Shown: positions 1-64,000 of the stretch, one piece after another
How the letters are laid out: each line of letters starts with the position of its first letter
Position numbering within the stretch: position 1 is the first letter of the stretch
Assembly: GCA_016125275.1 (NCBI GenBank)
Contig: WGMB01000010.1
Location: 124,001 to 188,000, forward strand
Direction: 5' to 3'
Source: Acidobacteriota bacterium
GTDB taxonomy: Bacteria; Acidobacteriota; Terriglobia; Bryobacterales; UBA6623
Length of the DNA: 64,000 nt
Translations under genes and position numbers: made by a program
The notes under the pieces: model-generated
What the model was told of the DNA's origin: nothing
Seen by the model: the letters and a program-made list of their open reading frames with translations, nothing else
Database searches by the model: none

Positions 1-681
1 TGGAACAACGACGCGGAGCTCTTCGACCTCTGCCGCCAAGAGCTCTTCACCGCCGTCGTCGGGGACGTCCTCGACAAGATCGGCTTTCAGCACCAGTTCC
101 TGCCGCCCGCAATCCGCCCCTTGCGGGCCGACATGGTCGTGGTCGGGCGCGCCATGACCGTGCTCGAAGCCGATTGCTTCACCGAGTCCCACGGCAGCCG
201 CAACCCGATCATGGACAAGCCGTTCGGCCTGATGCTCGAAGCCCTCGACGACCTGCAGACCGACGAGGTCTACGTCTGCGCCGGCGCCTCGCCGCGCTAC
301 GCGCTCTGGGGCGAGCTGATGAGCATTCGCGCGCAGAAGCTCGGCGCGGCCGGCGCGGTGATGGACGGCTATTCCCGCGACACCCACGGCATCCTCGAGC
401 TCGACTTCCCGACCTTCTCCTACGGCCCCTACGCCCAGGACCAAGGCCCCCGCGGCAAGGTCATCGACTTCCGCTGCCCGCTGCAGATCGCCGGCGTGCA
501 CGTTCGCCCCGGCGACATGGTCTTCGGTGACGTGGACGGCGTCCTGGTGATTCCGCGCGAAGCCGAAGAGGAGGCCCTGGAGCAGGCCCTCGAGAAGGCG
601 CGCGGCGAGAAGGCCGTGCGCAAGGCGATCGAGGCGGGCATGGGCGCCGCGGAGGCCTTCGCCAAGTTCGGGATCATGTAG
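1..681 (+). CDS. RraA-family protein (5' truncated by window edge)
   Basis: The open frame runs from base 1 with no start codon, so the N-terminus lies outside the window. The protein matches the RraA/HMG-aldolase family (formerly 'demethylmenaquinone methyltransferase-like'). Visible family features are VVGDVLDK near the N-terminus, a VVVGRAMTV strand, DGYSRDTHGI carrying the Arg-Asp pair, and GDVDGVLVIPRE near the C-terminus. Members are 4-hydroxy-4-methyl-2-oxoglutarate/oxaloacetate aldolases or RNase E regulators. In sugar-acid gene neighbourhoods, as here with a dehydrogenase and a FAH-family gene nearby, a catabolic aldolase or decarboxylase role is the better guess. The exact substrate cannot be read from sequence. 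Confidence 0.85.
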   Translation, partial: WNNDAELFDLCRQELFTAVVGDVLDKIGFQHQFLPPAIRPLRADMVVVGRAMTVLEADCFTESHGSRNPIMDKPFGLMLEALDDLQTDEVYVCAGASPRYALWGELMSIRAQKLGAAGAVMDGYSRDTHGILELDFPTFSYGPYAQDQGPRGKVIDFRCPLQIAGVHVRPGDMVFGDVDGVLVIPREAEEEALEQALEKARGEKAVRKAIEAGMGAAEAFAKFGIM

Positions 682-700
682 CGCCAAGGAACTTGCCCCT

Positions 701-706
701 TACAAT
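701..706 (+). promoter_or_regulatory. -10-like TACAAT before Uma2 gene
   Basis: TACAAT (5/6 to TATAAT) ends 7 bases before GTG 714. This spacing would place the transcription start at or next to the start codon. No convincing -35 hexamer is seen. Confidence 0.45.
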
Positions 707-713
707 CAAAACC

Positions 714-1271
714 GTGGCCGTCTCCACGACGATCTCAGTTGAGGACTTCGAGCGCCTCTCTCCGTCGGACGACCGGCGCCTAGAGCTCGTGAACGGGCGT
801 ATCGTGGAGTCGAGCTTCCCGCCGCCGATCCACAACCTCGTGGCGATGCACGTAGTGCGACTCCTAGGCGCCTTCGTCGATCTCCACCGCCTCGGTCTCG
901 TTCTCCCCGCCCGGACCGGCTACATCTTGTCGCGGCAGCCGGCCACCGTCCGAGGTCCCGACATCTCTTTCTTGTCCGCCCGCCGATTGGCGTCTGTCGA
1001 CCTACACCACAACATCGAAGGAGCCCCGGACTTGGCGGTGGAGGTCCTGAGTCCTTCCGATACCATTGCCGCGATGCGGACGAAACTTGAGCAGTACTTG
1101 GCGGCCGGAGCGACCGCCGTCTGGGTCTTGCACCCGAAGGCTCGGGAGGCCCAGGTCTTTGAGCCCGGCCCACGCCCTCGCCTCCTGATCGCGGAAGATA
1201 CTCTCGCTTGTCAGGAGCTGCTGCCGGGCTTTTCGCTTCGGGTGGCCGAGCTGTTTCCGGCCGCGCGTTAG
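714..1271 (+). CDS. Uma2-family (DUF820) endonuclease-like protein
   Basis: A 185-residue protein with the Uma2/DUF820 pattern of the PD-(D/E)XK superfamily: ELVNGRIVE near the N-terminus, GPDISFLS in the middle, APDLAVEVLSPSD, then a K..QYLAAGATAVWVL strand-helix-strand. The Asp of PDI, the Glu of VEVLSP and the following Lys form the expected nuclease core. Function in the family is poorly known. A TTG at 693 would add seven residues, but it has the AAGGA only two bases away; GTG 714 sits 7 bases after a TACAAT, so I prefer 714 as a probable leaderless start. The gene stands alone between an RraA-like gene and a convergent gene. Confidence 0.8.
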   Translation: MAVSTTISVEDFERLSPSDDRRLELVNGRIVESSFPPPIHNLVAMHVVRLLGAFVDLHRLGLVLPARTGYILSRQPATVRGPDISFLSARRLASVDLHHNIEGAPDLAVEVLSPSDTIAAMRTKLEQYLAAGATAVWVLHPKAREAQVFEPGPRPRLLIAEDTLACQELLPGFSLRVAELFPAAR

Positions 1272-1272
1272 G

Positions 1273-2130
1273 CTAGGCAGGACGCCCAGGGGTTCGCCGG
1301 CCAATCAGCGCCCCCAGCCAGCTGGCAAGCTGTTCCCTTAGGTCCGCAGGCGTCTTCCAGAATAGATGCGGGTAGTGCTGGGTGTCGAAGTGGCAATCGG
1401 CCTTATGATCCTCTCGGCAAGTAAAGACGACCGGGCGACCGAGCGCCATTGCATACCCCGCTTCGAAGTAGACTCCCTGGCTGTGATGGGTCACGTCCGC
1501 GACGACAAACTCGGCGAGGGCGATCTCGGCGAGGATCTTGTCCTCATAGGCAGGATTGAGTTCTGGCTTGAACGATATCGCGACGAAAACTCGCCCTGAC
1601 ACAATCTCCTGCTCCCCTGGGCGCTCAAGCTCCGCCCAGCCATCGAGCGTCATCGCGACACTCCCTTCCCTTTTGGGAGGCTCGCCCAAGAAAGGCGTAT
1701 AGGTAGTCCATCCCTTCGATTCCAGAAATCCCACAAAGACGTGCAACTCCTCTGGGGAAGTCGCCCCGATCGCAGGAAAATCGATATCCAGCTCGAGTTT
1801 CGCTTTGGAGCCGATTCCCTCGCAGCGGGAGGCCAATAGCTCCAGGAGCAGGCGTGCCTTTGTGGCAACCGGCAACGGCTGACGTTCGGTGAGGGGACCG
1901 ATCTGGCTTGAATCTAGCTGTAGCAGCCTGCCATGATCCGACGCTCGCCGCGTCGCCACACTGAGTCGACCTTGCCCCCCTTTATCCAGTCGGCCGGGCA
2001 AATTCCACGCAGTGCCGGTGATGCCGAAATCGCCACAGCGTCTGCATGAAATGCGAAACGCGTCACGACCGCCGTCCTTTTGGACAGTCGCAGCGAGGCT
2101 GCAGATCGGACACTTGGAGCCGCTACTCAT
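1273..2130 (-). CDS. Zinc-ribbon protein with nucleoside 2-deoxyribosyltransferase-like C-terminus (internally shortened)
   Basis: A 285-residue protein. Residues 7-32 form a zinc ribbon (CPIC ... CRRC). The middle (about 85-165) looks helical. The C-terminal part carries RVFVAISF, EFVVADVTHHSQGVYFEAGY, a TCRED strand and HFDTQHYPHLFW, the signature of nucleoside 2-deoxyribosyltransferase-like/TIR-related proteins in which VYFEAG contains the catalytic-type Glu. From memory of the family, about 30 residues normally separate the AYE and DKI..EI segments; here they are fused as NPAYEDKILAEI, so the first helix and second strand of the fold seem missing. Start ATG 2130 has AAAGGA just upstream. 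It may be an effector-like or sensor protein, or a decaying gene; no obvious partner is adjacent. Confidence 0.6.
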   Translation of the reverse strand: MSSGSKCPICSLAATVQKDGGRDAFRISCRRCGDFGITGTAWNLPGRLDKGGQGRLSVATRRASDHGRLLQLDSSQIGPLTERQPLPVATKARLLLELLASRCEGIGSKAKLELDIDFPAIGATSPEELHVFVGFLESKGWTTYTPFLGEPPKREGSVAMTLDGWAELERPGEQEIVSGRVFVAISFKPELNPAYEDKILAEIALAEFVVADVTHHSQGVYFEAGYAMALGRPVVFTCREDHKADCHFDTQHYPHLFWKTPADLREQLASWLGALIGRRTPGRPA

Positions 2131-2225
2131 CGTCCTTTGATCGTCGGGCAGCTTACCAGAGTACCCCCTCCCATGGGCCAGCGTCGCCGCCGAGCTCGCC
2201 CCTGAATCCGCACCAGGGGGTACGT

Positions 2226-2231
2226 TATACT
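2226..2231 (+). promoter_or_regulatory. -10-like TATACT before aldehyde dehydrogenase
   Basis: TATACT (5/6) ends 9 bases before ATG 2241. No Shine-Dalgarno sequence lies between it and the start, consistent with a leaderless or nearly leaderless mRNA. Confidence 0.5.
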
Positions 2232-2240
2232 CAACCCTCT

Positions 2241-3692
2241 ATGAGCGAAACCCCGAAGTTCCCCAACTACATCAATGGCGAGTGGGTCGCCGCCGAAAAG
2301 ACGTACGAAAACCGCAACCCGGCGGACACCAGCGATGTCGTCGGGATCTTCTCCAAGGCATCCGCGGCCGATGTGACCGCCGCCGCCAACGCCGCCCACG
2401 AGGCCTTCGCCGGTTGGGCCGGCCTGCCCGGACCGGCCCGCGGCAACTACCTGTTCAAGGTCGCCGACCTGCTCGAGAAGCAGCTCGACTCCCTGGCCCG
2501 CGAAATGACGCGCGAGGAAGGCAAGACCTTTCCCGAAGCCAAGGGCGAGACCATGCGCTCGATCAACATCTTCCGCTACTTCGGCGGCGAGGGCTCGCGC
2601 CAGGCCGGCGTGCTGGCCCCCTCCGAGCGGCCCCGCGTCTTCATGTGGGCCGAGCGTAAGGCCCTCGGCGTGGTCAGCCTCATCAACCCCTGGAACTTCC
2701 CCTCGGCCATCCCGGCTTGGAAGCTCGCCCCGGCGCTCATCTCCGGCAATACCGTTCTGCTCAAGCCCGCCTCGGCCGCCCCGCTATCGTCGTGGCGCAT
2801 CATCGAGGCCTGCCACAACGCCGGCATCCCCAAGGGCGTCGTTAACTTCCTCTCCGGCTCGGGCGGCGAGGTCGGCGACGCGATGGTCGACAACGAGCAC
2901 GTCAAGGCGGTTTCCTTCACCGGCTCCTGCGAGGTGGGCTACGCTCTCCACGAGCGCGCCTCCAAGCGCCGCATCCGCATCCAGCTCGAGATGGGCGGCA
3001 AGAACCCGACCATCGTGCTGGCTGACGCCGACATGGCCTCCGCCGTCGCCAACTCGCTCAACGCGGCCATGTTCTCCACCGGCCAGAAGTGCACCGCCAC
3101 CAGCCGCATCATCGTCGAGGAGTCCATCTACGACGAGTTCGCCGCCAAGTTCATCGCCGAAACCAAGAAGCTCAAGGTCGGCAACGGCCTCGCCGAGGGC
3201 GTCCACATCGGTCCCGCCATCGACAAGGGCCAGCTCGACGTCGACGCCAATTACTGCAAGATCGCCGAGGAAGAAGGCGCCACCATCGCCTGCGGCGGCA
3301 AGGTCCTCTCCGACGGCGACTACGCCAAGGGCTACTTCTTCGAGCCCACCGTCATCACCAACGTCACCAACGACATGCGGATCGCGCGCGAGGAAGTCTT
3401 CGGACCCGTCGCCGCCCTCATCAAGGCCAAGGACTTCGATGACGCCATGGCGATCGCCAACGACACCGAGTTCGGCCTCTCGGCCTCGGTCCAAACGCAG
3501 GACGTCGGCCGCGTGTTCGAGTTCATCAAGGGCATCCAGGCGGGTCTGGTGACCGTCAACCTGCCCAGCGCCGGCGTCGAGTACCAGTTGCCCTTCGGCG
3601 GAACCAAGGGCTCCAGCTTCGGTCCCAAGGAGCAAGGCCCCGCCGCGCTGGAATTCTACTCCGACTACAAAACGGTCTACCTGAAGTACTAG
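2241..3692 (+). CDS. Aldehyde dehydrogenase, probable alpha-ketoglutaric semialdehyde dehydrogenase
   Basis: A 483-residue NAD(P)+-dependent aldehyde dehydrogenase of normal family length, starting YINGEWVAA after a short lead. Catalytic elements are visible: LEMGGKNPTIV with the general-base Glu, and STGQKCTATSR with the nucleophile Cys. The C-terminal EEVFGPV and LPFGGTKGSSFGP segments are also typical. The overall pattern resembles 2,5-dioxopentanoate (alpha-ketoglutaric semialdehyde) dehydrogenases. The next gene is a FAH-family protein of the 2-keto-3-deoxypentonate dehydratase type, which makes exactly this aldehyde, so I infer that the pair converts 2-keto-3-deoxypentonate to 2-oxoglutarate. 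Other semialdehyde substrates remain possible. The frame is open further upstream, but ATG 2241 fits the conserved N-terminus and the TATACT. Confidence 0.85.
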   Translation: MSETPKFPNYINGEWVAAEKTYENRNPADTSDVVGIFSKASAADVTAAANAAHEAFAGWAGLPGPARGNYLFKVADLLEKQLDSLAREMTREEGKTFPEAKGETMRSINIFRYFGGEGSRQAGVLAPSERPRVFMWAERKALGVVSLINPWNFPSAIPAWKLAPALISGNTVLLKPASAAPLSSWRIIEACHNAGIPKGVVNFLSGSGGEVGDAMVDNEHVKAVSFTGSCEVGYALHERASKRRIRIQLEMGGKNPTIVLADADMASAVANSLNAAMFSTGQKCTATSRIIVEESIYDEFAAKFIAETKKLKVGNGLAEGVHIGPAIDKGQLDVDANYCKIAEEEGATIACGGKVLSDGDYAKGYFFEPTVITNVTNDMRIAREEVFGPVAALIKAKDFDDAMAIANDTEFGLSASVQTQDVGRVFEFIKGIQAGLVTVNLPSAGVEYQLPFGGTKGSSFGPKEQGPAALEFYSDYKTVYLKY

Positions 3693-3717
3693 AATCTCGG
3701 GAGCCGTGGACCCCGAA

Positions 3718-3751
3718 CCGTGAACCGCTCGTTCGCGGCGGCGGTTCACGG
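3718..3751. repeat. GTGAACC-type composite hairpin between two genes
   Basis: A perfect 11-bp inverted repeat (CCGTGAACCGC at 3718-3728, GCGGTTCACGG at 3741-3751) with a 12-base loop. Further GAACCG (3715-3720) and CGGTTC (3763-3768) words nest around it. No T-tract follows, so it may act as a processing or stability element rather than a terminator. It resembles the composite repeat at 41126-41183 in design but not in sequence. Confidence 0.6.
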
Positions 3752-3774
3752 CTCACGGTCTACGGTTCCCGATC

Positions 3775-4623
3775 ATGAAGCTCACCCAACTGCGCAACTC
3801 CGACGGCAGCCTCGTCGCCGCCATCGTCGAAGACGGCCGCTACCGCCTCATTCCCAATCAGACGACGGCCTCCCTGATCGTCCAGGCGGAAGCCTCCGGC
3901 AAGTCCCTGCCCCAAGTCGCCCAATCGCTGGCCTCCGACCAGGTCGTCGACGGCGAGCCGGCGATCCCGGTCCTGCCGGTCGAGGTCTGGGCCTGCGGCT
4001 GCACCTACGCGCCCTCGGCCGAGTTCCGTGACGGCGAAACCGGCACGCGCGAGGGGATGTACGCCTACGTGCACAACCTCGAGCACCGCCCCGAGCTCTT
4101 CGAGAAGGGCGGCTCTCGCGTCTGCGTCGGCCCGGGCGAAGGCATCGGCATTCGCAAGGACTCCAAGTTCACCGCCCCGGAACCCGAGATGACCCTCATC
4201 GTGGACGGCTCCGGAACCATCCACGGCGTCACCCTCGGCAACGACGTCTCGGCCTGGGACATCGAGCGGGAGAACGCGCTCTACCTGCCCCAGTCCAAGA
4301 TCTTCGACCGTTGCTGCGCCCTGGGCCCCTATCTCGTCACCATGGATGAGATCGCCGACCCCTATGACCTGCTGATGACCTGTACGGTCACCCGCGGCGA
4401 CCGCACCACGTTCTCCGGCTCCTGCTCCACGGCCAAGCTCCGTCGCAAGCTCGAGGATCTCGTCGGCTACCTGCTGCGGTCCAACACCGTGCCCACGCCC
4501 GTCGCTCTCATGACCGGCACCGGCATCATCGTCACCGAAGACGCCGCCCTCCAGCCCGGCGACGTCACCACCATCGAGATTCCCCAGCTCGGCCGCCTCA
4601 GCAACCCGGCCGTCCACGTCTGA
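3775..4623 (+). CDS. FAH-family protein, probable 2-keto-3-deoxypentonate dehydratase
   Basis: A 282-residue fumarylacetoacetate-hydrolase-fold protein. The core begins near residue 80: the segments HRPELFEKGG, IRKDSKF, PEPEMTLIVD, TLGNDVSAWDIE and ENALYLPQSKIFDRCCALGP fit the 2-dehydro-3-deoxy-D-arabinonate dehydratase subgroup, with acidic metal ligands in PEPE and GNDVS. The N-terminal ~70 residues form the small extra domain of that subgroup. The preceding gene encodes an aldehyde dehydrogenase that would oxidise the product, alpha-ketoglutaric semialdehyde. The start ATG 3775 follows the hairpin at 3718-3751. An acylpyruvate hydrolase function is the main alternative. Confidence 0.8.
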   Translation: MKLTQLRNSDGSLVAAIVEDGRYRLIPNQTTASLIVQAEASGKSLPQVAQSLASDQVVDGEPAIPVLPVEVWACGCTYAPSAEFRDGETGTREGMYAYVHNLEHRPELFEKGGSRVCVGPGEGIGIRKDSKFTAPEPEMTLIVDGSGTIHGVTLGNDVSAWDIERENALYLPQSKIFDRCCALGPYLVTMDEIADPYDLLMTCTVTRGDRTTFSGSCSTAKLRRKLEDLVGYLLRSNTVPTPVALMTGTGIIVTEDAALQPGDVTTIEIPQLGRLSNPAVHV

Positions 4624-4637
4624 GCCGCCGGAGCCCC

Positions 4638-4952
4638 ATGAGCTACTCCCACGCGAGCTCCGAACCCATCGCCGAAGCCGAGGCTTGGCCTGTCGGCGCG
4701 GAGGAAGAAGACGACCTCCGCGAGCCCCGGCTCCTGCAGCTCTATCTCGACTCCGACGCCCGCTATCGCTGGTACGAGGAGGACGAGGCCAGCGAATTCG
4801 CCTCCCGGAACCTGCTCGAGGCCATCGAAGCCGCCGAGGACGCCTGGGACGGCTTCCAGCTCGTGGAGTTCCGCGGAACCGCCGTCGATCCCGCCACGAC
4901 CATACCCGACGCCTACGCCGTCGACGAGCTCGAAACGCTCGACGAGTCCTGA
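4638..4952 (+). CDS. Small acidic hypothetical protein
   Basis: A 104-residue, strongly acidic protein with no family I recognise. It has no signal peptide or membrane segment. Its central part (LLQLYLDSDARYRWYEEDEASEF would exceed a short motif, key residues Y, W and an Asp/Glu run at about 35-55) is predicted helical, and the C-terminus is rich in Asp and Glu. ATG 4638 lies 14 bases after the FAH-family stop, so the gene is probably the last of the dehydrogenase/FAH transcript. Codon use matches its neighbours. A strong hairpin follows directly. Confidence 0.6.
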   Translation: MSYSHASSEPIAEAEAWPVGAEEEDDLREPRLLQLYLDSDARYRWYEEDEASEFASRNLLEAIEAAEDAWDGFQLVEFRGTAVDPATTIPDAYAVDELETLDES

Positions 4953-4957
4953 AAGCA

Positions 4958-4990
4958 AGAGGCCGCCGGCGCGAATCGCTGGCGGCCTCT
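4958..4990. terminator. Bidirectional terminator hairpin between convergent genes
   Basis: A perfect 10-bp stem (AGAGGCCGCC at 4958-4967, GGCGGCCTCT at 4981-4990) with a 13-base loop, followed by a pyrimidine tract (TCCCTTCCCT). It lies between a plus-strand gene ending at 4952 and a minus-strand gene ending at 5015, so it can serve both. Confidence 0.7.
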
Positions 4991-5014
4991 TCCCTTCCCT
5001 CGCTGTTCTCCGCT

Positions 5015-8000
5015 CTACGGCGCCGCCGCCACCGGCAGCGTCACCTGCTGGCTGTCCGCGCCGCCCATCGTAAGCACCAACACGTGGTCGCCGGCGCTGG
5101 TCCCTTGCGCCACCACGAAGTTGATCTGATTCGCCGTGATCAGCCCCGGGGCGTAGAAGCTGCCCAGGTTCTGCTGCTCCACGCCGTCCAGCTTCACCGT
5201 CGCGCCCGCGGTGGTGTACGGCAGCGGGCTGCTCGGCCCCGGCGTGTTCGTCGCAACGGACGGGCTCAGCGGTCCGCCGCCGGTAAAGTACATCTGCACC
5301 ACCTCGCCCGGAACCGGCCGGTTCGTCGGAGTGATCACCGAATAATCCTGGCGAAGGGCCGCGGCGATGCGTTGGCCGCCCACCGTGATCTCGAACACGC
5401 CCGGTTGCACCGAGTTGATCGGGACGTTCTGTATCACCGCCTTCTTGCCGTTGTTGTCGATCTCCACCGTCGCAGCCCCGTTGGCCGTTCCGAACGGCAC
5501 CTGCAGGTTGATCTGCTGGCGGCTCACGAAGATCAGCGGAGCCGGCGTCCCGTTGACGCTCACCTTCACGCCGGCCAGATCCGTCGGGAACGGCGCCACG
5601 GACGCCGCCACAGGGTCGGCGCTATCCGCCAGCAGGTCGCCGAAGATCGAGCCCGCCCCGCCCGGCGTCCAGCCGGATGCGAAGCTCGCCCCATTCACGA
5701 AGCCCGCCGCGGTCGCTTGCGGATTCTGCGACCCGCCGTTGAGTGCAAACACCACCGTCTGGCCGACCGCGATGGCGCGCACCTGCACCAACGGGCCGGC
5801 GCCCTGCTCCACGCCTTCCTGCTCGAGCCCGGCCCCGGTCACGCGCACCCGTGCGTAGGAGATCCCTACGTTGTCGGTCGACGACGTGCTGCCGGTAATC
5901 TGGCCCGGCCCGCTCACGACCTCCCACTGCACCGGTACGCCGCCCACGCCGAAGCCGGTGGTGCCCAGCGCCTGCACCACCAGCGGCTGCGGCGTCGCCT
6001 GGCCCACCGGCACGGCCTGCGCGTCTCCGGACCGCAAGCGCAGCTCGGTCGCGGGCAGATTCACGGCCAGGTCAAACGTGGCGGACACGTCGCCCGACTG
6101 CACCACCACCTCCAGCGGCCCGCCGTAGTTGCCCAGCGTGGCCAGCGCGGAGACCCTTCCGGAGCCGTCGCTGATGTTGATGATGTTGCGCAGGCTCGCA
6201 GCGTACGGCGGCCGCACGCTGTAGCTCACCTGCTGCCCGCTGATCGCCTTGTCGCAGGCGTCCGAAGCCACCGCTACCAGGGCGTTGGCATTCAGCGGCT
6301 GGCCCGGCGCGCCGCTCTGGTTGTCGCCCCGAATCTTCGTCAGTTTGGCGAACGGCCCCGGTTCCACGGTCACGTCGAAGTCCGCTAACTGCTCGCCGGC
6401 CCGCAATCCCACGTTCACAGCGAACGACAACAGGCTGCAGCCCAGCACAACCGTCGTCTCCGCCTCTCCTTGCGAGTCGGTCTCAACCACCGCCGGCTTG
6501 AACGTGATGGGCCCGTCGGACGAAAAATAGACCGTCTCCCCAGGCACGGCCATCCCGCCGATGCCGCTCACCGCGCGCACCTTCAAGAATCCGATCAGCT
6601 CCACCCCGGGAGGTCCGCTGGTAAACTCCGGCGAGACCAGCTCGATCGTGGAAGCGTTGCCGGCCACGAACTGCGCGATGTTGATGGTGAACGGCTTCGG
6701 CAGAGTCACGCCGAAGTCCGACACCTGAATCGTCGCCTTCGCCGTCTGGCCAAAGATCGACCCGGCCTTGCAGTTGATCACCGCGTGGCCCTCGTTGTTG
6801 GTGATCGCGTTGGTCGGGCAGGTGATCAGCACCGGCTGCGACTGCGGGCTGGTCGAAATGTTCAGCGTCGTCTTCGCCCGCGGCGCTCCGTCGCGGTAGC
6901 TCACCACCTCCACCGAGAACGGCTGGCCTTGCCCCACCGTCTGGTTGTCGCCCGCCACCTTGCTCAAGCCCGTCGGGCGAACCGCCGTCGGGTCGATCGA
7001 CACCGCGAACCTCACGTTGTTCCCCAACGGATCGGTGAAGTCGATCTCGAGCGTCGTCCGCACCAGCAGATCGGCGGCCGTGCAAGTCATCGTCGCCATA
7101 CCGTCCGCGCCTGTTGTCACCGTCCGCGGACAATCGGCCAAACGGTTGTTCGGGTTCGGGTCATCCGGCGTGAGCGTCACCGTCAGCGGCACGTTCGCCG
7201 CCGGCAGCCGGTTGCGGCTGGCCTGCACCGTCACGCTGAACTGGTCGCCCGTGGGCACGCTCGCCCCGTCGCCGTCGATCTTCGCCAACCCCTCGAACGA
7301 CGTCGGCACGACGGCCGACAAGCTGAAAATCGGCGCCGTCCGGCCCGCCGCATCGCTGATCGTCACCTGGATCGCCCGCGCGCTCGTCACGGCTCCCAAG
7401 GTGCAGTCCAACGTGGCTTGCCCGTCCGAGCCCGTCACGCCCGGCAGGCAGCTCACCGTCGGCGAAGTCGGGAACACGTTGCTCACGAACACCGGGATGT
7501 TCGACTGCCCGGCGTCGCCGTCCGCAGCCTTCACCACGATCTGGAACCGCGTCTCGCCCGCAATCACTTGGTTGTTCGGCGTCACCAGCGTCAACGAGCC
7601 GACCTGCCGCACCACCGGATCGACCAGCGCCAGCGCCGTCGCCTCGTCGGTCAAAGCGGCCGTATAGACCTCCGCGCCCGTCTCGGTGTCGGTCGCCCGC
7701 AGCTCCTGGCCGCCGGCCGCGTACAGCGCCGCGCCGTCGCGGCTCACCGCCCAAAGCCCCGCCGCGTCGGCGCCGGCGATCGCTCGCACTGCCTCGCCCT
7801 GGTTCAGACGGCCGGTCTCGAGCGTCCCTTCGCGGTACAGAAAGTAGCGGCCGGAATCCGTCACCGCCAAGCCCGTCTGCGGCGTCGCGCCCGGAACGCC
7901 CTGCAGCGCACGCCCGGGCGAGCTCGCCCCCTGCGTCGACGCGCTCACCAGCCACGGATTGGCCCCGGCCAGGGACCGCAACGCCGCCCCGGACTCTACT

Positions 8001-8668
8001 TGAAAGGCCTCCGTGTCAAACACTTCCGGGTCATACAAGCCCTGTTCGGCCACGCTCAGCGCGCGGGCCCCGTTGGGCGACAACGCCCAGGCCTCCATGC
8101 GGGCCGGCATGGTCAGGATGCGGGGGCTCAGCGCCGCGGTCCCCAGGTCGATGGCCCGCGCCACGGCCGCGGCGGCTCCAAAGACGTACGCCGTCCGCCC
8201 ATCCCGCGAGAACGCGACGCCCGCCACCGGAAAGCCCGGCTCCAGCACGGACAACACCCGGTCCTGCGTGGTGTCGATCACCGTCACGCTCTGCCGGCCG
8301 GCAGCCACCAGGCGGGTTCCGTCCGGCGACAACGCCGCTGCGCCCGGCGCCGCCGGAATCAGCGACGAAAAAGCAATCGCCCCGACGCGCTCGTAGCGCC
8401 CATTGAAGATCGTGGCCTCCGACGGGCTCACCACGTAGATTTTCGACACGCCTTGCGAGTCGCCTTGACCCGGCAAAGCCACGGCCTGGAAGGCGCCGCC
8501 CGGCGCCGTCAGCGTGGTGATCAAGCTTCCATCCGCGGGATTACGGACCTCGATCGAACCCCGGTCGCCGTAGAACACGAACAGGCGACCCGAAGCGGCG
8601 GACGCGGCGGAAGCCACGGAACTGGCTACAAGAAGAGCTGGGAGGAGGAAACGAAGACAGGAGAACAT
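5015..8668 (-). CDS. Giant exported propeller/Ig-like protein with TIGR03437-type C-terminus
   Basis: A 1217-residue protein from ATG 8668, where a signal peptide begins (MFSCLRFLLPALLVASSV). The first ~350 residues show propeller-like repeats (SPDGTRLV, SRDGRTAYVF, SPNGARALS, SRDGAALYAAGG). Then come several Ig-like domains with recurring GDNQ and 'ADGMATMTC/SDGQATLDC'-type words, resembling Big_1-like folds. From about residue 975 the C-terminus matches the TIGR03437 domain common in Solibacter: AGFVNGASFASG, GVKVSVNGTPAPLIFVS, QQINLQVPFGT, PGVFEI, and a final GGGPLSPS segment. It is probably cell-surface or secreted; the ligand is unknown. An upstream in-frame start exists (8740), but it would put 24 basic residues before the signal peptide. 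Confidence 0.8.
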   Translation of the reverse strand: MFSCLRFLLPALLVASSVASAASAASGRLFVFYGDRGSIEVRNPADGSLITTLTAPGGAFQAVALPGQGDSQGVSKIYVVSPSEATIFNGRYERVGAIAFSSLIPAAPGAAALSPDGTRLVAAGRQSVTVIDTTQDRVLSVLEPGFPVAGVAFSRDGRTAYVFGAAAAVARAIDLGTAALSPRILTMPARMEAWALSPNGARALSVAEQGLYDPEVFDTEAFQVESGAALRSLAGANPWLVSASTQGASSPGRALQGVPGATPQTGLAVTDSGRYFLYREGTLETGRLNQGEAVRAIAGADAAGLWAVSRDGAALYAAGGQELRATDTETGAEVYTAALTDEATALALVDPVVRQVGSLTLVTPNNQVIAGETRFQIVVKAADGDAGQSNIPVFVSNVFPTSPTVSCLPGVTGSDGQATLDCTLGAVTSARAIQVTISDAAGRTAPIFSLSAVVPTSFEGLAKIDGDGASVPTGDQFSVTVQASRNRLPAANVPLTVTLTPDDPNPNNRLADCPRTVTTGADGMATMTCTAADLLVRTTLEIDFTDPLGNNVRFAVSIDPTAVRPTGLSKVAGDNQTVGQGQPFSVEVVSYRDGAPRAKTTLNISTSPQSQPVLITCPTNAITNNEGHAVINCKAGSIFGQTAKATIQVSDFGVTLPKPFTINIAQFVAGNASTIELVSPEFTSGPPGVELIGFLKVRAVSGIGGMAVPGETVYFSSDGPITFKPAVVETDSQGEAETTVVLGCSLLSFAVNVGLRAGEQLADFDVTVEPGPFAKLTKIRGDNQSGAPGQPLNANALVAVASDACDKAISGQQVSYSVRPPYAASLRNIINISDGSGRVSALATLGNYGGPLEVVVQSGDVSATFDLAVNLPATELRLRSGDAQAVPVGQATPQPLVVQALGTTGFGVGGVPVQWEVVSGPGQITGSTSSTDNVGISYARVRVTGAGLEQEGVEQGAGPLVQVRAIAVGQTVVFALNGGSQNPQATAAGFVNGASFASGWTPGGAGSIFGDLLADSADPVAASVAPFPTDLAGVKVSVNGTPAPLIFVSRQQINLQVPFGTANGAATVEIDNNGKKAVIQNVPINSVQPGVFEITVGGQRIAAALRQDYSVITPTNRPVPGEVVQMYFTGGGPLSPSVATNTPGPSSPLPYTTAGATVKLDGVEQQNLGSFYAPGLITANQINFVVAQGTSAGDHVLVLTMGGADSQQVTLPVAAAP

Positions 8669-8826
8669 AGAGCGACTCGGCCTAACACAGAACGGGGCGC
8701 GCCGCCGCCATTGCGGCGTACCTCGATCGTAGCAGCGCACGCACCGAGGCTCAACGCACTCGAATTGTTGGGCTTACGAGTTGCAATCGGGAAACCGTTC
8801 CGCGCCGCGCCGCGAAACGGCCCATC

Positions 8827-9882
8827 CTAGCCGGCAGCCGTCAGCGCCAGCTCGGCCACGCGATGGTTGTGATAGACCGGCTGCTGGTAGGCCGAGACCT
8901 TGCCGGCCACCAAGTTCTGCTCGATCTCGCGCATCCCGTCCACCAGCGTCACGCGGGACTGGAAGGCCAGCCGGCGCGAGATCTTATCGAAGCAAACCCG
9001 GTAGTTGCGGGCGTCGGGCCGCTGCTCTTCCACCACCTGCACGCTCGGGCGGATCCTCCGCAGCGCCTCGCCCACGTCGTTGAGGCGGTGGTTCATCCGG
9101 TCGTCGCCCACGTTGAAGATCTCACCGCTCACGGCCCGCAGCGGCGCGTCGAGCACCGCCTGAAAAGCCCGCGAGATGTCCACGATGTGCACGAACGGCC
9201 GCCACTGCTCGCCGTTGTAGATCACGGCTTGGTTCTCGAAGTGCGCCTTCGCCGTCAGCAGGTTCACCACCAAGTCGAACCGCGGCCGGTAGGACCAGCC
9301 GAACGCCGTCCCGATCCGCAGCACCGTTGGGTGAAAGTCCGACCCGCGCCGCGACAGCAGCATGTTCTCGGCGTCGATCTTCGTCGTGGCGTACAGCGAC
9401 ACCGGATTCAACGCCGACGTCTCGCTCACCACCTGATCCGCGCTGCCGTAGACCGAACAGGTCGAGGCGAACACGAACCGCGGCACGCCGAGACCCTTAC
9501 ACACCCGCGCCGCCAGCTCCACGCCGTGGTAGTTGATCGCCACCGTGTCCTTCTCATGCAGAGCGCACGCCGCGTCGCCCACCAGCGCCGCCAGGTGCAC
9601 GACAGCGTCGGCCCCGCGCACCGCCTTGAGCAGCAGATCGATGTCCCGGAAGTCGCCCTCGAACAGCGTGAACCGCGGATTCTGGCGGATCTCCTCGATC
9701 GCCGCTCCGCCGAAGCTCAGCCGATCCAGCACCCTCACGCTATGGCCGGCCGCCAGCAGCCGCCGGCAAAGGATGCTGCCGATATATCCCGCTCCGCCGA
9801 TCACGGCGACCGAGCGCTCTTCGGCGCCCAGACGCAGCGGCAGAATCTTGGGCGACAGGGCGCGCGTAACGAAGTTTGCCAT
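8827..9882 (-). CDS. NAD-dependent epimerase/dehydratase (extended SDR)
   Basis: A 351-residue extended short-chain dehydrogenase. The nucleotide-binding GGAGYIGS lies near residue 30. The catalytic Ser is in ASTCSVYG and the YxxxK motif is YATTK. The family HLAALVG and RPFVHIVDISRA elements are present. It probably modifies a nucleotide-activated sugar; the exact reaction (epimerase, dehydratase or reductase) cannot be called. It is the last gene of the minus-strand surface-sugar cluster (14545 down to 8827), 46 bases after the glycosyltransferase. GAGG lies three bases before ATG 9882. About 25 residues precede the Rossmann fold, slightly longer than usual. Confidence 0.8.
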   Translation of the reverse strand: MANFVTRALSPKILPLRLGAEERSVAVIGGAGYIGSILCRRLLAAGHSVRVLDRLSFGGAAIEEIRQNPRFTLFEGDFRDIDLLLKAVRGADAVVHLAALVGDAACALHEKDTVAINYHGVELAARVCKGLGVPRFVFASTCSVYGSADQVVSETSALNPVSLYATTKIDAENMLLSRRGSDFHPTVLRIGTAFGWSYRPRFDLVVNLLTAKAHFENQAVIYNGEQWRPFVHIVDISRAFQAVLDAPLRAVSGEIFNVGDDRMNHRLNDVGEALRRIRPSVQVVEEQRPDARNYRVCFDKISRRLAFQSRVTLVDGMREIEQNLVAGKVSAYQQPVYHNHRVAELALTAAG

Positions 9883-9928
9883 CTTCCTCGAAGTCCTACC
9901 GGTCGATCGGCCGTTCTTTCAGACCGCT

Positions 9929-11155
9929 TTAGCCCACTGACGGCGCCCGGACGACCACCCCGGACCCGCCCGCGACCCACTCGCTGGTCACTGCCCGCAA
10001 GCGTCGGAACAGCTCGTTGCGCCGCCGCTGCAACGCAGCGTCGCGAAAGTCCCTGGCCCGCTCCAAGTTGCGCGCCCCGGCCATGGCGCGGCGCTCCGGC
10101 GAGACCGCAAACGCCTCGATCCCCTGCGCCAAAGCCTCGGCGTCGTTGGCCGGCGCCAGGTCCTCCGCCGGCAGGACTTCCGGAATCCCGCCCACACTCG
10201 TCGCAATCGCCGGAAGACCCCTCGCCATCGCCTCCAGCAGCGCTCTGGGCAGGCCCTCCTGCCGCGAGGCCAGCACGAACACGTCCGCCCGGTCGAGCTC
10301 CGCCCTTACGCCCGCCCCCGCCGGCAGCGCGCCCAGAAACTCCACCCGGTCCTGCAGCCCCAATTCCTCCGCTCGGTCCTCCAGCCGGCCCCGGTAGCGA
10401 CCTTGCCCTACCAGCGCCAGCTCTAGGTCCAGGCCCCTACCCCGGCACACAGCCAACGCCTCTAGCAGCACGTCCTGGCCCTTGTAGAGGTGCTCCATCG
10501 AGCCCACGCACACCAACTGCAGCGGCCTCCCGCCTCGGTTTGCCGGTCGGGAGCGCTCCACGAACGCCTCGTCCGGTAGCTCCACGCTGGAGTAGTGCGT
10601 CGTCGGAGAACCCTCGCGCGTCGGATACCGCCGCTGCAAAGCCGCCTCGGTCACGTATCCCGTCATCGCCGCAGCTTGGCAGACCCGCCGCAGGTCCCTC
10701 GTTTGGGCCCATCGCAAGTAGGGCCGCAGCGGATGCCTGACTGCGCCGGGGGACCAAGCCTCGTAGGGATCACCCACCACCTCGGCCGCGAACGGACGCC
10801 CTCCGAGCTGCGCCAGCGCCAGCGTCGCCAGGTTCGACGGCGCCCGCAGAACCACCGCCGCCTCCGCGTGCGACCGTAGCGCCTCCCGCAGCGACCGCAG
10901 CGCCTCCCCGCGCCGCAGCAAGTACTCGGCTCCGCCCACCCAATGCGGAGCCGGCAGAAACTCCACGCCCGGCCCGTCAGCGCGCCGCCACTCCGCCTCC
11001 TCTACCTCGACGCGCCGCGTCCGGGCCAGCACCAGAGCTCGGTCGAACTCCTCCAGATAACGCCGAAAGAAGCTCTGAGAAAACGGCCCGTCCGTCCAGA
11101 CCCGCCCATCCGGCGTGGCCGCGAAGCGGTGCTCGAGGATGATCAGGACCTCCAT
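9929..11155 (-). CDS. Family-4-type glycosyltransferase
   Basis: A 408-residue GT-B glycosyltransferase when started at ATG 11155 (MEVLIILEHRF). The C-terminal half contains LVCVGSMEHLYKGQDVLLEAL, the LALVGQGRYR strand, VEFLGALPAG and the donor-site ASRQEGLPRALLEAMARGLPAIATSVGG region with the conserved E-x7-E arrangement. It likely transfers a sugar from a nucleotide donor during cell-surface glycan assembly. A longer start (11209) would overlap the upstream methyltransferase by 41 bases and add a Cys/Arg-rich tail, so 11155, which has an AGGCGAGG upstream, is preferred. The donor and acceptor are unknown. Confidence 0.8.
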   Translation of the reverse strand: MEVLIILEHRFAATPDGRVWTDGPFSQSFFRRYLEEFDRALVLARTRRVEVEEAEWRRADGPGVEFLPAPHWVGGAEYLLRRGEALRSLREALRSHAEAAVVLRAPSNLATLALAQLGGRPFAAEVVGDPYEAWSPGAVRHPLRPYLRWAQTRDLRRVCQAAAMTGYVTEAALQRRYPTREGSPTTHYSSVELPDEAFVERSRPANRGGRPLQLVCVGSMEHLYKGQDVLLEALAVCRGRGLDLELALVGQGRYRGRLEDRAEELGLQDRVEFLGALPAGAGVRAELDRADVFVLASRQEGLPRALLEAMARGLPAIATSVGGIPEVLPAEDLAPANDAEALAQGIEAFAVSPERRAMAGARNLERARDFRDAALQRRRNELFRRLRAVTSEWVAGGSGVVVRAPSVG

Positions 11156-11168
11156 CGCGGCGCCTCGC

Positions 11169-12131
11169 CTAGCGCTGCAGGCCGCGGTAGCCCCGCAGCA
11201 GCGCTTCATCGGGCAAGGCGCTCTCCGCCTTCGCCCCCAGAAAGTAGTAGGCCGAGGCGAAATCGTAGGCGCCCGGCCGCGCCAGCAGCCAGCCGTCGAG
11301 GTGTTTGAGCCAGAACCCGCTGAGCCGCGCCGCCAGCGTCGCCGCCAACCGCCCCCTGCGGGTCCGGGCCCAGCTCAGCACGAAGCCCTGCCAAGCCCAC
11401 GCCAAAGCCGACCCAGGCCCCGAGGCCGGCCCCGACTCAATCTCTTCGAACTGCCGAAACAGCCGGCGATGACCCAAGTGCGTGAATCGAGTGAAGTCAT
11501 GCGCGCCCGCGTGGACATGCTGCAGGAACGGCGTCTCGGCGTACACCACACCGCCGGGGCGCAGCACCCTGTGCACCTCGGCGACAGCCCGCACGGGGTC
11601 GAGCACATGCTCCAGCACGGCCTGCAGCACCACGCCGTCAAAGCTGCCGTCCTCAAAGGGGATCTGATGGATGTCAGCCAGTAGCGCGGTGCGGCTGGTC
11701 CAGCGGATGTCGCTTTCGAGCCACTCCAGCCCCGGATCCTTCAGCGCGGCGGCCATGCCTTCGCCGCCCTCGCCGCATCCCATCGCCAGCAGGCGCGGCC
11801 GATCGGACAGCGTCCGGGCAGCGGCCACGAAACCCTCGAAGTTGCGCGCCGAGCGTGGATTGCCCGTGAGTCTTGGAAGGCGCCTCGCCAGCCGGCTCGC
11901 CCAGCCGCCGCCCGCTTCGTGGACAGCCGCCGTCTCGCGCGCCGACCCCGCCAGCGGACCCGCCGGGTCCAGCAGGGCCGGCCGGCCGCCGCGCGCCGCA
12001 TAGCGCCGCTCGCAGTCGAGGCAAACCGCGCCGTCGCTCGACAAGCTCAACGCGCCGCGGCAGCACGGGCAGCAGAGCCCTCGCAGCGCCCCGGGGAGAG
12101 CGCTCTTCTCCGCCGCCATCGCCAACCCCAT
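11169..12131 (-). CDS. SAM-dependent methyltransferase with N-terminal zinc ribbon
   Basis: A 320-residue protein. Residues ~20-43 hold a Trm112-like zinc ribbon (CCPCC ... CLDCERRY). The methyltransferase core follows with LLAMGCGEGG (motif I), SFDGVVLQAVLEHVLDP and RVLRPGGVVYAETPF, a class I (type-11) fold. The C-terminus (YDFASAYYFLGAKA) resembles methyltransferases found in O-antigen and exopolysaccharide clusters. It sits between an epimerase and a glycosyltransferase on the same strand, so a sugar- or lipid-modifying role is likely. An alternative start, ATG 12119, drops four residues. Confidence 0.75.
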   Translation of the reverse strand: MGLAMAAEKSALPGALRGLCCPCCRGALSLSSDGAVCLDCERRYAARGGRPALLDPAGPLAGSARETAAVHEAGGGWASRLARRLPRLTGNPRSARNFEGFVAAARTLSDRPRLLAMGCGEGGEGMAAALKDPGLEWLESDIRWTSRTALLADIHQIPFEDGSFDGVVLQAVLEHVLDPVRAVAEVHRVLRPGGVVYAETPFLQHVHAGAHDFTRFTHLGHRRLFRQFEEIESGPASGPGSALAWAWQGFVLSWARTRRGRLAATLAARLSGFWLKHLDGWLLARPGAYDFASAYYFLGAKAESALPDEALLRGYRGLQR

Positions 12132-12198
12132 CCTATGGGCTTGGATCGGCGGAACGATCTTCGGGATTTAGCGCGACATCCGGCGCGACGACTCGGCT

Positions 12199-13176
12199 CT
12201 AATGCGTGCTGAGCTCGCGAGCCCACTCACGGTTGGCGTTGTACCACTCCACCGTCTTGCGGATGCCCTCTTCGTGCAGCGTCCGCGGCGACCACCCCAG
12301 CAGCTCTCGCGCCTTCGAGATGTCCGCCCAGGTGCGCTGCACGTCCGCCCGGTGCATCGGCCGAAAGTCGATCTGGGCCTCTTTGCCGACCAGCTTCTCC
12401 ACCAGCGACAAGGCGTCCCGCAGCACCACCGGCTCGTCTGAGCCCAGGTTGATCACCTCGTAGCCCAGCGGCTTGAGCCCCGCCACCGTGCCCCGCGCGA
12501 TGTCATCCACAAAGGTGAAGTCCCGCGACTGCTGGCCGTCGCCGTAGATCAGCACCGGCCGGTCCTCGCTCACCCATTGCACGAACCGGAACAGGCTCAT
12601 GTCCGGCCGCCCCGCCGGCCCGTAGACCGTGAAGTAGCGGAACACCGTCACGTCGATGCCGAACAGGTAGTGATACGTGTGGCAGAGCGCCTCGGCCGCC
12701 TTCTTCGACGCCGCGTACGGCGAGATCGGCTTGTTCGTGTCGGCGTCTTCCGAGTACGGAATCGGGTTGTGCGTACCGTACAGGCTCGACGTCGAGGCCA
12801 GCACGAACTTACCCACGCCGTGGTCCTTGCAAAGCTCCAGCAGGTTCAGCGTGCCCGTCGTGTTGGTATCGATGTAGACCCAGGGGTTCTCGACGCTCTG
12901 GCGCACGCCCGCGCGAGCCGCCAGATTGATCACGCCGTCGAACGGCCCCTGCTCGGCGAACAGCCGCGCCAGCCCCTCCCGGTCTCCCAGATCCAGCCGC
13001 TCGAAGCGGAACCCCTCGCGGCTCTGCAAATCCTTGAGCCGCCACTCCTTGAGCCGAACGTCATAGGCGTCGTTGAGATTGTCCAGCCCCGACACCGTGT
13101 CGCCCCGATCGAGCAGAATCGCGATGACGCGCGACGCGATGAAGCCGGCGGCGCCGGTGACCAGATAATTACCCAT
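12199..13176 (-). CDS. Nucleotide-sugar 4-epimerase, UDP-glucuronate epimerase-like
   Basis: A 325-residue extended SDR of usual family length. GAAGFIAS binds NAD near the N-terminus, STSSLYG supplies the catalytic Ser, and YAASK is the YxxxK pair. The segments NLAARAGVRQSVENP and VFRYFTVYGPAGRPDM are characteristic of UDP-glucuronate 4-epimerases and related GalE-like enzymes. With the nucleotide-sugar 6-dehydrogenase just upstream (25-base gap), a two-step route to a UDP-uronate epimer is plausible. The acyl state of the sugar (GlcA or GlcNAcA) cannot be decided. A TATAAG lies upstream within the end of the dehydrogenase gene. Confidence 0.8.
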   Translation of the reverse strand: MGNYLVTGAAGFIASRVIAILLDRGDTVSGLDNLNDAYDVRLKEWRLKDLQSREGFRFERLDLGDREGLARLFAEQGPFDGVINLAARAGVRQSVENPWVYIDTNTTGTLNLLELCKDHGVGKFVLASTSSLYGTHNPIPYSEDADTNKPISPYAASKKAAEALCHTYHYLFGIDVTVFRYFTVYGPAGRPDMSLFRFVQWVSEDRPVLIYGDGQQSRDFTFVDDIARGTVAGLKPLGYEVINLGSDEPVVLRDALSLVEKLVGKEAQIDFRPMHRADVQRTWADISKARELLGWSPRTLHEEGIRKTVEWYNANREWARELSTH

Positions 13177-13201
13177 GTCTTCGTTCGTTCGACTCCCGCT
13201 C

Positions 13202-14545
13202 TTATAGGCGGACGATCTTGTCGCTCTCGACGCCGCGCAGAGCGTTGCGCGAATCCACGATCAACTTCGAGCGCTCCAGCAGCGCCGGGTAGTCGATGCT
13301 GCGGTGGTCGGTGATGATCGCCACGCAATCGGCGGCGTCCACGCACTCCTCCAGCGGCGAAGCGTCCATCGTACCGGACTCGAGCTTCACGGTCGACACA
13401 TACGGGTCGCTGTAGGTGACCTTGGCGCCCAACCGCTCGAGCAATCCGATGATGTCCAGCGCCGGAGATTCCCGCACATCCGAGATGTCGCGCTTGTAGG
13501 CCACGCCCACCAAGTGCACGTGCGAGCCCTTGACGGCCTTCTCTCGATCGTTGAGCGCCGCCTGGATCTTGCTCACGATGAACGCCGGCATCCCGCCGTT
13601 GATCTCCGAGGCGAGCTGGATGAAGCGCGGCTCATAGCCGATCTGCTTGATCTTCCAAGACAAATAGTGCGGATCGACCGGGATGCAGTGGCCGCCCAAG
13701 CCCGGGCCCGGGTAGAACGGCATGAACCCGAACGGCTTGGTGGCCGCTGACTCGATCACTTCCCACACGTTGATGCCCATGTGGTGGCACATGATGGCCA
13801 TCTCGTTCGCCAACCCGATGTTGATCATCCGGAAGGTGTTCTCGAGCAGCTTCACCATCTCGGCCACGCGCGGCGAGCTCACCGGCACCACCGTGTCCAT
13901 GACCTTGCCGTAGTAGGCGCAACCCAGCTCGGTGCAGGCCTCGGTCACGCCGCCGATCACCTTGGGGATCTGCCGCGTCCCGAAGCGCTCGTTGCCGGGA
14001 TCGACCCGCTCGGGCGAGAAGCACAGGAAGAAGTCCTCGCCCACCCGCATCCCCGAGCGCTCGAGCACCGGCAGAATCGCTTCCTCGGTCGTGCCGGGAT
14101 AGGTCGTCGACTCCAGGATCACCAGCGTCCCCGGCTGCATATTCGCCGCCAGGGTCTCGGCCGAATCCATCACGTAGCTCAAGTCAGGGTCGCGCGTCTT
14201 CCGCAACGGCGTCGGCACGCAGATGCTCACGGCGTTGCAGCCGGCCAGCGCCGACTCATCCACCGTCGCCCGCAGCTTGCCGGCCTGGATGAGGGTCTGA
14301 AACTCCTCATCATTGACGTCCGGGATGTAGCACTCGCCGCGCTCGATGGCCGCGACCTTGTCGCCGGCCCGGTCCAGGCCCACCACGGAGTACCCGCTCC
14401 GGCCCAGCTCCACCGCCAGCGGCAGGCCTACGTAACCTAGGCCCATCACGCCGGCCTGCAAGGAGCCGTTCTCGATGCGCTCGCGCAGCCGCTCGCGCCT
14501 CGAACCGGTCTGGGATTCCCCCGTCTGAGATTCGACTATGGCCAT
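13202..14545 (-). CDS. UDP-N-acetylglucosamine-type 6-dehydrogenase
   Basis: A 447-residue UDP-glucose/GDP-mannose dehydrogenase-family enzyme, WbpA-like. Visible elements are GLGYVGLPLA (NAD fold), SICVPTPL, ILESTTYPGTT, the FSPERVDPGN segment, KLLENTFR, and the catalytic Cys in GGHCIPVDPHY. It would oxidise C6 of a UDP-sugar to the uronate in two NAD+ steps. It is first in the surface-sugar cluster and is read away from larE. The N-terminus carries a tandem SQTGE/SQTG duplication before the Rossmann fold, so translation might start a little later than 14545. Confidence 0.85.
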   Translation of the reverse strand: MAIVESQTGESQTGSRRERLRERIENGSLQAGVMGLGYVGLPLAVELGRSGYSVVGLDRAGDKVAAIERGECYIPDVNDEEFQTLIQAGKLRATVDESALAGCNAVSICVPTPLRKTRDPDLSYVMDSAETLAANMQPGTLVILESTTYPGTTEEAILPVLERSGMRVGEDFFLCFSPERVDPGNERFGTRQIPKVIGGVTEACTELGCAYYGKVMDTVVPVSSPRVAEMVKLLENTFRMINIGLANEMAIMCHHMGINVWEVIESAATKPFGFMPFYPGPGLGGHCIPVDPHYLSWKIKQIGYEPRFIQLASEINGGMPAFIVSKIQAALNDREKAVKGSHVHLVGVAYKRDISDVRESPALDIIGLLERLGAKVTYSDPYVSTVKLESGTMDASPLEECVDAADCVAIITDHRSIDYPALLERSKLIVDSRNALRGVESDKIVRL

Positions 14546-14643
14546 AATTCGTGCTTCCGGTTCCAGATTCGACGACTGAAATTCTTATCGTACCCTAGCG
14601 GCTCGCTCCACACCCCCTAGGACTTCGCCCGGCGCCGACCGTC

Positions 14644-14649
14644 TATAAT
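14644..14649 (+). promoter_or_regulatory. TATAAT -10 box before larE
   Basis: A perfect TATAAT ends 8 bases before ATG 14658. There is no Shine-Dalgarno sequence in the gap and no clear -35. A leaderless larE mRNA is suggested. Confidence 0.55.
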
Positions 14650-14657
14650 GAGCGCCT

Positions 14658-15509
14658 ATGGCCGACGTGGCGACGACCAAACAGGACCGGCTCTTCGCGC
14701 TTCTCTCCGAGCTCGGCGAGGCCATCGTCGCCTTCTCCGGCGGAACCGATTCGGCCTACTTGGCCTGGGCCGCTCACCGCGTCCTCGGCGACAAAGCCGT
14801 CGCCGTCACCGCCGACTCGGCCTCCATTCCGACCTCGCACAAGCGCGACGCCGAGGACTTCGTGCGGCGCTTCGGCATCCGCCATCACTACGTCGACACC
14901 CACGAGTTCGAGAACCCCGACTACGTCCGCAACGACTCCAACCGCTGCTTCCACTGCAAGGACGAGCTCTTCACGCGCCTGGCCGACGAGGGCAAGCGGC
15001 TCGGCGTCTCGACCATCGTCTACGGCGTCAACCAAGACGACACCGGCGACTTCCGCCCAGGCCATCGCGCCGCCCGCGAGCACAGCGTCCGCGCTCCGCT
15101 GCTCGAGGCCGGTTTGACCAAGGCCGAGATCCGCGAGCTCTCCCGCCGCGAGGGTCTGCCCACCTGGGACCGTCCCGCCGCGGCCTGCCTCAGCTCGCGC
15201 ATTCCCTACGGCACGGCGGTCACGCCCGAGCGCATCCGCAAGATCGAAGCTGGCGAAGAAGCCCTCAAGGCCCTCGGCTTCCGCGTCTACCGCGTGCGCT
15301 ACCACGACGAGCTCGCCCGCATCGAGATCGGCCGCGAAGAGCTGCCCCGCGCCCTCGACCCCGCCATGGCCGCCCGGCTCGTCGAAGCCTTCAAGACGCT
15401 CGGCTTCAAGTACGTTACACTTGACCTCGAAGGCTATCGTCAGGGCTCGCTCAACGAAGCGCTACCCGCTTCGGCGAAATCCGACTTTTTCCCGATATTG
15501 GCTTCCTAA
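14658..15509 (+). CDS. larE: Sulfur transferase LarE (nickel-pincer cofactor synthesis)
   Basis: A 283-residue PP-loop ATPase. The P-loop SGGTDS is at 27-32, a CFHC pair at 97-100, and PAAACLSSRIPYG at 173-185 holds Cys177, the equivalent of the sacrificial cysteine of Lactiplantibacillus LarE (Cys176). The enzyme adenylates the pyridinium biscarboxylic acid made by LarB and donates sulfur, giving the thiocarboxylates that LarC fills with nickel for lactate racemase-type enzymes. No larA, larB or larC is in the window, so partners must lie elsewhere. It is divergent from the sugar cluster and precedes the dnaA leader. Confidence 0.85.
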   Translation: MADVATTKQDRLFALLSELGEAIVAFSGGTDSAYLAWAAHRVLGDKAVAVTADSASIPTSHKRDAEDFVRRFGIRHHYVDTHEFENPDYVRNDSNRCFHCKDELFTRLADEGKRLGVSTIVYGVNQDDTGDFRPGHRAAREHSVRAPLLEAGLTKAEIRELSRREGLPTWDRPAAACLSSRIPYGTAVTPERIRKIEAGEEALKALGFRVYRVRYHDELARIEIGREELPRALDPAMAARLVEAFKTLGFKYVTLDLEGYRQGSLNEALPASAKSDFFPILAS

Positions 15510-15816
15510 TGGCGCTTGACTTATCGTCACGCCTGTGCTCCGATCCGCTCTCTCGCAGGCCTCGGAACATCTCTTTCCGGCTATGCTTTGCTGCCATTTC
15601 ACGCTTGCGTAGCCCTCTTGAAACCGTGTTAAACTAGCCCTCGCCGCCGCAAAGGCGGGGCCTGCTGAAGGCGACCGTGGGAAGTCGCCGAAGCGGCCGC
15701 GATTGCCTTCGATTCGGTCCAACTGGGCTCGGCCGAAACCCGAGTCCGCGGTAAGTTTGAGCTCGCTTCCGGTCGTTCCAGCGACCTGAGGCCTGGGGAT
15801 TTATTGGCTGGCGAAC
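15510..15816 (+). other. 307-base larE-dnaA intergenic region with hairpin-rich dnaA leader
   Basis: No gene is seen. From about 15640 to dnaA the sequence can fold into successive hairpins: CCGCC/GGCGG (15644-15648 with 15654-15658), GGCGAC/GTCGCC (15670-15675 with 15684-15689, loop CGTGGGAA), a 9-bp stem with two G-U pairs (15724-15732 with 15740-15748), and GGTCG/CGACC (15771-15775 with 15782-15786). A weak TAAACT (15630-15635) could be a -10. TTATCGTCA (from about 15521) is only a 7/9 match to a DnaA box. I cannot match the fold to a known riboswitch. Confidence 0.5.
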
Positions 15817-17145
15817 ATGCAGATCTGGCGCAGAATACGCACACGACTGGAAGATGACGCATCCCGAGAGACCTTTGAGAACTGGCTCGAGCCCATCGAG
15901 AGCGAAGAGCTCGACGGGCAGGGCGTGCTGCAACTGATCGCGCCCAACTCCAACGTCCGCGACCTGCTCGAAACCGAGTACAAGCCGAAGATTCTGGCGG
16001 CCGCCGCAGCCGTCGGCGTGCAGGTCCGCGATGTCTCCTTTCTCACGCGCCCGTCGACGCCGCGGCAGGAAGGGACGCTATCCGGCGCTGAACCGCTCCA
16101 GCAATCCTTCAACTTCAAGGATCGCTCGACGAGTCAATTCTCCGGCAAGTACCGGTTTGACAACTTCGTGGTCGGCTCCTGCAACGAGTTCGCCCACGCC
16201 GCCGCACAGGCTGTCGCGGCCAACCCCGCCAAGGCCTACAACCCGCTCTATATGTATGGCGGAGTCGGCATGGGCAAGACGCACCTGATGCACGCCATCG
16301 GGCAGCGCCTCGAGGAGAACTTCCCCGGCATCCGGGTGGTCTACGTTTCCAGCGAGGAGTTCATGAACGAGATGATCGCCTCGTTGCGCTACGACCGCAT
16401 GAGCTCCTTCCACGAGCGCTTCCGCGCCGCCGACGCGCTGTTGGTGGACGATATCCAGATCCTCGGCTCCCGCGAGCGCACCCAGGAAGAGTTCTTCCAT
16501 ACCTTCAATACGCTGCACAACCTCGACAAGCAGATCGTGCTGTCGAGCGACATGCCGCCCAAGCTCGTGCCCGGTCTGGTCGACCGTCTGCGCTCGCGCT
16601 TCTCCTGGGGGCTGATGGCTGACATCCAGCCGCCCGATCTCGAGACCAAGATGGCCATCCTCGACCGCAAGGCCGAGGAAGCCGGCATCCGCCTGCCCGA
16701 CGCCGTCCGCAGCGTGCTGGCGACGCACCTGCGCTCGAACATCCGCGAGCTCGAGGGCGCCTTGATCCGCCTCATGGCCATCTCGTCGGTCGCCGGAGCC
16801 GAGATCACCACCGCCATGGCCAAGCAGGCCCTGCGCTCCATCGCCGTCGAAGACGAAGCCCGTCCGACCCTGGCCGCCATTCAGCGCGCCGTGGCCGAGG
16901 AGTTCGACCTCAAGCCCGTGCAGTTGTCGGAGAAGAACAACGCCAAGGCCATCTCCTACCCCCGCCAGATCGCCATGTATCTGTGCAAGGAGATCCTCGG
17001 CATGTCACTGCCCGAGATCGGCAAGTCCTTTGGCGGCAAGCACCACACCACCGTCCTGCACGCCGTCGGCAAGATCGACAAGCTGCGCAGCCGCGATGAA
17101 TCGCTCAACAACCTGATCCACAGGCTAAGTAACAGATTTAGTTAG
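15817..17145 (+). CDS. dnaA: Chromosomal replication initiator DnaA
   Basis: A 442-residue initiator protein of normal length. Domain I occupies about residues 1-85 (IWRRIRTRLEDD, FENWLEPIE) and is followed by a short linker. The AAA+ domain starts near 110 (KYRFDNFVVGSCNEFAHA), with Walker A GGVGMGKTH and Walker B LLVDDIQIL. The C-terminal DNA-binding domain ends with the signature LPEIGKSFGGKHHTTVLHA. It binds DnaA boxes and opens oriC in an ATP-dependent way. It starts a dnaA-dnaN-gyrB row on one strand. ATG 15817 matches the usual N-terminus; no strong Shine-Dalgarno sequence is visible, and the leader is highly structured. Confidence 0.97.
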   Translation: MQIWRRIRTRLEDDASRETFENWLEPIESEELDGQGVLQLIAPNSNVRDLLETEYKPKILAAAAAVGVQVRDVSFLTRPSTPRQEGTLSGAEPLQQSFNFKDRSTSQFSGKYRFDNFVVGSCNEFAHAAAQAVAANPAKAYNPLYMYGGVGMGKTHLMHAIGQRLEENFPGIRVVYVSSEEFMNEMIASLRYDRMSSFHERFRAADALLVDDIQILGSRERTQEEFFHTFNTLHNLDKQIVLSSDMPPKLVPGLVDRLRSRFSWGLMADIQPPDLETKMAILDRKAEEAGIRLPDAVRSVLATHLRSNIRELEGALIRLMAISSVAGAEITTAMAKQALRSIAVEDEARPTLAAIQRAVAEEFDLKPVQLSEKNNAKAISYPRQIAMYLCKEILGMSLPEIGKSFGGKHHTTVLHAVGKIDKLRSRDESLNNLIHRLSNRFS

Positions 17146-17431
17146 GTATAATGAAGTTTTCAACGGACGGGCGCTGAAACGGTCAGTGGATGCGGGGCGG
17201 CGGTGGAAAGATCCACTCTCCAAGTGCGCCCCGCGGCCATTCTTCCACAGCTTCTCTTCGCTGGAAATGATTGCAAACGTTGAGGTTACCTGGGTTTTCC
17301 ACATATCCGCAGGCCCTACGAATCCGATTGATAAGGTTCTTTTAGGTCTTTCTACAGTTTCAGTCGGGGAGCGCTGACTGGTCCGTCCGAGCACTGTCTA
17401 AACCGAGCACTCGCATCAAGGAAACGAGCCG
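17110..17431. other. Putative oriC between dnaA and dnaN
   Basis: The 286-base dnaA-dnaN gap plus the dnaA tail holds two one-mismatch DnaA boxes: TGATCCACA (17114-17122) and TTTTCCACA (17295-17303). A weaker TCTTCCACA lies at 17241-17249, and several TGGAAA words are scattered between. A locally AT-rich tract at about 17135-17163 could be an unwinding element. This fits the usual origin position beside dnaA, but box density is low and the region upstream of dnaA is an alternative. Confidence 0.45.
17147..17152 (+). promoter_or_regulatory. TATAAT box upstream of dnaN
   Basis: A perfect TATAAT lies two bases after the dnaA stop codon, giving dnaN a leader of roughly 270 bases. No -35 is evident, and the element overlaps the AT-rich part of the putative origin, so it may instead belong to the unwinding element. 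Confidence 0.35.
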
Positions 17432-20979
<3,548 letters not shown>

Positions 20980-21000
20980 GATCGGCGCCCGCCGCTCGGA

Positions 21001-21006
21001 TACAAT
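21001..21006 (+). promoter_or_regulatory. -10-like TACAAT inside the gyrB terminator
   Basis: TACAAT (5/6) overlaps the first bases of the terminator's left arm. A start about seven bases downstream would give an mscS transcript lacking most of that arm. Confidence 0.4.
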
Positions 21007-21045
21007 CCTCCTGCAAGCCGCTCCTTGCAGGAGGATTCTCTTTTT
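21004..21045 (+). terminator. Intrinsic terminator of gyrB overlapping the mscS ribosome-binding site
   Basis: A perfect 14-bp stem (21004-21017 with 21024-21037) and 6-base loop (CCGCTC) are followed by CTCTTTTT. The right arm contains AGGAGGA (21029-21035), which is the Shine-Dalgarno sequence nine bases before TTG 21044. The same hairpin therefore both ends gyrB transcription and masks the downstream ribosome site in read-through RNA. Confidence 0.85.
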
Positions 21046-21937
21046 GATCGACGAAATTCTTTCGCGCCTCGACGTCGAAGCCCTCGCGACCCACATCTTT
21101 CAGTCCGTCGTCGGAGCCATCCCCGATGTCGTCGTGGCCATCGTCTTCCTGATCGGTTTCTGGGCGGCCTACAAGATCAGCCAGCGCCCTCTGCGCGCGG
21201 CGCTGCACGCCTCCGGCTTCCACGAGACCCTCATCAAGATGATCGTGGACAACGTCTGGCGCTACACCGTCCTCGGGTTCGGCATCATCATGGCGGCCGG
21301 CCAGCTCGGCGTGAATATCGCCGCGGCCCTGGCCGGCATCGGCGTCGCCGGCATCGCCATCGGCTTCGCCGCGCAGGACACCTTGTCCAACATCATCGCC
21401 GGCTTCCTGATCTTCCTCGACAAGCCCTTCATGGTCGGCGACTGGGTCGAAGTCGACGATCAGATCGGCGAGGTCTCCGAAATCACCATGCGCACCACGC
21501 GCATCCGCACCAAGAAGAACACCTGGGTCGTCATCCCCAACAAGACCATCATCGACGAGGTGCTCGTCAACCACTCCCGCAAGGGCGACACGCGCATCGA
21601 CGTACCCGTGGGCATCGCCTACAAAGAGTCCATCCCGAAGGCCCGCGAGGTGCTGCTAGCTTCCGTCCGAGGTATTGGCGGGATCGTGGCTGAACCGGCG
21701 CCCCAGGTCGTGGTCACCGGACTCGGCGCCTCCAGCGTCGATCTGGAAGTGCGGGTTTGGATCGACAAGGCCTCCAACGAGCCCCCGATCGCCTGCGCCA
21801 TCGTCGAAGCTGCCAAGGTGGCCCTCGACGCTGCCGGCATCGAAATCCCCTTCCCCCACCTCCAACTGTTCGTCGACGACGTGAAGGAGCCCGTTTGGGA
21901 AGGGCTGACGGCGCTGCGCAAACCCGACGCGGCCTAG
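21044..21937 (+). CDS. MscS-family small-conductance mechanosensitive channel
   Basis: A 297-residue MscS-like channel. Three membrane segments occupy about residues 20-110: PDVVVAIVFLIGFWAAY, TVLGFGIIMAAGQLG and the pore helix NIAAALAGIGVAGIAIGFA with its Gly/Ala packing pattern. AQDTLSNIIAGFLIFLDKPF and GDWVEV begin the cytoplasmic beta domain. It would release solutes on hypo-osmotic shock. TTG 21044 has a strong AGGAGG at nine bases, but that site lies in the gyrB terminator stem. The stop overlaps the convergent gene's stop through a shared CTAG. Confidence 0.9.
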   Translation: MIDEILSRLDVEALATHIFQSVVGAIPDVVVAIVFLIGFWAAYKISQRPLRAALHASGFHETLIKMIVDNVWRYTVLGFGIIMAAGQLGVNIAAALAGIGVAGIAIGFAAQDTLSNIIAGFLIFLDKPFMVGDWVEVDDQIGEVSEITMRTTRIRTKKNTWVVIPNKTIIDEVLVNHSRKGDTRIDVPVGIAYKESIPKAREVLLASVRGIGGIVAEPAPQVVVTGLGASSVDLEVRVWIDKASNEPPIACAIVEAAKVALDAAGIEIPFPHLQLFVDDVKEPVWEGLTALRKPDAA

Positions 21938-22308
21938 GCGCCGGCCTGTCGCGCCTTGCGGGCGGCCACGAAGCTCTGCACGCACAGCAACACGAACACC
22001 GTGCACAGCGCCGCCATCACGGTCTGCGCGATCACGGCCGCCGGCCGCTCGGCCTCGCCGCTCAGCAGCGCCGGCAACTGCATCAGCCCGTGCGCGGAGC
22101 CGAACAGCCCCAGCAAAGCCACCGTCGCGGCCCCGTGCATCGCGTGCATACGCAGGCTCTCCTTGCGGGCCAGCCAGCCCAGCAGGAACAGCACGACTCC
22201 GAAGCCGGCCGGAATCAGCGCCGTCGGGCTCTGCTGCCCGGTCAGCGCCCAACCGCCGACCCCCAGCGCGATCAACAAAGAGCCAAAAGTCATTGCCATG
22301 CCGGACAT
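21934..22308 (-). CDS. Small four-helix membrane protein of unknown function
   Basis: A 124-residue integral membrane protein with about four hydrophobic segments: FGSLLIALGVGGWALTG, ALIPAGFGVVLFLLGWLA, HGAATVALLGLFGSAHG and AQTVMAALCTVFVLLCVQSF. A basic loop (RKESLRMHAMH) lies after the second. Similar short proteins occur in several phyla, but I know no function. ATG 22308 lies 6 bases after a TAGGAT on its strand. It is convergent with, and overlaps by four bases, the MscS-like gene. Confidence 0.65.
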   Translation of the reverse strand: MSGMAMTFGSLLIALGVGGWALTGQQSPTALIPAGFGVVLFLLGWLARKESLRMHAMHGAATVALLGLFGSAHGLMQLPALLSGEAERPAAVIAQTVMAALCTVFVLLCVQSFVAARKARQAGA

Positions 22309-22314
22309 GCCTCT

Positions 22315-22320
22315 ATCCTA
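22315..22320 (-). promoter_or_regulatory. -10-like TAGGAT for small membrane protein
   Basis: On the minus strand, TAGGAT (4/6) ends 6 bases before ATG 22308. This is the same spacing seen at other candidate leaderless genes. Confidence 0.35.
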
Positions 22321-22458
22321 GCTCCCGGCAGCGGCCCGCGAAGGCGCCCAAGCGACCGCCCAGCCCTCTTAGCGCCCGATAGGGTCTATTTGGACCCCGC
22401 GCCGAACGATCGCCTCATGGAGTCGGAGCTTTCCGGCCGATAAACTCAGAGTGCGACC

Positions 22459-23685
22459 ATGCGACTTCCCGGGCTGATCGTCGTTTTCGTCGCCACGGCC
22501 GCCGCGGCCGGGCAGCAATCGAACCAGGAGGCCCCCGCGCCGCCCCCGCCGCCCCGCGTCCAGCGCTCCGGCGGCGTGACGGTCATCCGCGGGTCGACCA
22601 CGCAGGTCCCCCGGCCTCCGGCCGAGAAGGCCGAGGCGACCGCCGGCGAAGCCTCGGGTTCCGACGCCAAACCCGCCCCCGCCCCCAAGCCCCCGCGCAA
22701 CGTCCAATCCTCGGGCACTTCGCTCGACTCGAACGGCCGTCAACGCCAGGGCCTTATGGCCGATTCCGTCAGCCGCACCGACGGGACGACCGCCCACACT
22801 CGCACGCTACAAAGCATCAACGGCCGCACAGTCCCTTACATCACGGAGAAGGAGACCAAGCTGCCCACGACCGGCGGCGGCCCGGCGGTCAGCGAGAAGC
22901 GCATCCAGCGCTACGACCCCAACGGGCGGCCGTCGCAGCAGGAGCTCGTGCGCACCGAGGAGCGTAAGCTCCCCGGCGGCGCCGTCGAGCGCGTCGAAAC
23001 CGTCTACCGCGAGGATCTCAACGGCAAGATGCAGGCCGTCGAGAAGACCATCTCCACCACCTCCGAGAAGGGCTCGGTCAAGACCACCACCAAGCAGACC
23101 GAAAAGCCCTCCATCAACGGTCGTTTCGAGCCTTTTCTGCGCGAAGAATCCACCGAGCGGAAGATCAGCGACACCCAGGCGACGGTCGAAACGGTTCGCA
23201 AAGCCGGACTCGGCGGTGGCCTGGAAGTGGTCGCCCGCGAAGAGTCCACCATGACCAAGGACGGTGATGTCGCCACCACCGAAACGAAGCGCTACGAGCG
23301 CCAGCCCATGAGCGGGGACATGGCTCTCGCCAGCCGCTCCGTCGGCCGACTCGAAGAGCGCTCCGACGGCTCCGTTGTCGAGAAGGTCGAGACTTACGGC
23401 TACAAGACCGCCGGCGGCGCAATCAATCTCAACGCCACGCGGCCGACCTTGCAGGAAGTCACCGAGCGCCGACAGACGACAGACGCCGACGGAACCGTCC
23501 ACGAGAAGATCACCACCCGAGGTCTCGATAACGCGAACACCACGCAGCTTGGCCCACCCACCATCAAGGAAGCGGTGACCAAGCCCACCGCGGACGGCGC
23601 CGAGGTCCGCACCGAGGTCTACGAGCAGAGCGTCAACGGCCGCATGCGCCCAACCCAGGTCAGCGTGCAAAAGATTGAAAAATAA
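22459..23685 (+). CDS. Exported protein built of ~32-residue NGR tandem repeats
   Basis: A 408-residue protein. A signal peptide (MRLPGLIVVFVATAAAAG) is followed by a Pro/Ala-rich linker to about residue 85. The rest is nine to ten imperfect repeats of 32-33 residues. Most start with a small residue plus NGR, NGK or a variant (SNGRQ, INGRT, PNGRP, LNGKM, INGRF, LGGGL, MSGDM, VNGRM), have Glu-rich middles, and a G or DG turn before an alternating V/T/E strand. This suggests a repetitive beta-hairpin rod. I do not recognise a family. It lies 31 bases upstream of an Oar-like receptor and may be co-transcribed. A TAAACT (22441-22446) precedes it. Confidence 0.7.
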   Translation: MRLPGLIVVFVATAAAAGQQSNQEAPAPPPPPRVQRSGGVTVIRGSTTQVPRPPAEKAEATAGEASGSDAKPAPAPKPPRNVQSSGTSLDSNGRQRQGLMADSVSRTDGTTAHTRTLQSINGRTVPYITEKETKLPTTGGGPAVSEKRIQRYDPNGRPSQQELVRTEERKLPGGAVERVETVYREDLNGKMQAVEKTISTTSEKGSVKTTTKQTEKPSINGRFEPFLREESTERKISDTQATVETVRKAGLGGGLEVVAREESTMTKDGDVATTETKRYERQPMSGDMALASRSVGRLEERSDGSVVEKVETYGYKTAGGAINLNATRPTLQEVTERRQTTDADGTVHEKITTRGLDNANTTQLGPPTIKEAVTKPTADGAEVRTEVYEQSVNGRMRPTQVSVQKIEK

Positions 23686-23704
23686 GGGGTAGTTCCAACC
23701 AGCG

Positions 23705-23710
23705 TATACT
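23705..23710 (+). promoter_or_regulatory. -10-like TATACT before Oar-like receptor
   Basis: TATACT (5/6) ends only 6 bases before ATG 23717 and lies in the short gap after the repeat-protein gene. No Shine-Dalgarno sequence is present. It could give the receptor its own leaderless transcript. Confidence 0.5.
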
Positions 23711-23716
23711 GGGTGG

Positions 23717-26700
23717 ATGCGGGTACTCGCGGGAGCGGTCGCCTCCCTTTTCCTTGTCGCACTGCTCGTGGCGCAAAGCCCGACCGGTCGCATTCTCGGC
23801 CGCGTGGTCGACCCTTCCGGCGGCGTCATCCCCCGCGTTCACATCACCGCGCAACTCCTCTCCACCGGCCGCACGGTCGAAACCGACAGCGGTCCGCTCG
23901 GCGAATACGTTCTCCCGGCCCTAGCCGTCGGCCGCTACGAGGTCACCGCCGCTGCGCCCGGCTTCGCCCCGCGAACCTATCGCCTGGAGGTGGAAGTCGG
24001 CGCCAGCATCGGCCTCGACCTCGCGCTCGAGGTCGCCGGCCAGCGCCAGTCCGTCGACGTTGTCGACCGCACGCCCCTGCTCGACGCCGGCAGCGCCGCT
24101 GTTGGAACTGTCATCGACCGCGAGCGCTTGGCTCACCTGCCCCTCAACCAACGCCAATTCCTACAACTGGCGTTTCTAGCCGGCGGCGCTCACACCCCCG
24201 CCCCCGGCTCCGAGCTCGAGAGCCAGGGCAACAGCGGCCTCAACATGCACGGCGCCCGCGAAACATCCAACAACTTCCTGCTCGACGGCGTCGACAACAA
24301 CGACCTGTACATCAACCGCGTCGTCGTCAATCCGCCGCTCGACTCGGTCGAGCAGTTCCGCCTGCACTCCTCGACCTACCAAGCCGAGTTCGGCCGCAGC
24401 GGAGGCGCCCAGGTCAACGTCGTCAGCCGCGCCGGAGGCAACGACTTCCACGGCTCTGTTTACAACTACTTGCGCAACAACGCCGTCGATGCCCGCAACT
24501 TCTTCGATCCCGCCGGCCAACCGATCCCCAAGTACCAGCGCAATCAGTTCGGCGTCTCCGGCGGCGGCCCGCTCGTCAAAGACCGCACGTTCTTCTTCGG
24601 CGGCTACGAGGGCACGCGCATCCGCGACGCCATCACCCGCACCGCCTTGGTGCCCACCGCCGCCGAGCTCGGCGGCGACTTCAGCAGCCTCGGTCGCCCC
24701 GTCATCGACCCGTTCACGCAGTCGCCGTTCCCCAACAACCGCATCCCAACCGAGCGCCTCGACCCCACCGCGCTCTCCCTGGCTCGCGCCTGGCCCGCGC
24801 CCAACCGGCCCGACGCCGCCCAGAACCTCGTTTCGACGCCTGTAGGAGACGCCCTCATCAACCAGGGCTACCTTCGCTTCGACCACTACCTGACCTCGCG
24901 CGACGCCTTCTACGCCCGCTACAACCACAGCTACGACCGGGCCCTCGAGCCCTTCGGCGAAGGCGACAGCAACACCCCCGGCTTCGGCAGCTTCGTTCTC
25001 AACCGCGCCCAAAACCTCGTCGTCGCCGACACCCACTCCTTCGGCCCGCGCGCCGTGTGGGAGGCCCGTTTCGGCTTCAACCGTTTGAATCGACGCGTCT
25101 TGCAGCAGAACAGCGGCGTGGACTACGCCTCTCAGCTCGGCATCCAAGGCCTCTCCACCGATCCGCGTTTCGTCGGCTTCCCCGCCATCAACATCCCCGG
25201 CGTCGACGGCCTCGGCGACAACACGGCCTTGCCCATCATCCGCGCCGACAGCACCTACCACGTCGTGCAGAGCCTGACGCTTCTCCGCGGTCGGCATGTG
25301 CTCAAGACCGGCGGAGAGTTCCGCGCCATCACCATCAACGGCATCCAGGGCCTGTTCGGCCGCGGCCAGTTCAACTTCCTGGGCGCGCTCACCACCAACC
25401 CATTGAGCGACTTCCTGCTCGGCCTGCCGACCTACACGATCCAGACGACCATCGACAATCCGTTCCGCCAGCGGACCCAGAGCTGGAACGGCTACATCCA
25501 GGACGATCTCCGCCTGCGCCCCAACTTCACACTCAACCTCGGGCTGCGCTATGAGTGGAATCGTCCGGCCGTCGACGCCGAGGACCGTTTCGACTACTTC
25601 GACCAGGGCGCGCTCGTCCCGGCCGCCCAAGGTTCGCTCGGCCGCGCCGGCTACCGCAATGATTTCAACAACTTCGCCCCGCGACTCGGCCTGAGCTGGA
25701 ACCCTCGCGCCGGAACGGTCGTGCGCGGCGGATACGGCCTGTTTTACGACGTCGCCACGCTCGAAGCCAACTCCGGGCTCTACTTCAACCCGCCCTACTT
25801 CGACCTGCGCATCTTCTTCCCGTCGGAGACCCGCCTGCTCACCCTGCAGGACCCCTTCCCCACCGGCTCCGGCATCACGCCGCTCACCAGCGTCAACGCC
25901 ATCGACCCGGCCTTCCGCACCGGCTACGTCCAGCAGTGGAACGGCGGCGTCGAGCAGGAGTTGGGCGGCGGCCTCCTCCTACGGGCGTCGTACATTGCCT
26001 CCAAGGGAACCAAGCTGCTGCGCCGGCGCGACCTCAACCAGCCCGCGCCCGGTCCCGGCGACGTCGACTCCCGCCGTCCCCTGCCCGGCTTCGCCAACAT
26101 CGTGCAGTTCGAGTCCGCCTCCAGCTCCGTCTACCATTCCGGCGTCCTCTCGCTCGAGCGCCGCTTCGGACGCCGCCTGCTTTTCTCCGGGGCCTACACC
26201 TGGTCGAAGGCGATCGACGACAACTCGGCCTTCCTGGGCTCGGACGGCGACCAGAGCTTCCCGCAGAACAGCCACGACTTCCGCGCCGAGCGAGCCCTCT
26301 CCAGCTTCGACCAGCGCCAGCGCCTGGTCGTCAACGCCAGCTATGAGACGCCGTGGAAGAACCGTCTGGCCCGCAACTGGCGGCTGCTGTTGATCGGTTC
26401 GTTCCAAACCGGCAACCCGCTGACCCCCGCGCTGAGCTCTGACAACTCGAACACCGGCAACTCCGGGTCGATCTTCGGCCAGGACCGGCCGGACGCCGTC
26501 GGCGACCCCCGCTTGGACTCCCCCACGCCGGAGCGCTACTTCAACACTGACGCCTTTGCCATCCCGGCTCAGTACCAGTTCGGCAGCGCCGGCCGCAACG
26601 TCGTCACCGGCCCCGGCCAGGCCTCGGTGGATATGGCCGTGGCGCGGACGCTGTCGCTAGGCGAGCGCCTCCGGCTCGACCTCCGCGCCGAGGCCTTCAA

Positions 26701-26821
26701 CCTCACCAACCACACCAACTTCGACCTGCCCCGCCGCTTCGCCGACCAGGCCACCTTCGGCCGCATCGTCTCCGCCGGCGCCGCCCGTCAGCTCCAGTTC
26801 GGCGTTCGGTTCACTTACTAG
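23717..26821 (+). CDS. TonB-dependent receptor with carboxypeptidase-regulatory-like domain (Oar-like)
   Basis: A 1034-residue outer-membrane protein. After the signal peptide (MRVLAGAVASLFLVALLVAQ) comes a carboxypeptidase-regulatory-like domain (~25-110; GRILGRVVDPSGG, GEYVLPALAVGRYEV). The plug domain follows with LPLNQRQFLQLAFLAGG and NNFLLDGVDNND, then a long beta-barrel. The protein ends FGVRFTY, a terminal aromatic beta-signal. Such Oar-like receptors are numerous in Solibacter-type acidobacteria and probably import or bind polymers. The substrate is unknown. The 3' end overlaps the convergent glycosylase gene by 11 bases. Confidence 0.9.
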   Translation: MRVLAGAVASLFLVALLVAQSPTGRILGRVVDPSGGVIPRVHITAQLLSTGRTVETDSGPLGEYVLPALAVGRYEVTAAAPGFAPRTYRLEVEVGASIGLDLALEVAGQRQSVDVVDRTPLLDAGSAAVGTVIDRERLAHLPLNQRQFLQLAFLAGGAHTPAPGSELESQGNSGLNMHGARETSNNFLLDGVDNNDLYINRVVVNPPLDSVEQFRLHSSTYQAEFGRSGGAQVNVVSRAGGNDFHGSVYNYLRNNAVDARNFFDPAGQPIPKYQRNQFGVSGGGPLVKDRTFFFGGYEGTRIRDAITRTALVPTAAELGGDFSSLGRPVIDPFTQSPFPNNRIPTERLDPTALSLARAWPAPNRPDAAQNLVSTPVGDALINQGYLRFDHYLTSRDAFYARYNHSYDRALEPFGEGDSNTPGFGSFVLNRAQNLVVADTHSFGPRAVWEARFGFNRLNRRVLQQNSGVDYASQLGIQGLSTDPRFVGFPAINIPGVDGLGDNTALPIIRADSTYHVVQSLTLLRGRHVLKTGGEFRAITINGIQGLFGRGQFNFLGALTTNPLSDFLLGLPTYTIQTTIDNPFRQRTQSWNGYIQDDLRLRPNFTLNLGLRYEWNRPAVDAEDRFDYFDQGALVPAAQGSLGRAGYRNDFNNFAPRLGLSWNPRAGTVVRGGYGLFYDVATLEANSGLYFNPPYFDLRIFFPSETRLLTLQDPFPTGSGITPLTSVNAIDPAFRTGYVQQWNGGVEQELGGGLLLRASYIASKGTKLLRRRDLNQPAPGPGDVDSRRPLPGFANIVQFESASSSVYHSGVLSLERRFGRRLLFSGAYTWSKAIDDNSAFLGSDGDQSFPQNSHDFRAERALSSFDQRQRLVVNASYETPWKNRLARNWRLLLIGSFQTGNPLTPALSSDNSNTGNSGSIFGQDRPDAVGDPRLDSPTPERYFNTDAFAIPAQYQFGSAGRNVVTGPGQASVDMAVARTLSLGERLRLDLRAEAFNLTNHTNFDLPRRFADQATFGRIVSAGAARQLQFGVRFTY

Positions 26822-27389
26822 CCGCGGCCCCGCCCAGCGGCGCGTAGCGGAAGCAGGCCGTCTCGTGGTCGTTGACCATGCCGACGGCCTGCATGAAGGC
26901 GTAGCAGATGGTCGAGCCGACGAACCGGAAGCCGCGTTTCTTCAGGTCCTTGCTCATCGCGTCGGACTCCGCCGTGCGCGCCGGCGCCTCGCGGTAGCTG
27001 CCCCACCGGTTCACGATCGGCCGGCCGCCGACAAACCCCCACAGGTAGCCATCCAGCCCGCCGGGTTCCTCGGCGCGAATCTTGAGCGCCGCCCGGGCGT
27101 TGTCGATCGCCGCCGAAATCTTCAGCCGGTTGCGCACGATGCCCGCGTCGGCCAGCAGCGCCGCCGCCTTGGCCTCGTCGTAGGCCGCGATGCGCTCCAT
27201 ATCGAAGCCGTCGAACGCCCGCCGATAGTTCTCCCGCTTCTTCAGGATCGTCGTCCAGCTCAGCCCCGCCTGCGCCCCTTCCAGCAGCAGAAACTCGAAC
27301 AGCGTGCGCTCGTCGTGGACCGGCGCACCCCACTCGGCGTCGTGATACTCGATGTCGATCGGCGTCCTCGCCCAGCCGCAGCGGTGCAT
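26811..27389 (-). CDS. tag: DNA-3-methyladenine glycosylase I
   Basis: A 192-residue Tag-family glycosylase of normal length from ATG 27389 (MHRCGWA). The zinc ligands are visible: the N-terminal Cys (HRCGW), YHDAEWG, and the C-terminal NDHETACF. The catalytic-region FEFLLLEGAQAGLSW and the KRENYRRAF segment match the family. It removes 3-methyladenine from alkylated DNA. The frame is open upstream, but that extension has no family features and would run into the divergent gene 27508. It is divergent from 27508 and convergent with the Oar-like gene. Confidence 0.93.
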   Translation of the reverse strand: MHRCGWARTPIDIEYHDAEWGAPVHDERTLFEFLLLEGAQAGLSWTTILKKRENYRRAFDGFDMERIAAYDEAKAAALLADAGIVRNRLKISAAIDNARAALKIRAEEPGGLDGYLWGFVGGRPIVNRWGSYREAPARTAESDAMSKDLKKRGFRFVGSTICYAFMQAVGMVNDHETACFRYAPLGGAAASK

Positions 27390-27507
27390 GCGCCTGAGTC
27401 TCGCACGCACAAAGATCGTTGCGCCAGGGAACTTCTCCTCCCGCCGGGCGTACTTACCCAGCGAGCCGCGGGACGCCCCCGCGATCGACATCCAAGGAGG
27501 AGTCCCC

Positions 27508-28077
27508 ATGATCCTGAAAACCCGTTTGCTCGCCGGCGCCGTGCTGGCCCTCACCCTCTCCAGCGCCGCGGCCGTCGCCCAGACCGCCAAGCCCTGGATT
27601 CACGTCGAAGTCCGCGAAAACGGCGACTCGACCGAAAAGGTCAACGTCAACGTTCCGCTGTCTCTGGCCCGGGTCGCCCTCTCGGCCGTGCAGCCCAAGA
27701 TCGAGCACAAGATCGCCGACGGCCTCCGCAACGGCCTCGAGAAGGGCGAGATGTCGCTGGCCGACATCCGTTCGATGTGGGCGGAGCTCCGCGCCAGCGG
27801 CGACGCCGAGCTGGTCTCGGTCGACGACAAGGACCAGACCGTCCGCATCGCCCGCGACGGCGCCCACATCCGCGTCCGGGTCGAGAGTAAGAAGGAAGCC
27901 GGCGAAAGCGTCCGCGTGGACGTGCCCATCACCGTGGTCGACGCCCTCTTCAGCGGCGACGGCGACGAGCTGAACCTGCCGGCGGCCATCCAGCAGTTGG
28001 AAGCCATGCGCGGCGACATCGTCAACGTCGTCGACAAGGACAGCACCGTCCGCGTGTGGATCGACGAACGGAGCTAG
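27508..28077 (+). CDS. Exported hypothetical protein, first of a tandem paralogous pair
   Basis: A 189-residue protein with a clear signal peptide (MILKTRLLAGAVLALTLSS, cleavage near AAAVAQ). The mature part has alternating strands and one helix: WIHVEVRENG, KVNVNVPLSLARVAL, then DAELVSVDDKDQTVRI, RVESKKEAGESVRVDVPI and a final VRVWID. The next protein repeats the same order of elements, so the two are probably diverged duplicates. A strong AAGGAGGAG precedes ATG 27508. I do not recognise the family. Confidence 0.7.
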   Translation: MILKTRLLAGAVLALTLSSAAAVAQTAKPWIHVEVRENGDSTEKVNVNVPLSLARVALSAVQPKIEHKIADGLRNGLEKGEMSLADIRSMWAELRASGDAELVSVDDKDQTVRIARDGAHIRVRVESKKEAGESVRVDVPITVVDALFSGDGDELNLPAAIQQLEAMRGDIVNVVDKDSTVRVWIDERS

Positions 28078-28081
28078 CGCC

Positions 28082-28600
28082 GTGTTCGCCCTCCTCCTCA
28101 AGACCACCGGAGTCCTGGCGGCGACAGCCCTCGTCGCCGGACTCTCCGCCACCTGGGTGGTGGTTCGCGTCACTCCCCAGGACGGCCCCACCATCATCGT
28201 CCCGGCGCCGGTCCTGCTGGGTCAGCTCGCGCTGGACCACACGCCGGCGGCCGACCAGGAGATCAAGCTCGACTTCGATCTCGCCGAGTATCGCGAGGTC
28301 GCCCTCGCCGCCGTGCGCGAGCTGCGCCAGGCGTCCGACGCCGAGCTGGTGCGGGTGGAAGACGGCGATGAGATCGTGTCCATCTGGAAGCGCGGTGACC
28401 GCATCTCGGTCGACGTGGTCGGCGACGAGGAGACCGTCAAGGTCAACCTCCCGCTGCGCGCCTTCGAGCAGTTCCTCGAGGACTACGACGGCGGCTCGAT
28501 CAAAGTCCCCCAAATGGTCCGCATGGTCCGCGACTTCGATCCCGGCAAAGCCGTCGAGGTCCGCAGCGCCGACGCCGACGTCGACGTTTGGATCTGGTAA
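28082..28600 (+). CDS. Membrane-anchored hypothetical protein, second of the paralogous pair
   Basis: A 172-residue protein starting at GTG 28082, four bases after the previous stop. Residues ~2-25 form a signal anchor (LLLKTTGVLAATALVAG). The rest parallels its neighbour: an LREVAL-type helix, DAELVRVEDGDEIVSIW, RISVDVVGDEETVKVNLPL, a VPQMVRMV segment and a final DVDVWIW. The two probably work together at the membrane or in the periplasm. The function is unknown. A hairpin lies immediately after the stop. Confidence 0.65.
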   Translation: MFALLLKTTGVLAATALVAGLSATWVVVRVTPQDGPTIIVPAPVLLGQLALDHTPAADQEIKLDFDLAEYREVALAAVRELRQASDAELVRVEDGDEIVSIWKRGDRISVDVVGDEETVKVNLPLRAFEQFLEDYDGGSIKVPQMVRMVRDFDPGKAVEVRSADADVDVWIW

Positions 28601-28611
28601 CGGGATTCCCC

Positions 28612-28646
28612 AGTAGGGCCGGGCGTTCCCGTCCGGCCGCCCTACT
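28612..28646. terminator. Hairpin between convergent genes
   Basis: AGTAGGGC (28612-28619) pairs perfectly with GCCCTACT (28639-28646) across a GC-rich interior. It lies between genes ending at 28600 (+) and 28642 (-), and its right arm covers the latter's stop. There is no U-tract. Confidence 0.5.
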
Positions 28647-29961
28647 CGAACCCTCGCGCCAACGCCTTCACCCTCTCCAAGATCGTCCTCTCGATCGAAG
28701 GCTCGAACGGCGCCGGCCAGCCGTAGCCCAGCATCGATGTGGCGCCCTCGTAGCCGCCTTCGTCGATGATCCGGGCCGTGGGGATGTAAGCGAACACGTC
28801 GTCGGTATAGCCGGAGACCCAAGTCGTGTCCGGGCCCAGCGCCTCCTTGAGCTGCAAGCCGTAGTCCACCACCACCTCGCCGCCCAGGGTCACCCACGTC
28901 AGGGCGTCGCCCATTCGCCACACGCGGATCGGATAGTCGTAGCCCTCGGCCAACTTGCCGTCCTGGTCCAGCCGCTCCAGCAAATACTCGGAGTGCCGCT
29001 TCTCATAGGCGCTCAGCTTGGGGATGCGCGCTTCGATCTCCGCCCGCGTGGGCGCCTTCTGAAAGTGCACCCGCGGCGTCGCGTAGATCGCCTGAATCGT
29101 GCCGCCCAGCGGCTTCATCTTGCCGGCGACCACCTGATCCACGGCCTCGGCCAAAATCTCGCCGTACATCCGGGTGAGCTCCATGCGCCGCCGCGGCAGA
29201 GGATTCTGGTCGGCGCCGCAGCCGGCCATGAACAGAGCCGTCGCGCCCGGAAAGCGCCTCTCCAGCTCCGCCTGCGCAAAGCCCGGGTAGTCGCCGTGAA
29301 TCTCGTACTCGTTCATCACCGTGGCATGGCAGGCGTAGCCGAAAACCACCGCCCGCAGCTTGCCGTCCGCGCCCCGCACCGTCAGCACCGGCACGTCGTG
29401 ATCGGTCGGCCCGGGGTACTCGCGGTGGCCCACCCGCCGGCGGTTTACCGCGAAGCCGGCGTAGCCCTGCTCAAAGGCCACCTCGGCCGGCGCCATGTCG
29501 TCCAGCGCCGCCCCGATCACGCCGATCACATCCTCGATCAGCTTGTCGGTGTAGCGCTTCACCACCACCGCGTACTTGTCCTCGAGCCGGTACACCGGCC
29601 GGTCCACCTGCCCCGCCAGCGGCCCGCTGTGGGTGTGGGAGGCGTTGATCGCCAGCCGCTCCCGCGACAATCCCCAGCGCTTCCGGGCGGCCTCGAACAC
29701 CGGGTCCGTGATGAACTTCGTAAAACCGACCAGATCGCCGGTCACCAGCACCGTCTTGTTGCCCGCGTCGTCCTCGAGCGCCACCGCCTTCACGTAGATC
29801 GGCGCGTACACGCCCTCGGAAGGGTGTACGCGCGCGGCGTAGCCCGACATCCAGATCGGCTCGGTCGGGGTGATATTGACCTTCGCCACCCCAGCCTTCC
29901 AGGCGGCGGGCGCGGCGGGCAGCAGGATTAGGCTCAACAGTACGGAGGAGAGGAGGCGCAT
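28642..29961 (-). CDS. Exported neutral/alkaline ceramidase-like protein
   Basis: A 439-residue protein with a signal peptide (MRLLSSVLLSLILLPAAPA). It matches the N-terminal domain of neutral/alkaline non-lysosomal ceramidases: AGVAKVNITP, WMSGYAAR, INASHTHSGP, the zinc-type YACHATVMN and GDYPGFAQ, and the MAGCGADQNP loop where ceramidases have GNSGDVSPN. Acidobacteria carry many such homologues, and most are not proven ceramidases, so an amide or ester hydrolase acting outside the cytoplasm is a safe call. TAAAAT lies nine bases before ATG 29961 on the same strand. Confidence 0.8.
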   Translation of the reverse strand: MRLLSSVLLSLILLPAAPAAWKAGVAKVNITPTEPIWMSGYAARVHPSEGVYAPIYVKAVALEDDAGNKTVLVTGDLVGFTKFITDPVFEAARKRWGLSRERLAINASHTHSGPLAGQVDRPVYRLEDKYAVVVKRYTDKLIEDVIGVIGAALDDMAPAEVAFEQGYAGFAVNRRRVGHREYPGPTDHDVPVLTVRGADGKLRAVVFGYACHATVMNEYEIHGDYPGFAQAELERRFPGATALFMAGCGADQNPLPRRRMELTRMYGEILAEAVDQVVAGKMKPLGGTIQAIYATPRVHFQKAPTRAEIEARIPKLSAYEKRHSEYLLERLDQDGKLAEGYDYPIRVWRMGDALTWVTLGGEVVVDYGLQLKEALGPDTTWVSGYTDDVFAYIPTARIIDEGGYEGATSMLGYGWPAPFEPSIERTILERVKALARGFE

Positions 29962-29970
29962 CTTGTCAGC

Positions 29971-29976
29971 ATTTTA
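29971..29976 (-). promoter_or_regulatory. -10-like TAAAAT before ceramidase-like gene
   Basis: On the minus strand, TAAAAT (5/6) ends 9 bases before ATG 29961 with no Shine-Dalgarno sequence, another leaderless-type arrangement. It is divergent from the GAF gene. Confidence 0.45.
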
Positions 29977-29989
29977 GGCGTCTGGGAGA

Positions 29990-30457
29990 ATGAAGGGCCA
30001 GATGTCCGGCGAAGAGTTTCTCGAGCACGTTCGCGCCGCGTCCGCCGACCCCCAAAAGGCGCTCGAGCTGACCCTGTCGCACTTCGACGCTGACGCCGGC
30101 ACCCTGCACAGCCTCGGCTCCGACGGCCTGCTTCACCTGCAAGCTTACGCCGGCAATTTTCCTGAGCCTTTACTGGCGGTCATCCGCACCATACCCGTCG
30201 GCAAGGGCATCGCGGGCCTCGCCGTCGAGCGCAAGGCGCCCGTCGATCTCTGCAACCTCCAGACCGACTCCAGCGGCCAAGCCCGCCCCGGCGCCAAGCA
30301 GACCGGCGTCCGCGGCTCCCTGTGCGTGCCGCTGCTGGCCGGCGCCGAAGCCGTCGGCGCTCTGGGCGTCGCCACCATCCGCGAAAGAGAGTTCACCCCC
30401 GAGGAGACCGAAACCCTCCTCCAGACCGGCCGCATCCTGGCCGAGACCCGCTCCTGA
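29990..30457 (+). CDS. GAF-domain protein
   Basis: A 155-residue protein consisting almost only of a GAF domain: GTLHSLGSDGLLHLQAYAG, IPVGKGIAGLAVERKAPV, the SGQARPGAKQTGVRGSLCVPL loop (key residues Gly, Arg, Ser) and GALGVATI, ending in a helix. GAF domains bind small ligands or sense redox. No output domain is attached. ATG 30002 is an alternative start four residues later. The stop lies 11 bases before the UxaA-family gene, so the two are likely co-transcribed, and a regulatory or sensing role for that enzyme's pathway is possible. Confidence 0.75.
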   Translation: MKGQMSGEEFLEHVRAASADPQKALELTLSHFDADAGTLHSLGSDGLLHLQAYAGNFPEPLLAVIRTIPVGKGIAGLAVERKAPVDLCNLQTDSSGQARPGAKQTGVRGSLCVPLLAGAEAVGALGVATIREREFTPEETETLLQTGRILAETRS

Positions 30458-30468
30458 GAGAAAGTCCC

Positions 30469-32025
30469 ATGTCTTTGGTTACGCTCGGTCCGGCGGTCAT
30501 CCCGGACAACCCCTTCATCCGCCTCCACCCCAAGGACAACGTCGTGGTCGCCCGGGTTCCGCTGCCCGCCGACTCCGCCATCGAGTTCGAGGGCCGCACC
30601 GTGCCCCTGCGCCAATCCATCGGCGCCGGCCACAAGATCGCCGTGCGCGAGATCGGCCCCGGCGAAACCGTCTACAAATACGGCGAAGAGATCGGCGCGG
30701 CCAAGGAGCGCATCCAGATCGGCGACCTCGTCCACGTCCACAATCTGCTGTTCGGCGTCGGCGACAAGCAGTACGAGTTCGGCACAGGCCTCACCGATCT
30801 GCCGCACATCCCGCTGCTCGACGCCCGTACCTTCCTGGGCTTTCCGCGCGCCGACGGCCGGGTGGGGACGCGCAACTACATCGCCGTCGTCGGCGCCAGC
30901 AACTGCTCCTCCTACGCCGTGCAGAAGGTCGAAGACGCCTTTCGCGACGAGGATTTCGCAGGCCTCGGCATCGACGGCGTCGTGGCCTTCCCGCAGTCGG
31001 AAGGCTGCGGCATGGCCGAAGGGCCTGACGCCCGCCAGCTCCGCCGCCTGCTCGACGGCGTCGCCGACCACCCCAACGTCGCCGCGGCCGTCGTCGTCGG
31101 CCTCGGCTGCGAGGTCAACCAGGTCAGCTACTACATGCGGCCCGAGGCCAACGGCCACAACCGCCCGCCCCGCCGCGGCTTCACTTTGCAGGAGAGCGGC
31201 GGCACCCGCCACGCCATCGCCGACAGCGTCAAGGCCGTGCGAGAGCTCATCGCCGAGGTCGGCAAGCTCGAGCGCCGGCCCGTCGGCGTCGAGCACCTCG
31301 TGGCCGCTCTCGAATGCGGCGGCTCCGACGCCTTCTCCGGCATCACGGCCAACCCCGGCGTCGGCTACTTCTCCGACCTCGTCGTCAAGCACGGCGGTAC
31401 GGTCTGCTTGGCCGAAACCACCGAAATCTACGGTGCCGAGCACCTGCTCACCCGCCGCGCCGTCAGCCGCGAGGTCGGCGAGCGCCTGCTGGGCATGATC
31501 GACTGGTACAAGCGCTACGTCGCCGGCTTCGACGGCGCGCCCTCGTTCGACAACAACCCCTCGCCCGGCAACAAGGCCGGCGGTTTGACCAACATCGCCG
31601 AAAAATCCCTCGGCGCCGTCGCCAAGGGCGGCTCGTCCAACCTCACCGCCGTCTACGACTACGCCGAACGCATCGCCGAGCGCGGCTTCGTCTTCATGAA
31701 CACCCCCGGCTACGACCCGCCGTCGGTGGCCGGCATGATCGCCGGCGGCTGCAACGTCTGCCTGTTCACCACCGGCCGCGGAAGCTGCTTCGGCTTCCCC
31801 ACCGCCCCGGTCGTCAAGATCGCCTCCAACTCCAAAACCGGCGAATTCATGGACGAGGACATGGACATCAACGCCGGCACCGTCGCCGACGGCGTCGAGG
31901 ACATTCCGGCCCTGGGCGAGCGCATGTATCGCTACGTGCTCGAAGTCGCCTCCGGACGCAAGACCTTCAGCGAGGAGCTCGGCCACCGCGAGTTCGTCCC
32001 CTGGCGGATCGGCCCGGTTCTCTAG
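30469..32025 (+). CDS. UxaA-family altronate/galactarate-type dehydratase
   Basis: A 518-residue full-length UxaA/GarD-family protein. An N-terminal SAF-like domain (~10-100; NVVVARVPLPA, GHKIAVREI, GETVYKYGE) precedes the catalytic region with ADGRVGTRNYI, PQSEGCG, GLGCEVNQ, LECGGSDAFSGI, and the C-terminal TTGRGSCFGFP and PVVKIASNS. The enzyme dehydrates sugar acids such as altronate or galactarate to keto-deoxy acids with iron. The exact substrate is unclear. ATG 30469 follows the GAF gene by 11 bases; a longer in-frame start inside that gene is unlikely. It ends in a CTAG shared with the convergent channel gene. Confidence 0.88.
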   Translation: MSLVTLGPAVIPDNPFIRLHPKDNVVVARVPLPADSAIEFEGRTVPLRQSIGAGHKIAVREIGPGETVYKYGEEIGAAKERIQIGDLVHVHNLLFGVGDKQYEFGTGLTDLPHIPLLDARTFLGFPRADGRVGTRNYIAVVGASNCSSYAVQKVEDAFRDEDFAGLGIDGVVAFPQSEGCGMAEGPDARQLRRLLDGVADHPNVAAAVVVGLGCEVNQVSYYMRPEANGHNRPPRRGFTLQESGGTRHAIADSVKAVRELIAEVGKLERRPVGVEHLVAALECGGSDAFSGITANPGVGYFSDLVVKHGGTVCLAETTEIYGAEHLLTRRAVSREVGERLLGMIDWYKRYVAGFDGAPSFDNNPSPGNKAGGLTNIAEKSLGAVAKGGSSNLTAVYDYAERIAERGFVFMNTPGYDPPSVAGMIAGGCNVCLFTTGRGSCFGFPTAPVVKIASNSKTGEFMDEDMDINAGTVADGVEDIPALGERMYRYVLEVASGRKTFSEELGHREFVPWRIGPVL

Positions 32026-33062
32026 TAGGAAACGCCGCGGTAGAGCATCGCGGACTTGCCGCTGACGCGTTCCAGAATGCGGCCGGTCTCCGACTCGCGC
32101 GCCAGTAGCAGCAGGCGGTCGCCGGCCTCCAGCCGGAGGGCCTCATCGGGCTCGCGGATGATCTCTCCGCCCGAGCGAACGATGGCCGCCACCAGGTAGC
32201 TGCGGCTGCGCACCTCGGCCAGGGTCTGGCCGGTCAGCGGCGAGGTTTCGTCGAGCGTCACCTCGGTCATCTTCAGCCCCAGGCGCGCCAGGTCTTCTCC
32301 CAGCCGGCCGCTGTCGTCGTGCAGCAGCTCGGTTTCGGTCGGGCAGGTCACGAGCTGGGCGATGCGGGCGGCGCCGATGGCCGACGGCAGCACCACCCGG
32401 CTGGCCCCGGAGCGCATCAGCTTCTTTTCGGTGGAGGGCGCCTCGGCGCGGGCGATGATTTCGAGGTCGCGGCTGATCTCCCGCGCCGTCAGCGTGATGA
32501 AGACGTTGAGGGTATCGTCGGGCAGCACCGTCGCCAGGGCCCGGGCGCGGTCGGCGCCGGCGGTGAGCAGGACGGTTTCGTCGGAGGCGTCGCCCAGCAG
32601 CGCCAGGTAGCCCGCTTCGTTCGCCTCTCGGATGCGCTCCAGGCTGGTGTCGATGACCACGAACGACGCGCGAGCCTCTTTGAGCTCGCGGGCCAGGATC
32701 CGGCCGACGCGGCCGAAGCCGCAGACGATCACGTGGCGGCTGAGCTTCTTGAGGTCCTTTTCCACTTTCCGCACCCCCATCGCGCGCTGGATCTCGCCCT
32801 CGGTGATCATCTGGATGAAGCCGCCGGTGACGTAGATCAGCGACGAGCAGCCCACGATGATCAATCCCATCGTAAAGACCTTCAGGCCCGGCTCATGGAT
32901 CGGCCGCACCTCGCCGTAGCCCACGCCGAAGATGGTGATCACCACCATGTAGATGGCGTCGAGCAGGTCCCAGCCGGCGAGCTGATAGACGATGACGGCG
33001 ACCGTGCACGTGACCAGGAAGAACGAGCCGCCGGAGACGATCTTGCGAAGAGAGGAATCCAT
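32022..33062 (-). CDS. TrkA-domain potassium channel
   Basis: A 346-residue two-TM channel. TM1 lies at ~12-30, then a pore loop with filter TIFGVGYGE (commonly TTVGYGD), then TM2 (FTMGLIIVGCSSLIYVTGG). The RCK N domain carries VIVCGFGRVG for nucleotide binding, and the C-terminal TrkA-C domain begins at ~255 (MTEVTLDETSPLTGQTLAEV). It conducts K+ under cytosolic ligand control. The filter retains GYG, so selectivity is expected. The start ATG 33062 is preceded by a ~78-base leader from a TATACT. It overlaps the UxaA-family stop by four bases. Confidence 0.88.
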   Translation of the reverse strand: MDSSLRKIVSGGSFFLVTCTVAVIVYQLAGWDLLDAIYMVVITIFGVGYGEVRPIHEPGLKVFTMGLIIVGCSSLIYVTGGFIQMITEGEIQRAMGVRKVEKDLKKLSRHVIVCGFGRVGRILARELKEARASFVVIDTSLERIREANEAGYLALLGDASDETVLLTAGADRARALATVLPDDTLNVFITLTAREISRDLEIIARAEAPSTEKKLMRSGASRVVLPSAIGAARIAQLVTCPTETELLHDDSGRLGEDLARLGLKMTEVTLDETSPLTGQTLAEVRSRSYLVAAIVRSGGEIIREPDEALRLEAGDRLLLLARESETGRILERVSGKSAMLYRGVSY

Positions 33063-33140
33063 CGAGCCTCGCGTTCGCCCGGCTCGACAGGGAGATCAGG
33101 ACGAGGCCACCGCTCGGGCTGCCTCGGGGCGACCGCCACA

Positions 33141-33146
33141 GTATAG
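33141..33146 (-). promoter_or_regulatory. -10-like TATACT for channel gene
   Basis: On the minus strand, TATACT (5/6) lies 78 bases before ATG 33062, giving a normal leader, unlike the leaderless-type promoters elsewhere in the window. Confidence 0.35.
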
Positions 33147-33188
33147 CGCCGGACAGCGCAGCCCGGACAAGCGCCCCCGCGGGCGCGC

Positions 33189-34082
33189 CTAGCGGCGCAA
33201 CAAGCCCCGCACCTGCAGCCAGTTGGCCAGCAGGCCCGGCCACTCGCTCAAGGCTCGGTCGGTCCAGCCCAGGCCCATGCCGTGACGGCCCTTTTCGAAG
33301 ATGTGCATCTCCGCCGGCACGTCGTTTTCGCGCAGCCGCAGGTAGAAGGCGATGCTGTTCTGCACAGGCACCGCGGTGTCCTCACTGGTGTGCCACAAGA
33401 ACGTCGGCGGCGTCCGGCGGGTCACCCGCAGCTCGGTCGACATCATCTCCACCAGCGCACGCTCGGGATTGTCACCCAGCAGGTTCCGCCGGGAGCCCTC
33501 GTGCGTGAACGGCGCCACGAACGAGATCACCGGGTAGCAGAGAACGGCGAAGTCCGGCCGCGAGCTGATCTTCATCCAAGGGTCGGACGCCTCCGGGTTG
33601 CCCTCCTCGAACATCGTCGCCGCCGTCGAAGCCAAGTGCCCGCCGGCCGAAAAGCCCATCACGCCGATGCGGTCTTCCGCCACGCCGTAGTGCCAAGCCC
33701 TTTTGCGCACCGTCCGGATCGCCCGCAGCACGTCGTTCTGCTGCGCCGGATGGTGGTACTTCGGCCCCAGCCGGTACTTGAGCACGAACGCCGCCACCCC
33801 GATCGAGTTGAGCCAGCGCGCGATCTGGTCGCCCTCGTGGTCCATCGCCAGGTTGCGATAGCCCCCGCCGGGGCAAACGACCACCGCCGTTCCCACCGCC
33901 TTGTCGGCGTCCGGCAGATAGATCCCCAGCGTCGGATGGTCCTCTTCGGCGTCGCCGAGAGACCCGGGGACGCCCTCGGGCCACAGCTCGATCACCTCCG
34001 GCGGAGAGCCGCCGCCCCTTTGCGCCGGCAGCGGCGCGGCGAGCGGCAGTAGAAGCAGGAGGAGAACGACTGGGGTCTTCAT
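33189..34082 (-). CDS. Exported alpha/beta hydrolase (acetyl-xylan-esterase-like)
   Basis: A 297-residue protein with a signal peptide (MKTPVVLLLLLLPLAAPLPA). The alpha/beta-hydrolase features are VVVCPGGGYRNLAMDHEG (oxyanion region), the nucleophile elbow GFSAGGHLAS, the Asp-bearing HTSEDTAVPV and the His in KGRHGMGLG. This is the BD-FAE/esterase group often acting on acylated polysaccharides. Its ATG overlaps the stop of the preceding CehA/McbA gene as ATGA, so the two are translationally coupled. The actual ester substrate is unknown. Confidence 0.85.
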   Translation of the reverse strand: MKTPVVLLLLLLPLAAPLPAQRGGGSPPEVIELWPEGVPGSLGDAEEDHPTLGIYLPDADKAVGTAVVVCPGGGYRNLAMDHEGDQIARWLNSIGVAAFVLKYRLGPKYHHPAQQNDVLRAIRTVRKRAWHYGVAEDRIGVMGFSAGGHLASTAATMFEEGNPEASDPWMKISSRPDFAVLCYPVISFVAPFTHEGSRRNLLGDNPERALVEMMSTELRVTRRTPPTFLWHTSEDTAVPVQNSIAFYLRLRENDVPAEMHIFEKGRHGMGLGWTDRALSEWPGLLANWLQVRGLLRR

Positions 34083-35680
34083 TGGGGAGCCGATGCCAGG
34101 ATCTTTTCCGTGGCGGCGACGCGTTCGAGAAGCTCCCGGCGCTGTTCGGCCGAAAGCAGCAGCGGCGCATTCCGATAATACTGCGCCTCTTTGTCCCAGC
34201 GCGCGGCCAAAGCCTGCCGCGCCGGCTTCAAATACACCGGCTTGCCGTCTTGCAGGAAGTAGACCGGGTTCGCGTGCGCGTGGATCGGAGGCTCGCCTTC
34301 GAGCTCTTCGGCCCGCACCCGCGCCGCCACCCACGAGCTGGCCGCGATCTCCGCCTCGAACTCGAGCGGCTCGCCCCGCGGCGATCGCGCCACGACCTCG
34401 CCGTTCACCACGATCTCCAGATCGTACAGCGGCCGGTGGAACCAGGCGCGGGCCCGCCCCTTGAGCGTCTTCGTCGCGCCGGACCACTCCACCGAAGCGC
34501 CGGGCTCGCACCCTTCCACCTCGAAATCCAGCAGCGGCCCGTTGCTCAGCGTCACCGCCCCGCGCTTCACCCCCGCCGCCCAGGCCTCATAGGCCGACTC
34601 GCCGGCCTCCGCCTTCACCATCGCCCGCTCCGGGCCCAGCAGCGGTACGAAGTGCGGCCAGGGGTTCAGCCGCCCCACGTTGGCCGGAAAATCGCTCCCG
34701 GCCAGGCCCACCACCCGAAAGCCCGCGTTGAGCAGCTCGTACCACTCCTCGGTGTGCAGCACGCCGAACTGGAACAGCTCCACAAAGTCCACGTCGCCGT
34801 GCGCCAAGTCCATCAGCAGCGACGAGTTCGGCTGGCTGCCCCAAAAGTGCGCAAAACCCGCCAGCCCGCCCTCCTTGCGAATCCGCTCGAACAGCAGCCC
34901 CGGCCGCGGCCAAGCGTCCCGCGTGTTGGCGTACTCGAGGCCGATGCTCAACGGCCGCACCATCCGCTCGCCGCCCAGCCCCAGCACGTGGCCGTAGAAG
35001 CGGCTGCGGGACTCGTGCCCCGAGCGGATCGAGTAGCCTTCCGCGCGCGCCTCGGCCTGCTTGCCGAAGCCGTACTGCATGGCCGCGTGCTGCTGCCGCT
35101 GCAACTCCAGAAAGTTGCCTACGGCCAGGTCCTCGGCCCTCAGCCAGTCCAGAAACAGCCTGTCGTCCTCCGGGGCGCGCACTAGGTGGATGTGGTCGTC
35201 GGCCGCCAGCCACTTGCCCTGCTCACCCGGCGCCGTCGGCTCCAGCGTCAGCTCCACCGTGCGCTCTTCGTCCGCCGCCAGCGTAAAGTCCACGACCGCC
35301 GGCTTGTAGAGGAACCCGTGGTAGGCCTCCAGCCGGTAGCGGTGGCCGCCGGGCAGGTCGAACTCCGCCTCGCCCTCGGTCAGGACGAAGTGCGACTGGT
35401 CGCGGGCGGTCACCTCCAGCGTCTTCACCGGCCGGTCCTGCCGCCACAGTCGTTCGCGATAAAAGGAGTCCACCCGCAGGGGCAGTTGCGCGTCCACCGG
35501 GCTCAGCCGATACGGCGCGCCGCCCTTGAGCAGGTAGACCCTCGCCGGAACCTTCTCGCCGGTGTCCGCCAGCTTCGTCGTCACCCTCACCCGGGCGGCG
35601 TATTGAGGCCGCAGCCCCTCCTGGCCCAGAGCCAAACCCAGGCCCACGAGAAAGGCGATGAGCAAGACGGCGCGACGCAT
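34079..35680 (-). CDS. Exported CehA/McbA-family (PHP-type) metallohydrolase
   Basis: A 533-residue protein with a signal peptide (MRRAVLLIAFLVGLGLALGQ). The N-terminal ~150 residues are beta-rich. The PHP-like metal site starts with LAADDHIHL, and further probable ligands occur in SGHESRSRFYGH, AHFWGS and LAGSDFPAN. This is the CehA/McbA pattern; family members include carbamate hydrolases, but most are uncharacterised. The last ~130 residues form a beta-sandwich-like domain. It is first in a two-gene unit with the esterase and is divergent from the TPR operon. TACAAT lies ten bases before ATG 35680. Confidence 0.8.
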   Translation of the reverse strand: MRRAVLLIAFLVGLGLALGQEGLRPQYAARVRVTTKLADTGEKVPARVYLLKGGAPYRLSPVDAQLPLRVDSFYRERLWRQDRPVKTLEVTARDQSHFVLTEGEAEFDLPGGHRYRLEAYHGFLYKPAVVDFTLAADEERTVELTLEPTAPGEQGKWLAADDHIHLVRAPEDDRLFLDWLRAEDLAVGNFLELQRQQHAAMQYGFGKQAEARAEGYSIRSGHESRSRFYGHVLGLGGERMVRPLSIGLEYANTRDAWPRPGLLFERIRKEGGLAGFAHFWGSQPNSSLLMDLAHGDVDFVELFQFGVLHTEEWYELLNAGFRVVGLAGSDFPANVGRLNPWPHFVPLLGPERAMVKAEAGESAYEAWAAGVKRGAVTLSNGPLLDFEVEGCEPGASVEWSGATKTLKGRARAWFHRPLYDLEIVVNGEVVARSPRGEPLEFEAEIAASSWVAARVRAEELEGEPPIHAHANPVYFLQDGKPVYLKPARQALAARWDKEAQYYRNAPLLLSAEQRRELLERVAATEKILASAPQ

Positions 35681-35690
35681 TGGAGCCCGG

Positions 35691-35696
35691 ATTGTA
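35691..35696 (-). promoter_or_regulatory. -10-like TACAAT for CehA/McbA gene
   Basis: On the minus strand, TACAAT (5/6) ends 10 bases before ATG 35680. With TAGAAT at 35714 it forms a compact divergent promoter pair in a 46-base gap. Confidence 0.45.
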
Positions 35697-35713
35697 GCAA
35701 CGAACGCCGCTGT

Positions 35714-35719
35714 TAGAAT
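35714..35719 (+). promoter_or_regulatory. -10-like TAGAAT for TPR operon
   Basis: TAGAAT (5/6) ends 7 bases before ATG 35727. A GAGGG lies in that short gap but would be cut off if transcription starts at the ATG. Confidence 0.4.
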
Positions 35720-35726
35720 GAGGGCG

Positions 35727-36950
35727 ATGTCGTGGCTGCTCCTGGCTCTCCTGCTCGCGGCTCCGCCGCCCGAAGACGCCCTCGAGCAGGCCGCCGCGGC
35801 GCTCCAGCGGGAGGACTACCAGACCGCCGCGCCGCTACTCGAAGGCGTGCTCGCCGAGCACCCCGAGCAAGCCAACCTGCAATTCCAGCTCGCCTTCGCC
35901 TACACCCGACTCGAGCGGCCCGCCGAAGCCATCGAGCGCTACGAAAAGGCCGTCGAGCTCGACCCCAAGATGGCTCCGGCCCGGCTCAACCTGGCCCTGC
36001 TGCTGCTCGAAGCCGATCGCCCGGCCGGCGCCGCCCAGCAGCTCCAGGCCGTCATCGAGCTGCGTCCCGACGATCCCCAGGCGCTCTACTTCCTGGGCCA
36101 CGCCGAGCGCCGCCTGGACCGCCCCGCCGAGGCCGTTCCCTTTCTCGAAAAGGCCCTGGCCCTCGACCCGCAACCGCACGTCCGCCTGGAGCTCGGCCAA
36201 GCCCTGATGGCCCTGGAGCGCTGGGACGGCGCCGCCGAACAGTTCCGCGAAGCCGCAACCCAGCTTCCCGAGGCGGCCTCCTACCAGCTCGAGCTCGCCG
36301 AGCGCGTCGAGCAGGCCGGCGACCGCGAAAAGGCCCTCGGGCTGTACCAGGCCTACGCCGCGTCCCAGCCCGATCCCGAGCCGGCTCTGCTCGAGAAGAT
36401 CGGCTTCCTGCTGCTCGACCTCGACCGCGCCGAGGAGGCCATCGCCCCGCTCGAGCAGGTTGTCGCCAAGAGCCCTTCGTCCGCCAATCGCGCCGCGCTG
36501 AGCCAGGCCTATTCGCTCGCCAAGAAAACCGAAGAGGCCCTCGCCCAGTTGGCCGCCGCGGCTGCCGCCGCCCCGGACGACGTCGACCTGACGATGCGCT
36601 ACGCCAACGCCCTGCTCGCCCAGCAGCGCTTCGAGCAGGCCGGGCCCCTGTACCTGCGGGCCTCCAAGCTCGATCCGCGCCGCGTGGAAGCCTACAACGG
36701 CCTGGCTTTCTGCTGGTACCAGCTCGAGCAGTACCCGGCCGCCCTGCAGGCGCTGGCGGAGTCCGCCAAGCTCGCCCCCGAGTCCGAGGGCAATCTCTTC
36801 CTCAAGGCCATCATGCAGGACAAGCTGCACCTCTACGAGCTCGCCGAAGCCAGCTACAAGGCCTTTCTGGCTTCCGGCTCCGCCTCCGAGGATCGCGTCT
36901 GGCAAGCCACCCAGCGGCTCAAGCTCGTGGAACGGATGGCGAACAAGTGA
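35727..36950 (+). CDS. Exported tetratricopeptide-repeat protein
   Basis: A 407-residue protein with a short hydrophobic N-terminus (MSWLLLALLLAAPP), probably a signal peptide. About ten TPR-like helix pairs follow, with the A-x-x-x-L-x-x-A-L pattern and 'DP..ARLNLALLLLEADRPAGAA'-type spacing of 34 residues. TPR proteins act as scaffolds; the partner here may be one of the two exported proteins that follow in the same operon. Its stop overlaps the GTG start of the next gene (GTGA). An upstream frame extends to 35658 but lacks a signal peptide. Confidence 0.8.
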   Translation: MSWLLLALLLAAPPPEDALEQAAAALQREDYQTAAPLLEGVLAEHPEQANLQFQLAFAYTRLERPAEAIERYEKAVELDPKMAPARLNLALLLLEADRPAGAAQQLQAVIELRPDDPQALYFLGHAERRLDRPAEAVPFLEKALALDPQPHVRLELGQALMALERWDGAAEQFREAATQLPEAASYQLELAERVEQAGDREKALGLYQAYAASQPDPEPALLEKIGFLLLDLDRAEEAIAPLEQVVAKSPSSANRAALSQAYSLAKKTEEALAQLAAAAAAAPDDVDLTMRYANALLAQQRFEQAGPLYLRASKLDPRRVEAYNGLAFCWYQLEQYPAALQALAESAKLAPESEGNLFLKAIMQDKLHLYELAEASYKAFLASGSASEDRVWQATQRLKLVERMANK

Positions 36951-37414
36951 CGCGGAGGTTCCCGGCGCTGCTGTTGCTCGCGAGCCTGGCCCTGCTCGGC
37001 CCGGCGTCGACCCTGCGCGCCCAGGCGCCGGAGCCCAACAAGCTCGACGCCATCCGCCAGGAGCCCGACCTCGAAAAGCGTTCCGAGCTCTCGCTCGAAT
37101 TCGCCCGCTCCTCCGTCGGCCGCGTCGTCAAGGCCTACAAGGACGGCCGCCCCGAGCAGGCCCGCGAAATTTTGGCCTCCATCATCGAAGCCGCCGAGCT
37201 CTCCCAAGCGTCTCTGGAGGAGACGGGCAAGGTCGCCCGCAAAAAGCCGAAGCACTTCAAGAAAGCCGAGATCGCCAGCCGCAAGCTGCTCAAGGATCTC
37301 GAAGACGCCCAACGCACCATGACGTTCGAGGAACGGCCTGACTTCGACCCCGCCATCCGCCGCGTCGACGAGATCAACCGGGCCTTGCTGCTCGAAATCA
37401 TGCAAAGGAAGTGA
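36947..37414 (+). CDS. Exported helical hypothetical protein
   Basis: A 155-residue protein starting at GTG 36947, overlapping the TPR stop by four bases. The signal peptide is RRFPALLLLASLALLGP with cleavage near LRAQA. The mature part is almost all charged helix (KLDAIRQEPDLEKRSELSL, KAYKDGRPEQAREI, KKPKHFKKAEIASRKL). I recognise no family. The conserved operon position suggests it works with the TPR protein and the next exported protein. Confidence 0.65.
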   Translation: MTRRFPALLLLASLALLGPASTLRAQAPEPNKLDAIRQEPDLEKRSELSLEFARSSVGRVVKAYKDGRPEQAREILASIIEAAELSQASLEETGKVARKKPKHFKKAEIASRKLLKDLEDAQRTMTFEERPDFDPAIRRVDEINRALLLEIMQRK

Positions 37415-37422
37415 GGTCCGCC

Positions 37423-38100
37423 ATGCGTATCGCCGCCGCCCTCGTTCTCGTCGCCGCCCTCTCCCTCCCCGCGGGGGCCCAGGAGTGGCTCGGCGCCAAC
37501 GACTTCCTCACTGAGCACGAGGTCGATCAGGTCCGCGAGGCGCAGGAGCCCAACCTGCGCATCGAAACCTATCTCAGCTTCGTGGCCCTGCGCATGGAGC
37601 TCATCAATCAGCTCCTGGCGAAGGAAGAGGCCGGTCGCGGCGGCAAGATCCACAAGAACCTCGACGAGCTCGGCCGCATCCTCGAAGCCGTCGACATGGT
37701 CATCGACGACGCCCTGCTCCGCGACGTCGACCTCACCAAGGGCATGGAGCTGTTGCGCGCGAACGAGACCGCCCTGCTCGCCCGCCTCGAGGAGATCCAG
37801 GCTTCCGACCCCGAAGACCTCTGGCGCTTCGAGTTCGTGCTCGAAGACGCCATCGAGATTGCCGGCGACAGCCTGGAGCTGGCCGGCGTGGACCCCAACG
37901 AGCGCAAGCGCGAGCTCATCGAGGCCGACGACGCCGAGAAGGCCGCTCGCGAGAAGACCATGAGCGCCGAACGCCTCAAGGACGTCCAATCCGTGAAGCA
38001 GGAAGCGGCCAAGACTGAGCAGAAGGTCGAGCAGAAGCGCCCCAGTCTGCTCAAGAAGGGCGAGACCCTAGGAACGCCCGCGCCTCCGAAGAAGAACTAG
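37423..38100 (+). CDS. Exported helical hypothetical protein
   Basis: A 225-residue protein from ATG 37423, which has AGGT five bases upstream; a GTG at 37411 overlapping the previous stop is an alternative. After a signal peptide (MRIAAALVLVAALSLPAGA), the sequence is helical and charged (RIETYLSFVALRMELINQ, LDELGRILEAVDMVIDD) and ends in a Lys/Glu/Pro-rich tail. It resembles the previous protein in composition and may be a distant relative. Function unknown. Confidence 0.65.
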   Translation: MRIAAALVLVAALSLPAGAQEWLGANDFLTEHEVDQVREAQEPNLRIETYLSFVALRMELINQLLAKEEAGRGGKIHKNLDELGRILEAVDMVIDDALLRDVDLTKGMELLRANETALLARLEEIQASDPEDLWRFEFVLEDAIEIAGDSLELAGVDPNERKRELIEADDAEKAAREKTMSAERLKDVQSVKQEAAKTEQKVEQKRPSLLKKGETLGTPAPPKKN

Positions 38101-38117
38101 AAGACGCCGCCGGGCGC

Positions 38118-38123
38118 TATGCT
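38118..38123 (+). promoter_or_regulatory. -10-like TATGCT before DUF2085 gene
   Basis: TATGCT (4/6) ends 6 bases before ATG 38130, with no ribosome site between, matching the leaderless-type pattern. Confidence 0.35.
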
Positions 38124-38129
38124 GTCGGC

Positions 38130-38549
38130 ATGACCGCCCGCTGGTCGCCCGCCAAGCTGGTCGCCGGGGCCGCCCTGGCGGCGTTGGCCGCCGCCGCGCT
38201 GGCGCCCCTGCTGCTCCGGCTCGGCCGTCCGGAGGCCCTTCCGCTCTACTGGGCCTTGGAGGCGCTCTGCCACCAAACCCCCGACCGCTGCTGGCTCCTC
38301 GGCGGCGCCCCGGCCGGGCTGTGCGTGCGCTGCTGCGGCCTCTACGCGGGGCTCGCTCTGGCCGGGTCGGGACTCCTTCGCTTCTCGCCCTCCCGGCTCG
38401 CCGCCGCCGCCCTGCTCATGGGGCTGAGTTGGGCCGTCGAAGCCGCTGGCGCCGCCCACCCTCCGCCCTGGACGCGTTGGGCCGCCGGAGCGGCTTTCGG
38501 CGTCGTGGCAGGGGCCGTTTTCCGGCCCGGCCGGCCGCGTCAAACGTAA
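38130..38549 (+). CDS. DUF2085 membrane protein
   Basis: A 139-residue protein with about four hydrophobic segments. The DUF2085 cysteine pattern is clear: LEALCHQTPDRCWLLGG followed by LCVRCCGLYAGL, i.e. CHQ, a C after PDR, and CVRCCG. Cys and His placement suggests metal binding or a disulfide at the membrane surface, but the family has no assigned role. It lies 29 bases after the TPR operon and is followed by a 9-bp hairpin. Confidence 0.82.
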   Translation: MTARWSPAKLVAGAALAALAAAALAPLLLRLGRPEALPLYWALEALCHQTPDRCWLLGGAPAGLCVRCCGLYAGLALAGSGLLRFSPSRLAAAALLMGLSWAVEAAGAAHPPPWTRWAAGAAFGVVAGAVFRPGRPRQT

Positions 38550-38556
38550 CGAAACA

Positions 38557-38584
38557 GACGCCTCTAACGTCTCAGAGAGGCGTC
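38557..38584 (+). terminator. Hairpin after DUF2085 gene
   Basis: GACGCCTCT (38557-38565) pairs perfectly with AGAGGCGTC (38576-38584) over a 10-base loop. No T-tract follows, so termination strength is uncertain. Confidence 0.5.
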
Positions 38585-38635
38585 CGAGGATCTGGGATAA
38601 TGAAGCGGAATCGACCGCGGAGGAGGCGACAAGCA

Positions 38636-39421
38636 ATGAAGAAATCCTTTCTACTGTTGGCGTTGGCGTTGTTCGCGCTGTCGGCTTCGGCGGACACTCT
38701 CCGCCTCAAGGGCGGCGCCACCGTCGAAGGCACCTACATGGGCGGAGACAGCCGCGAGGTGAAGTTCCTGCGCACCGACGGCGGCGTCAAGACCTACAGC
38801 GTCTCGGAGATCGAGCAGATCTCCTTCGGCAACGCCGCCATTACGGCCGCGCCCAGCGCGCCGACGGCCCCGAACGCCCCGATGGCGCCCAAGCCGCCGG
38901 TCCAAGCGCGCAACTCGTCCGGCGTCACCGTTCCCGCCGGGACCGTCGTGACCATTCGAACCATCGACTCGATCAATACGGACATCAACGGCGCCGGCGA
39001 GAAGTTCCGCGCCAGCCTGGAGTCGGACCTCGAGGTCAACGGCCGCATCGTCGCCCCGCGCGGCTCCGACGCCATGATCGAGATCGCCAAGCTCGACGAA
39101 GCCGGCAAGATCAGCGGTAAGGAAGAGATCGCCATCGAGCTGGCCTCCATCACCGTCAACGGCCAGGTCTACCAGGTCAACAGCAACTACGCGGAGATGG
39201 AGAGCAAGGGCCAGACGGGCAAGACCGCCAAGCGCGCCGGCATCGGCGCGGCCGGCGGCGCCATCCTCGGCGGCATCTTGGGCGGCGGCAAGGGCGCGGC
39301 CATCGGAGCCGGCGTCGGCGCCGGAGCCGGCACGGTCTACTCCGCCACCAAGGGCGTCAAGATCGAGATCCCCTCGGAGACCCTGCTGACCTTCGCCCTG
39401 CGCGACGACCTGCGGCTCTAA
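38636..39421 (+). CDS. Exported protein with glycine-zipper segment, long paralogue
   Basis: A 261-residue protein with a signal peptide (MKKSFLLLALALFALSASA). It begins with a small beta domain (TLRLKGGATVEGTYMGG ... VSEIEQISF), then an Ala/Pro linker, a conserved domain (VPAGTVVTIRTIDSINTDI, IVAPRGSDAMIEIAKL), a glycine-zipper stretch (GGAILGGILGGGKGAAIGAG) and VKIEIPSETLLTFALRDD. AGGAGG lies nine bases before ATG 38636; GATAAT at 38596 may be its -10. It probably inserts in or lines a membrane via the zipper. The next gene is a near-copy of the last ~170 residues. Confidence 0.75.
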   Translation: MKKSFLLLALALFALSASADTLRLKGGATVEGTYMGGDSREVKFLRTDGGVKTYSVSEIEQISFGNAAITAAPSAPTAPNAPMAPKPPVQARNSSGVTVPAGTVVTIRTIDSINTDINGAGEKFRASLESDLEVNGRIVAPRGSDAMIEIAKLDEAGKISGKEEIAIELASITVNGQVYQVNSNYAEMESKGQTGKTAKRAGIGAAGGAILGGILGGGKGAAIGAGVGAGAGTVYSATKGVKIEIPSETLLTFALRDDLRL

Positions 39422-39435
39422 GAACATTCCGGCGG

Positions 39436-39458
39436 CCCGCGGCATCCGAAGCCGCGGG
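39436..39458. repeat. GC-rich hairpin between the two paralogues
   Basis: CCCGCGGC (39436-39443) pairs with GCCGCGGG (39451-39458) over a 7-base loop. No T-tract follows. It may modulate the ratio of the two paralogues' mRNAs. Confidence 0.45.
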
Positions 39459-39492
39459 GCGCGCATCTCATCGAGAGAATCGGAGGCGAGAC

Positions 39493-40086
39493 ATGAAAGC
39501 TCTGTACCCCACCGCCGTGCTGGCCCTGCTGGTCGCCCTGGCGCCCCTGAGCGCCCAGAACCAGCGCCCGGACCGCTATAGCTCCACGGTCGCCGTGCCC
39601 GCCGGAACCGTCGTCACGGTCCGCACCATCGACGCCATCAATACCGACATCAACGGCGTCGGCGAGAAGTTTCGCGCCAGCCTCGAGACCGATCTCGAGA
39701 TCAACGGTCGGATGATCGCCCCGCGCGGCTCCGACGCCATGATCGAGATCGCCAAGCTCGACGAAGCCGGCAAGGTCCGCGGCAAGGAGCAGATCGCCCT
39801 CGAGCTCGCCTCCATCACCATCAATGGCCGCGCCTACGCGGTCAACACCAACTACGCGGAGATGGAAAGCAAGGGCAAGACCAAGAAGACCGCCAAGCGC
39901 GCCGGCCTCGGCGCCGCTCTCGGCGCGGGCCTCGGCGCCATCCTCGGCGGTGGCAAGGGCGCGGCCATTGGCGCCGGCATCGGCGCGGGCGCCGGCACGG
40001 TCTACTCCGCCACCAAGGGCGTCAAGATCGAGATCCCCTCGGAGACCCTGCTGACCTTCGCCCTCCGCGACGCTCTGCGCATGTAG
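39493..40086 (+). CDS. Exported glycine-zipper protein, short paralogue
   Basis: A 197-residue protein with its own signal peptide (MKALYPTAVLALLVALAPLSA). It lacks the first beta domain of the previous protein but shares the rest almost residue for residue (VPAGTVVTVRTIDAINTDI, PRGSDAMIEIAKLDEAGK, the glycine zipper and IEIPSETLLTFALRD). DNA stretches of 59 and 74 bases are identical between the copies, including synonymous sites, so duplication or gene conversion is recent. Function unknown. Confidence 0.75.
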   Translation: MKALYPTAVLALLVALAPLSAQNQRPDRYSSTVAVPAGTVVTVRTIDAINTDINGVGEKFRASLETDLEINGRMIAPRGSDAMIEIAKLDEAGKVRGKEQIALELASITINGRAYAVNTNYAEMESKGKTKKTAKRAGLGAALGAGLGAILGGGKGAAIGAGIGAGAGTVYSATKGVKIEIPSETLLTFALRDALRM

Positions 40087-40121
40087 GCGTACCGCGAACA
40101 TCGGCCTCGAGCCGACGCGTC

Positions 40122-40159
40122 GAAAGGGGTCCCCGCCTGCCCAGGCCGGGACCCCTTTC
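40122..40159. terminator. Long hairpin after the paralogue pair
   Basis: An 18-base arm (40122-40139) pairs with 40142-40159 with one mismatch. The outer ends are AAAGGGG and CCCCTTT, so it is symmetric, with only a short T3. A strong stem, probable transcription end. Confidence 0.65.
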
Positions 40160-40187
40160 CCGTTGGAGTATGCTCGTTACGATCGCC

Positions 40188-41129
40188 ATGCTCCCGCAAC
40201 GCCTCGTCGTCGCCGTTCTGTTCGCAGCGCTCGCCCTGCCCGCCCAGAGCCCCTTCCCAGCCGGCGCCAAGCCCGTAAACCTCGGCCGCGTCGGCGCCTC
40301 CGAAGGCCCCGTCTGGCATCCCGGCCAGGGCGTCCTCTACTTCACCGGAGACAACCGCATCAGCCGCCGCGACGCCGCCGGCAAGGTCACCGTCTTCCGA
40401 GAGGACGCCGGCGCCAACGGTCTCTACGTCGACCCCCAGGGCCGCCTCGTCGTCTGCGAAGCCCGTCGCGGCCGCGTCACCCGCACCGAGCTCGACGGCT
40501 CGATCACCGTCCTGGCCGACTCCTTCGAGGGCAAGCGCTTCAACCAGCCCAACGACCTCACCATGGACTCGAAGGGCCGCATCTACTTCAGCGACCCGCG
40601 CTATGGCGCCCGCGACGGCATGGAGATCCTCGACGCCGCCGGCAAACCCATCGAAGGCGTCTACCGCATCGACGCCCCGGGCAAGGTCGTGCGCGTAATC
40701 GCCCACGAGGTCGACCGCCCCAACGGCCTGCTCGTCTCGCCCGGCGACGAGTATCTCTACGTCGCCGACAACAACAACAACACCGTCGGCGGCGCCCGCA
40801 AGCTCTGGCGCTTCAACCTCCGCCCCGACGGCTCGGTCGACTTCGCCACGCGCAAGCTGATCTTCGACTGGAAGGGCAGCCGCGGCCCCGACGGTTTGGA
40901 AATGGACGCCGCCGGCCGCCTCTTCGTGGCCGGAGGAATCACCGAAGCCAACCGCTTCGAAACGACCGAGTTCAAGGGAGGCGTCTACGTCCTCTCGCCG
41001 GCCGGCAAGCTGCTCGACTTCGTCCCGATCCCGGTCGACGAAGTAACGAACGTAGCCTTCGGCGGCCCCAACGGCAAGACGCTGTTCGTCACAGCCGGCG
41101 GAACACTCTGGGAAATGGCAGTGAAGTGA
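40188..41129 (+). CDS. Exported SMP-30/gluconolactonase-like protein
   Basis: A 313-residue six-bladed propeller protein. After the signal peptide (MLPQRLVVAVLFAALALPA) come the SMP-30 motifs: SEGPVWHPGQGVLYFT, ANGLYVDPQGRLVVCEA, KRFNQPNDLTMDSKGRIYFSD split at NQPNDL and GRIYFSD, RPNGLLVSPG and GPDGLEMD. The Glu of SEGP and the Asn/Asp of QPNDL and DNNNN-type loops are the usual metal ligands. It likely hydrolyses a sugar lactone or related ester outside the cytoplasm. An ATG at 40170 lies inside the TATGCT (40169-40174), so ATG 40188 is preferred. Confidence 0.82.
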   Translation: MLPQRLVVAVLFAALALPAQSPFPAGAKPVNLGRVGASEGPVWHPGQGVLYFTGDNRISRRDAAGKVTVFREDAGANGLYVDPQGRLVVCEARRGRVTRTELDGSITVLADSFEGKRFNQPNDLTMDSKGRIYFSDPRYGARDGMEILDAAGKPIEGVYRIDAPGKVVRVIAHEVDRPNGLLVSPGDEYLYVADNNNNTVGGARKLWRFNLRPDGSVDFATRKLIFDWKGSRGPDGLEMDAAGRLFVAGGITEANRFETTEFKGGVYVLSPAGKLLDFVPIPVDEVTNVAFGGPNGKTLFVTAGGTLWEMAVK

Positions 41130-41183
41130 GCAGTGGCCGCGCGCTTCCCAACCACTGCTCACCGCTCACTCTTCACTGCTCAC
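41126..41183. repeat. GTGAGCAGTGG composite hairpin between convergent genes
   Basis: GTGAGCAGTGG (41126-41136) and CCACTGCTCAC (41152-41162) form a perfect 11-bp inverted repeat with a 15-base loop; a second CACTGCTCAC occurs at 41174-41183, 21 bases after the first. It covers the stop of the SMP-30-like gene and ends beside the kinase stop, so it may end both transcripts. Confidence 0.6.
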
Positions 41184-43934
41184 TCATTCCTCAAACGCGC
41201 TCCGCCAATTCAAAACCACCTTGATCGTCGGCGGCGTGGGACGCTCCGGCAGCTCGGCGACCACAAAGCGGCTGCCGTCCGGCGCCGCGTCATAGCCTGA
41301 CGAGCGCGGGCCGCCGCCCAGAGCCGGGTCCTCGAACAGCTTCTCCGGCGCGCCCACCGGCGGATCCGCGCCCTCGTGCACCGGCGCCGCCATCAGCGCT
41401 TCCCCGTGCACGAAGTAGAGCTCGCGGCCGTCCGCCCGCCAACGCGGCCGTTCCCCGCCCTCCGCCGACGCCAACCACCGCCGGTCTCCCTGCGTCAGGT
41501 CGCGCACCATCACCTGCGAGCGGTCTTCCTCGCGCGTCTCGTAGGCCAAATAGCGGCCGTCCGGAGACAGGCGCGCGTCTCCGCCGCTTGGGCCTCCCCC
41601 CGGCCCGCCCGGGGGGCCGCCGCCCGGTCCGGCGGCGTCCAGCGGCTCGATCTCCGGCTCGCCGGCGCTGTTGTGAACCAGCAGCGCCAGCCCGCCCCGC
41701 CCCGGACCTCGCAGCCGCACCAGCATGCGGCTGCCGTCCCGCGTGGCGTCGATCGGAATCGCCCCCTCGGGAATCTCCACCAGCTCCGGCGCGCCGCCGC
41801 GCGCCACGTCCACCCGGTAGAACTGCGGGCCCTTCTCCCCGGCCGCGGCGAAGTACAGCCAATCGCCCTGCGGCGACCAGCGCGGCAGAAACTCCGACTC
41901 CGCCGACGTCGTCAAGCGCCGCGCCGTGTTGCGCGCCGCGTCATGCAGCCACAGATCCGTCTCGCCGCCCTCGGCTGACACCGCCGCCACGTAGGTCCCG
42001 TCGGGCGACACCGTCGGCGAACGCAGTTGCGGCTGGGCCCTTCCGATCTTGCCCTGCCGCCGCCCCTGCCGATCCACCCACGTCAACTGCAGCGGCCCGG
42101 CCCGCATGTCCGAGGCGTAAGCCAGCACGCCGTCGCTCGACGCGCTCGGCCGAGCGCCGCCGCTGGCGATCGGAAACGCCTCGCCCATCGCCTTCTTCCG
42201 GGTCGGCGAGTACGGCAACGCCCACACGTCCGACATCATCGACCCGCCGCGATACAGGATGTAGCCCGCCTCCGGGCTCGTCGGCGCGAAGAACGGCTCC
42301 TCGCCGTCGGCCAGCGGCGCGGCCTCTTCGGCGTCGAGGTCGCGGATCATGATCTGCGAGCCGGAAAAGCTACGCGTGTCATACAGCAGCATGCGGCCCT
42401 TGTTTCCCGGCAGGATGCGGGGCCGGTCCGGAAAGCCCCGCCGGCCGCTCGGGCTCTCGAGCAGCGTCTTCGGCTCGCCGCCGCGCGCCGACACCTCCAG
42501 CAGCCGAAACGGCGGCCCCGCCGTGAACACGATCGACTCGCCGTCCGGGCTCCACGAAGCCCCTTCCAGCACGCCCTGCGCCAGCTCCGTCAGGGTCTGC
42601 GGCAGCCCTCCCGCCGCCGGAATCTTCTGCACCGTCCGCCCGGCCGTGAACCCGATCCAGGCGCTGTCCGGCGACCAGAACACCTCCCCGGCGCCCTCGG
42701 TGCCCTCCAGCGCGTAGGCCGCCGGCTGGCTCAGGTCCCGCAGCCAGATCCGCCCCGGCTCCTCGCCGCCGATGCTAAAGGCGATCCGCGAGCCGTCCGG
42801 CGCGATCGCCAGGCTGCGCAACTGCGGCGCCCTCTGTGGCAACTGCGGCGGCAGCGTGATCTCCAACCGCCGCACCGGCCCCATCGCCGTTACGGCCGCA
42901 GCCGGCTCGGCCCGGTCCTCCGAGCTCAGCAGCGCCAGCAGCAACACGGCGGAAAGAGCCCCCAGCGCCAGGGCGAGGCGTCGCCAGCGTTTCGGCTCGG
43001 CCGCCGGTTCCAGCGCCGGCAGCGTCGGCGCCGCCGATGGCGGCCGGGCGATCGCCGCCGCCGCCCCGGAGGCGGCCAACTGCGAGCGGTGGATCGACAG
43101 CCGCTGCGAGTCCAGCTTCTTGTCCAGCGTCGTCAGGTCGACGATCAGGTCTTCCATCGACTGGTAGCGCTGGTCGGGCGACTTCGCCAGGCACTTGTCG
43201 ACAATCCAGTCCAACTCCACCGGCAGCCGCGACCGCAGCCCCGTCAGCGGCTCCGGCTCCTCGTTCAGGATCGAGTACATCGTCGCCTGGTCGTAGTGGC
43301 CCTTGAAGGGCAACTCCCCGGCGATCATCTCGTACAGCACCACGCCCAGCGACCAAACGTCCGTGCGCGCGTCCACCCGCTCGCCCTGGGTCTGCTCGGG
43401 CGACATGTAGGCGACCGTGCCGAGCAGGCTGTTGGTCTGCGTCAGCTTCGATTGGCCGGCCAACTGCGCCAGCCCGAAGTCCAGCAGCTTCACCTGCGGC
43501 CGGCTCGGGTTTTCGCCGGTCAGCATCAGGTTCGAGGACTTGATGTCGCGATGGACGATGCCCTTGCGGTGCGCCGCCTGCAAGCCCTCCGCCGCCTGCC
43601 GGGCGATGTCGAGCGCTTCCTTGAGCGGCAGCGGCCCTTCCTCGATGCGGCGATCCAGCGTGCGCCCTTCCAGGAAGGCCATCGCCAAGAAGGCCTGGCC
43701 GTCGTTCTCGCCGATCTCATAGATCGTGCAGATATTGGGGTGATCGAGAGCCGCCGCGGCCCGGGCTTCGCGCAGAAACCGCGCCCGGTCTTCCTCCGAA
43801 CCGGCCGCCTTGGGCAGGAACTTCAGCGCCACCGTCCGCTCCAGGCGCTCGTCCTCGGCCTTGTAGACCACGCCCATCCCGCCCTCGCCCACCTTGTCGA
43901 GGATCTTGTAGTGCGAAATGGTCCGGCCGGTCAT
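41184..43934 (-). CDS. Serine/threonine protein kinase with TolB-like propeller
   Basis: A 916-residue membrane kinase. The Hanks-type domain (~8-275) is complete: VGEGGMGVVYKAED, VALKFL with the ATP Lys, HRDIKSSNLM, DFGLAQ and GTVAYMSPEQ. One membrane helix follows at about 318-340 (LALALGALSAVLLLALL). The extracytoplasmic part is a WD40/TolB-like propeller (SLAIAPDGSRIAFSIGG, WSPDSAWIGFT, WSPQGDWLYFAA, LSPDGRYLAYE) with a Gly/Pro-rich insert near residue 770. It probably senses an external ligand and phosphorylates cytoplasmic targets. TACAAT lies 15 bases before ATG 43934. Confidence 0.92.
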   Translation of the reverse strand: MTGRTISHYKILDKVGEGGMGVVYKAEDERLERTVALKFLPKAAGSEEDRARFLREARAAAALDHPNICTIYEIGENDGQAFLAMAFLEGRTLDRRIEEGPLPLKEALDIARQAAEGLQAAHRKGIVHRDIKSSNLMLTGENPSRPQVKLLDFGLAQLAGQSKLTQTNSLLGTVAYMSPEQTQGERVDARTDVWSLGVVLYEMIAGELPFKGHYDQATMYSILNEEPEPLTGLRSRLPVELDWIVDKCLAKSPDQRYQSMEDLIVDLTTLDKKLDSQRLSIHRSQLAASGAAAAIARPPSAAPTLPALEPAAEPKRWRRLALALGALSAVLLLALLSSEDRAEPAAAVTAMGPVRRLEITLPPQLPQRAPQLRSLAIAPDGSRIAFSIGGEEPGRIWLRDLSQPAAYALEGTEGAGEVFWSPDSAWIGFTAGRTVQKIPAAGGLPQTLTELAQGVLEGASWSPDGESIVFTAGPPFRLLEVSARGGEPKTLLESPSGRRGFPDRPRILPGNKGRMLLYDTRSFSGSQIMIRDLDAEEAAPLADGEEPFFAPTSPEAGYILYRGGSMMSDVWALPYSPTRKKAMGEAFPIASGGARPSASSDGVLAYASDMRAGPLQLTWVDRQGRRQGKIGRAQPQLRSPTVSPDGTYVAAVSAEGGETDLWLHDAARNTARRLTTSAESEFLPRWSPQGDWLYFAAAGEKGPQFYRVDVARGGAPELVEIPEGAIPIDATRDGSRMLVRLRGPGRGGLALLVHNSAGEPEIEPLDAAGPGGGPPGGPGGGPSGGDARLSPDGRYLAYETREEDRSQVMVRDLTQGDRRWLASAEGGERPRWRADGRELYFVHGEALMAAPVHEGADPPVGAPEKLFEDPALGGGPRSSGYDAAPDGSRFVVAELPERPTPPTIKVVLNWRSAFEE

Positions 43935-43949
43935 TCCCGCTCGTTCGAC

Positions 43950-43955
43950 ATTGTA
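43950..43955 (-). promoter_or_regulatory. -10-like TACAAT for kinase
   Basis: On the minus strand, TACAAT (5/6) ends 15 bases before ATG 43934, allowing a leader of only about eight bases. Confidence 0.4.
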
Positions 43956-43976
43956 GGCGGCCCCGCCCCGCGGCGG

Positions 43977-44878
43977 TTACCGCGGAGCCCTCTCCGCCAG
44001 CACCACGCCCGCCAGGATCAGCCCCCCGGAAAGCGACAGCGCCGCCGTGATCTTCTCCCCCAGCAGAAACGCTCCCATCACCACGATCAGCAACGGCTGC
44101 ACGTACTGCAACACCGCGATCTTCGACGCCGGCGCGTGCCCCAGCGCCCACTGGTAGATCAGATACCCGGCCACCGCCGGCAGCGTCGACATGTACGCCA
44201 CCGCCGCCCAGGCCTGCCAGCTCACCGTCGAATAGTCGAAGTCCGCGTACAGGAACCAGATCACCATCTGGTAGACCACCGCGCCCGAGCAGTAGGCCAC
44301 CGTGTTCAGCGCCACGCTGCCGTAGCGTCCGCGCTCATTCTTGCTCAATACCGTGAAGGCCGCGAACATCACCGTGCCCGCCAGCACCAAGCCGTCGCCG
44401 TAGAGCGTGGCCGGAGCGTCCGAATCGCCGCGGTCGCTCGACAGCAGCCCCACGCCGGCCAAGCACAGCAGCATCCCGCCCACTTTGCGCCAGCCCACCT
44501 GCTCCTGCCCCAGCGCGGCGGCCATCAGCAACACCAGCACCGGGCTCAGCGTGAACAGAAAGGCCCCGTGGCCCACGCTGGTGTGTTGCAGGCCTACGAT
44601 GAACAGCGCTTGGTTGGAGATCTGCAGCACCAGCCCGATGAACAGCAGCCGCGGCCAGTCCCGCATCAAGATGCTGCGGCCCGCCGACCGCTCCCGCAGG
44701 TACAGCGGCAGGATCACCAAGCCGGCCCCCACCGTCCGCAGTGCCGCCAGCAGCAACGGCGGCAGCGTGCCCATCGCGATCTTGGCCACAATGGGGTTGA
44801 TCGCCCAGGTCAGCGTCATGAGCGAGACGAGGCTCCACAGCAGGAGAGGGCTTGGACTTCGTAGAGCGGCGGTCAGGC

Positions 44879-44882
<4 letters not shown>
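43977..44882 (-). CDS. EamA/DMT-family transporter
   Basis: A 301-residue protein with about ten membrane helices in two EamA halves: WAINPIVAKIAMGTLPPLLLA and the first-half QISNQALFIVGLQHTS; the second half has NTVAYCSGAVVYQMVIWFL, GYLIYQWALGHAPAS and the family end AVLQYVQPLLIVVMGAFLLGE. Members export metabolites or amino acids. The start TTG 44882 overlaps the stop of the upstream MenC-like gene as TTGA, so it is probably translationally coupled. Co-occurrence with a racemase-type enzyme suggests amino-acid or N-acyl-amino-acid export, an inference only. Confidence 0.82.
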
Positions 44883-45978
<1,096 letters not shown>

Positions 45979-45982
<4 letters not shown>

Positions 45983-46725
45983 CGGCTGAGCTCGTACGCC
46001 CCGCCCGTCTCGGTCAAGCGGTAACCGACCACGGTGAGGCCCTGCTGAAAGGCTTCCTCAAACTCTTCGCGCACCGCCGTCTGCATCGCGACGGCCCGGG
46101 CCGGGTCCGTCGTGCGCAACCGGCCCGCCTCGGCCGGAACGGCGATCTCGCGCACCACCTGCTTCTTCACCCCGACGCCCGCGTCGAGGATCGAGTTCAC
46201 CCGCGAGCCGGCCAGCCGCCACTCCGCCACCAGCCGGTCGGTCGGAATCGAGCCGTGCAGCCGGCTGGTGGTGATGCCGTAGGCGTTGGCCTTGTAGCGC
46301 CGAATCACCGCGCCCAGCCGCTCGATGTTGAAGTAGGCGTTGCGGATCTCGAGCGGATCGAAGGTCCACTCGATCAGCTCGAAGCCCCTGCTCAGGGCCT
46401 CCCGCCGCTGCGCCAGCTTCAGCCGCCGCCCCACGCCTTGATTCTGATACTCCGGCAGCACGCCCGCCATGTGGCTGTGCAAATACGGCCTTCCCAGCTC
46501 CTTCACGCCCGGGAAAGCGAGGCAGAAGCCGATCATGCGGGTCTCATGGAAGGCCCCCAGAGCCAGGCCGCCGATCAGGCGGTTCACCGTGAACAGCCGG
46601 TGCGGCACGCGGTCGGCCTCCGAGAAGCCCCACACCTCGCCCTGCACCCGGAAGGCTTCCTCGTTCTCCGAAGCCTCCACGATCTCGCGAATCTCCAGGC
46701 TCAGGCGCCCTTCGCTCGTTGCCAT
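45979..46725 (-). CDS. GNAT acyltransferase of the COG3375 type
   Basis: A 248-residue protein when started at ATG 46725. The GNAT core includes GGLALGAFHETRMIGFCLAF, the acetyl/succinyl-CoA loop GVLPEYQNQGVGRRLKLAQR (Q/R-x-x-G-x-G) and IEWTFDPLEIRNAYFNIERLG. The pattern matches the COG3375 'predicted acetyltransferase' group, which often neighbours MenC/NSAR-like genes. It may N-acylate amino acids for the next enzyme. The start overlaps the MazG end by 25 bases and its stop overlaps the MenC-like start (ATGA). A longer frame to 46881 lies inside mazG and is unlikely. Confidence 0.8.
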
Positions 46726-47498
46726 AGCGCCTCCATCTCGTCCAGGTCCGCCTCTTCGAGCGAGCGGCCTTGCTCCCGTAAGCTCCGCTCGATGTAGCCG
46801 AAGCGGCTGCGAAACTTGCGATTGGCGCGCTTGAGCGCCAGCTCCGGGTTGACCTTCACGAAGCGAGCGATGTTGACGCACATGAACAGCAGATCGCCCA
46901 CCTCGTCCTCGAGCTCGTCCGGGTCCCCGCTCGTCCGAGCCTCCTCGATCTCCGCCGTCTCTTCGCGCAGCTTCTCGAGCAGCTCCGGAAAATTCCGCCA
47001 GTCAAAGCCCACCTTGGCCGCCCGCTTGCCGAGCTTCAGCGCCTCCAGCAGGGCGGCCTGATGCGCCGGCACGTCGTCCAAATGCCCCGCCGGTTCGTCC
47101 TCGGCCCCTTCCGGGGCGGCGGCCCGCTTCTCCTCGGCCTTGATCTGCTCCCAGCGCTCCACCACCCGCCCGGCCGTCCGCGCCGTCTCGTCGCCGAACA
47201 CGTGCGGATGGCGCCGCACCAGCTTGCGGTTGATCGCCTCCACCACGTCGTCGATCCCGAAAAGTCCCTCTTCGGAGGCGATCTGGGCCTGGAAGACGAT
47301 CTGCAACAGCAAATCCCCCAGCTCGTCGGGCAACTGCTCCCAGTCCTGCCGCTCGATCGCGTCGAGCGTCTCGTAAGCTTCTTCGATCAGGTACGGACGC
47401 AGCGTCTGCAGGCTCTGCTCGCGGTCCCAAGGGCAGCCGTCAGGGGCGCGAAGGCGCTTCATGAGCGCAAGCAACGTTTCGAATTTCGCCCCAGCCAT
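46701..47498 (-). CDS. mazG: MazG nucleoside triphosphate pyrophosphohydrolase
   Basis: A 265-residue two-domain MazG. Domain 1 has LRAPDGCPWDREQS, YLIEEAYETLDAI and DELGDLLLQIVF with the EExxE and DExxD metal motifs. Domain 2 has REETAEIEEA and DELEDEVGDLLF with the same motifs. It hydrolyses NTPs to NMP and pyrophosphate, cleaning pools or moderating stress. It is first in the four-gene minus-strand unit mazG / GNAT / MenC-like / EamA. The promoter may be TACAGT on the minus strand (47525-47530), giving a 26-base leader. Confidence 0.92.
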   Translation of the reverse strand: MAGAKFETLLALMKRLRAPDGCPWDREQSLQTLRPYLIEEAYETLDAIERQDWEQLPDELGDLLLQIVFQAQIASEEGLFGIDDVVEAINRKLVRRHPHVFGDETARTAGRVVERWEQIKAEEKRAAAPEGAEDEPAGHLDDVPAHQAALLEALKLGKRAAKVGFDWRNFPELLEKLREETAEIEEARTSGDPDELEDEVGDLLFMCVNIARFVKVNPELALKRANRKFRSRFGYIERSLREQGRSLEEADLDEMEALWQRAKGA

Positions 47499-47539
47499 GA
47501 CAGAATGCGAGGATCAAAAAGCCCACTGTAGCATGGGCT

Positions 47540-47545
47540 TACAGT
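47540..47545 (+). promoter_or_regulatory. -10-like TACAGT before kdsB
   Basis: TACAGT (4/6) ends 7 bases before ATG 47553 with no ribosome site between, fitting the leaderless-type arrangement. It is divergent from mazG. Confidence 0.35.
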
Positions 47546-47552
47546 CATCCCA

Positions 47553-48290
47553 ATGCGAGTCCTCGGCGTCGTCCCGGCGCGCTTCCAGTCTTCCCGCTTC
47601 CAAGGCAAACCGCTGGCCCTGCTCGGCGGCCGGCCCATGATCCAGCACGTCTATGAACGCGCCTCGGAGTCCAAGCTGCTCAACGAGCTCGTCGTCGCCA
47701 CCGACGACCAGCGCATCTTCGACGCCGTCGTCGCCTTCGGCGGCCGCTGCGTGATGACCTCCGACCGGCATCCCTCCGGCACCGACCGCGTCGCCGAGGT
47801 CGCCGCCGGCCGCGAAGCCGACATCGTCGTCAACATCCAGGGCGACGAGCCCTTCCTCTCGCCCGTCACCCTCGACGAGCTCGTCGAGCCCTTCGCCGCC
47901 GACCCCGACCTGCCCATGAGCACCGTCATGCGCCGCATCGATGACGAAGCCGCCCTGGCCGACCCCAACGTCGTCAAAGTCGTCGCCAACCGCCGCGGCG
48001 ACGCTCTCTACTTCTCGCGCTCGCTCATCCCCTTCCCCCGCCGCTCCGAGCTGCACCAGGCCTTCGAGCACATCGGGCTCTACGCCTACCGCCGCGCCTT
48101 TCTGCTCGACCTGGCCCGCCTCGAGCCCACCCGCTTGGAGCAGACCGAGGCCCTCGAGCAGTTGCGCGTTCTCGAGCACGGCTACCGCATCCGAGTGGTC
48201 GAAACCGCCAGCCACCTGGGCCTCAGCGTGGATACCCCGGCTGACCTCGCGCGTGCGGAACAATTCCTCGCCGCCCGCTCCCCGCGCTGA
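47553..48290 (+). CDS. kdsB: 3-deoxy-manno-octulosonate cytidylyltransferase
   Basis: A 245-residue CMP-Kdo synthetase of normal length. Conserved segments are VPARFQSSRFQGKPL, the ATDD and HPSGTDR loops, NIQGDEPF and YFSRSLIPFPR, with the C-terminal EQLRVLEHGYRI. It activates Kdo with CTP for attachment to lipid A, which implies a Gram-negative envelope with lipopolysaccharide. It stands alone; no other Kdo gene is in the window. Confidence 0.95.
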   Translation: MRVLGVVPARFQSSRFQGKPLALLGGRPMIQHVYERASESKLLNELVVATDDQRIFDAVVAFGGRCVMTSDRHPSGTDRVAEVAAGREADIVVNIQGDEPFLSPVTLDELVEPFAADPDLPMSTVMRRIDDEAALADPNVVKVVANRRGDALYFSRSLIPFPRRSELHQAFEHIGLYAYRRAFLLDLARLEPTRLEQTEALEQLRVLEHGYRIRVVETASHLGLSVDTPADLARAEQFLAARSPR

Positions 48291-48383
48291 TTCTTCTGCG
48301 CCGGCCGACCTCGCGCTGTACAATAAGAAATCCTGCCTGGCCGGAATTGCGCACTCCGTGCGCCCAGACGGGGACCACCTGGG

Positions 48384-49172
48384 ATGAGCTACATCAAGTT
48401 CTTTGCTTTCACTGTCTTGGCATTCGGCGTGAGCTTCGGATGCGGCGGCGGCGCGCCCGCTCCGGAGAGTTCCGGCGGCAGCGAAACGGCCGAGACCGCG
48501 GCTCCCCCCGCTGAGACCTTCAACGTTGATCCCGCCACCGCCGCCACCGTCTCCGGCAAGATCTTCTTCGACGGCGAGGCGCCGCAACCGCAGCGCATCA
48601 ACATCGCCGATGAGGAGTGCAAGGCCATGCACTCCGATCCGATCTTCTCCGAGCAGACCGTGGTCAACGACGACGGCACGCTCCAGAACGTCCTCGTGTG
48701 GGTCAAGAAGGGTCTGGAAGGCAAGACCTTCCCGGTCTCTGGCGACAAGGTCAAGCTCGACCAGATCGGCTGCATCTACAAGCCGCACGTCGCCGCCGTC
48801 CAGGTCGGCCAGACGCTTTCGGTCACCAACAGCGACCCCACCCTCCACAACGTCCACCCGCTGCCGCGCGTGAACCCGGAGTGGAACAAGTCGCAGGCCG
48901 CCGGCGCCGGCGCCATCGAAGAGAAGTTCCCCAAGCAAGAGCTGATGATCCCGGTGAAGTGCAACATCCACCCCTGGATGCGCTCCTACATCAGCGTCAT
49001 CGAGCACCCCTTCTTCGCCGTCACCGGCGCGGACGGCTCGTTCGAGATCACCGGCCTGCCCCCGGGCGAGTACACCATCGAAGCCGTCCACGAGCGGCTC
49101 GGTAACCAGGAAACCACCGTCAAGGTCGGCGACGGCGAAAGCGCCGCCGTCGAGCTGCGCTTCTCGAACTGA
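48384..49172 (+). CDS. Cupredoxin-like lipoprotein with carboxypeptidase-regulatory-like tail
   Basis: A 262-residue putative lipoprotein; the lipobox is near VSFGC at residues ~16-20. After a Ser/Glu-rich linker, the middle is plastocyanin-like: VQVGQTLSVTNSDPTLHNVH supplies a His, and VKCNIHPWMRSYISV the Cys, His and Met of a type-1 copper site. The last ~60 residues are a carboxypeptidase-regulatory-like domain (GADGSFEITGLPPGEYTIEAV). It sits 4 bases before ctaB, so an electron-transfer or copper role linked to a haem-copper oxidase is inferred. TACAAT at 48319-48324 could be the -10, with a 59-base leader. Confidence 0.78.
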   Translation: MSYIKFFAFTVLAFGVSFGCGGGAPAPESSGGSETAETAAPPAETFNVDPATAATVSGKIFFDGEAPQPQRINIADEECKAMHSDPIFSEQTVVNDDGTLQNVLVWVKKGLEGKTFPVSGDKVKLDQIGCIYKPHVAAVQVGQTLSVTNSDPTLHNVHPLPRVNPEWNKSQAAGAGAIEEKFPKQELMIPVKCNIHPWMRSYISVIEHPFFAVTGADGSFEITGLPPGEYTIEAVHERLGNQETTVKVGDGESAAVELRFSN

Positions 49173-49176
49173 CGCC

Positions 49177-50076
49177 ATGGCCACCGAACCCCATACGGCC
49201 CCGGTCCCAGCCGCCGCGCGTCCCACCCTTCTGTGGGACTACCTGGAGCTGACCAAGCCCAACGTCGTCTGGCTGATTCTGATGTCGACCATGGTCGGCT
49301 TCTACGTGGCCTCGTCGGACGCTCTCTCCGCCATCCTGATGCTCAACACCATCGCCGCCACGGCCCTGCTGGCCGCCGGCACCGGTACGTTGAACCAGTG
49401 GTGGGAGCGGGACCTGGACCGGAAGATGCGCCGCACCGAGAGCCGCCCGCTGCCCTCCGGGCGCGTGCCCGCGGCCGCCTCGCTCGGCTTCGGCATCGCC
49501 GTCTCGATCGCGGGCCTGGCCTGGATGGCCATCGGCGTCAACTGGCTCAGCTTCTGGGTCGGTCTGGCCACTTTGCTCAGCTACGTACTGGCCTACACTC
49601 CGCTGAAGACCAAGACCCCGCTGGCGACCTTCGTCGGCGCCTTTCCCGGCGCCGCGCCGCTGCTGCTGGGCTGGACGGCCGTGCGTGGCGAGCTGAGCCT
49701 CGAAGCCTGGGTGCTCTTCTTCATCCTCTTTCTGTGGCAGTTCCCGCACTTCTACGCCATCGCTTGGATCTATCGCGACGACTACGCCCGCGCCGGCATC
49801 CAGATGCTGCCCGTTGTCGACCGCGACGGCGACTCCACCAGCCGCCAGATCATCTGCTACGCCTTCAACCTCATCCCGGTCAGCATCGCGCCCTGGATGC
49901 TCGGCATGGCCGGCCCGGTTTACGGCGTCGCCGCCCTGGCGCTGAGCTGCGGCTACTTCTACTACGGCTTCCGCGCCGCTCGCGCGCGTACGATTGCAGA
50001 GGCTCGGCGGCTGCTGCGGGTGTCGGTCATCTACCTGCCTTTGCTATACCTGTTCCTTGTCGCCGACAAGGCCTAG
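49177..50076 (+). CDS. ctaB: Protohaem IX farnesyltransferase (haem O synthase)
   Basis: A 299-residue UbiA-superfamily membrane enzyme with about nine helices. The prenyl-diphosphate motif reads GTLNQWWERDLDRKMRRTESRPL, split as NQWWERDLDRKM and RRTESRPLPSG; the second site is YTPLKTKTP and FPGAAPLLLGW, with WQFPHFYAIAW and YRDDYARAGIQMLP after it. It farnesylates haem B to haem O for haem-copper oxidases. The gene directly follows a cupredoxin-like lipoprotein gene. The alternative symbol cyoE applies in some species. Confidence 0.93.
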   Translation: MATEPHTAPVPAAARPTLLWDYLELTKPNVVWLILMSTMVGFYVASSDALSAILMLNTIAATALLAAGTGTLNQWWERDLDRKMRRTESRPLPSGRVPAAASLGFGIAVSIAGLAWMAIGVNWLSFWVGLATLLSYVLAYTPLKTKTPLATFVGAFPGAAPLLLGWTAVRGELSLEAWVLFFILFLWQFPHFYAIAWIYRDDYARAGIQMLPVVDRDGDSTSRQIICYAFNLIPVSIAPWMLGMAGPVYGVAALALSCGYFYYGFRAARARTIAEARRLLRVSVIYLPLLYLFLVADKA

Positions 50077-50090
50077 AGCTTCCCAACATC

Positions 50091-51083
50091 ATGTTCAAAG
50101 TTTGGACGGAACGAGAGCTTCCGGCGGATCTGGCCGCCGAATTCGACGGACTCGCCACGATCGTCGGTCCGCCTCCGGAAGACCCGGCCGAGCGCTACCG
50201 TGACTTGCCCGGCGCCCACGCCATCGTGGCCGCCGGCGGAACCTTCGGCGCCGACGTCCTCGACCGCTCCTCCGAGATGCTCGTCGTCTCCCGGACCGGC
50301 ATCGGCTACGACAAGGTTGATGTCGAAGCCGCCTCGGCGCGCCACATCGCCGTTTGCAACACGCCCGACGGCCCCACCATCTCCACCGCCGAGTTCGCGC
50401 TCGCGCTGCTGCTGGCGACCGCCAAGAAGCTCAAGCTCGCCGAAGGCCAACTGCGCCGCTTCCCCGACGGCCGCGACTTCTACAAGGAGCACGACGCCAT
50501 CGAGCTCTACGGCCTCACGCTCGGTCTGGTGGGCCTGGGCCGCATCGGCCGCCACGTCGGCAAGGTCGCCCTCGCCATGGGCATGAAGGTCGTCGCCTAC
50601 GACCCCTTCGTGTCCGCCAAGGCCGCCGCCCAGCTCGGCATCGAGTCGATCCCTTCGCTCGACGACCTGCTCGGCCGCGCCGACGTCGTCTCGCTGCACC
50701 TGCCGCTCACCGCCGACACCCGCCACCTCATCAGCGCCGAAAAGCTCGCCTTGATGAAGCCCGGCGCGCTGTTCATCAACGCCTCGCGCGGCGGCCTAGT
50801 CGATGAGCCCGCGCTCATCGCCGCGCTCGAAGCCGGCCGCCTCGGCGGCGTGGGCCTCGACGTCACCGACCCCGAGCCGCCCCTGCCCATCAATCCCATG
50901 CTGGCCCGCGAAGACGTGGTGCTGACGCCGCACGTCGGCTCGGCCACCGCCGCCGGCAAGCACCGCATCCTGTCGGCCACCGTCGCCAATATCGTCAGCG
51001 TGCTCAAGGGCGAGTTGCCGCAGGACATGGTCAACTTCGCCATCTGGCCGGACGTCCAGCGCCGCTGGGCCGCCATGCGCTAA
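50091..51083 (+). CDS. D-isomer-specific 2-hydroxyacid dehydrogenase
   Basis: A 330-residue enzyme. The NAD fold is GLVGLGRIGRHVGKVA; catalytic Arg lies in NASRGGLVDE, Glu in DVTDPEPPLP and His in LTPHVGSAT. The catalytic N-terminal domain includes VVSRTGIGYDKVDVEAA. This could be a phosphoglycerate dehydrogenase-like, glyoxylate reductase or other 2-hydroxyacid enzyme; no ACT domain is attached. It begins 14 bases after ctaB and might be co-transcribed, though no functional link is obvious. Two copies of CGCCCGGC flank its 3' region. Confidence 0.85.
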   Translation: MFKVWTERELPADLAAEFDGLATIVGPPPEDPAERYRDLPGAHAIVAAGGTFGADVLDRSSEMLVVSRTGIGYDKVDVEAASARHIAVCNTPDGPTISTAEFALALLLATAKKLKLAEGQLRRFPDGRDFYKEHDAIELYGLTLGLVGLGRIGRHVGKVALAMGMKVVAYDPFVSAKAAAQLGIESIPSLDDLLGRADVVSLHLPLTADTRHLISAEKLALMKPGALFINASRGGLVDEPALIAALEAGRLGGVGLDVTDPEPPLPINPMLAREDVVLTPHVGSATAAGKHRILSATVANIVSVLKGELPQDMVNFAIWPDVQRRWAAMR

Positions 51084-51084
51084 G

Positions 51085-51143
51085 CGCCCGGCTCTTGCTG
51101 ATATACTCAGACGCAGCGCCGGGCGAGCCCCAAGCCGCCCGGC
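51085..51143 (+). promoter_or_regulatory. Mutually exclusive hairpins before tRNA-Val
   Basis: CGCCCGGC occurs at 51085-51092 and again at 51136-51143; the complementary GCCGGGCG at 51118-51125 can pair with either. Pairing upstream gives a hairpin with a 25-base loop containing the TATACT box; pairing downstream gives an 8-bp stem with a 10-base loop in the pre-tRNA leader. Confidence 0.5.
51102..51107 (+). promoter_or_regulatory. -10-like TATACT for tRNA-Val
   Basis: TATACT (5/6) lies about 60 bases upstream of the tRNA. A transcript from near 51114 would start with the 51118-51143 hairpin. Confidence 0.45.
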
Positions 51144-51167
51144 AACTCACTGATTCGACACAGGATC

Positions 51168-51244
51168 GGGCGGTTAGCTCAGTTGGTTAGAGCGTCTGCC
51201 TTACAAGCAGAATGTCGGGGGTTCGAGTCCCTCACCGCCCACCA
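51168..51244 (+). tRNA. tRNA-Val (anticodon UAC)
   Basis: A complete cloverleaf: acceptor GGGCGGT (51168-51174) pairs with ACCGCCC (51234-51240), followed by A and an encoded CCA. The anticodon stem TCTGC/GCAGA encloses CTTACAA with TAC at 51202-51204. The T-loop is GTTCGAGTC. It reads GUA and probably other GUN valine codons. Confidence 0.97.
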
Positions 51245-51269
51245 CCGATTCCTCACCGCATCCGTCCGC

Positions 51270-53849
51270 CTAGCGCGCGCCCCTCTTCAGGGCGTCCACC
51301 TTTCCTCGCGCCAGGAACCAGCGGTCGAACAGCAGCAGGTGAACCCCTGCCGCGGCCCAACCCACCAGACACAGAGCCGCTCCGGTCGCCATCTGGTAGA
51401 CCGTCTTCCGGTACTGGACGGCTTGGACGATCCACGTCAGGCCCAATCGAGTCAACGCCAGACTGACCAGAGCCAGCGCGGCCGCGCCTGCCAGCCCCTT
51501 GGGCGTCAAGAGGGGTTCACTGCGCCAGGTATAGGCGGCCCAGCCGACGGCCGCCAGGGCGATCACGCCGCCGATGGCGTTGATCGCCCGTAGCGCGCCC
51601 GACAGCCTCCAGATCTTGAACGCGATCGAGGAGCCTACATTCAGGAGCTTCGACAGCGCGTCGAGATCCTCCGGCCCCTGCCCCTGCAACGCCGAGGCCA
51701 TGCGCAGGAAGCGCCACGGATGCTCCCCTTGATACACCGGGAAGCCCTGAATCGCGTCGGCAAACCCTGTCCGCACCATGTTGTGGCCGCTAGCCATCAA
51801 GGCGAACGCTTCGACCTCGCTAAACGAATCCAGGTCGGTTCGGATGTTCGCAAGAGATTCCTGAAGATCCTTCCGCACTCCGTAGGTCGTGAGCGTTTGC
51901 CGGCGTCTCAGGCTCTCCGCGCCGGTCATCTCCCTCGGGTTCCGACAGCCCTTCCAGTCGCGCGGCTCCGCCTCCAGGTCCTTCTTCAAGTGCAGAAAGA
52001 GCAGCCCCTTGAGCAGGCCCGCCTTCCGGCGCGATTCCATCTCGCGATACTGCGCCGTCCGCACCCTGGATTGCAGCACGCTGCTCGTGCGCAACAGGAC
52101 TCCCAAGGGGTCGTCCGGCGGCCGGTCGATCGTCGACATCTGACCGCTGGCGTCGCTCACGATCATCACCGTGCAGTTCTGGTCGAGCAGCCCGTACAGC
52201 CCTTGGTTGTCGTGAACCCCTCCGTCCACCAGGCGCACCACGATCCCGTCATACAGACCTTGCAGCTCCAGAGGCGGAAACAGGCCCGGAACGCACGACG
52301 AGGCGGCCACGGCCTGCCCAAGCCGCACATCCTGGTGCCGTGGGGGCGCCTCTTCGTAATACATGCGCCGCAGCCGGTAGTTGCCGTCGACCTCGCTGTC
52401 GATGCGAGAGGGCGGCTCTCCCATCCAGGTGGCGGTGAACTGCCAACTGTGCCCCGTATTCTCCGAGGCGGCGTTGAGAATCAGAATCGGAACCTTGTCG
52501 GTGCGCTTCCAGTTGTCGTACTTGGGCTTGCAGGTCTCGTCGCCCTTCGGGCGGATGATGAGCTCTCGCAGGCTTCGCTTGCCGTCGTCGCCGATGCGGG
52601 CGTAGAGATGCTCCTCATAGAGCTCCCCCAAGCGATTCGTCCGGGTGTAGCCCGGCTGGAACATCATGCGCAGGTTGCCGACGACGCTCCCGACCACCCG
52701 CATGCGGATGTTCTTCTGCACGCCGGCCAAGAACGCCTCCGCGACCCTTTCCACAACCTGGACGTACTCGTCCCGCGTGATCTCCCCGTCGGCCTTCTCC
52801 TGCAGCAGCTTGCGGATCTCGAGGTAGTAGTGGGCGCCCACGATCGAGCCGCCGGAGACGCAGGAGAGCGCTTCGACGTGTCGCAGCATGTCGCGCTCGG
52901 CCAGGGCCGCCAGCACCCCGATGTGAAAGAACGAGGCCCGGAAGCCGCCGCCCGACAGCGCCAGCCCCAGCTTTCCCGCAAACAGCGAGGCCGCGGCGTT
53001 GGACGCCCTTTCCCCATACACGGCGCGCAGCACGCCCCACGGCTCCGACTTTGCGAACTCTGCACTGGTCTGGACCTCCGGCGCTTGCAGCCGGGCCAGC
53101 CAAGCGAACTGCCTCGCCGTCGTCTCGTACTCCCACGGTTCAACGGGCTTCTCGTAAGCAATCTCGAGGTGCCGTTTCGCACTCGCATAGCCCCCGAGCC
53201 CGAAGTGAGCTTCGGCGAGCGTTTCTTGAAACCAGCGAACCTCCTTCCAGGGCGGGCCATCCTTCCATGCGGGCGTGTCCTGCGTGGCCTGGAGCTTGGC
53301 GACAATGTCGCTTCTGAGTTTCCGGGCGCTTTCTCGATGCAACTCCGCGTCGGAGGCTTCCACAGCAAGCAGGTCATGAACAAAAGCCGCATTGATGGCC
53401 GTGTAGCCTTGGTCCAGCTCGATACCCTGTTGAGCTCCCCGTTCGTAATAGGCCAGAGACCGCTCCAGAGTCTCGCGCCGGCCATCCACAAACCACTTGC
53501 GTTTGCAAATGCCTCCGGCGATGCCCAGCGTCTCCGCCACGGTGGTCGTTGCGAGCGGCGCCCCGCTCTCGACGAATCTGATCCGATCCAGGATCTCCAG
53601 TGCGTCGTCGTGCTTGCTGTCGTCAGGCGCGTCCGGATTCTTCGACGTCCACAGCGCCAGTTGCTGCCGCAGCTTCGTCGGGTCGCTAGGCTCAGTACGC
53701 GCTTCGATGAGGTGGATCGCGAGCAGTCGCGCTTCCTCGAACGACTGCAGACCGGCGATTTGCCTGGCGATCTGGAAAGCCTTGTCGGGGTCTTCTTTCC
53801 GCCCGGACCGGATAACCTTTGAGGCCTCGAGCAACTCGGACAACGTCAT
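51270..53849 (-). CDS. Patatin-like phospholipase with helical N-terminus and membrane tail
   Basis: An 859-residue protein. Residues ~1-270 are helical repeats; ETLGIAGGICKRKW and GYTAINAAFVHDLLA resemble the TPR-like MAP3K TRAFs-binding (DUF4071) domain. The patatin domain has the oxyanion hole SGGGFRAS (299-306), nucleophile elbow CVSGGS (330-335, with Cys where GxSxG has the first Gly) and catalytic Asp in DGG (542-544). Three hydrophobic helices lie at about 740-850. It probably hydrolyses membrane lipids from the inner face. A GGGAGG precedes ATG 53849. The gene ends 25 bases from tRNA-Val. Patatins can be defence effectors, but no nucleotide-cyclase partner is here. Confidence 0.82.
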   Translation of the reverse strand: MTLSELLEASKVIRSGRKEDPDKAFQIARQIAGLQSFEEARLLAIHLIEARTEPSDPTKLRQQLALWTSKNPDAPDDSKHDDALEILDRIRFVESGAPLATTTVAETLGIAGGICKRKWFVDGRRETLERSLAYYERGAQQGIELDQGYTAINAAFVHDLLAVEASDAELHRESARKLRSDIVAKLQATQDTPAWKDGPPWKEVRWFQETLAEAHFGLGGYASAKRHLEIAYEKPVEPWEYETTARQFAWLARLQAPEVQTSAEFAKSEPWGVLRAVYGERASNAAASLFAGKLGLALSGGGFRASFFHIGVLAALAERDMLRHVEALSCVSGGSIVGAHYYLEIRKLLQEKADGEITRDEYVQVVERVAEAFLAGVQKNIRMRVVGSVVGNLRMMFQPGYTRTNRLGELYEEHLYARIGDDGKRSLRELIIRPKGDETCKPKYDNWKRTDKVPILILNAASENTGHSWQFTATWMGEPPSRIDSEVDGNYRLRRMYYEEAPPRHQDVRLGQAVAASSCVPGLFPPLELQGLYDGIVVRLVDGGVHDNQGLYGLLDQNCTVMIVSDASGQMSTIDRPPDDPLGVLLRTSSVLQSRVRTAQYREMESRRKAGLLKGLLFLHLKKDLEAEPRDWKGCRNPREMTGAESLRRRQTLTTYGVRKDLQESLANIRTDLDSFSEVEAFALMASGHNMVRTGFADAIQGFPVYQGEHPWRFLRMASALQGQGPEDLDALSKLLNVGSSIAFKIWRLSGALRAINAIGGVIALAAVGWAAYTWRSEPLLTPKGLAGAAALALVSLALTRLGLTWIVQAVQYRKTVYQMATGAALCLVGWAAAGVHLLLFDRWFLARGKVDALKRGAR

Positions 53850-53983
53850 CGAAAACCTCCCCGGCTATTTCAAATGCAACGCGAAATTAGGAGAGTCACT
53901 CCGCGCGCGTGCACAGCTTCTCACAAGCCGGGAAAGTTCGCCACCCGATAAAACCGCCTCCGACAGACCGCAACACTATTCAT

Positions 53984-56239
53984 TCAAAACCGGAACGTAT
54001 ACTGCAGCTTCGTCGCCAGACGCGAATCCTGCTGCCGAAAGTCATACCCCCGATCCGAAATCTCCTGCACCCAGCCCTGCCCGAAAATAAAGAACAGGTC
54101 GTTGCCGGGATCCAGCGTCCAGCGCACGCGGCTCTGCAGCCCCAAGTTCCCTGACCGGTTGTCAAACTGGATCAAGTTCGAAAACGACAGAAACGGCGAC
54201 ACCGCGTAGTTGATCTGCGAGCCCAGAATACGCGCCACGAAATTGCCCTGCGGCAGCCGCGCAAACGTCTGGTTGCTCGTCAGGCTGATGGTGAACTTCG
54301 GCGGCATCTTGTAGCTCAGCGTCGTCTGCACGGACTCCGCCCGGCCCGACCAGAAGCTGCCGAACGAAATCCCAAAGCTGCCCTGCAGCCGCCGCTTCTG
54401 CGCCGACGAAAAGAAGATCCGCAACGGCATGAAGCGGTATTCTCCCGGCGGCAGCACCACTCCCGGCGAAATCTCGAACGGCTCGAACAGCCTCTCGTAG
54501 CTCGGATTGATGTCGAACAAGCTGTGCAACGAATCGCCGGACTGGAAATGCCAGTCGAACAGCGTCGCGTACACGTTCCACGTCTCCACCAGCCCGTTGT
54601 CCAGCCGCGTGAAGCGCGTATAGAAGACGTCGTGGAACATCTGCTGCACGCCCATCGCCTGATTCTTCGGCCGCGGGTTGAAGCTGCCTCCTACCCGCAG
54701 CATCCGCACGTTGCGCCGCTGCACGAAGCCCAGCGCCGGGTCGAAATTCTCCTGAATCTCCCGCCAGATGACTTGCCCCGCAAAGCGGTCGTTGGGGTAC
54801 GCCGCCGCAAAGCCGTACGAGGCGTTCTTGTCGTCCACGCCTTCGTTCATGCTCTTGAGCGCGTAGGCGTTCACCACCATGTTGCGCGACGTCCCCAGAA
54901 AGTCCGACGTCGCCAGCCGCATGTCGCCGCCGATCGTGCTGCTCGACAGCGGCAAGGCCGGATTGCCGCCCGTCACGATCGCCCCCACGTAAGACTGCTC
55001 CCAAAAGTTCTGCCGCACCCGCGCCACGGCCAGGTCCTTGTCCCCCACGCCCTCGCCGTCGCGCGTGCGCACGTTCAATACGCCGATCTCCGTGCGCCCG
55101 ACCTTGCCCGTCAGCTTCACGCCGTAGTCGATCGGGACTTCCGCACCGCCGATCAGCCCGATCCGTCGGCTGAAGAACGGAAAGATCTCCGCTCCGGGCT
55201 CCGGAATGCCGCCGGGCGGGCTCACCCCTGTGGTCGCGAAGTTGAACACCCCCGCGTCCTGCAGGAAGAACGAGCGCTTTTCGGGGAAGAAGATCGAGAA
55301 CCGCGTCAGGTTGATCTGCCGCGCGTCCACTTCCGTCTCGCCAAAATCCGTGTTCGCCGTGGCCGACAGCCGAAGGCTCGGCGTCACGTTGTAGAACAAG
55401 TCGAAGCCCGTCTTGCCGCGCAGCACGTCATGGCCGCTCGCGGCGTCGTGGATCCAGCGCTGCGCCACAAACGGCCGCACGTCCAACCCCACGCCCTGTT
55501 CCAGCGCCGCCAGCCCTGTGATCTGGCCCGCCTCGGAGACCTGGAAGAACGGGGTCTGGAAGCCCGACCCCGTCCACCGCACTTCCTCGAACTTCCGCTG
55601 GATCGTGCGGCTCAGGTTGAAGCCCCACACTTCCTTGCCGGCCGGAAAGCTCAACGACCGGAAGGGAATTGCAAACTCGGCCGTCCAGCCCAGCTCCGTG
55701 CGCCGCGTCTTCACAATCCAGATCGCGTCCCAGTCGTTGTTCGTCTGCCCGTTGGCAAACACCAGCCCGTCCACCAGCGCTCCGGCCGGGTTGGTCGCGA
55801 AGTAGAACGCATTGCTCTGGTCCCCGAACGTATCCAGGATGATCTCCACCCGGTCGTCCGAGCTCAGCGTCGCGTCGCGCGCCATCAGCGTCCCGATCAC
55901 CCGCTCCGGCTGCGAGTCGAAGCACTCCACGCCGATGTAGAGGTTGTTCTGGTCATACAGCAGCGTCACCTCCGTCCGCTCGCTGGCCTTGGCGCCGGAG
56001 TTCGGCAGCCGCTGCACCAGCTCGCCGATCTTCACGCCATCGCGCCAAGCCGGCTCCTCGAGCGCGCCGTCAATGGCGATCTCCGAGGCGATCCGCCGCA
56101 CGCTCGCCGAGCGGCGCGCTCCCGGCGGCGCATGCTCCTCCGGCGACGGAAACGCCTCGGCCGTCGGTCCCATCGACGTCATGGCAAGAAAGAACAAGGC
56201 GTTCCACGGGGATCGCCGGATCCGCGAGAGTCGATGCAA
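53984..56239 (-). CDS. DUF5916 outer-membrane protein with CBM9-like N-terminus
   Basis: A 751-residue protein starting at TTG 56239, with a basic N-terminus and hydrophobic stretch (NALFFLAMTSMGPTAEA). A CBM9-like domain (~50-230) shows IDGALEEPAWRDG, LLYDQNNLYIGVECFD, RDATLSSDDRVEIILDTF, and the DUF5916 start FPEKRSFFLQDAGVFNF. The rest is beta-strand-rich and ends KLQYTFRF with a terminal Phe, as expected of an outer-membrane barrel. Function of the family is unknown, perhaps glycan binding or uptake. TATGAT (minus strand, 56272-56277) may be its -10. Confidence 0.83.
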   Translation of the reverse strand: MHRLSRIRRSPWNALFFLAMTSMGPTAEAFPSPEEHAPPGARRSASVRRIASEIAIDGALEEPAWRDGVKIGELVQRLPNSGAKASERTEVTLLYDQNNLYIGVECFDSQPERVIGTLMARDATLSSDDRVEIILDTFGDQSNAFYFATNPAGALVDGLVFANGQTNNDWDAIWIVKTRRTELGWTAEFAIPFRSLSFPAGKEVWGFNLSRTIQRKFEEVRWTGSGFQTPFFQVSEAGQITGLAALEQGVGLDVRPFVAQRWIHDAASGHDVLRGKTGFDLFYNVTPSLRLSATANTDFGETEVDARQINLTRFSIFFPEKRSFFLQDAGVFNFATTGVSPPGGIPEPGAEIFPFFSRRIGLIGGAEVPIDYGVKLTGKVGRTEIGVLNVRTRDGEGVGDKDLAVARVRQNFWEQSYVGAIVTGGNPALPLSSSTIGGDMRLATSDFLGTSRNMVVNAYALKSMNEGVDDKNASYGFAAAYPNDRFAGQVIWREIQENFDPALGFVQRRNVRMLRVGGSFNPRPKNQAMGVQQMFHDVFYTRFTRLDNGLVETWNVYATLFDWHFQSGDSLHSLFDINPSYERLFEPFEISPGVVLPPGEYRFMPLRIFFSSAQKRRLQGSFGISFGSFWSGRAESVQTTLSYKMPPKFTISLTSNQTFARLPQGNFVARILGSQINYAVSPFLSFSNLIQFDNRSGNLGLQSRVRWTLDPGNDLFFIFGQGWVQEISDRGYDFRQQDSRLATKLQYTFRF

Positions 56240-56385
56240 GTTGTGGTTCCCAGCCCCCCAAGGCCCGGCCCATCATAGCGGAAACTTCGCCGCCCAAAAT
56301 CGGCCCCCGGCGGGTGAATCGTCCCGCCCTCCTAGGCCCTTTCCCGGACGGCGGGCGCCGCCGCCGCCCCGCTAGCCTCCCTTGC

Positions 56386-57534
56386 ATGGGCCGGAGAGCG
56401 AAGACCTGGGGCTCGTTCCTGGCCGCCCTCGGCTTCCTGGTCCTGTGGATCGGCGTCGGCTCCTCCATCGTCGACCGGGCCAAGCGGAAGGACTTCCTGA
56501 ACCTCTACGTCGGCGGAACCCTTGCCGCCGAGGGCCGCTTCCCCCAATTGCACAACCAAGCGACGCAGTTCGCCGCCCAGCGCCGCTTCGACCCCGACGC
56601 CCGCGAGCTGTGGCCCTTCGTCCGGCCGCCTTTCTACGCCGCCCTGCTGTCCTGGCTGCCGCTGTTTTCGTTCGACGCGGCCTTCCGCCTCTGGCTCGGC
56701 CTCCAAATCGCCGTCCTGCTGGCCTGCTGGGCCTGGGCGGCGCGCGAGCTGGGCCCGTCGTCCGTCGTCTGGGGAGGCCTGTTCGTCCCCACCGCCCTCG
56801 GCGTCATCCACGGGCAGGACTGCCCGCTGATGCTGGCCGTGGCGGTGGCCTCCTACCACCTGCTGGAGAAGGGCAAACCCGGCTGGGCCGGCGCCGTGCT
56901 GGCGCTGAGCCTCTACAAGTTCCACCTCTTGCTGCTCTTCCCGCTCGCCGTCTGGGTGGCCGGGGAGCGCCGCATGCTCAGGGCCTATCTGGCGGCCGCC
57001 GCCGGCCTTACCGCCCTCTCCGTCGCCCTTACCGGGCCCGCCGGCATCGTCAGCTACCTTCACCTGCTCACCGACGGAGACCTGCGCGGCCTCCACCCCT
57101 CCCCTGAACGCACGCTCAGCGTCTTCGGCCTGGCCGAAAACCTGCCCGGGCCGCACGCCCTGACCGCCGCAGTCGGCGCAACCGCCACGCTCGCGCTCGC
57201 CCTGCTGGCCGTCCGAGACGCCCCCCGCTGGCGCTGGTTCGCCGCCGGCCTCACCGCCTCCTTGCTCGCCGTCCCTCACGTCTACGCCTACGACGCCGGC
57301 GTGCTGCTGCTGTCCGTCTGGCTGACGCTGGCCTACGCCGAAACTCCCGCCGCCAAGCTAGCCGCAGCCCTGGCGGCAACGCCTCTACCCTACCTGTTCT
57401 CGTTCGGAGACGGCTTGCAACCGGCAATTCCATGCCTGTCTCTGCTGGCGCTGCTCTCCGCCCTGGCCTGGGAAAGCGTCCGCGCCAAGCCGGCCGTTGC
57501 GCCCTTGGCAAGAGCCGCCGGCGCGGGAATGTAG
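56386..57534 (+). CDS. GT87/DUF2029-like polytopic glycosyltransferase
   Basis: A 382-residue protein with about nine membrane helices. It fits the DUF2029/GT87 group of polyprenyl-phosphate-sugar-dependent mannosyltransferases: RKDFLNLYVGGTLAAEGRFP with the Asp after the first helix, LWPFVRPPFYAALLSWLPL, SLYKFHLLLLFPLAVW, and VPHVYAYDAGVLLL near the end. It would transfer a sugar on the outer face of the inner membrane. The frame is open up to 56314, but ATG 56386 is the first Met next to the first helix. No ribosome-binding site is evident. The upstream gene is divergent. Confidence 0.75.
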   Translation: MGRRAKTWGSFLAALGFLVLWIGVGSSIVDRAKRKDFLNLYVGGTLAAEGRFPQLHNQATQFAAQRRFDPDARELWPFVRPPFYAALLSWLPLFSFDAAFRLWLGLQIAVLLACWAWAARELGPSSVVWGGLFVPTALGVIHGQDCPLMLAVAVASYHLLEKGKPGWAGAVLALSLYKFHLLLLFPLAVWVAGERRMLRAYLAAAAGLTALSVALTGPAGIVSYLHLLTDGDLRGLHPSPERTLSVFGLAENLPGPHALTAAVGATATLALALLAVRDAPRWRWFAAGLTASLLAVPHVYAYDAGVLLLSVWLTLAYAETPAAKLAAALAATPLPYLFSFGDGLQPAIPCLSLLALLSALAWESVRAKPAVAPLARAAGAGM

Positions 57535-57554
57535 TGGCCCCCGCCGGGCTGTGC

Positions 57555-57560
57555 TAGACT
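57555..57560 (+). promoter_or_regulatory. -10-like TAGACT for tRNA-Ser
   Basis: TAGACT (4/6) lies 31 bases upstream of the tRNA. No clear -35 is seen. Confidence 0.35.
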
Positions 57561-57591
57561 CCAATCTGGTCCCCGACTCGACCTGCCCCGC

Positions 57592-57685
<94 letters not shown>

Positions 57686-57796
57686 GTTCCCTTTCCTCGC
57701 CGTCCCGCTCCGACGCTTCTCCCATCGCCGCATCGCCGCCTGTGCCATCATCGTCCCAAGCCCGGACCCTCCGCCCGGCCCGGCCTGCGACGCGCC

Positions 57797-58882
57797 TTGA
57801 CTGACGCCCGGAACTCCCCTGCTCGGCCCGCCGGCGCCTCCCGCGCCCGCTGGTCCCGTCGCGCGCTCCTCGCCGCCGCCGCCGGCGCGGCCTGCGCGCC
57901 CTCCTCCGCCAAGCCCGTCCTCACCGTCTTCGCTTGGGCCGGCCCCTGGGGCCAAACCTTCGAAAAGCATCTGCGCCCCCTGTTCGAGGCCGCCACCGGA
58001 GCCACCGTCCGCTTTGACAACGGCTGGGGCGAGGAGATCCCCAAGCTGCTCATCGCGCCGCCCGATCAGCCGCCCTACGACGTCATGATCGCCGCCCCCT
58101 TCCAGGTCTACGCCGTCATCCGCCGCGGCCACTTTCTGCGCCTGGACTGGAGCAAGATCCCCAACGCCCGCCGCTTTCACCCCAGCGCGCTCGACAACTG
58201 GGTGGCCGGCGAGGACTGGGGCCTCACCTGGCCCGACGCCCTGCACACCGGCGTCTACCGCGCCGACCTCGCCTCCCCGCCCCGCGACTGGCGCGAAACC
58301 CTCGACAGAGACCCCGGCCTCTACCGCGCCGGCTACATGTCCCTGTACACCTTCGCCGCCGCCTACGCGCCCGGCCGCGCCGCCCAAGCCATCGAGCAGG
58401 ACTTCGACGGCGTCTACGCCTTCGCCCGCCGCCGCAGCCGCGACGTACGCCTCTGGTGGGCCACCTCGCCCGACATGGCCTTCCATCTCTCCCAAGGCAA
58501 CGTCGGCGCCGGCAACATCCACAGCGTCGACGCCCTGCAAATGCTCGCCGAAGGCCGCCAAGTGGACCTGTTCACCACCGCCGACCGGGCCCACTTCCAG
58601 GCCATCTGGCTCATTCCCAAGGGAACCCGTTACCCCGAGCTCGCGCACGAGTTCCTCAATCAGTTCGCCGGCCTCGAGCACCAGCGCGCCTACGCCGCCG
58701 CCGGCTTCCCCTCTCCCGTCCCCGAAATCGCCCGCGAGCAGGCCGCCGCCGACCCCGCCTGGGCCCGCGTCAACCCCCACACCGAGCAGGACTTCGCGCG
58801 CCTCCACTACTATCCCTATGACGCCTACACGGCGCACTGGGAAGCCATGACCGAGCGCTGGAACCAGGAGATCCTCGTCTAG
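57797..58882 (+). CDS. Polyamine-type ABC transporter substrate-binding protein
   Basis: A 361-residue exported protein starting at TTG 57797. The N-terminus has a twin-arginine-like SRRALLAAAAGAAC with a Cys that could be lipidated. The mature part follows the PotD-like fold: VFAWAGPWGQTFEKHL, DVMIAAPFQVYAVI, DWGLTWPDALHTGVYR, SLYTFAAAYAPG, LSQGNVGAGNIHS and a C-terminal NPHTEQDF. It would deliver a small cationic or oligo-organic ligand to the permeases that follow. The ligand is unknown. It begins 111 bases after tRNA-Ser and starts the operon. Confidence 0.8.
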   Translation: MTDARNSPARPAGASRARWSRRALLAAAAGAACAPSSAKPVLTVFAWAGPWGQTFEKHLRPLFEAATGATVRFDNGWGEEIPKLLIAPPDQPPYDVMIAAPFQVYAVIRRGHFLRLDWSKIPNARRFHPSALDNWVAGEDWGLTWPDALHTGVYRADLASPPRDWRETLDRDPGLYRAGYMSLYTFAAAYAPGRAAQAIEQDFDGVYAFARRRSRDVRLWWATSPDMAFHLSQGNVGAGNIHSVDALQMLAEGRQVDLFTTADRAHFQAIWLIPKGTRYPELAHEFLNQFAGLEHQRAYAAAGFPSPVPEIAREQAAADPAWARVNPHTEQDFARLHYYPYDAYTAHWEAMTERWNQEILV

Positions 58883-58891
58883 AGGCGACCC

Positions 58892-59602
58892 ATGCTGCGG
58901 CTCGAGCAGGTCACCAAGACGTACGGCGCGCGGCCGGCCGTCGACGCTCTCTCGCTGGAGGTCCCCGAGGGCGAGCTCCTCGCCATCCTCGGCCCCTCCG
59001 GCTGCGGCAAGACCACCCTGCTGCGCATCCTGGGCGGCTACGAGGCGCCGGACTCCGGCCGCGTCTGGATCGCCGGCGCCGACGCCACCGAAGCTCCGCC
59101 CGAGCGCCGCAACCTGGGCATGGTCTTCCAGAGCTACGCCCTGTTTCCCCACATGACCGCGCTCGAAAACGTCGAGTTCGGCCTGCGCATGCGCGGCGTG
59201 GGCAAAACCGCCCGCCGCGAGCGCGCCGAGCAGGCGCTGCGCCTCACCGGCCTCAACGGCGAGGCCTCCCGCCGCCCCGCCCAGCTCTCCGGCGGCGAGC
59301 AGCAGCGCGTCGCCGTCGCCCGCGCCCTGGTCGTCGAGCCGCGCGCCCTGCTGATGGACGAACCCTTCGCCAACCTCGACCGCAACGTCCGCCTGCGTCT
59401 GCGCGACGAGCTCAAGGCCCTCCAGGCCCGGCTCGGGCTCACCACCGTGTTCGTCACCCACGACCACGAAGAAGCCCTGGCCCTGGCCGACCGCATCGCC
59501 GTGATGAACCACGGCCGCATCGAGCAGATCGCTCCCGCGCTGCAGCTCTTCCTGCAGCCGGCCAACGCCTTCGTGGCCCGCTTCTTGGGAGTAGGAGTTT
59601 GA
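58892..59602 (+). CDS. ABC transporter ATP-binding protein (PotA-like)
   Basis: A 236-residue ATPase with Walker A GPSGCGKTT, Q-loop MVFQSYALFPHMTALENV split as VFQSYALFPHM, signature LSGGEQQRVAVARAL, Walker B LLMDEPFANLD and switch His FVTHDHEEA. It stops soon after the ATPase core, so the TOBE regulatory domain found in most PotA-like proteins (about 350 residues) is missing. ATG 58892 is 9 bases after the preceding stop. The next gene starts in its stop codon (TTGA). Confidence 0.92.
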   Translation: MLRLEQVTKTYGARPAVDALSLEVPEGELLAILGPSGCGKTTLLRILGGYEAPDSGRVWIAGADATEAPPERRNLGMVFQSYALFPHMTALENVEFGLRMRGVGKTARRERAEQALRLTGLNGEASRRPAQLSGGEQQRVAVARALVVEPRALLMDEPFANLDRNVRLRLRDELKALQARLGLTTVFVTHDHEEALALADRIAVMNHGRIEQIAPALQLFLQPANAFVARFLGVGV

Positions 59603-60402
59603 GGCCCGGCCGCGCCGTCGACTGGCTGCTGCTTCCCGCCGGCCTGCTCTGGCTGGCCGGCGTGCTCGCGCCGCTGCTGTTCGTGCTGCGCATGAGCCTC
59701 TACTCACGCGGCGGTATCGCCGGTGAGAAGCGCTACGACATTCTCTTCTACCAGCCCGGCACGTGGTCGCTCGAGAGCTTCCGGCAGATCCTCGCCGAGC
59801 CCTTCTACCTCCGCATGCTCGGCTTCACGATCGGCCTCGCCCTGCTGGTCACGGCGCTCACGCTGGCGCTGGGCTACGTGGCCGCCTACGGAATCTATCG
59901 CTCCGGCCCGGCCGGCAAGGCTTTCCTGCTCACCCTCATCGTCTTGCCGAAATTCACCAACATCCTGGTCTACGTCTTCGGCCTCAAGCTCCTGCTGGGC
60001 CGCAACGGCTTCTGGCCGGTCGTCGCCGGCGAAACCCTGTTCCTGCTGCCCTACGCCACCCTCACCCTGGCCGCCACGCTCGAAACCGTGCCCTACTCGC
60101 TGGTGGAGACCGCTCGCGGCTTGGGCGCCTCCGCCGCGCGCGCCTTCTGGAGCGTCGTCTTCCCGCTCACCCTGCCCGGCCTCCTCGCTGCGGCGACCCT
60201 CGCTCTGCTGTGGAGCCTCACCGCCTTCCTGGGCCCCTACCTGCTCGGTGAGCCGCGCCAGTACACCCTCGCCGTGGAGGTCGACCGCCAGATGCGCCAG
60301 GACCTCGATTGGCCCCTCGCCGCCGCCCTCAACGTCACGCTGATGCTGCTGATGGCCGGTGTCGCCTCCGGGCTGTCTCTGGTCCGCCGGAGGGCCGCAT
60401 GA
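59599..60402 (+). CDS. ABC transporter permease 1 (PotB-like)
   Basis: A 267-residue polytopic permease with about six helices. The EAA-type loop reads VETARGLGASAARAFWSVVFPLTLPG, split here as ETARGLGAS and FWSVVFPLTLPG. The start TTG 59599 overlaps the stop of the ATPase gene as TTGA; an AGGAG is only one base away, so initiation probably depends on coupling. The stop overlaps the next permease start (ATGA). It forms the membrane channel with the second permease. Confidence 0.88.
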   Translation: MRPGRAVDWLLLPAGLLWLAGVLAPLLFVLRMSLYSRGGIAGEKRYDILFYQPGTWSLESFRQILAEPFYLRMLGFTIGLALLVTALTLALGYVAAYGIYRSGPAGKAFLLTLIVLPKFTNILVYVFGLKLLLGRNGFWPVVAGETLFLLPYATLTLAATLETVPYSLVETARGLGASAARAFWSVVFPLTLPGLLAAATLALLWSLTAFLGPYLLGEPRQYTLAVEVDRQMRQDLDWPLAAALNVTLMLLMAGVASGLSLVRRRAA

Positions 60403-61190
60403 GCGCCTGGCGAAGCAACGCCCCGCAGCGCTTGGCGTACGCCGTGGCGGCTGTCTCCCTCGTCCCGCTCGTCGTCTCCCTGCTGGTCTCGCTCACGCCG
60501 TCGTCGTACCTGGAGCTGCCCCGCGGCGGCCTCACCCTGCGCTGGTACGAGGAGTTCTGGAGCGGCCCGATCTGGCGCGAGGCCTTGTGGCACAGTCTGC
60601 TCGTCGGCGCCCTCGCCACGGTCTTCTCGATCGCTTGCGGCCTGGCCGCCGCCGTGGCCCTCACCCGCGGCCGCCGCCGCTGGACGGCCGCCTGGGAGTG
60701 GGCTCTGCTGCTGCCGCTGGTGCTGCCCGGCGTGGCGCTGGCCGCCGGACTGCTCGCCGTGGTCCGCCAGACGCCTCTGTGGGGCCATCCCGTCAGCCTC
60801 GCGCTGGCGCACTCGGTGCTGGCCGTTCCGGTCGCCTACGTGGCGCTGCGGGCCGGGCTCGAGCGCGTCGATCCCAACCTGGAGCTCGCCGCCCGAGGCC
60901 TCGGCGCCAACCCCTGGCAGGCCTTCCGGCACGCCACCCTGCCTCAGCTCACGCCGGCCCTGCTGGCGGCCGCCCTGTTCTGCCTGGCGATCTCGCTCAA
61001 CGAGGTCACCCTCACCCTGTTTCTAGCCACCCGCGACACCGAAACCCTGCCCCGCATCATCTGGCCCCACCTGCGCTTTGCCGTAACCCCCCTGGCGGCG
61101 GCGGCGTCTGGCACGCTATTGCTGTTCACGCTGCCGGCGGCGCTGGCGGCCGGCTGGGCGCTGCGGCCCCGCCGCCACCGCCCCTCCTAG
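60399..61190 (+). CDS. ABC transporter permease 2 (PotC-like)
   Basis: A 263-residue permease with about six helices starting at ATG 60399 in an ATGA overlap. The second half contains LELAARGLGANPWQAFRHATLPQLTP, i.e. the EAA loop AARGLGANP and FRHATLPQL, and then AISLNEVTLTLFLATRDTETLP, a PotC-like segment. A longer in-frame start at 60309 lies within the first permease and is rejected. The radical-SAM gene begins only ten bases after the stop. Confidence 0.88.
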   Translation: MSAWRSNAPQRLAYAVAAVSLVPLVVSLLVSLTPSSYLELPRGGLTLRWYEEFWSGPIWREALWHSLLVGALATVFSIACGLAAAVALTRGRRRWTAAWEWALLLPLVLPGVALAAGLLAVVRQTPLWGHPVSLALAHSVLAVPVAYVALRAGLERVDPNLELAARGLGANPWQAFRHATLPQLTPALLAAALFCLAISLNEVTLTLFLATRDTETLPRIIWPHLRFAVTPLAAAASGTLLLFTLPAALAAGWALRPRRHRPS

Positions 61191-61200
61191 AGCACACCTC

Positions 61201-62247
61201 ATGGAATCCATCTACTACGTCCTGTCCTGGCTCTGCCATCGGCGCTGCCCGCACTGCTACGAGGATCGCTTCCACCCCTACTACGGCGAAGAGCTCGAGC
61301 GCGTCGCGGCCGAGGCCCGGGAGGCCTTCCCCCGCGTCATCGCCAACCTGCCGCCGCGCATGACCTTCCTCGACCTCGCCGACCCCTTGCCCGAGGGCGG
61401 CTTGCGCGCCAAGCGCGGACGCATCATCCTGGCCGGCGGCGAAATCCTGCTCCAAGCCGTCCGCGAATCCGTGCTCTACCCTGCCCTCGAGCTGCTGCAC
61501 CAGAAATACCGCGACGTCGGCGGCGTCGAGCTCATCGTCCAGACCACCGGCGACCTCGTCACCGACCGCATCATCGGCGAGCTGCTCGACCATCACGTCT
61601 CCAAGATCTCTGTCTCCGGCCTCGACGCCTTCCACGAAGGCATGGAGACCGAGGCCGCCCGCGACAAGCTGCGCGGCAAGCTCACCGCTCTGTTCGAGGC
61701 CCGCGGCATGCGCCCCGACGCCGGTGAGCCGCCCTTGCCCGCCGACCAGCCCCCCGGCCCCCCGGAGTTTTCGTTCTTCGGAGCCACCCCGGACTCCTGG
61801 ATCGGCCCCCTCTGGCCACGCGGCCGGGCCTTCGAGAACGAGCTCTCCACGGCGACCCTGACTGACAACTTCTGCAACGGCTGGTCCGGCGGCCTCAACT
61901 TCCTGCAGCGCCGCCACAGCGGCTCCGAGGTCTCCATCGAGCCCAACGGCAATGTTTACCCTTGTTGCATGAAGACCCGCGCCCCGATCGGCAACGTCGC
62001 TGAAACGCCGCTCGAGCAGATCCTCGACGCCCGCGTCGGCGACCCCGTCTACGAGGCGATTTCGATGGGCCATCCCGAGCGCATGGGCCTCGGGCGCGGC
62101 TGGAGCGTCGAGAAATTCCTGGAAAAGTCGCGCACCACGCTGCCTTCCGGCCGCATCTACCAGAACCTCTGCGTCGGCTGCGACCGCTTCCACGAAGAGG
62201 TCCTGGGCGCGGCGCCGGGGCTGGTGAAGATCGCCTCGGGCTCCTGA
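61201..62247 (+). CDS. Radical-SAM protein with SPASM-like C-terminal cysteines
   Basis: A 348-residue protein. The radical-SAM cluster motif CHRRCPHC spans residues 12-19 (Cys12, 16, 19), with a GGE motif at 79-81 for SAM binding. C-terminal cysteines at 225, 255, 256, 324 and 327, in NGNVYPCC and NLCVGCDRF, resemble a SPASM or twitch domain that binds extra iron-sulfur clusters. Such enzymes modify peptides or small molecules by radical chemistry. It lies 10 bases after a polyamine-type ABC permease, an unusual neighbour, and is followed 121 bases later by a DUF2064 gene. I do not know the substrate. It differs from the ArsS motif. Confidence 0.85.
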   Translation: MESIYYVLSWLCHRRCPHCYEDRFHPYYGEELERVAAEAREAFPRVIANLPPRMTFLDLADPLPEGGLRAKRGRIILAGGEILLQAVRESVLYPALELLHQKYRDVGGVELIVQTTGDLVTDRIIGELLDHHVSKISVSGLDAFHEGMETEAARDKLRGKLTALFEARGMRPDAGEPPLPADQPPGPPEFSFFGATPDSWIGPLWPRGRAFENELSTATLTDNFCNGWSGGLNFLQRRHSGSEVSIEPNGNVYPCCMKTRAPIGNVAETPLEQILDARVGDPVYEAISMGHPERMGLGRGWSVEKFLEKSRTTLPSGRIYQNLCVGCDRFHEEVLGAAPGLVKIASGS

Positions 62248-62253
62248 ACACAG

Positions 62254-62312
62254 GGGGCCTTGCATGCAAACGGGTTGCGGAAGAGCCGCCCCTGGGCTAC
62301 CTTGGGGCCTTG
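62254..62312 (+). repeat. 9-bp direct repeat and palindrome upstream of DUF2064 gene
   Basis: GGGGCCTTG occurs at 62254-62262 and 62304-62312, exactly 50 bases apart, about five helical turns. A 10-base palindrome TTGCATGCAA lies at 62261-62270. They may be operator-like, but chance is possible in such GC-rich DNA. Confidence 0.3.
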
Positions 62313-62368
62313 ACGCGGTTCCTCCCAGCCCAGCGTCCGCACCCGTCGTCCAGGCGCCGGAGGACTCC

Positions 62369-63124
62369 GTGAACGCTGCCGCCCGTCGCGCGATCCTGCT
62401 GTTCACCCGCGCCCCCGAGGCTGAGGCGCGCGCCAAGGGCCTGCCCGTCGAGGCCGGCTCGCGGCTCTTTGAAGCCTTCCTCGGCGGCTGGCGCGAGCGC
62501 GCCGCCCAGACCGGCGCGGACCTGCTCGTCGTCGCCCCCTCGGAGTCGGTGCGGACCCTGCGCCGGCTCTTCCCCGACGCTTGCGTCGCCGCGCAACAAG
62601 GCCCTTCCTTTGGCGCCCGCGTCGAGGCCGCCTTCTCGTTCGCCTTCGCCCGTGGCGCCGGCGCCGTGCTCATGGCGGGTTGCGACAGCCCCCCGCTGGA
62701 AGCGCCGGAGGTCGAGGCCGCCTTTGCGCACCTGGACTCCTCCGCCGGGGCGATGGCGCTGGCCCCTGCCGAGGACGGCGGCGTCAACGCCATCGGCCTC
62801 AACGCCGCCGCCGACCGCCGCATCGCCCACATCCGCTGGCTCGGCGCGGACGTCGACCGGCAGTTGCGCGCCTTCGCCCGCCGCGACGGACTGGCCTTGT
62901 GGCTGTCGTCGAGCAGCCCGGACCTCGACCGGGTCCGCGACCTCGCCGGGCTCTACCGCCTTAGCCGTTTCGCCGCCCGCTGGCGCGTCTTCCGCGCCTT
63001 GCTGCGCCGGCTCCTCGCCGGTGTCGGCGAATTTCTCTCCGGCGACCGCCGCGCCCCGGCCGGCGTCGCCCTCGACTCTCCCATCACTCGCGGTCCTCCC
63101 CGCGCCCTGTCCCTCTCCCTCTAG
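62369..63124 (+). CDS. DUF2064 / TIGR04282-like glycosyltransferase-fold protein
   Basis: A 251-residue protein from GTG 62369, which has GGAGG five bases upstream; an ATG at 62264 has no ribosome site and would add a low-complexity tail. The DUF2064 pattern is clear: AILLFTRAPEAEARAKGLP, GADLLVVAPSE, QQGPSFGARVEAAFSFAF, VLMAGCDSPPLEAPEVEAAF split at MAGCDSPPL, and LAPAEDGGVNAIGLN. The fold is a GT-A nucleotide-sugar-transferase type; the best-known members sit in arsenosugar clusters. Here the partner may be the radical-SAM protein and ABC importer. The last ~50 residues are a basic, Pro-rich tail of low complexity. Confidence 0.78.
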   Translation: MNAAARRAILLFTRAPEAEARAKGLPVEAGSRLFEAFLGGWRERAAQTGADLLVVAPSESVRTLRRLFPDACVAAQQGPSFGARVEAAFSFAFARGAGAVLMAGCDSPPLEAPEVEAAFAHLDSSAGAMALAPAEDGGVNAIGLNAAADRRIAHIRWLGADVDRQLRAFARRDGLALWLSSSSPDLDRVRDLAGLYRLSRFAARWRVFRALLRRLLAGVGEFLSGDRRAPAGVALDSPITRGPPRALSLSL

Positions 63125-63127
63125 CCC

Positions 63128-63160
63128 GGGCGCTTCCCCGCTTTGTGGGGACTCGCGCCC
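63128..63160. terminator. Nested hairpin after DUF2064 gene
   Basis: GGGCGC (63128-63133) pairs with GCGCCC (63155-63160) around an inner TCCCC/GGGGA stem (63135-63139 with 63147-63151). No T-tract follows directly. Confidence 0.45.
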
Positions 63161-63222
63161 GCCTCGGCTGCGGTCCTACGGCTCGTAAGACTCGTAACAA
63201 CCGCGCCCGTCGGCGTTGTCGA

Positions 63223-63262
63223 GCCGGAACCGCTGCGTTCCGGCAATCGAACTTCATTTTTT
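63223..63262 (+). terminator. Hairpin plus delayed T-tract upstream of final receptor
   Basis: GCCGGAAC (63223-63230) pairs with GTTCCGGC (63237-63244) over a 6-base loop; a T6 run lies 12 bases further (63257-63262). It may be a weak terminator for the preceding operon. TTGACA at 63261-63266 overlaps the end of the T-run. Confidence 0.4.
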
Positions 63263-63315
63263 GACAGGGAATCGGCGAGCCGTCCCGCGCTCGCTCGCAG
63301 ACAGGAGAGTTCTTG

Positions 63316-64000
63316 ATGCGAAAGGCTTTTGTGGCCCTTACGGCCTTGTTGTTCTCGCTGGCTGCCGCCGGCTCCGTTCGGGCTCAGAGCTCGGCCTCGG
63401 TCGTCGGCGTCATCACCGACGCCTCCGGCGGCGTCCTCGAAGGCGCCCAGGTGTTGGTCCTCCATCCCGCCACCGGCGTCGAGCGCGCCACCACCGCCAA
63501 CGAGGCCGGCGCCTACCGCCTGCCCGGTCTGCCCGCCGGCCTCTACCGGGTCCGTGCGTCCTTCGCCGACTTCAAGACCGCCGAGAGTTCCGAGTTCCCC
63601 CTCCACGTCGGCCAGGAACGCCGCGTCGACCTCTCGCTCGAGCCCGGGGCCGTCACCGAAACCATCACCGTCGAGGAGAGCGCCGCCGCCGCCGCCACCG
63701 AGAGCGCCACCGTCTCCACCGTCGTCGACCGCGAAAGCATCGCCACCCTGCCGCTCAACGGCCGCCAGCTCCAGAACCTCGCCCTGCTCGCCCCCGGCGT
63801 CACCGCCGGCTGGAACTGGACCACCGCCTCCAACCGCTACGGCAAGGCCCGCGAAAACACCGAAGGCGCCTTCGTCGTCAACGGCGCCCGCTCGCGCTCC
63901 AACGACTTCCTGCTCGACGGCATGCCCATGAACGTCCGCCAGTACGGCGTCATCAACTTCCAGCCCTCCAACGAGGCCGTGCAGGAGTTCGAGCTCAAGA
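63316..64000 (+). CDS. TonB-dependent receptor, Oar-like (3' truncated by window edge)
   Basis: The first 228 residues are visible. The signal peptide (MRKAFVALTALLFSLAAAG) is followed by a carboxypeptidase-regulatory-like domain (SVVGVITDASGGVLEGAQV, GAYRLPGLPAGLYRV). The plug begins with VVDRESIATLPLNGRQLQN, split at TLPLNGRQLQN, and FVVNGARSRSNDFLLDG. The frame is open at base 64000. AGGAG lies eight bases before ATG 63316. It belongs to the same class as the receptor at 23717; the substrate is unknown. Confidence 0.9.
   Translation, partial: MRKAFVALTALLFSLAAAGSVRAQSSASVVGVITDASGGVLEGAQVLVLHPATGVERATTANEAGAYRLPGLPAGLYRVRASFADFKTAESSEFPLHVGQERRVDLSLEPGAVTETITVEESAAAAATESATVSTVVDRESIATLPLNGRQLQNLALLAPGVTAGWNWTTASNRYGKARENTEGAFVVNGARSRSNDFLLDGMPMNVRQYGVINFQPSNEAVQEFELK

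Follow-up and report, generated by a model that had tools for sequence, protein, structure and literature searches.

What does a hairpin do when it lies in the 64-nt gap between gyrB and the gene that follows, mscS, sharing bases with a candidate −10 box on one side and holding the ribosome site of mscS on the other? This arrangement was encountered in an Acidobacteriota bacterium, in a window of 64,000 nt (contig WGMB01000010.1, positions 124,001 to 188,000 of the forward strand) to which all coordinates refer. Read directly from the sequence, the junction has the order TAG(20979)-GATCGGCGCCCGCCGCTCGGA-TACAAT-CCTCCTGCAAG-CCGCTC-CTTGCAGGAGGATT-CTCTTT-TTG(21044). An initial annotation had described it as a 14-bp hairpin 3′ of gyrB, with AGGAGG in the right arm and TACAAT covering the start of the left arm, and this anatomy is confirmed. 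The stem (21004-21037) follows the gyrB stop, its 14 pairs are all Watson–Crick and enclose a 6-nt loop, the AGGAGG lies entirely within the right arm, and three bases (AAT) are common to the TACAAT box and the left arm (Table 1).

The downstream gene encodes a channel protein with the transmembrane 2/3, beta and C-terminal domains of the MscS family all present (PF21088, PF00924 and PF21082, each above its Pfam cut-off). Its TTG start is backed by a 58%-identical orthologue in G001, a genome of the same family and another genus, which has a GTG start at the homologous codon. On the other side of mscS, a 124-aa membrane-protein-like gene without a Pfam match (21934-22308, reverse strand) is convergent with it and overlaps its last 4 bases.

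Table 1. Features of the gyrB-mscS junction (window coordinates)
Feature	Position	Strand	Description	Basis
gyrB	18541..20979	+	Co-directional gene upstream, possible source of read-through RNA	ORF; Pfam DNA_gyraseB, DNA_gyraseB_C, Toprim, HATPase_c
TACAAT	21001..21006	+	Candidate −10 box for an mscS promoter	TANAAT enrichment; without recognisable −35
Hairpin left arm AATCCTCCTGCAAG	21004..21017	+	Bears anti-SD CCTCCT	Sequence, fold
Transcription start of the short RNA (predicted)	21012..21016	+		6-10 nt past the −10 box
Hairpin loop CCGCTC	21018..21023	+		Fold
Hairpin right arm CTTGCAGGAGGATT	21024..21037	+	Holds the entire SD	Sequence, fold
AGGAGG	21029..21034	+	mscS Shine–Dalgarno (SD)	9-nt spacing to start codon
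CTCTTTTT	21038..21045	+	U-tract, displaced and merging with the TTG start; weak as a terminator signal	
mscS	21044..21937	+	MscS-family mechanosensitive channel, TTG start, 297 aa	Pfam; start as in the G001 orthologue

The hairpin is exceptional for its genome. The 43-nt element 21001-21043 folds at −23.6 kcal/mol (z −6.0), a value reached by none of 200 shuffles. Perfect arms of at least 14 bp around a loop of 3-10 nt occur at four sites in 864 kb of the same genome, whereas two Markov replicates contain none. The inverted repeat is present once in the 7.55-Mb genome, with no further copy even at 3 mismatches, which rules out a dispersed or REP-like element. A scan of 20850-21200 against Rfam, up to an E-value of 1, gave no relevant match, only one chance tmRNA fragment far below the cut-off. 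A dimeric repressor could bind to a 34-bp inverted repeat that overlaps a −10 box, and the palindrome would then be a DNA operator. This is very unlikely, since perfect 14-bp arms enclosing a loop of 6 nt are a usual feature of RNA hairpins and not of operators, the genome lacks a second copy, and the repeat found at the same place in G001 differs in sequence.

A more familiar reading, and the one adopted in part by the initial annotation, is that of an intrinsic (Rho-independent) terminator of gyrB. On this account the SD would fall in the right arm through the shortness of the 64-nt gap, and mscS would be expressed from an ordinary promoter or by residual read-through. The likeness is real: a stable GC-rich stem (14 pairs, about −23 kcal/mol) is followed by a T-rich stretch with six Ts in eight bases, the junction is flagged by a terminator scan, and a terminator too would insulate mscS. 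The T-tract that had been announced is indeed there, with five Ts, but it starts 3 nt after the stem (tail CTCTTTTT), being displaced by CTC and merged with the mscS start codon. Such a displacement is still compatible with termination, but a d'Aubenton-Carafa-type score is borderline, ranging from −18.9 to +14.8 with the choice of stem end and the reading of the T-score. Other long hairpins of the genome score higher in a similar calculation (some with padded tails), and the G001 hairpin scores below zero on every reading. Comparison with relatives points the same way. In several genomes of the family's largest other genus, gyrB is followed, where the flank is readable, by an apparent small convergent membrane-protein gene, and the flanks read in these mscS-less members contain no such hairpin. 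Because gyrB directly precedes a similar gene there, mscS appears to have been inserted between the two, and the hairpin seems to go with mscS rather than to be a conserved terminator of gyrB. Termination would also leave unexplained why a whole SD and part of a −10 box lie within the hairpin. Thus, of the terminator claim the stable GC-rich stem stands but its role is probably weak, and a mainly terminating function is doubtful.

The putative −10 box is credible, because its motif is enriched upstream of genes in the same genome. In a sample of this genome (1835 genes in 2.46 Mb, predicted with a home-made codon-usage caller, so that starts are approximate), TANAAT occurs within 60 nt of gene starts 101 times in sense and 30 times in antisense orientation. 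At 30-39 nt from the starts the counts are 19 and 5, and the mscS box lies at 37 nt. A −35 box for mscS, sought in the upstream windows, reaches at most two of six matches; a good −35 is likewise missing from most TANAAT sites of the genome, 19 of 98 having one with at least 4/6 matches, against a background of about 10%. As a separate observation, TANAAT peaks 5-14 nt ahead of predicted gene starts (42 of the 98 sites within 60 nt, in the window and L069-L188), and in the same DNA many genes have no recognisable SD. Together, these two features suggest that many mRNAs of the organism are leaderless.

How strongly the stem masks the ribosome site was estimated as the cost of opening the SD within a 60-nt leader, for the 345 strong-SD genes of the own-genome sample. 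With 17.3 kcal/mol, mscS ranks first of 345; the next gene stands at 12.3 and the median at 3.7. None of 1035 trials in which leaders were swapped between genes reaches 16 kcal/mol, and the observed masking is never attained when the 22-nt spacer separating −10 box and SD is shuffled 2000 times. SD masking as a general habit of this genome is ruled out, the opening energies of the 345 genes being equal to those of leader-swapped controls.

The initial annotation had further proposed that the SD is locked in read-through RNA and exposed in RNA starting near 21013, and the computed energies bear this out. In read-through RNA, 15.9 kcal/mol are needed to free the SD (18.3 if the RNA is cut at the −10 box), and in the fold computation its mean unpaired probability in the long RNA is 0.00. 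When the RNA begins 6-10 nt downstream of the −10 box, 3.2-4.1 kcal/mol suffice to open the SD, close to the genome median. There, GCAAG/CTTGC closes a small hairpin, with the SD just 3′ of it and weak competing pairing remaining. The difference between read-through and own-start RNA, 12.7 kcal/mol, is the largest among the 29 genes with TANAAT and SD sampled, the next being 5.0. As the gyrB stop is 25 nt upstream of the stem, a terminating gyrB ribosome should not melt it, judging from footprint size. Overall, the earlier interpretation is partly supported: the masking switch, as computed, is exceptional, and a start near 21013 and translation from the own promoter alone are predictions.

Collectively, sequence, fold, energetics, genome rank and enrichment of the −10 motif support as best explanation a functional mask on the mscS ribosome site that is gated by the transcription start, as in gene e of phage T4. 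This putative mechanism has, in our judgement, about an even chance of being correct. RNA reading through from gyrB would hold both arms and form the 14-bp hairpin with the entire AGGAGG inside, so that it would yield hardly any channel protein. Transcription initiated at the TACAAT box would begin within the left arm, at about 21012-21016, and the resulting RNA, devoid of the anti-SD bases, would offer an SD no harder to reach than in an average gene. Synthesis of the channel would thereby be uncoupled from gyrase transcription, and the hairpin may in addition slow or partly terminate read-through. What we infer from the sequence is where transcription starts, that the promoter is active, that read-through RNA exists and what the mask is for.

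A mask can also be conditional. It would then silence every mscS RNA, also one from a start further upstream, until temperature, a protein, an antisense RNA or ribosomal protein S1 opens the stem. Switches of this type usually work by SD masking, and the stem is complete in any RNA begun before 21004. However, typical RNA thermometers are far less stable than a perfect 14-bp stem of −23 kcal/mol. Since, moreover, Rfam offers no match, no alternative pairing partner is seen nearby and the candidate −10 box is placed exactly to bypass the stem, a switch of this kind is quite improbable.

Is the layout kept in other genomes? In the order, represented by 257 genomes, the gyrB-mscS gene order is shared by G001 alone, and a search of these genomes for further gyrB-mscS junctions found none beyond those of G000 and G001. 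Samples of 399 genomes of the class and 396 of the phylum, which overlap, contain no further close mscS orthologue at an E-value of 1e-60, a threshold that distant copies would escape, and a scan of genome contigs found only distant MscS relatives. The G001 junction reads TAGAATCC, with a stem TCCAGGGGC/GCTCCTGGA of different sequence and GGAGGATT before the GTG start. It thus retains a −10 box, an SD and a different hairpin at the same place, and the element folds better than its shuffles (z −2.6; 3/200 as good). The masking itself is weaker: only half of the SD lies in the stem, the opening cost is 7.8-9.2 kcal/mol, and 549 of 2000 shuffles reach 7.8. In the comparison of relatives proposed by the initial annotation, all three elements are thus present in G001, with a masking typical of shuffles. 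The layout recurs in the two genomes sharing the gene order, and selection for masking is conjectural. The mscS orthologues of G046 and G050 sit elsewhere and do not have the junction layout. On the reverse strand of L044 (G046), an NhaA-like gene is separated from the mscS orthologue by a strong hairpin, CACCGGCAG...CTGCCGGTG, and the likely SD of this orthologue (AAGGAA before ATG) is outside the stem.

The same layout was also sought before other genes. Across the order, TANAATCC...GGAGGATT is matched 46 times, versus 3 in a reversed control, a poor control for the co-occurrence of −10 box and SD; the matches are mostly ordinary promoter-plus-SD leaders, and some appear to lie inside coding sequence. 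In 67 −10/SD/ATG leaders of the order, masking equals that of permuted controls and CC follows the −10 box at chance level too, 7 times versus 4.9 expected, so that SD masking as a habit of the whole order is ruled out. With the stricter pattern TANAATCCTCC...GGAGGATT, the 399 class genomes yield the gyrB-mscS site alone; this sample is without G054, G181 and G228, in which the order scan found the pattern as well. Among the order's −10/SD leaders, the two extremes belong to IS200-type transposases (Y1_Tnp) in L209 (G181) and L218 (G228), with 19.5 kcal/mol each, and a third case, in G236, stands at 13.5 kcal/mol. In the two transposase leaders, TAGAATCCTCCTC...GAGGAGGATT-ATG, the −10 box overlies the left arm of a strong stem that masks the SD, as in mscS, but the genes are unrelated to mscS; the similarity of the leader sequences is accounted for by −10 and SD consensus plus pairing. 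Both tnpA leaders are located at about position 1500 in gene orientation, and the transposase frame of L218 ends early (92 aa). Transposases need protection from outside transcription, as known from IS10 and IS50. Two further leaders were seen in passing. An MscL-like gene in L195 (G065) has the same layout in its leader TAGAATCCCCCGAGAAGGAGGATTCCATCATG, where the SD is moderately masked (10.6 kcal/mol), and in L205 (G135) TATAATCCTGTGATCGCATCTACGATCGGAGGATTATG precedes a 307-aa ORF (start MQKITPHLWFDKEAREAAELY), with a hairpin of −19.3 kcal/mol that begins at the −10 box and includes the SD. In related bacteria the layout thus also precedes other genes, transposases in particular.

The order-wide data bear on a last and simpler view, that an ordinary short leader happens to have a complementary −10 box and SD. 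The chance level of masking across the order, the shuffle-typical masking of G001 and the expectation of one extreme case among many leaders read all speak for it. Chance is nevertheless unlikely, given that the mscS masking was reached in 0/2000 shuffles and 0/1035 leader swaps, that the element folds at z −6.0 and that a hairpin of other sequence occupies the same place in G001 (z −2.6).

If the start-gated mask is real, a chromosomal gene uses the trick of T4, whereby the transcription start decides on access to the ribosome site. A potentially harmful channel would stay silent in read-through RNA, and RNA-seq coverage over such a gene would not predict its protein. Other cases could be sought by a simple rule, namely a stem that masks the SD and whose left arm is overlapped by a −10 box. 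It is tempting to go further and to propose a two-level device, in which the RNA hairpin blocks translation from gyrB read-through while the same palindrome, extruded as a DNA cruciform, removes the −10 box and makes the channel promoter responsive to supercoiling. Gyrase sets supercoiling and osmotic stress changes it, and a stretch of 46 bases would in this way couple an osmotic safety valve to the topology of the DNA. This extension is highly speculative and has only the slimmest chance of being true.

Masking of a ribosome site against foreign transcripts has precedents. In the transposase leaders of Tn10/IS10 and IS50 the ribosome site is buried, so that outside transcription yields no protein, and the 5′ arm derives from the terminal repeat of the element. 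The tnp leader of the insertion sequence ISPpu9 likewise buries its ribosome site, which is released by an antisense RNA (PMC8450116). The mscS leader resembles these structures in burying the ribosome site but differs in that no mobile element is seen at gyrB-mscS. A literature search for masked SDs in read-through RNA turned up no report. The closest parallel is the leader of T4 gene e (lysozyme), reviewed alongside soc, 49 and I-TevI: RNAs from upstream promoters occlude the SD by folding, and late promoters located in the DNA of the stem's 5′ strand give RNAs that avoid this and are translated, with a reported 100-fold effect and comparable arrangements in phages related to T4 (PMC3014915). 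The two systems have in common an SD sequestered in upstream-derived RNA, by computation for mscS; the T4 promoter in the DNA of the 5′ arm, whose RNA lacks that arm, would have its counterpart in the candidate TACAAT box. They differ in that the T4 late promoters (TATAAATA) depend on a phage sigma and serve timing, whereas mscS has a sigma-70-like candidate −10 box and a predicted start, on a bacterial chromosome, before a channel gene behind gyrB. The masking mechanism is therefore already known, and its use by a cellular channel gene downstream of gyrB would add a new, chromosomal case.
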